Below are positions 1-27,272 of a stretch of DNA of 27,272 nucleotides, piece by piece; positions within the stretch are counted from its first letter, which is position 1; every line of letters starts with the position of its first letter. The translations under genes were made by a program, and so were the position numbers. The DNA is from Globomyces pollinis-pini (lineage: Eukaryota; Chytridiomycota; Chytridiomycetes; Rhizophydiales; Globomycetaceae), in NCBI GenBank assembly GCA_025399215.1, contig MU621320.1, positions 1-27,272 on the forward strand. The letters are read 5' to 3'. Below the pieces are notes generated by a model. That model had not been told where the DNA came from. It did no database searches and saw nothing but the letters and a program-made list of their open reading frames with translations.

Positions 1-752
1 TTGAATTTAGTAGCATAAGCATCATCACCACTAGGTGCCTTTCCAATAACTTCCCAATAATCACATTGTAATTCATGTCCACCAGGAGCCTAATCATCAA
101 TCTTAATATAAAATACTGTTTTTCCTTCAGGACATTCTAGTAACTGTCCATATACAGATACTGTTGATTCCAAAGTTAAAGTGAGTGCATCATATGTATG
201 ACATTGTTTTCCGGTAAGAACACATTGAAGGTATCCGTACCCATCACGTAATACGATAAACATCATATCTTTGCCTTGAACACGGTGTCGATGAACCCAA
301 CCAGATACTTTGATTCTTGAACCACGATAACTGGCAGCATTGTTTAATTTTGTGATTTGAGCTTCCGGTAATTCAGGATCAAGTTCCAATACTACAGATT
401 TCGCAGCATCTAATTTAATTTTTTCAGCAGCTTGTTGTTTTTCCCAATTAGCTTTTTCTAAAATTTTACGTTCAGCATCTTTAGCAGCTTTTCTTTGTTG
501 TTCACCAAAAGTTTTGATAGCTTTTTTCAATGCAGCTTTAGCAACGATTGTATAAGGATCCAATATAGATTTTCTAACTAAAATTTGGGAATCGCCTAGA
601 GCACCTTTTAGATGATTGATTGCTTTTTGAACAGTTTTATAAGGCATTTTTTCAGACCCCATTCCATCAGTATCACTACCTTGGACTTCACATACATAAA
701 GTGTTTCTTTGATTGATAATGATTCCATTTTTTGAAATGTAAAAATTTTCAT
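1..752 (-). CDS. DED81: Asparaginyl-tRNA synthetase, cytosolic (5' part, runs off the window)
   Basis: Charges tRNA-Asn with asparagine in the cytosol. Exons 752-117 and 89-1, joined across a 27-nt GT-AG intron (116-90) that contains an in-frame TAG. Splicing restores the family sequence EGKTAPGGHEL, followed by a DYWEVIGKAPSGD-like stretch. The first ~75 residues are the eukaryotic N-terminal extension (LYVCEVQGSD, PYKTVQKAI). A lysine/alanine-rich helical linker follows to about residue 120, then the OB-fold anticodon-binding domain (RIKVSGWVHRHR, MMFIVLRDGYGYLQCVL). The catalytic domain lies beyond base 1. Start at 752 is the first ATG in frame; MESLSIKETLYV (ATG at 728) is an equally homologous alternative. 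Family assignment is secure. Confidence 0.93.
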
Positions 753-889
753 TTTCAAAAGCCACTTTTGTCCCTTCCTTGCGCGTTCATGATATTAGAG
801 ATCACAATCAACTTTAATGATAATCAATTGTAAAGTTAAAGGAGAATCAATAGTCAAGTTAAAGGAGTAGAGTAGATTTTATTAAGCAA

Positions 890-1471
890 CTATTCCTTTT
901 TTGGTTTTATCAAGATCAAGGCTTTATTCCAAACGATAAGAGTTTGAGTCATAGTTAAATCTTTAGTACTCTTGACTGTCTTGAGTACACTACCAACTCG
1001 TTGATTTACCATACCCTTGACTACTTGAACACTTTCAAGAACTCGGATTTTACCCTTTAGCAATAATTCATTCACATAATCGTAACCATTTTTTAATAAT
1101 CCATTTACATAATCGTAACCATTCTTCAATGTTACTATGGTACCATCTGATTTCTTTTTCAATACAACAATACCTTTAAATTAATTTCAATCATGATACC
1201 TTCATTAACTTTAATTTGAGTGACCAATGTAGTAGTATAAGCTAATAAAACCACTTTTTCACCATTATTATAAATGAATGAAGGTAATACTCTATTGAAT
1301 TAGATCTAATAATTACTGTTTAAGTTTTTGATTAGGATCTTTATGAAATTGATGACAAAACGTTTGAGTATTTTCTGCAACTTTTATGATTAAAGTAGGA
1401 GCGTAAGGTTTCAATAAAGCAATAGATTGAGATGTTAATGAATCTACGACATTCAACAAACGATTCAACAT
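890..1471 (-). CDS. Hypothetical protein, 176 aa, helical, with internal repeat
   Basis: Three exons (1471-1317, 1291-1200, 1173-890) joined across introns of 25 and 26 nt give one 176-aa frame. I do not recognise the family. It begins MLNRLLNVVDSL and looks mostly amphipathic-helical, without a clear signal peptide or membrane span. Residues around 100-120 hold a tandem duplication of KNGYDYVN, visible in DNA near 1060-1130. The C-terminus is basic (IKPKKE). Size, VKG/VKS repeats and amphipathic character recall small fungal perilipin-like lipid-droplet proteins, but that is a weak resemblance and not a call. It lies head-to-tail upstream of the AsnRS gene with a 137-bp gap. Confidence 0.6.
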
Positions 1472-1608
1472 TTTTTAAAAAAGAAAGAAATTTCATGTTT
1501 ATTGTTGTTGTTGTTTATCTTTAACATGTGAAAACATTTCATTAAAAATTGATAAAGAATTCTTTAAAAATGTGGCATGTGAAAAAAATACAGACGTGTC
1601 TTGATATT

Positions 1609-3888
1609 TTATTTTTGATGTAACAATTCATAAAAAAGTCTTAAACGACTAGTTTCAATCCAACCATCAAAAACTTTTAAAAACTCTTCTATCCCACTTT
1701 CACATACTTGTCCAACACTCCACCGTTTCAAAATAATCTGACTCATCACACTATTCATACCTGGTATAGATCCTAAAAATATTTCATGCTATCTATAAAC
1801 AAATTGAAAAAAAATTACGCAATGTGGTGTTTCAGTAATCGAACATTTATACACTGCAAGTGTATCTGTAGATTGATATTCAGATATTCCATAATCACTA
1901 ATTGATTAACCATCAACATTACCAAATCAAAAGTGCTGTTTGTGAATCCGTACAACTAAATGAAATCATCACATCCGTTGCAAACGAATCTTTCATAATC
2001 ACCTGTATAAACCCATGTAAATTCTTTAAAGCACTTTGGATGGGTTTCGTGAATGGATAGAGTTTAACGGTATTGGTGACCTTGTTTTCAAAAATCAGGA
2101 TGATTCGTGTGAAATGGAGTCCGAGGGTGAGGAGATACTGTCCGATGGTTGTTTGACTCGTATGAAGGAGATTAGTGGACGTCAAGGTAAAGAGTGTTTG
2201 GAAAGGTAGGAGACTTTGGTGTTAGTGGATTAATAAATATACATGATGATGGTACGACAGCTGATGATAAGTGTGTTTCCAATCATTGAACGTTCAATCA
2301 ATAATGCACCGAGAGATTCGAGAAGTGTACATATACCTCTGTTTTGTAGAAATTCAATGCTGGCAATGTATCGATGTTGTTTTAAGCTTTCTGTTTGGAT
2401 GAGATCTTGAATTTGTTGGTCAACTAACGTAGTCACCATACTAGGTTGATTGATTGGAGGCGGTAATGGGTCTGTATGAGTCGGTAAGGTTCGGACTGGT
2501 ACTGTAGATTTGGGGGATAATTGGGGGCGTCCTTGCAAGTATAAGTGATAATGAACCGCTTCCATTGGATTAAAGTAATCTGTGGTTGTTTCAACCGGTA
2601 ATGGACGTGTGGGTATATAAGGTGACAATGGTTTGATAACTTTTTTGGTGAATTTTTTGGTGATGGTAATGAATGGTTGAGATGGTAATTGTGGGGATAA
2701 AGGTTCAAGATATACATCTTTCAAATCAACATTCCATTGACGATTAGAATCAATCTTTTGCATGATACCTTCAACTGGAATATCTTTCGAATCATCACAT
2801 TTGAACAATGTTGGATACATGGAATCAAATCCACACTCTTGTGATGTTAGAATATGGATATGTTTTTGTAGATTCCAAGATAGAGTTGAAACATTCACGA
2901 ATTTCTCAAGGTCAACCATTTGCATCAGTCTCCCAAATACTTTTGATTCATGATCTTTCCAGAATGGGAAAAATGGTGTTGGTGTTGCGAGCGTGGGTAC
3001 TATGCATTAGATGACTTAGTTACTGGTTATATAGTTTCTTGAGATTGAGTCTGGTGATTGATTGATGATCGAATCAGCAATTGAAAATTGAGAAATGACT
3101 GGTTTAAAGTAGGTATTCAGTATGAGAGGTTCTATGGTAAGTTCTTGTAATTGAATTGACGGTATTGGGTTAGTTGCCGTTGAATCAAATTTGGTTGGGT
3201 TTACCATTTTGAGTGGTTTTGTTTGTACTAATGGTAACTCAATCGATTGGAATTGGTCTCCATATATAGGTAAAAGGCTGGAAGGCGGAGAGGGAATGAT
3301 ATAATCACCAGAAGGTTTGTGACTGGTCAAGTGTGAGAGAATTGGACACGTATCAGGCAAAGAAGGTTCCAGTAAAGTATCTTCGAATCGAGGCTCCAAA
3401 TCGGGTAAGAGTTCCCAAAGGGGCAAGAAAGGGAGTTTAGGGGTGGTACAAGGAGTCGGTATTGGTGATTCCAAAAGCAGCAATTTATTGGTGGAAGGGA
3501 TGTGCCGTAGATGGTTTAAGAAAGCCTTGCATTGAGTGGATACAATAGCGAGAGGGGAATGAACATCAGCCAGAGATAGATGAGGTATATGAGGTGCATG
3601 ACAGTATAGAGTGGGAAGGGAGAAAGTAGGTAGGAGAGAGACAGAACGAGATTGCAGTATGGGTAGTTCTAACAGCATGTTATTATATATTTCCTTTGTA
3701 ATAGTATTTGAAATTGAGTATCTGATAGGGTAATCATTAGGATTTTTTAAAGGGAATAGATTGAATTGCACTGATGAGAATGGATTGGTAGGAACTAGTG
3801 AGTGAGTAGGGATAGGAATGAGTATATCGTTTGTATGGATTACATCCAAGCATTCTCTCTTTCTCTTTAGTTTCTTGATTGATTTCAT
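1609..3888 (-). CDS. ZIP2: Zip2/SHOC1-like meiotic crossover protein (XPF-like fold), 723 aa
   Basis: Five exons (3888-3024, 2999-2243, 2213-1923, 1897-1819, 1788-1609) joined across introns of 24, 29, 25 and 30 nt; phases agree at every junction. The N-terminal ~490 residues are divergent and rich in Pro, Ser and Thr. From about residue 495 the order matches the XPF-like core of SHOC1/Zip2: a strand plus helix (RYIASIEFLQNRGICTLLES), LIERS, a hydrophobic strand ending TIIILLPF, then FTRIILIFE and a C-terminal HhH-like FLGSIPGMNSVMSQIIL. These proteins bind branched recombination intermediates with Spo16 and promote class I crossovers at meiosis. No XPF ERKxxxD catalytic motif is seen, as expected for this non-nuclease family. 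The assignment rests on motif order, not on an alignment score. Confidence 0.68.
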
Positions 3889-3910
3889 TAAACTTTTTTA
3901 TCAATCAATC

Positions 3911-4007
3911 ACTACTAACTACTACTGATATTACTAATACTAACTACTACTAAGTACTGATACTACTACTGATATTACTACTAATACTGGTACTTATACT
4001 AGTAGTA
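3911..4007. repeat. Degenerate ACT/TAC trinucleotide tract in a divergent promoter
   Basis: About 97 bp made largely of ACT/TAC/TAA-type triplets (ACTACTAACTACTACTGATA and similar), lying in the 196-bp gap between the start codons of the Zip2-like gene (-) and the F-box gene (+). A related tract lies at 23691-23755 before the GFAT gene. It may be a decayed microsatellite or a promoter element; nothing in the sequence decides between these. Confidence 0.7.
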
Positions 4008-4084
4008 AGGGTAAGCGGGGTCTTGAGTTGTGTTTGTCTCACTGACATTGGCTTGTCAATAATGGCGTCACTCACACTTTCCTC

Positions 4085-5070
4085 ATGTTACTCACCATCC
4101 CTCACTCTCTCATCATACGTATACTTTATGTACCCTTTCTCTCTAACATTTCAGTTCTTGGATGATATCGATCTACTCGTCTTTCAAAATTTAAACTCTA
4201 TTTGCTACATACTAGCTAACGATTCTTACTTGTGGAAATGTTTCTTTCGTCATAAATATCCTTCTCAATTAATTGCTCGGTTGTCAAATTCAAATCGTCC
4301 AAATAGGCATGATTTGGTTCACAGAAATATTCTAAGAGCTGCTTCAAACTCTCATTTACTACACTTGAACATTCAACAAGGTAAATCAACTCTCTTCATT
4401 CATTCTTAGGTTCTTTTCTTTATATTAACAATCACTTTTAGGTATACTCTTATTTACTATTAACCTTTTCATTTCTAGGTGCATATATTAGCGGTCCTTT
4501 CAGTGTTCACTCTTATCAAGTTGGAATATTAATGCGGAACTTGAGAAACAAACGGTTATTGTCCAATTTATTACTCACTCGTCCTACTCTGAAAGAATTA
4601 AGGTATCATCAATAACTTTGACATTATCATTCTTCTATTCATACAACATGTTTATACGAAACTATCAGTACTAATAAAAACAGTCAACGTAACCTTATTC
4701 CACTATCAACAACCATATCCCCACAACTTCACTCACAAATCCTCAAATTAACCAAACATTTCCAAAAACGCAAAATCAACAACCAACTAGCAAATCGTCG
4801 TTCCGTTGATCAACTAGCTCAAGCTGGTATCGGTAACAAACATCATCATTTTAAAATCTAGTTCGTAATCATACGACTTCAAATGCTATTGTATCCATTC
4901 AATTCTCATTAACACCTAAATTACTGAGCAAGTATCTTCGTCATCATTTATCACATCGATCTGATATTGCTGATATTGAGGCTAGGAAAATTATTTGTGA
5001 TGATTCTTATTTGGCAGCTGTCATGTGTCCAAGTGTTAAACCTAAAATTCAATTCTATGAAGCTTTATGA
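4085..5070 (+). CDS. F-box protein with RPEL-like repeats, 255 aa
   Basis: Exons 4085-4129, 4155-4380, 4479-4602, 4669-4832 and 4862-5070; introns of 25, 98, 66 and 29 nt. The first intron restores a canonical F-box at residues 1-45: LLTIPHSLIIRILYFLDD, then VFQNLNSICYILANDSYLWK. F-box proteins usually tether substrates to SCF ubiquitin ligases through Skp1. The C-terminal half shows up to three RPEL-like segments, which in other proteins bind G-actin: LLLTRPTLKEL, LANRRSVDQLAQAGIV and LSHRSDIADIEARKII. The fusion depends on the 66-nt intron at 4603-4668. Without it the F-box reading frame stops at KELRYHQ, although no good separate start for the RPEL part is seen. The F-box is firm; the RPEL reading is tentative. 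Confidence 0.66.
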
Positions 5071-5316
5071 GTATGATTTTTATTTTCCAAGTTATGTACA
5101 AGTTATTGAATCTATTTTTGATTTATAATATAATCCCCCATGTTTTGTTTAGTTTATTCCTTGGTATCGTTTCCGTTGCATACCCTTTGAGTCTATTTTG
5201 ATTGCAATATTGGTGTGATATTGAATGAAATACCATGAATGGTCTTCATTGATTGTTGAGTGAAAAACATTTCTATATTTTTTTTTTTGAATCCAAAAGA
5301 AAAAAAAAAGGTTTAA

Positions 5317-6411
5317 ATGGAATATACAGCAGAACAATTACTAGAACAAGCACAGAAAGCAATTGATTCGTATGAACACGGACTTGCAGTTAAATTCATG
5401 GAAAGAGCATTCGAATTATCACCTTCATCCGATATTGCAAATCAAATTGCTATTTCATTATTAGAATTATCAAATCAAAGTCAAAATCCTGAAGAAATCA
5501 TTTTAAATACCCGTACTTGGCTAGAAAAGGCTATTGAATTATCTCCAGATACTTGTTGGAATTCTTATCTATATTTGGGTCAATTATCAATCCTAGAACC
5601 TGCTGTGTTGAATTATGAAACTGGTGTACGTATCTTATTGAATTTAATTGAATCAACTACCGATACTGAATTGGTAATATTTTGTTTAGATTCTAATTAT
5701 TTAGAATGATAGTTATCGTCGACATGTATCTACTGCACTTTGTTCATTGACCGAAATATACATGTCAGACCTTTGGTAAATTGAATCCACTTATTTTATA
5801 GTGACCAACCAGAAGCAGAATCGAAATGTGAAGAATATATGAAATTAGCATTAGAAAAAGATATCATGAACCCAGAAGTTTATTCAACTCTAGCATCCGT
5901 ACGATTATCACAATGTAGAATGGATGAAGCAAGGGAATGTTTAAAGAAAAATTTGGAGTTGTGGTATACAGAACCTAAAGAAAATGATGCTATTCAAGTA
6001 GATCCAAATTGGCCAAATCTGAATTCAAGAATGACTATTGCTAAATTATTTATGGAATGTGCCATGTATGAAGAATCATTGGTGGTTTTGGAAACTTGTC
6101 AAACTGAAAATGATCAAGTAGTTGAAATATCTTATCTATTTGGATGGTGTTATCTCTTGATTTCCAAAAATGTTGAACAAGAAGATGAAAAAAATGAATT
6201 TATACAGGATGCCAAGGAATGTTTAGATAATGTTTTAAAGGTAAGACAAGAAAAAATAATTTTGAAATAGTTGCAAGAGAAATTTGATAGTATGGGAGAA
6301 GGGTTTGTTCCACCCGAAATACTTTGTCATACTCAGGAATTGTTGCGAATGATTGAGGATGGACAATTGGAATTGATGGATGGTGTAGAGGATGAGATGG
6401 ATATGTCATGA
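5317..6411 (+). CDS. ACL4: Acl4-like TPR assembly chaperone of ribosomal protein uL4, 335 aa
   Basis: Four exons (5317-5673, 5705-5775, 5802-6240, 6271-6411) separated by introns of 31, 26 and 30 nt. The protein is a TPR solenoid: an N-terminal pair (LLEQAQKAIDSYEHGLAVKF, ALELSP-like FELSPSSD), a middle block LTEIYMSDLCDQPEAESKCE and EVYSTLASVRLSQCRMDEA, then a C-terminal block RMTIAKLFMECAMYEESLVV and SYLFGWCYLLIS, and an acidic tail (MDGVEDEMDMS). Acl4 binds nascent Rpl4 (uL4) and escorts it to pre-60S particles. The LTEIYxxDLC and GWCYLL signatures and the length fit that fungal family better than generic TPR proteins. The start is the only suitable ATG, following an A-rich leader. Confidence 0.83.
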
Positions 6412-6862
6412 TTATAGATCTATGATAGTTAATAAAGTAATTAACACAAGTACACGATTAAGATATACGATAACTAACAATAGTCAACAAGATAACTAAC
6501 AATAGTCAATAAGATAGTTAACAAGATATAATTAACAAACAGTTAATTTGTAATTAACAATCAGTTTACAATAAAATTCAAGTCGCGTTTATTTACAAAC
6601 CAAGCTAAATGAAAGAAAAAAAAACCGAAAAAAAGAACAAAAGAAAAGACAAAGACAAGCAAGAGGATAAAGTGACCAAATGAACAATAAAATCAATTCA
6701 ATCAACCAAATTCCTTCCTAATTTACCATAAACTCTTCAATAAAACAACAATCTTCAATACAACTATTCAAAAACCATCACTAAAAAAAATTCAATTTGC
6801 CACCGATCCTTCCATTTTCTTCTCTCTTTTCGTGTAATCAATAACTGCTGGGGAAAAAAAGG
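6412..6862. repeat. Intergenic region with a 22-bp tandem duplication
   Basis: No gene is seen in these 451 bp. Two 22-bp units beginning GATAACTAACAATAGTCAA stand in tandem at 6469-6490 and 6491-6512, differing at one base, followed by decaying copies to about 6560. The stretch just before the Itc1 start (about 6800-6860) is pyrimidine-rich on the + strand (CCTTCCATTTTCTTCTCTC), a common feature of fungal promoters. Confidence 0.6.
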
Positions 6863-9800
6863 ATGCCTGTTATCGATAATAATCCTATAAAGTTTGCTCC
6901 TTTACCTACTATAGAAGCTATCTACAATTCAGAACTAAATCAAGTCTTTTATATCCCTTTCACCGGTGAAATATTCGCTAATTATGAGTATATTCTTCAT
7001 ATCTCATCATTTAGGGATTACTTGGCTAGAATATCTTTATATCGTCAAAGAGTTTGGACTTGTGCCTTGACTCAGAAACAGAAATTAACTTATCGTGAAG
7101 CTTTAGATAGTGAACGTAAAGCAACTCAATCAAATGATTTCAATTTACCGTCAGTTTGGATTAAACCTACATTGGAATTAATTCATTTCAGTAATCTCTA
7201 TTAGATGACTGATTTCTTAGATTGTTTGCCAATTGGTGAACTAGTGGATTATATTTATGATTATTTTAGAGGTACCAGGTTTGTGGATGAAATGGTTTTC
7301 ATTGATGTACCCACTTCGGGATCCGAACGATCAGTAGAACGAGCTTATATCAAAGAAAAAGTCCCAAATACGACACCTATAACCTTAGAAAAGAAACTTC
7401 ATGATAAACGTCAATTACAACGAGAATTACGTGAATTGAAGGAAGATAATAGTCAAGTTCCTGAAGATAATAATCATTATCGAATTCAATTGGTGAATTT
7501 CCCAACAAAAGAGTATATTGTGGCTCCAAATCAAATGCGAAGAGGTCGTCAAAGTTTATCAAAACAAACATTTCGCAAGTATATAAAGGAAGTTGCATCA
7601 AAAGATCGTTGGTTGAATGCTCCTTGGATAGTCAAGGTAAATGAAATAAAACTTATTTCCAGCCGGCTTTGGTAGCCAAGTTTGGATTACGAACTGAAAT
7701 GCCTACGAATGTCAAAGAATTGTTGGAACGTAAAAAGGTATAGTTTTAAATGATTGACTTTGAATAGGAAGATGATGCGGGATCTAGAAGAGGGAAACCA
7801 AAACGTCCAATTGATTTGTATGTAACACCAGTAGAAGATACGGAATTGTTGACTGTACCTGAATATGCAAGAAAAATGGAGGGTGATGCTCCTTTACCTG
7901 AACGCCCTCTCCCCACCTTTCAACTCTACAATATTCCAAATAACAAAATTATGGATACGTTAAGGATTTACGCATTCCTAAGTCTCTATTCAAAACCTTT
8001 GTTACTATATCCATTTAAATTTAATGATTTCATCGCTGGTTTAGAATCGAAAACTGCTTTTGATCCATTTGCTGATCTATTATGTGAAGTATTTGGAAGT
8101 CTTTTGAATATCGCATGTGCGGAATTCCAACATAAATTTGATTATTCACATGGTGGTAATGGTGTACATCCATATATGATTGGTCTACCAAAACTTCCCA
8201 AGAACACCACATTAGAAGAACTCGCATATAAACCACAAGAGATTCAATATTTGGAACCGATTTTGGCAAGTTATCATGCATTTGATAAAAATGATCGTGC
8301 AGCAGTTGATCAATGGTATAAATGGAGACCTGGTCAATGGGGTATGCCAATCAAGAAACAGAAAAAGTTGAAGAGTGCGGGTACTTTTGTGAATACATCT
8401 GCAGAATATTTGAAAGCTTGGTATGTTGCGTTATTTGGATTAGTGAAAGATTGGTATTTCTCATCAGATGAAGATAGTTTTCTTCGCTATAGAGTACTTT
8501 TCAAGTTGTTAAAGTTGGGTCATACCGAAAATGGTGTGAAGGAAGAAAATGGAGTTAAAGTTGAAGACAAACCTATGGAAGTTGATGAATCTGTACAAGA
8601 AGAACAAGAAGAAAATGCATCCCATCAAACGCTTGAAGAGCAACCGAGTAGTGTATTTGAGGATGAGGCCTTGGAAGATAGTATTGCATCTCGACGTGAA
8701 AAACGAAAGACTGTTGATTTATCAGATGATGATGAGACATGGGAAGAAGAAGTCTTGCCAGTATCTTCTAGGTCAAGCACAAGAACCTCCAAGTCAGTAT
8801 CACATATCCAACAAACTACTCCAAAACCAACTCCAAAAAAACAGAAAGTCAAGGCTACCAAATCCAAAAAGATCGATACTGACACTGGAATGGGCTTTGT
8901 AGAGTTATGTAATACGATGGAAGAAGGATTCTGGAGTATATCAGTTGAAGATCGAATCGATCTCTTGACATTCTTTATTGAAGAATGTTTAATTGATTGT
9001 GAATTATTAAGAACCTTTCGAGATAATTCCATTGAACAGACTACTGAAATGAAAAAGGAATTACGTGAACTTGCAAGACATCGAAAACAAATGTAAGAAA
9101 CAAAGAAAATTAATTGTAGTGCCCATTCGATTTCAGAGATAGAGAAAGTGAATGGTACTGGAGTGCAACATCATACCCCTGAATTGGATGAGGAACAGAG
9201 TAATCACAATACTGATAATGAATCTGATTTCGAAATGTAATTTTAATCTCATTACTTATGATGTTAGGAAACCAGTTCGACAACGTAGAACCAGTTCTCG
9301 CATAACGAACGTTAGAAAAGATTATGAGGGCTTGGATGGTTCTGAGCCACCACAAACAACCGTCATTCAATCTGTAATTGTTGTAAATTTGTTTATGTCT
9401 AGGAACGAGAAGAATTGGAGGAACGCGATCGTATTATCACCAGACGTGAAGATATATTAGATTATGAAATCCGAGCCTCAGAAGCCACCTGTCGAATACG
9501 ATGTATTGGAAAAGATAGATTTGGAAATCGATATTGGTGGTTTGATGGTAGTTTTGGATACCTTTCCATTGAAGCTGTTACCAAACATGTTGAATTATCA
9601 TCATTACAAATTCCCGAACTGACCTTCAAACCCGACCCGGTCATTCCATTGGATTATGGACTTGGATATCTATTTGTTGAAGAAATATATGATGCTGAAC
9701 GGGATTCGCAAAATTTATTTGATCCCAAATCTGATTTACGAAAGGGTGTTATTGATGGTAAATGGGGTTTCTATTCCACCAAAGAAGAGGTTATTTTTAA

Positions 9801-10084
9801 TTCAATTCATTTTTTTTTTTAGATTGATAAACTATTATTATGGTGTGATCAGCGTGGTATTAATGAAAAAGCGTTGAAATACAATTTGATTGCTCAACAA
9901 GAATTTATCTTGGATGGAATGAACAAAAGGCTTGAAGTATTTTTTTTTTGTAAATGCTAAGCGAGTATAGGATCAGACTGGAGTCAAAGAAGAGAAGCAG
10001 GTGTCAAGACCGGTGACCAGGAATCAATCTATGACAGATGAAGAGGAAGGAATGACTGGATATGTCAATTTTTACGTGAGATAA
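6863..10084 (+). CDS. ITC1: Itc1/Acf1-type ISWI remodelling complex subunit (WAC-DDT-WHIM), 993 aa
   Basis: Nine exons: 6863-7190, 7221-7636, 7663-7737, 7768-9092, 9120-9236, 9268-9373, 9403-9789, 9823-9936, 9971-10084. The eight introns are 26-34 nt and phases are consistent throughout. Residues ~20-130 form the WAC domain (QVFYIPFTGEIFANYEYIL, RDYLARISLYRQRVWTC). A DDT domain follows at ~330-392 (IMDTLRIYAFLSLYSKPLLL, FNDFIAGLES). An acidic, basic and serine-rich linker spans ~525-640, and WHIM/WSD segments (ERIDLLTFF-like, then DRFGNRYWWFDGSFGYLS at ~827) form the rest. Such proteins are the non-catalytic partner of ISWI ATPases and set nucleosome spacing and transcriptional repression in the nucleus. 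The length is close to fungal Itc1. It faces the SH3 gene, with 74 bp between stops. Confidence 0.87.
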
Positions 10085-10158
10085 GAAGATTAACAAAGAA
10101 TATAAAGTTTTGCTCATTGAATTTGATGAATACTTTTTAATGTTCAAAGATGATTTGT

Positions 10159-10983
10159 TTATTCACAAGGTTCGATATAGTTACCTGGTACCAATCCTAA
10201 AAATAATCAAAAACAGATTCGACGAACCTAAATCTTTTAATTTGACAATTGCTTTTCCAGTTTTCCAACTACCAAAGACACGAACTTTCAAAGCTGTCAA
10301 CCAACCATCTCCATAATTTTTATTGTAACCTAAAAATTGAATGATTTCTTTACAAAAATCATCCAAAGGTGGTTCAAATTCCAACAAGACTTTTTTCAAG
10401 TCTTTTGGTTTTTTACTTGAACCTAAATCATCAATTGAAGACCATCTAGAATTCATATCTTTTGGTGGTTCAATTGATTTGATTGTACTAAACACCAATA
10501 ATTCATCCGAAGATTCTAAAGTCATTTCATAATCTGTTCCTTTAACTAACAATCATTATAAAAATTCTTGATACCTATAGAAATCAATTAGAATTTTTCT
10601 AGGTCAACATACCAAAAGGAAAGACTGTTTTAGCTCTATAAAATTCTAATACATCCAATTTAAGTTTCTCTTTGAATAATCCATGTAATTGATGTAATAC
10701 ACTATACTTGAAATCAGTGATATCAACAGTAGCAATAGCTAAATTCATTGAATAACCTTCAAATATTACATTTTTTATCTGAAATAGTAAAGTAAGACCA
10801 TTGCCATTCCCAATCTTTTTCATCATCAGAATCATCATCATCATTATCATCGGTACTGACAATAACATTAGTATCTACTTCCGGTTCGATTGGTTTCTTT
10901 TTGGTTTCGACAGTAGGATAGATTCCATTAAATCTTGGATCATCTGGTTTGTATGCAAAATCTCTAACGATGGTCGTCGTCAT
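10159..10983 (-). CDS. SH3-domain protein, 231 aa (possibly Nbp2/Skb5-like)
   Basis: Four exons (10983-10770, 10738-10613, 10545-10228, 10196-10159) with introns of 31, 67 and 31 nt. The N-terminus MTTTIVRDFAYKPDDPRF is followed by a strongly acidic run around residues 45-62 (DDNDDDDSDDE). The C-terminal half is an SH3 domain: KGTDYEMTLESSDELLVF (ALYDYE-like strand and RT loop), then after a long insertion of about 50 residues NYGDGWLTALK, and finally GLVPGNYIEPCE recovered only by the last intron. SH3 domains bind proline-rich partners, often in signalling or actin complexes. Architecture suggests a small adaptor such as Nbp2/Skb5, but I am unsure. The start at MTTT was chosen over upstream codons because the preceding frame looks unlike protein. 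Confidence 0.7.
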
Positions 10984-11285
10984 TTTTAGAGGCAAAAAAA
11001 TATCGCGTATTGAAAATTCAAATGGAAATGTCGATGATTTGATTGAATTTTCTTTGTTCATTGATTGTATACCAAGGGATTTGTAATGGGTTGTGTATGT
11101 TGAGTTTGAGATAGAAACAAAGGTGTGATAAAATACCAAACCAGTCGACTTTAATTGGAATTGTAGCATCTTGATCTATACATTTGAACTGTTGATTTAA
11201 ATAAAGGTATCGTTATAAATTCAACGTGATGTCTTTCAATAACTTGACAATTTCCAGATGGAAAATTACCCCAAAAAGATAGTCA
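10984..11285. promoter_or_regulatory. Divergent intergenic region between SH3 and NAD kinase genes
   Basis: 302 bp between two diverging start codons, so it must hold both promoters. No consensus element stands out. A GT-AG-bounded stretch (about 11226-11257, ending TTTCCAG) could be a 5'-UTR mini-intron of the NAD kinase gene, but this is only suggestive. Confidence 0.35.
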
Positions 11286-12839
11286 ATGAACGTTCGAACT
11301 CAATCAGCTACAGCATTAGGAGAAAATACTTTGATAGTGAGAGATGCTGCAAAGGGTTTGGGTAGAGCTATCATGAAATTAGAAAGTATTTCAATCCATT
11401 TCTAATTAAAAAAGAACCCTCATCATTGATGATAGTTGCCAAGGAATTGGATGTCAATCTGGATTATTTCACTAGAGAATTAACCAGACATTTATTGGAT
11501 TTATCGTTTGATTGCTTTGGAGGAAAACCTATTAAAGTGTAGGTTGATATGTCGTTTGATACTAGTTATGTAGATAAAAGGTTCAAAACGAGTCCTACAT
11601 TCTCATACAAAGAAATGTTATTAAAGTATCCAAATTACGATGTAAATTATCATAATTATCTTAGATACAGAAACGATTGTTGTTTTGGGATGTGGATTTA
11701 TGTCAACAACACCCTGAATTGATAGATTGTATCATTACATTAGGGGGTGATGGTACTGTATTATTTACAACATGGTAATTTATGTCAGAAATTGCTTATT
11801 GGTAAGGCTATTCCAAAAGTCTCAAGTTCCACCCGTTATTCCATTTCATTTCGGATCCTTGGGATTTTTAACGGTCTTTAAAACCAATGAAATAGAATCT
11901 GTTTTAACTAGAGTGCTTGGATGTAATAGCGCTGGGTTAAGAGTGAATATGAGAATGAGACTAAGGTATGATACAATTTCTTTAAACTCAAAAGTTGTAC
12001 TATTTGGAGAACTCGAAATACTGATTCGATACCTACTTTAAACAATGGAAAATCAATATATATTCTACCAGTAGAGGACATAAAGATAGACGATTCTGGT
12101 ATTGTCAAGTAGAAACTAAATAATGTAGACATTGGTACAAAGAAGTCAATTTTAATTTTAGAACAAGAAAATTCATTGAAATCTTATCCAAAAGAAACAT
12201 TTCAAATTTTAAACGACCTAGTGGTTGATAGAGGTCCAAGTGCATATATGTCTCAACTAGATTTATTTGTTGATGATAAGCCATTAACTACAGTTCAAGC
12301 TGATGGCTTGGTCGTATCTACTCCAACTGGAAGTACGGCTTATTCGGTATTATATCCAAATTTAATAGTTAGTTAGCTGCTGGTGGCTCTTTAGCACACC
12401 CTGAAGTTCCATCATTTTTACTTACACCCATTTGTGCACATTCATTATCATTTAGGCCAATGTTATTACCGGATTCAATTGAATTAAAAATTCAAGTATT
12501 TAGTCTGACTAATTGTAGGTGCCATATAACTCACGGAATACCGCTTGGGCATCATTTGATGGACGCCATAGATGTGAACTTCGACAGGGAGATTTTATTG
12601 TGGTGAAACTTTCCAGATGGCCAGTTCCTACCGTTTGTTCAGATGATCAAGTAAACATGTTGATATTTTGATAGTAGTCAAGTGATTGGTTTGAAAGTTT
12701 GAGAAGATGTCTTCACTGGAATGAAAGGACTAGGCAACTTCCATTCGAGACTGAAGCGAAAGTAGTTCCGGGTTTGGATTCTGTGGATCAAATTCCATCG
12801 TTATCTGTATTGGCAGAGGACCTATTTGGTGATTCATAA
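11286..12839 (+). CDS. NAD(H) kinase, 435 aa, ten exons
   Basis: Phosphorylates NAD(H) to NADP(H) with ATP. Exons 11286-11385, 11415-11538, 11566-11641, 11665-11774, 11807-11965, 11995-12098, 12129-12346, 12373-12495, 12519-12650 and 12678-12839; the nine introns are 23-32 nt. Motifs in order: [45 protein letters not shown] (GGDG at 127-130), [98 protein letters not shown], and a fungal-type tail [19 protein letters not shown]. The tail and the SCTIW segment place it with cytosolic/nuclear Utr1-type kinases rather than bacterial ones. [12 protein letters not shown] was taken as the start since the upstream frame has a TAG; a longer N-terminus through another intron is possible. Confidence 0.93.
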
Positions 12840-13039
12840 GTAACAACATAAAGTCTAGGCAATTTAATATGAAATAAACTCAAAATTAAGTCAATATTGT
12901 CCATTAAAAGTAATTATGACCAAGTTAGATAACGAACGTCATCAATTATTGGAGACTGGATGATCTGGGACATCTCATATCAAAATGTTACTAAACTATT
13001 TGCAAGTAATAAAAGATCGAATTTCTACAACGTAAATAA

Positions 13040-14024
13040 CTACCAATCCAAATCCGGCGAAGTAGAGCAGGTCGATTTCTTCCAATCGTATACACCACCT
13101 CGTTCAAAAAAAGCATCTTGATCCCATTCAGCTTGTTCTAACGCAACTTGTACATCTACATCAAGCAATGATTGACTTGGAACTTTCCCAATTCCAACCT
13201 GACAATTTAAAAAGCATAAATTTTCATCCAATATCAAATATGAATTTCTCATACTATTATTGTCTTCTTTAACCAACGAACTTTGTTGTGAATGTCGATC
13301 AATAAAAGATTGGTACTCTTCAGCAGTAATTTCAAAATCTGTAGCATTTCGAATAGTGTTTTGACCATTATTTTCCGTTTCCAAGACCAATACCTGAAAA
13401 CATTTCCATCGGAACGGATCTAGTAACGTAATCATTTCATTCATATCTTCCATATAATTGAATCGATTGACAACCGTGTTAAGTTTAAATTTGATATCAA
13501 ACTCCTTACACCACTCTTTGATTTGAACAATCTTTGCTTTAAAGCTATAAAGTATTTACCTTACCAAGATGGTCAGTCTTTCCGTCACCACGTCCAATCT
13601 TTGCATTTGTCTTGGGGTCAAATGAATCACAAGAGATGGCAATGATATCAATATACTTTGCGTATTTTTGAAGAAACGATTTTCTTAAAAGACTTCCGTT
13701 ACTGACAATCGATATTGACTCGAGACCTAAACTTTCTTTACAGTATTTTGCTAAAGTACCAACAAATCGCGGATCAAGCATTGGTTCTCCTCCAGCAAAG
13801 TTGAGCTTTTTCATACCAGCATTCGATAACTTTTCCATTACAGCTTTAGCTTGTTGGATTGTACATCTTGTTGAAGTTTTGGCAGTATGAAAACAAAACC
13901 CACATGAGTAGTTGCAGAGTCTGGTGAAGTGATAATTTACAGATATAGGTATCACCGTTTTCTTGGAAGATTGTTTGATGATATAGTACACTGCTAACAT
14001 AATGCAGAGAATGGCCAATAGCAT
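13040..14024 (-). CDS. RSAD2: Viperin (radical SAM ddhCTP synthase family), 318 aa
   Basis: Viperins use S-adenosylmethionine and a [4Fe-4S] cluster to convert CTP (in some relatives other NTPs) into 3'-deoxy-3',4'-didehydro nucleotide, a chain terminator of viral polymerases. Exons 14024-13565 and 13536-13040; one 28-nt intron. Residues 1-16 form a hydrophobic membrane anchor, shorter than the vertebrate amphipathic helix. Cluster cysteines are C37, C41 and C44 in LCNYSCGFCFHTAKT. Then come NFAGGEP (75-81, SAM binding), SIVSNGSL (105-112), ISCDSFDP (130-137), IGRGDGK (143-149) and NTVVNRFN (173-180), then SYLILDENLCFLNC, RGGVYDWKKS and the terminal DLDW, which in animals recruits the CIAO1 iron-sulphur assembly machinery. 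No motif is broken. It diverges from the CMPK2-like kinase, with 45 bp between starts. Confidence 0.96.
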
Positions 14025-14069
14025 TTTTGGGAAAATCGGGTAGAAATCTTTAACTTTAAAAACCGGAAA
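14025..14069. promoter_or_regulatory. 45-bp bidirectional promoter between viperin and the nucleotide kinase
   Basis: Only 45 bp separate the two start codons, so the pair must share a bidirectional promoter, or one or both promoters overlap the partner's coding sequence. The stretch has an A/T-rich core (CTTTAACTTTAAAAACC) and no spliced leader is seen. Co-regulation of the pair is inferred from this geometry. Confidence 0.6.
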
Positions 14070-14651
14070 ATGAGACCAACGAAATGGATTGTTATTGAAG
14101 GATTGGACGGTACTGGGAAGACCAGTATCTCAAAAGGGATTGCATCCAGACTTGAAAACTCAATTATATCACCATCCCCAGATCAAAATGCGCGGTCATT
14201 GTTTGACGTTTGTTCAAATCCCATTCGTCGATCTTTTTATTTCCTATGGAACTCTGTCACCAAAGAATTTGCTTTGAACCAATTGGCTTTGGGGAAGAAT
14301 GTCATTACGGATCGTTGGTTGTGTAGTACTATAGCATATATGAATTGTATGGATATAGTTGTTGATGAAGTGTCCCAATCCCTGATAACATTCAACAAGT
14401 GCTATCCAACAGACAGAATGCCAGATATAACAGTTTACCTTCACACGGATCAAAAAACGAGAATTGAACGTTTGAAGCAACGAGATGGAATCCAACACAC
14501 TAAGGAAGAAATTGCATTGTTCGATTCACAAACTCAAGAATTACTTCATCAAGAATTTCTAAAACAAGGGTCATTCGATTTGATCATCGATACAAGTGAC
14601 TTGACGATAGAACAAGTGCTTGATTGCATCTTACGCGAGATCTTAAAATGA
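14070..14651 (+). CDS. CMPK2: CMPK2-like nucleoside monophosphate/diphosphate kinase (thymidylate-kinase fold), 193 aa
   Basis: Intron-less. P-loop GLDGTGKT (11-18), then IRRSFYFLWN (51-60), VITDRW (77-82, the DR motif that binds the acceptor phosphate), MPDITVYL, and a LID region beginning RLKQRDG (133-139). The fold is that of dTMP kinase. The IRRxFYxLxN segment, the short SPSP stretch before it and the DRW-x-ST pattern resemble vertebrate CMPK2 rather than Cdc8-type dTMP kinases. Human CMPK2 is about 449 aa with a long N-terminal part; here only the kinase core is present and no mitochondrial presequence is visible, so it is probably cytosolic. Its position beside viperin suggests it makes CDP/CTP (or another NTP) for that enzyme. 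The substrate is inferred, not shown. Confidence 0.85.
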   Translation: MRPTKWIVIEGLDGTGKTSISKGIASRLENSIISPSPDQNARSLFDVCSNPIRRSFYFLWNSVTKEFALNQLALGKNVITDRWLCSTIAYMNCMDIVVDEVSQSLITFNKCYPTDRMPDITVYLHTDQKTRIERLKQRDGIQHTKEEIALFDSQTQELLHQEFLKQGSFDLIIDTSDLTIEQVLDCILREILK

Positions 14652-14762
14652 ACTTTTCAATATAACATTACTTTGCTATTTATTGCTCTTTGAATACTTG
14701 ATTTAGTACTCGGATTTAGACTTTTGACGCTGTCAAAGTCTGTCAATTTTATCTTCAAAAAT

Positions 14763-15188
14763 ATGGAAAAATGGCATCAATTTCTCGGACTTCCTCGTCA
14801 TTCAAAACAATGGTATCGAATTATGTTACGGGGAGAAATTAAAGAACTTCATCAAGCAAAGACCCAATTAGAGAAATTGAGTGAAAGGAGTGATATCTAT
14901 TATGCATTACAGCGTGCACAATTTGATGGATATCCAATACGAAAATTGGATTCATTCAGACCTAAACATTTGGTGGCTATTAGTTATATGGTCGCTAAAT
15001 ATACGAACAGATGGCTTTATTATCGTTTAATTGGTTGGATGTGTGGATCAAAAGTACCAATTACAGAGGTTGTGAACCCAAAGAAAGAAGAAAAGCTGGT
15101 TAAAGTGGCAATCAAGTATGGTATAGACTCTGTTCAGTTTTGCAAAGTTGCTAGACGTTTAGGCAAGATTTGGGTTTTCATACCATAG
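14763..15188 (+). CDS. Conserved fungal protein of unknown function, 141 aa
   Basis: Single-exon gene 111 bp after the kinase and in the same direction. The start was taken at MEKWHQFLGLPRHSKQWY; an upstream TTG-led extension is open but lacks ATG. It matches, from memory of sequence pattern, a family of small fungal hypothetical proteins with the order WYRxxLRxElxExxxA, LSExSDxxxxxxRAxxDGxPxRxL, YMxAKYTxRW, REVVNPxKxxKL and a final RRLxxxWxxxP. The function is unknown. It is basic and mostly helical, with no signal peptide. The RRLGKIWVF end and the VVNPKKEEK segment are the best conserved parts. Whether it belongs functionally with viperin and the kinase is untested. Confidence 0.78.
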   Translation: MEKWHQFLGLPRHSKQWYRIMLRGEIKELHQAKTQLEKLSERSDIYYALQRAQFDGYPIRKLDSFRPKHLVAISYMVAKYTNRWLYYRLIGWMCGSKVPITEVVNPKKEEKLVKVAIKYGIDSVQFCKVARRLGKIWVFIP

Positions 15189-15507
15189 TTCATGATCAAG
15201 ATGAAATGTGCATAATTCCATTTTAATGCTGTTTTAAAAACTTGAATAAATTAATAGCTTCTATAATTCTGATGTTGGACTTTAACCATTATTGTTATCT
15301 GATTATCCTTCCATCTGCTCTTCGCCATTTCCTTTCGGTTGAGTTTTCATCAAGATAAGTTGATGGAATGGATTATGCAAGTTACACAAACTCAACCTTC
15401 CAAATATTTACATTGATTACTAATGTTAAATTGGAATGCAAACAGAACTATAGTCACAAACGCTTTTATTAGAAATTTCAATGAATTGGGGTTAGGCTTG
15501 CAACAGT
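15189..15507. other. Convergent intergenic region, no gene seen
   Basis: 319 bp between the stops of the conserved fungal protein (+) and the CBS protein (-). A weak 6-bp inverted repeat, CATCAA-GATAAG-TTGATG, lies at 15348-15365. Otherwise it is A/T-rich 3' flank. Confidence 0.5.
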
Positions 15508-16614
15508 TTAGTTTTGGAATAAAGACAAAACGTCAGTGAGAGTAATAACTCCAGAAATAATATGTTTGTTGGTAATCCAAAGGTGATGAATACGTTGCTT
15601 TGTCAAAATTTCAACTGCTTTCGATACACGAACATTACCATCAGTCACATCCAAACAATGTAATTTACTAGAGTTTTCACCATCCAAAGATTCAACTTCT
15701 AGGAATTCTAAAACTGGTAATGTTAACTTTTCAAGGTTGGTAGAGTTCAATCCACGTAGATCTGAAGCACTGAGAGTTCCCACCACAGTTCCAGCGTTAT
15801 TAATTACAGGTACAGCATGGACGTTGTTGATATGCATAATGTTGAATCCAGCCATTGCGGATTGGGACTCTTTGATGGCAATAGCAGGGGATGCATCTTT
15901 GATCAATGGTTTAACACTGTACAATGGAATAGAAAAGACATTCTCGATAAGTGAAGCAGGAAGTTTAGTTTTGTCCAATAAAGTATCTTGGAAATATTTA
16001 ACCAAGTCCATTTGGGAAATGATGGATAATTGAGCATCAGCAGGGACAGGACCAATAGGAGAGTCGATCATTAAACCAGAGCTAATAACCAAAACACGAT
16101 GATTTTTAGAAGTAGTGAACAACTTCAATAAGGTTGAAATTGGATCAGCAGCAGATAATACATTCACAATAGGTTCTTCACGACGGCATTTAATTACTTC
16201 ACTAATAGGAGATTGAAAGAAAGAACTCTTTTTAAATCTGTTAATGGCAGCTGTGACCACATCCTTATCTTGAAAAGTATCTTTATCAAACATTTCTTGA
16301 AAGAATCCAAAAGATAAAATATCATAGACAGAGACAACACCAGTGAAGATTCTTGCACTTAGGTCACCAGAATTACGGTAAATAGGAACGGCCAAGATGT
16401 GTTCATTAGATAGAGTTCGAAGGACACTTTCCAAGTTTGTAGATTCATGTACGGACACAATATCACGAGTTCCTTTACTATCTTTGTGTTGGATTACATT
16501 AGAGATTGGAAAAGTTTCCAAAGCAGTCAACAATTGCTTTGAAGGTTTTTTATCAATTTGAGTTGATTGAATATCGGATTGATTTGAGATCATTTGAATG
16601 ACTTTCACTCTCAT
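15508..16614 (-). CDS. Four-CBS-domain (double Bateman module) protein, 368 aa
   Basis: Intron-less. Four CBS repeats can be followed: about residues 35-115 (ISNVIQHKDSKGTRDIVSVH to VVSVYDILSFG), 135-210 (PISEVIKCRREEPIVNV to IISQMDLVKYF), 225-295 (SVKPLIKDASPAIAIKESQS to VGTLSASDLRGL) and 305-368 (LEVESLDGENSS to ISGVITLTDVLSLF). Paired CBS domains bind adenine nucleotides. The closest known architecture is the gamma subunit of Snf1/AMPK, but the typical beta-interaction features cannot be checked here, and stand-alone four-CBS proteins of fungi and amoebae are equally likely. The end LFQN is typical of the last CBS helix. The start is the first ATG; MISNQSDI (residue 8) is an alternative. 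Confidence 0.85.
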   Translation of the reverse strand: MRVKVIQMISNQSDIQSTQIDKKPSKQLLTALETFPISNVIQHKDSKGTRDIVSVHESTNLESVLRTLSNEHILAVPIYRNSGDLSARIFTGVVSVYDILSFGFFQEMFDKDTFQDKDVVTAAINRFKKSSFFQSPISEVIKCRREEPIVNVLSAADPISTLLKLFTTSKNHRVLVISSGLMIDSPIGPVPADAQLSIISQMDLVKYFQDTLLDKTKLPASLIENVFSIPLYSVKPLIKDASPAIAIKESQSAMAGFNIMHINNVHAVPVINNAGTVVGTLSASDLRGLNSTNLEKLTLPVLEFLEVESLDGENSSKLHCLDVTDGNVRVSKAVEILTKQRIHHLWITNKHIISGVITLTDVLSLFQN

Positions 16615-16817
16615 CCTTTTCTCTCTTTTATAGTCATATCCTCAATGATCTATCTTTAACGATTATGAGTCATTGTGACGGTCACTATAAAAATGCTAAA
16701 ATTTTACTCACAAAAACACAACAAAATTCATCTTTAACCACAATGACTCAATATAAAAAATAAAAAAAAGATTCCTTAAATAATCGTATATTCATTGATA
16801 TAGAAGTAAGTTAAAGA

Positions 16818-18584
16818 TCAGTCAATGTTGGAACCACTCTCTTTAACTGTGCTGATCAAACTATCCTTAAACTTCAGTTTGTCGAAATTTAATGGTGATG
16901 GATTAGCTAGTTGTTTAGATTCAAAACTTGGTTTAGGGTTCGATGGCATTTTGGTGAGTTTCTGTGGATCAAGTGATACGGAATTAGATGGGAGATTTGA
17001 ACCTGAAAGCAGCTCAGAAGGCCAACCATTTACAGATATATAAGTGTTTGCATTTTCCACTTCTTCTGGTATTTTGGATTGTTCATCTCTTGGTTTCATT
17101 TGATTTGGTTGGACTCTGTTTTTTGATTCAAATAGTCCCAGTAAACTGTCAATTAAAAAGTAATTGATCAAGTTATGAATACAAAGACATAATGCTTTGA
17201 TGGATCCAAAAAACATAAACCATCGATCACTACCAGCTAATGGTGTATAGATTTGAATACAAATCAGAGTGTAGTAAATAATGGTGTTCAATACCTGAGC
17301 AATCAGCATAATTAGAAATCCCTTTTCCCGTTCAAATATATAGCTGATAATCTCACCTACCGATTTCTTTCCATTCTTTCTAGCCAAAGTGATTGCTGAG
17401 AAAATAGATGGGATAGTGTTGTAGATAAACATGAAAACGATCCAATAACCACTCAATGATTTCCAACCTACCATAAAGTTATATGGTAAGCAATTTTTTG
17501 ATAGATTAAAGCAGATATTGAAGTATCTACTACCAGATAACAATAAGTGAATGAGAAACACCAAAACGTATAGTCCAAATGATACCAATCGAGAAGCGAG
17601 AGGGTTAAAGAAGCGGAGAACGAAACTTGAAGTATGAATGGTAGTGGACAATGTAGCCAAATTAAAAAACACTCCCAGAAATTGAAATGTGATGGCATAA
17701 TTATTTGAGGTTGAGTAAGTATAAAAGATATAAATGGATACATAAATGATCCAACATACCTGGGACATAACCAATATTCTAAAGTATCTTTGTTTCCTTT
17801 TTTGAAATAGTAATTGAAAGCATAGTAATACTGTTAGCATCGACAAACCCCAACAAATATGTTGTAAAATATCTGGAAATGCATTGGTGTTTGGTACTAG
17901 ATATTGACCAGGTAATGAAGTTGTCCATCCAGTCTTTATCGATGAAACGGGGATTTTGTTTATCATTCCACTGACGTTTTGAAATTCAGGAATTGTTTGG
18001 TCCGTGAGTTTGGAGGTTAATTGTATTGATCTTAATGGGATTGAACAATTATCATTTTGGTATACGGTAAAGTAACCTGAATCCGTACATGTCATTTTAT
18101 CAATACAATTTCCATTTGCTAGAATATAAATATCAAGATATCCTTGTAACCCATTATTTTCAGAATGTAAAGAACAATATTGAATCCCACTAGAGTCTTT
18201 GTGATAGACTGTTGGTGGACTTGTATTGATTTCCATAGACATTCCACTTTGATATCCATCCGATTGAGAAATATCCAAGGAACTAACACAACATTGATCA
18301 TGAATTTGAACCGGAAGAGATCCACAATACCCATACGGTGCACCCATAGTAGACAATTTATAAATTGAACTCCAAGTGTCATTCGAAGTTGGAATGACTT
18401 GTTTGAAATCAGAAACACGAAAAGAATACATGGACGTTGGAGGTCCAGTACATGTATCTGATTGTATCCATTGGGATGAAAACATCAAACTTTCACTATA
18501 CACTTGCGTTATAATCAAGTGTATCAATGATGGTTTTAAAATCATTGCAAGGATTGGTTTAGTATTAGAAAGTGGAGATTTCAT
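16818..18584 (-). CDS. 7TM receptor-like protein with cysteine-rich ectodomain, 588 aa (paralogue A)
   Basis: Single exon. An N-terminal hydrophobic signal (about residues 12-30, before SESLMFSSQW) leads an ectodomain of about 200 residues with ten or more cysteines (DTCTGPP, YGYCG, DQCCVSSL, ILANGNCIDKMTC). Seven membrane spans follow, the first at ~240-262 (ICWGLSMLTVLLCFQLLF) and the last at ~440-470 (SDRWFMFFGSIKALCLCIHN). The ~110-residue C-tail is polar, rich in Ser and Pro. The layout is that of a cell-surface GPCR and loosely recalls frizzled/smoothened-like receptors of amoebae and early fungi, but the cysteine pattern is not a clear frizzled CRD. Its 5' flank including the start codon is duplicated at 19315-19474. 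The next 7TM gene is a clear paralogue. Confidence 0.82.
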   Translation of the reverse strand: MKSPLSNTKPILAMILKPSLIHLIITQVYSESLMFSSQWIQSDTCTGPPTSMYSFRVSDFKQVIPTSNDTWSSIYKLSTMGAPYGYCGSLPVQIHDQCCVSSLDISQSDGYQSGMSMEINTSPPTVYHKDSSGIQYCSLHSENNGLQGYLDIYILANGNCIDKMTCTDSGYFTVYQNDNCSIPLRSIQLTSKLTDQTIPEFQNVSGMINKIPVSSIKTGWTTSLPGQYLVPNTNAFPDILQHICWGLSMLTVLLCFQLLFQKRKQRYFRILVMSQVCWIIYVSIYIFYTYSTSNNYAITFQFLGVFFNLATLSTTIHTSSFVLRFFNPLASRLVSFGLYVLVFLIHLLLSGSRYFNICFNLSKNCLPYNFMVGWKSLSGYWIVFMFIYNTIPSIFSAITLARKNGKKSVGEIISYIFEREKGFLIMLIAQVLNTIIYYTLICIQIYTPLAGSDRWFMFFGSIKALCLCIHNLINYFLIDSLLGLFESKNRVQPNQMKPRDEQSKIPEEVENANTYISVNGWPSELLSGSNLPSNSVSLDPQKLTKMPSNPKPSFESKQLANPSPLNFDKLKFKDSLISTVKESGSNID

Positions 18585-18738
18585 TCATGGGGAATGTTGC
18601 CTCAAAATGCAATCCATTAAAAATGTTGATAGACCCATCATGCTGAACAAATCGCACGATAGTATTATGTTATAAATTATATTTGAATATTACTTGTTCA
18701 ACCAGATCATGATTCTATTTTATGGAAAAACACGTCTG
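18577..18738. repeat. 160-bp direct repeat, copy A (5' flank and start codon of paralogue A)
   Basis: From GATTTCATTCATGGGGAATG at 18577 to AAAAACACGTCTG ending at 18738. Matches copy B (19315-19474) along its length with scattered substitutions and small indels, roughly four bases in five by eye. Copy A includes the first codons of the 7TM gene and its upstream region, so the repeat is a duplicated gene start rather than a free element. Confidence 0.85.
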
Positions 18739-18962
18739 ATGAATGTCCAACAAACACCATATTTTGATTTTCTACGTACAAACTGTAATTTATGAATGGA
18801 TTTTGTATTATCTATCGGTAATTTTAACATAGGAAGGATCGCTTGGCTTTCAACCACCTTTTTTGAACCAGTCACTATAGAATCGACCTTGCATTCAGGA
18901 CAAAAAATTGATCCCTTCGCTTCCAAATCACTGAAATTTTCGACTGGTTCAATTTGGCTCAT
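18720..18962 (-). CDS. Possible small ORF, 80 aa, with CPEC motif
   Basis: ATG-initiated frame upstream of and parallel to paralogue A. It contains SIFCPECKVDS, a single CxxC that could be half a zinc ribbon, and a basic C-terminus (VRRKSKYG). No second cysteine pair of zinc-ribbon type is present. Its last residues run into repeat copy A, so the end may be an accident of the duplication. No family is recognised; it may be non-coding or a gene fragment. Confidence 0.25.
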   Translation of the reverse strand: MSQIEPVENFSDLEAKGSIFCPECKVDSIVTGSKKVVESQAILPMLKLPIDNTKSIHKLQFVRRKSKYGVCWTFIRRVFP

Positions 18963-19234
18963 TATATCTGATTTTCCGTGGTTGTAGTTATTTCAATCAT
19001 TTGACTCCAGCCTCTTACAACCTACAACTATTTTATCTCAATCCGATAGATATTTTCGCTGCTAGAGTTAACAGGGGGCTTTCGTCGTTGGATGAGGAAG
19101 AATGAGAGGGAGAAATTTAGGTGAGAAAATTGGGTGAAGATATTAGCCTAGTTATGTGATCAAAATTCCTTTCAGCACCATTTATTTAGGGATAGGAACT
19201 ATGCTTTTTTTAAAGTAATGGGAAAGTAAGATGC

Positions 19235-19293
19235 ATCCGAAAACCACCGAATCGGTTGTGTTTTCGGAGGTTTTCGGTTTTCGGAAGATATCC
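19235..19293. repeat. Inverted-repeat element built from CCGAAAA heptamers
   Basis: TCCGAAAACC at 19236-19245 pairs with GGTTTTCGGA at 19276-19285. Two further TTTTCGG copies lie at 19261-19267 and 19271-19277, and a near-palindrome ACCGAATCGGT sits between the arms. The flanks ATCCG/ATATCCG repeat the motif. It adjoins the point where similarity between repeat copies A and B ends. It could be a MITE-like remnant or a protein-binding cluster. Confidence 0.6.
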
Positions 19294-19314
19294 GTTTTTG
19301 TTTTTCATTTTAAA

Positions 19315-19474
19315 GATTTCATTCATGGGGAATGTTGCCTCAAAATTCGTTCCATCAAAAATTTTGGTAGACCCATAATGGCGACAATCGCACGATAGTA
19401 GGCTGTTATAAATTATATCTGAATCTTACTTGTTCAACCAGATCATCATTTCTTTTTAAACAAAAACACGTCTG
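19315..19474. pseudogene. 160-bp direct repeat, copy B: orphan start of a third 7TM gene
   Basis: Counterpart of copy A. Read on the minus strand, the ATG at 19322-19320 opens Met-Lys-Ser, as in paralogue A, then stops after two more codons. Beyond this point (toward 19314) no similarity to the 7TM coding region remains; the CCGAAAA hairpin element follows instead. It is best read as the promoter and start of a lost tandem paralogue. Confidence 0.6.
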
Positions 19475-19511
19475 GAATATACAACAACAACCATTTAACT
19501 TTATTAAAACA

Positions 19512-21049
19512 TCATTGTGAAGATTTAAGATTATTGGTTTGATTAGAATCCGATATTGGTGCGGTTTTTTTCACTGAATTCCAAACTTCTCTTAAAAATA
19601 CACCCACTCTCTGAATCATCAAAGCCGTTAGTACCTTATGAATTCCAAATAAGCAAAACGATAAATGTCCAAAAGCAAAATATGCACGATCACTTCCCAA
19701 AAGCTTAACATTCATCTGAAAGTACCCAACAAGGTAGTAAAGAAACGTAATCAAGAGTCCTGTAATATACATGATTGTGAATGTGAAATCAATGGTGAAA
19801 AATTTCATCACCAATATTTTGGTTATATTCAATGTGTGTAATGATTTGGAAAGTACGATGAGAACAATAAAAGTCACAGGAATAATATCCAATATAAATG
19901 TAAATACCCCACTATAAAGTTAATATAAACGTTTTACAGGTAAAACGAAAGTCGCATCCATTCAAACAACATATCATCCGTGATTGTACAAGTTACTTCT
20001 TTAGCTACACACAATAGGGCATAGTAACCGCCATACAGTCCCAGATTAACCAGTACTACAGTCGAATATGCCAGCACACGCAACATTTGCGAATCGGGGA
20101 TGATGGGTAATTGTAAGTTGGCAATTTGGTATACCGTCAAAAGATTGGTGAGTAAGAAATCGAGACCAATACAAATATATTGAAGTTCTCCAATAAGTAA
20201 GACCATGAAGTCATTGGGGAAGAGAACGTAATGATATAGAAAACGTGGAATGAATCCAATGAGTCGAAATATCACGATAAACATCATATATAGCCAAAAT
20301 CGGGATTGAAGACGACGATATAATTGATAGGAGTGTGCCAGTAGATAGACTGTACATGATAAATATATGATCACCGTCGCATGTGAGATTAAATGCCAGA
20401 TCGACATTGTGTTGGCAATAGCTGCACGATCAGGAATATCGGTGATCCATTCCAAAACCACAGATGCATTTTGAAAGAGTGTGTGAGACATTTCCATCTG
20501 CCCGATAGGTGTTTGATGTGTGGTTGGGATAGTGGTAAGAGAGTATACAAATGGGGTACCATTACAATTGGGTAAAGTGTACAATTGTAATGTACTATTG
20601 CGCAGGCATTTATAGTTATTGATACATTTTTCATTTGCTAAAAATGCGAATTGGTTCAAATGGTTATCTGTAGGATTTATGATGCAATAGCGGTTGTTGT
20701 TTGTCGATACAGGTATATGATTCCAATCCACACTATCATGGGTGAAAGTCGAGCTACTCGCATACCCACCAGATGCGGTGAGATTCATTGATGTGAAACA
20801 GCAGGTATCGATCGATTGGATACTCGATGCCCCACAACTTGTATATTGCAACACACCCAGATTAGTTTTGAACGTGTATGATGGTGGATAGGATGGTGTA
20901 GATACGGAGAACAGAGAGATGGAGTCTGGGGGACCTATACAATCTGGAATAGACCACTGTGATTCAAATATCAGTTGACTTTGTGTGTGTAATAGTAGGA
21001 TTGAATATATAAGCATATTTGTAATTAGGTAATTGTAAAATCTGTACAA
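19512..21049 (-). CDS. 7TM receptor-like protein with cysteine-rich ectodomain, 503 aa (paralogue B)
   Basis: Exons 21049-19938 and 19911-19512, joined across a 26-nt intron that falls inside the fifth membrane span (SFYLGVFTFILDIIPV). A signal peptide (about residues 8-25, LITNMLIYSILLLHTQSQ) precedes an ectodomain sharing cysteine spacing with paralogue A: FESQWSIPDCIGPPDS, YTSCG, DTCCFTSM, FLANEKCINNYKC. Seven spans follow, the last at GSDRAYFAFGHLSFCLFGIH, which shares the GSDR-FG-C-IH pattern with paralogue A. The C-tail is short (~35 residues), unlike the long tail of A, so downstream coupling may differ. It is divergently arranged with the GPI-anchored protein gene, with 188 bp between starts. 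Ligand and function are unknown. Confidence 0.82.
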
Positions 21050-21237
21050 CGCGCTTTTACAAATTGAATAGCATCATTGAATTTTAAAGGTACTTTTATT
21101 GGATGATATCACTTTGAATATTTAACGAACAAATCAATGAAAATACGTTCAAAACAAATCAGTGTAAATATTGACACCAAACGATAGAAATTAAAAATGA
21201 ATCTACTTTACAAAAAAAAAACATACCGAAACAGTAA

Positions 21238-22707
21238 ATGTCAATGGAACCGATATTGAAATGGGTTTTATTAATCATGACGATTAAAGCGCATTCCATT
21301 ACTGACCATATTGCATATCAAACACTTTCAACACCATGTGTACAAGCACTCACTACTCATCTGACTTCACTCTCACAGTCATGTTTTCCGTCCCATCATT
21401 CATTTACAAATACTGCGGATCCAGATATATACTGCTCTACTTTGTGCTCTGATGCAATTACCAATTTCAATTCTCAAGTCGTGTCGCAATGCAATGATCA
21501 ATTGATTTTTGTCGATGATGATGTGACAGCAATGGGTTATATTTCACAAATTATGTATAGTAAAACAGTAGGTTGTGTAAAATCAATTGATGGAAGTTTG
21601 CAAACTTGTTTATCACAACAACATAATAAATTGTCTGGTAGAAAGTATACTGTAACAGGTGATTCGATGATAGATGTTCCACAGTACTTGACAGCCTTTC
21701 CAGACGATGCATGTCTCACATGTAGTATGTTACAGTTGAATGCGGTGAATGCATTGATGGTGGATGCAACTATTGGGAAAGAGATTGCGAAATGGAATGA
21801 ATTTAGCAGAACAGTATGTCATGAAAAAAGTTTTATACCGGTAAATGTGGGATCGATTGGTGGACCTAGCACATGGTTGTCTGGAAATAGTATTGATGCG
21901 TATTACGGTGTATCAGCTGTCAAACATACGGAATTGCATCAATCTAATGGTGATGTCGTTTTATCAAAACCACAAGCTTTTCCAGGTATATCATCACATT
22001 GTGCCAATCTACTCAACCTACCACACATACATGTATCACAACACTGCCTAAATGTCCAAGATCGATCCGATCTCCGTCAGATCGACGCCAAATTATCTAG
22101 CTTGGATATAAATGGGATATGCACACAAACATGCAAAGACTCTATCGTCCAATTCAAAAATACAATGGTTCCGTTTTGTGCGCGTGAAGTCATGGGTGGG
22201 AATGTAACAATCGCAGAGTATATTTCAAAAATTGAAGTGGTAGTTACTGGTGCTTGTGTGAGTCAGTCGAATGGTGTGTCGGTAAAATCTTGTTTAGGGG
22301 ATCAGTATCGCGCTTTGAATGATGCTGGATATTTGATATCACCTGATTTACCTACTAATCTACGTAATCTGCATAAATTGGATCCCAAATCGGTTTGTGG
22401 TGTGTGTGTGCAGAATCAATTACAGGCTCTGTCCGCATTGAATCTTGCTGGAACGGTGAAAGAGAGCATGAAGGGACTCCAGGAATTGGTGCTTAGTGAA
22501 TGTGGATTGGTCGATAAGGTACCAAAAATGCTGTTTTTGGAAGAGATTGTATTGAAGAATACGGAAGCAGTGAAGCCAGTCACGGTGGTGAATTCAAATT
22601 CCAATGTCCAAATTCTAGGAGTTGGGGTGATGGAGAATGCAAAAAATGGAGCACTGTCAGAAAGCTATTGGATGGGTTTTTGGACGCTATTTATGTTGTT
22701 GATCTAG
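21238..22707 (+). CDS. Secreted, probably GPI-anchored protein with duplicated cysteine domain, 489 aa
   Basis: Intron-less. A signal peptide covers about residues 1-20 (ILKWVLLIMTIKAHS), and a C-terminal hydrophobic stretch (YWMGFWTLFMLLI) ends the protein without a tail, as in GPI-attachment signals. Two related modules are present: about residues 33-190 and 260-420. Each holds a first Cys pair, a C-x3-C segment (IYCSTLCSDAI; GICTQTCKDSI), an AYIS/GYIS segment (MGYISQIMYSKTVGC; AEYISKIEVVVTGAC), and a closing CxxC helix (CLTCSMLQLNAVNAL; CGVCVQNQLQALSAL). This points to internal duplication of one extracellular domain. The protein probably sits at the cell surface or wall. I know similar cysteine patterns in hypothetical secreted proteins of early-diverging fungi but no function. 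Confidence 0.83.
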   Translation: MSMEPILKWVLLIMTIKAHSITDHIAYQTLSTPCVQALTTHLTSLSQSCFPSHHSFTNTADPDIYCSTLCSDAITNFNSQVVSQCNDQLIFVDDDVTAMGYISQIMYSKTVGCVKSIDGSLQTCLSQQHNKLSGRKYTVTGDSMIDVPQYLTAFPDDACLTCSMLQLNAVNALMVDATIGKEIAKWNEFSRTVCHEKSFIPVNVGSIGGPSTWLSGNSIDAYYGVSAVKHTELHQSNGDVVLSKPQAFPGISSHCANLLNLPHIHVSQHCLNVQDRSDLRQIDAKLSSLDINGICTQTCKDSIVQFKNTMVPFCAREVMGGNVTIAEYISKIEVVVTGACVSQSNGVSVKSCLGDQYRALNDAGYLISPDLPTNLRNLHKLDPKSVCGVCVQNQLQALSALNLAGTVKESMKGLQELVLSECGLVDKVPKMLFLEEIVLKNTEAVKPVTVVNSNSNVQILGVGVMENAKNGALSESYWMGFWTLFMLLI

Positions 22708-23134
22708 TCAATAAATTGTCTTTTTGTATTGGTTTGTCTGAAGATATATCCATTTCTAAACTAATTCTCAGTTGTGATGGGATGTAGATGATTGATAAGA
22801 TTTTAGTATTGATGATATCTCAAGTAGGTATGCAGCACGATATCAGTTGTAATTTCTTTAATGAATGACCAGTTCCCTGTTTTTATTGCTGTGTAGTGTG
22901 ATGGTACGAAAGTGGAAATATTTTGTTGTTGAATGAATGTTTGGTTTGATGGATAAAGTATAGCTCAGTAACAAAACCAGTACTTTAGAATATCACAGGA
23001 GAGCGAGTTAGTGCATGCTTTTCACACAAGACTGGAGTTCAAATGACTAGACATCTAAGTGATACAGAACGGTCAAACATGCAGAATATGACTATATTAA
23101 GAACCAGTATTTACTCAAACACAATAATTTAACC
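22708..23134. other. Intergenic region, no gene seen
   Basis: 427 bp between two + strand genes. A weak tRNA-like string (TAGCTCAGTA at 22961, GAGTTCAAATG near 23035) does not fold as a tRNA. Nothing else stands out. Confidence 0.4.
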
Positions 23135-23660
23135 ATGGTGTATGAAAGACCTCAATTCCCTGACAATGCCATCGACATTGATGTGATAACAGCACAACCT
23201 AAAGAAGGAGGACGACACATCCTCATCTCCATAGACATGTCTAGCCATTCATGGGAAGCAGTTGAATTTACCATCCAGAACATTGCCACATCGTTGGATA
23301 TGCTGACCATGTTTCATGTGCTTGATCCTCAACAGCACAAAAATGATGCAGCTAATGCTCGAACAGAGGTAAGACTGGAAGAGACTAAAAAAATAGGCGA
23401 TGGTAGCAATTCATGAACAAATGAAAGAGAAAGTGAGCCGGTCAGGTAAAGAAATCATGTTTCGGGTACATGCAACCTTTGATGACAACGCGAAGAAGGC
23501 AGTGATTAATAAATTACAACAGCCTACGGCGAGCAAGTATCGAATGGTAGTTGTAGGTTCTAGGGGACAGAGTGGACTAAAAGGGTTAGTGAATGGGTCA
23601 GTATCTACCTATGTGATGAACAACAGTCCCATTCCAGTAGTTGTAGTACGACATCCTTAA
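23135..23660 (+). CDS. Universal stress protein (UspA family), 165 aa
   Basis: Exons 23135-23368 and 23397-23660, joined across a 28-nt intron. The Rossmann-like UspA core begins HILISIDMSSHSWEAVEF (first strand and Asp for nucleotide binding) and ends with VVGSRGQSGLKGLVNGSVS, which fits the ATP-binding G-x2-G-x9-G(S/T) motif, followed by the last strand PIPVVVVRHP. The ATP-binding subtype is therefore likely. Such proteins occur in plants, amoebae, fungi and bacteria and are linked to stress survival; the client is unknown. The short N-terminal extension (~28 residues) has no targeting signal. Confidence 0.92.
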
Positions 23661-23690
23661 TAAAGAGCGATTGACTATTACGTGTATTTT

Positions 23691-23755
23691 TACTACTGTT
23701 AGTTACTACTAGTAAATCCTTATTACTACTACTACTTATTAGTACTTACTACTAA
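23691..23755. repeat. Degenerate TAC/TTA trinucleotide tract before the GFAT gene
   Basis: About 65 bp of TACTACT/TTACTAC-type triplets, including TATTACTACTACTACTTATT. It is similar in composition to the tract at 3911-4007, and both lie 77-94 bp upstream of a + strand start codon. Confidence 0.65.
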
Positions 23756-23848
23756 AAAGGGAGTCGTTAAAGACAGGCAGGACCTTCAGCCCTAGTGGCT
23801 TTTGTTGTCTTAAATTCAAAAACAAATTTCAATCCTTTTTTATTAATT

Positions 23849-26336
<2,488 letters not shown>

Positions 26337-26814
26337 CATTCACGTTTTTATCTCCTTATTTTGTTTTTGTTTTTGATTAGTGAGTCACTGAGGATATTTG
26401 TAAGATCTACTGAACATTTAAAAACAACTTTAGTACTAACGCATGACATACCTGTTGTGTATGACATTCAACTACTAAAATCGTGGACTCAACCTTCTTT
26501 TTCCTCTCTATTACAATAACCTTGATCAGCAATAGATTCCCAGTACCGACTTGGATGCAATCACTCCCAGTTTTTTCGAGATTAAATTTTCTTTGATACT
26601 TTGTTGTATCTGATACCACAGTAATTTAGTCACTTGGTCTATTTTGGCTGTGTTTTCTGTATTTGGTCACATTTGGTAATTAATGTTTAACACTGTGATT
26701 CAAAATGTTTCATTTGGTAAGTTTACGGTTTCCAATTATTTCTGACCACGTGGGCAGTTTTGGGCAGGTCCATTTCATTCTCAAGAATTTTATTATTCAA
26801 GAACCGAGTACAAA
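26337..26814. other. Intergenic region, no gene seen
   Basis: 478 bp. It begins with T-rich 3' flank of GFAT (TTTTGTTTTTGTTTTTG near 26360). A 70-codon minus-strand frame is present but has no protein-like character. Confidence 0.4.
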
Positions 26815-27272
26815 ATGCAAGTGAAAGTCACCATTACAGTCAAAAACAACGAACAAAAACCAATTTGTTCGTGTAAAGAAACCTTCAAATGGGAAGGAAA
26901 TCCTTCTGGTCAAAGTTCTTCATTCGCTGGGTTTGATGCTTATATAACGGATAAATCTTTGGTGAAGAGAACTGATGCAGTAATTTTATACATTCATGAT
27001 GCGATGGGTTGGAAATTTGGAAATAGTCACCTATTAGCCGATGCTTATGCGTTTGAAACCGGACTTCAAGTGATTATGCCAGATTTGTTCAATGGTTCTT
27101 TGTGGTGCTCTCCCAGCGCTAAGGAATGTATTTTACAGGGTAAACCATTGACTGGCGATGACGCGCAATACTCCCATTGTACTGCGAATGATAAGCTTGT
27201 CTGGGGTGACGAGTTTCGTGCACAATTAATTCAAGAAGATGTAGTAAAGCGTTTGGAAACTATAATTGGTGC
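26815..27272 (+). CDS. Dienelactone hydrolase family protein (Aim2-like), 5' part
   Basis: An open frame of 152 codons runs to the window edge. The alpha/beta-hydrolase family features are visible: ICSCKETFKWEGNPSGQ, SFAGFDAYIT, the strand VILYIHDAMGWKFGNSHLLA, ADAYAFETGLQVIMPDLFNG (the DLH PD-F-G segment) and then an aromatic loop. The catalytic Cys/Ser, Asp and His lie further on, outside the window. Fungal members (Aim2 and relatives) are cytosolic hydrolases of uncertain substrate. No intron is seen in this part. Confidence 0.85.
   Translation, partial: MQVKVTITVKNNEQKPICSCKETFKWEGNPSGQSSSFAGFDAYITDKSLVKRTDAVILYIHDAMGWKFGNSHLLADAYAFETGLQVIMPDLFNGSLWCSPSAKECILQGKPLTGDDAQYSHCTANDKLVWGDEFRAQLIQEDVVKRLETIIG

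Follow-up and report, generated by a model that had tools for sequence, protein, structure and literature searches.

A viperin gene head to head with a CMPK2-type kinase gene in a chytrid fungus: a candidate antiviral nucleotide module

The genome of the chytrid Globomyces pollinis-pini carries an intact viperin gene and, next to it on the opposite strand, a gene for a nucleoside monophosphate kinase of the CMPK2 type. The start codons of the two divergent genes are separated by exactly 45 bp. The pair lies in a stretch of 27,272 bases, here called the window, which is one whole contig of the genome that was searched (18.5 Mb in 459 contigs). Modules of viperin and such a kinase are already known from vertebrates and some bacteria; the literature consulted did not describe one in any fungus, although an earlier description may exist. 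The partnership between viperin and a nucleotide kinase is thereby extended to a fungus. The chytrid pair probably represents an antiviral nucleotide module, in which the kinase would raise CTP and UTP for a viperin that makes ddhCTP and ddhUTP. It also offers an independent case in which to ask what viperin needs a kinase for, a question on which the human data consulted disagree.

The viperin gene is encoded on the minus strand in two exons. Exon 1 (13565..14024) contains a hydrophobic N-terminal stretch followed by the CxxxCxxC, GGEP, SNGSL, and SCDSFD motifs, and exon 2 (13040..13536) ends in the terminal DLDW and a stop codon. They are separated by a 28-nt GT..AG intron (13537..13564). 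The kinase gene (14070..14651, plus strand) is a single exon that encodes 193 aa without an N-terminal extension, and the spacer (14025..14069) is presumed to serve as a shared promoter. A sequence-only reading of this DNA had described an intact viperin with all of these motifs (the cluster motif reads CNYSCGFC), a 45-bp start-to-start spacing, and a divergent arrangement, and each of these points was confirmed; the genes are divergent in vertebrates as well. The intact reading of the gene was likewise borne out, with the 28-nt intron as a feature that the earlier description did not contain. Ten splice choices, including two with a length of 28 nt, leave the viperin frame open; the one chosen is free of gaps at this place in comparison with mouse viperin, and the alternative sits 5 nt further 3'. 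Introns of similar size, as judged by eye, are present in the Cdc8 gene of the same genome. The genome search returned a viperin match at this site only.

The neighbouring genes with Pfam matches are of an ordinary eukaryote type (AsnRS, TPR, DDT/WHIM, CBS, and SIS proteins), and five of the nine ORFs scanned near the pair gave no match to Pfam. A 141-aa ORF (14763-15188, plus strand) lies 111 bp downstream of the kinase gene on the same strand and matches nothing in Pfam or NCBIfam. Further along, two minus-strand genes (16818-18584 and 19934-21016) look similar by eye, with cysteine-containing N-termini and several hydrophobic stretches, and neither product has a Pfam match.

The spliced viperin, read from 14024 to 13040 across both exons, has 318 aa. 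It scores 259.8 bits with the NCBIfam model viperin_w_prok, above the cut-off of 180, and 383.2 bits (1e-114) with TIGR04278, below the cut-off of 450 of that stricter model. Identity to mouse viperin is 51% (147 of 288 aligned residues). All three cluster cysteines are the same as in mouse viperin, and so are all eight inspected positions, which we take to be NTP contacts of the mouse enzyme. Each of the nine PDB matches carries one of the names viperin, viperin-like enzyme, RSAD2, and radical SAM core domain protein. Residues 1-17 are hydrophobic (mean Kyte-Doolittle 2.4), as would be expected of an anchor to the ER or to lipid droplets.

To place the protein, a quick tree of 79 rows was used, which comprised the window viperin, 21 named eukaryotes (nearly all fungi, one animal), 30 unnamed hits that were counted as eukaryotic, and 27 rows from prokaryotes or viral contigs; the eukaryotic hits were drawn from the best 120 of 2,292 matches. 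The 52 rows taken as eukaryotic lie on one side of a branch with an SH-aLRT value of 99. The window viperin falls with five unnamed sequences in a set of six (support 98), and a set of 11 (98) adds Acaulospora, Entrophospora, Glomus, Mortierella, and Funneliformis. The closest named fungal viperin among the matches listed is that of Entrophospora, with up to 59% identity. The protein thus groups with fungal viperins, and this placement within fungi implies that it resembles an ordinary fungal viperin rather than an import together with a bacterial kinase.

The kinase ORF matches Pfam Thymidylate_kin (PF02223) at 4e-17. An in-frame stop lies 17 codons upstream of its start, with no ATG between. 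Vertebrate CMPK2 has an N-terminal extension with a mitochondrial signal, and both are absent here. A separate, canonical, intron-rich Cdc8 gene is located on another contig (C37) of the same genome. When human DTYMK was searched against the whole genome, only this Cdc8 locus was found, and elephant-shark CMPK2 found only the window kinase gene. In BLASTP comparisons, the window kinase scored 57.4 bits against the human CMPK2 domain (an approximate sequence), 46.2 bits against a cyanobacterial and 35.0 bits against a Pseudoalteromonas viperin-linked kinase, and 28.5 bits against its own Cdc8. With the PADLOC model VakA, the cyanobacterial and Pseudoalteromonas viperin-linked kinases reach 3e-57 and 9e-68, the window kinase 2.5e-13, and the own Cdc8 1e-4; a VakA search of the genome returned the window kinase as the sole match. 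PDC-M51B, also a PADLOC model, gives the window kinase a stronger match than VakA does (1.7e-21; own Cdc8, 2.4e-12). The NCBI dTMP kinase model gives the window kinase 69.2 bits, under its cut-off of 83.25, and gives two CMPK2s and the bacterial viperin-linked kinase L118 lower scores (58.2, 49.7, and 48.6).

The window kinase shares 191 of 193 residues with HDV02_005874 of Globomyces sp. JEL0801 (order Rhizophydiales), and it is 27-33% identical to nine CMPK2 rows. The protein search with the kinase (49 candidates) yielded the Globomyces relative only. Among the best 120 of 231 matches to a kinase profile, mostly vertebrate CMPK2 and unnamed sequences, no row was named as fungal except this relative. 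The JEL0801 kinase is thus present in the searches, and the JEL0801 viperin is absent from the best 120 of 2,292 viperin matches, which may reflect a broken gene model.

A residue linked to substrate specificity is informative here. Arg76 of human DTYMK, which we take to recognize thymine, has an Arg counterpart in all 13 rows of the dTMP-kinase side, and the window kinase has Asn61 in this column. Asn is also found in nine of nine CMPK2 rows, of which seven come from named animals and two are unnamed, and in 10 of 13 bacterial kinases adjacent or fused to viperin (C, G, and G in the other three), although such counts ignore kinship and the ten bacterial cases amount to about three clades. It is absent from all ten CMPK2-like bacterial kinases that lack a true viperin nearby (8 V, 1 G, 1 L); the surroundings were inspected out to about 1.5 kb for nine of these and out to 3 kb for the tenth, the Acinetobacter kinase L007. 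In the sample studied, this Asn therefore splits most viperin-linked kinases and CMPK2 from the dTMP kinases, and it also sets them apart from CMPK2-like kinases that have no viperin neighbour. The TxEE motif occurs in the window kinase, the nine CMPK2 rows, and five viperin-linked kinases. It is weaker evidence, because L235, which lacks a true viperin, and the canonical Tmk L180 carry it too.

Two trees were calculated for the kinase, one of 35 rows and an enlarged one with 11 more bacterial kinases from 25 profile-matched loci. L187-L189 were dropped as not dTMP-kinase-like, and near-duplicates (L092, L093, L183-L186, L196, L205, L231, L232, and L234) were left out. In the 35-row tree, a 99/98 branch parts the dTMP kinases from CMPK2, the viperin-linked kinases, and the window kinase; L007, which is not viperin-linked, also falls on the CMPK2-type side. 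On that side, the window kinase forms the basal branch (91/86). In the enlarged tree the main split has 97/96, and the branching order within the CMPK2-type side is not resolved. The branch of the window kinase is long (1.87, and 2.53 in the enlarged tree). Animal CMPK2 joins the deltaproteobacterial L118 in the best trees (96/92 and 82/79), without the window kinase.

Approximately unbiased (AU) tests narrow these placements. Grouping of the window kinase with eukaryotic dTMP kinases is rejected (p 0.017 in the 35-row and 0.0005 in the enlarged tree), and the firm grouping with Cdc8-type dTMP kinases that would have contradicted the original proposal was not found. The test does not reject holding the window kinase with animal CMPK2 (p 0.068 and 0.095, respectively), with the TxEE-bearing set (0.304, enlarged tree), with the viperin-linked kinases of cyanobacteria and Pseudoalteromonas (0.125, 35-row tree), or with the whole dTMP-kinase side (0.133, 35-row tree; 0.124, enlarged tree, canonical Tmk L247 included). 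The trees alone leave the place of the kinase unfixed, and the claim that it is CMPK2-type is consequently carried by the reciprocal searches and the Asn. On this basis, the assignment to the CMPK2 type is supported, and orthology to animal CMPK2 is not supported. An ordinary dTMP kinase paralogue of the Cdc8 type is a highly improbable alternative. It could draw on the shared Pfam family, the p values for joining the whole dTMP-kinase side, and the 69.2 bits on the dTMP kinase model, a score under the cut-off; yet the canonical Cdc8 sits elsewhere in the genome, DTYMK and CMPK2 find different loci, Asn replaces an Arg carried by all dTMP-side rows, and the AU test rejects the grouping with eukaryotic dTMP kinases. 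The Cdc8-type identity was rejected for these reasons, and the earlier call of a CMPK2-like kinase stands.

Linkage of viperin to kinases of this family was surveyed in prokaryotes. In ten of 80 viperin loci (L092-L097, L112, L114, L118, and L148), a kinase ORF of this family runs in the same direction as viperin and either overlaps it or lies no more than 275 bp away, a rate that is biased because the query of the scan was itself a kinase-linked viperin. Six more of the 80 (L128, L129, L138, L140, L167, and L171) weakly match other kinases or fusions. An additional 30 viperin loci came from 377 genomes belonging to one bacterial group; four of these loci have a kinase of this family, namely L196 and L205, already counted, and L197 and L219, where it is fused to viperin. 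Passages of PMC11249213 state that 15% of bacterial viperin genes adjoin a CMPK2-like kinase. The reverse search used a CMPK2-type profile on 235 genomes of the same bacterial group. Its four best matches all lie with viperin and three of them share one reading frame with it; one of the four, G004, is part of the profile, and the best match was found by construction because the profile contains L118. The fifth-best match adjoins a radical SAM gene that is weakly viperin-like (22.9 bits). A true viperin was present at four of the 25 loci examined out of 30 profile matches, some of the 25 being canonical Tmk.

Some of these loci deserve separate mention. In three bacterial genomes (L197, L219, and L233), a single reading frame encodes both viperin and a kinase of the CMPK2 type; L233 is cut by the end of its contig. 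At L235 and L236, bacterial CMPK2-like kinases adjoin radical SAM genes that are weakly like viperin (22.9 and 38.9 bits). L007:2143-4499, from an Acinetobacter plasmid record, holds a CMPK2-like kinase that is 33-34% identical to the window kinase and adjoins a radical SAM protein that lacks the viperin motif, together with a 4Fe-4S protein of weak similarity to viperin. This locus gave the best plasmid match to the kinase and was considered as a viperin pair. It was rejected as such, as the radical SAM neighbour lacks the N-terminal viperin cluster motif and reaches pVip at 1e-11 only; possibly it is another radical SAM-kinase system. Among 40 matches listed for viperins and lookalikes on viral contigs, no locus had a kinase ORF, and a search for viral relatives of the window kinase found none.

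The two chytrid genes might also be chance neighbours, with viperin beside an unrelated CMPK2-type pyrimidine (d)NMP salvage kinase in a gene-dense genome. The stretch is indeed gene-dense, as the short distance from the kinase to the next ORF illustrates, CMPK2-like bacterial kinases often have no viperin neighbour, the pair is known from one fungal genome, and several adenylate-kinase-family genes of this genome could provide CMP/UMP kinase. Against this, scaling up from the roughly 15 gene models that were counted by eye in 27 kb gives about 10,000 genes genome-wide, and a given gene would then adjoin a given partner by chance in about 2 in 10,000 cases, a figure that depends on the count by eye. 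Moreover, the partnership was known in advance from two other groups, vertebrates and bacteria, and the kinase bears the Asn common to most viperin-linked kinases. Chance neighbourhood is therefore considered rather unlikely, and a functional module is the reading that we prefer.

In the proposed module, both genes would probably be co-expressed from the 45-bp gap. Since the kinase lacks an N-terminal extension, it is probably cytosolic, unlike vertebrate CMPK2, and a cytosolic kinase would be within reach of viperin. There it may phosphorylate CMP and UMP, and perhaps dCMP and dUMP, and the additional CDP and UDP would enlarge the CTP and UTP pool. Viperin, presumably held on the ER or on lipid droplets by its N-terminal hydrophobic helix, would use SAM and its [4Fe-4S] cluster to convert CTP, and UTP, to the chain terminators ddhCTP and ddhUTP, which would be expected to halt viral polymerases and hence viral RNA synthesis; the sequence-only reading had proposed RNA mycoviruses as the likely target. 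Extracts of the literature fit parts of this scheme: a fungal viperin from Thielavia converts both CTP and UTP (PMC9642334), and CMPK2 phosphorylates dUMP, dCMP, CMP, and UMP (PMC9132166).

The kinase could have another job within the same module, such as re-phosphorylating ddhCMP and ddhCDP or balancing pools, instead of supplying CTP. According to portions of PMC12889620, ddhCTP did not fall in one human cell system when CMPK2 was knocked down, which counts against a strict supply model, and portions of PMC9132166 describe a preference of CMPK2 for dUMP and dCMP over CMP and UMP. The published view of CMPK2, however, as far as it appears in the consulted parts of PMC11249213, PMC12889620, and PMC9132166, is one of substrate supply, and we regard the other job as unlikely. 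Supply of CTP and UTP to viperin thus remains the favoured role of the kinase.

The origin of the unit was also considered. Bacterial contamination or a recently imported operon was rejected on account of the eukaryote-type neighbours, the position of viperin among eukaryotic rows, and the G+C content of the kinase gene (0.381), which is inside the range of nine genes (0.335-0.393). In GC3, however, the kinase gene (0.361) exceeds the other eight (0.167-0.335), and it may have been imported at an older date. The separate placements of viperin and kinase in the trees lean towards assembly within eukaryotes over ancient linkage. A review, in the part consulted, gives CMPK2 an independent bacterial origin (PMC11249213). 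A more specific scenario, which we put forward only tentatively and hold to be rather less than even, is that the unit arose independently of its vertebrate counterpart, by the joining of a fungal viperin that had been inherited vertically to a CMPK2-type kinase with a separate origin, perhaps an old bacterial one, and converged on the same head-to-head, co-regulated antiviral architecture. If the unit was independently assembled, this architecture arose more than once, and such a repeated origin, if true, would be strong evidence that selection acts on the co-supply of pyrimidine NTPs.

Several known systems can be compared with the chytrid pair. Other fungal viperins, from Trichoderma and others and including the assayed Thielavia enzyme, belong to the same enzyme family as the chytrid viperin, and the literature on them that was found describes no linked kinase; in PMC10732462 (Culbertson and Levin), which treats fungal viperins, the word kinase is absent from the portion of the main text consulted. 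The eukaryotic dTMP kinases DTYMK and Cdc8 share PF02223 with the window kinase, which differs from them in lacking the Arg equivalent to R76. The vertebrate RSAD2-CMPK2 locus resembles the chytrid pair in that its genes are adjacent and in opposite directions, and the FYxLxN, DRxxxST, and TxEE motifs of vertebrate CMPK2 are common to the window kinase. In contrast to the vertebrate locus, the chytrid genes are only 45 bp apart, and the kinase, at 193 aa, has neither the N-terminal extension nor the mitochondrial signal and stays apart from animal CMPK2 in the best trees. The chytrid is not known to have interferon. Passages of PMC12889620 describe a common promoter and divergent transcription for human RSAD2 and CMPK2 and mention fusions in some lower organisms, and passages of PMC9132166 place chicken viperin and CMPK2 next to each other in opposite directions. 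The prokaryotic systems listed in PADLOC as pVip, VakA, and pVip-kinase combine viperin with a kinase that belongs to the family of the chytrid one and is either encoded next to viperin or fused to it. In the ten linked loci found here the genes are co-directional, and elsewhere they are fused, whereas the chytrid genes are divergent; and the prokaryotic pairs carry bacterial viperins, whereas that of the chytrid falls among the rows taken as eukaryotic.
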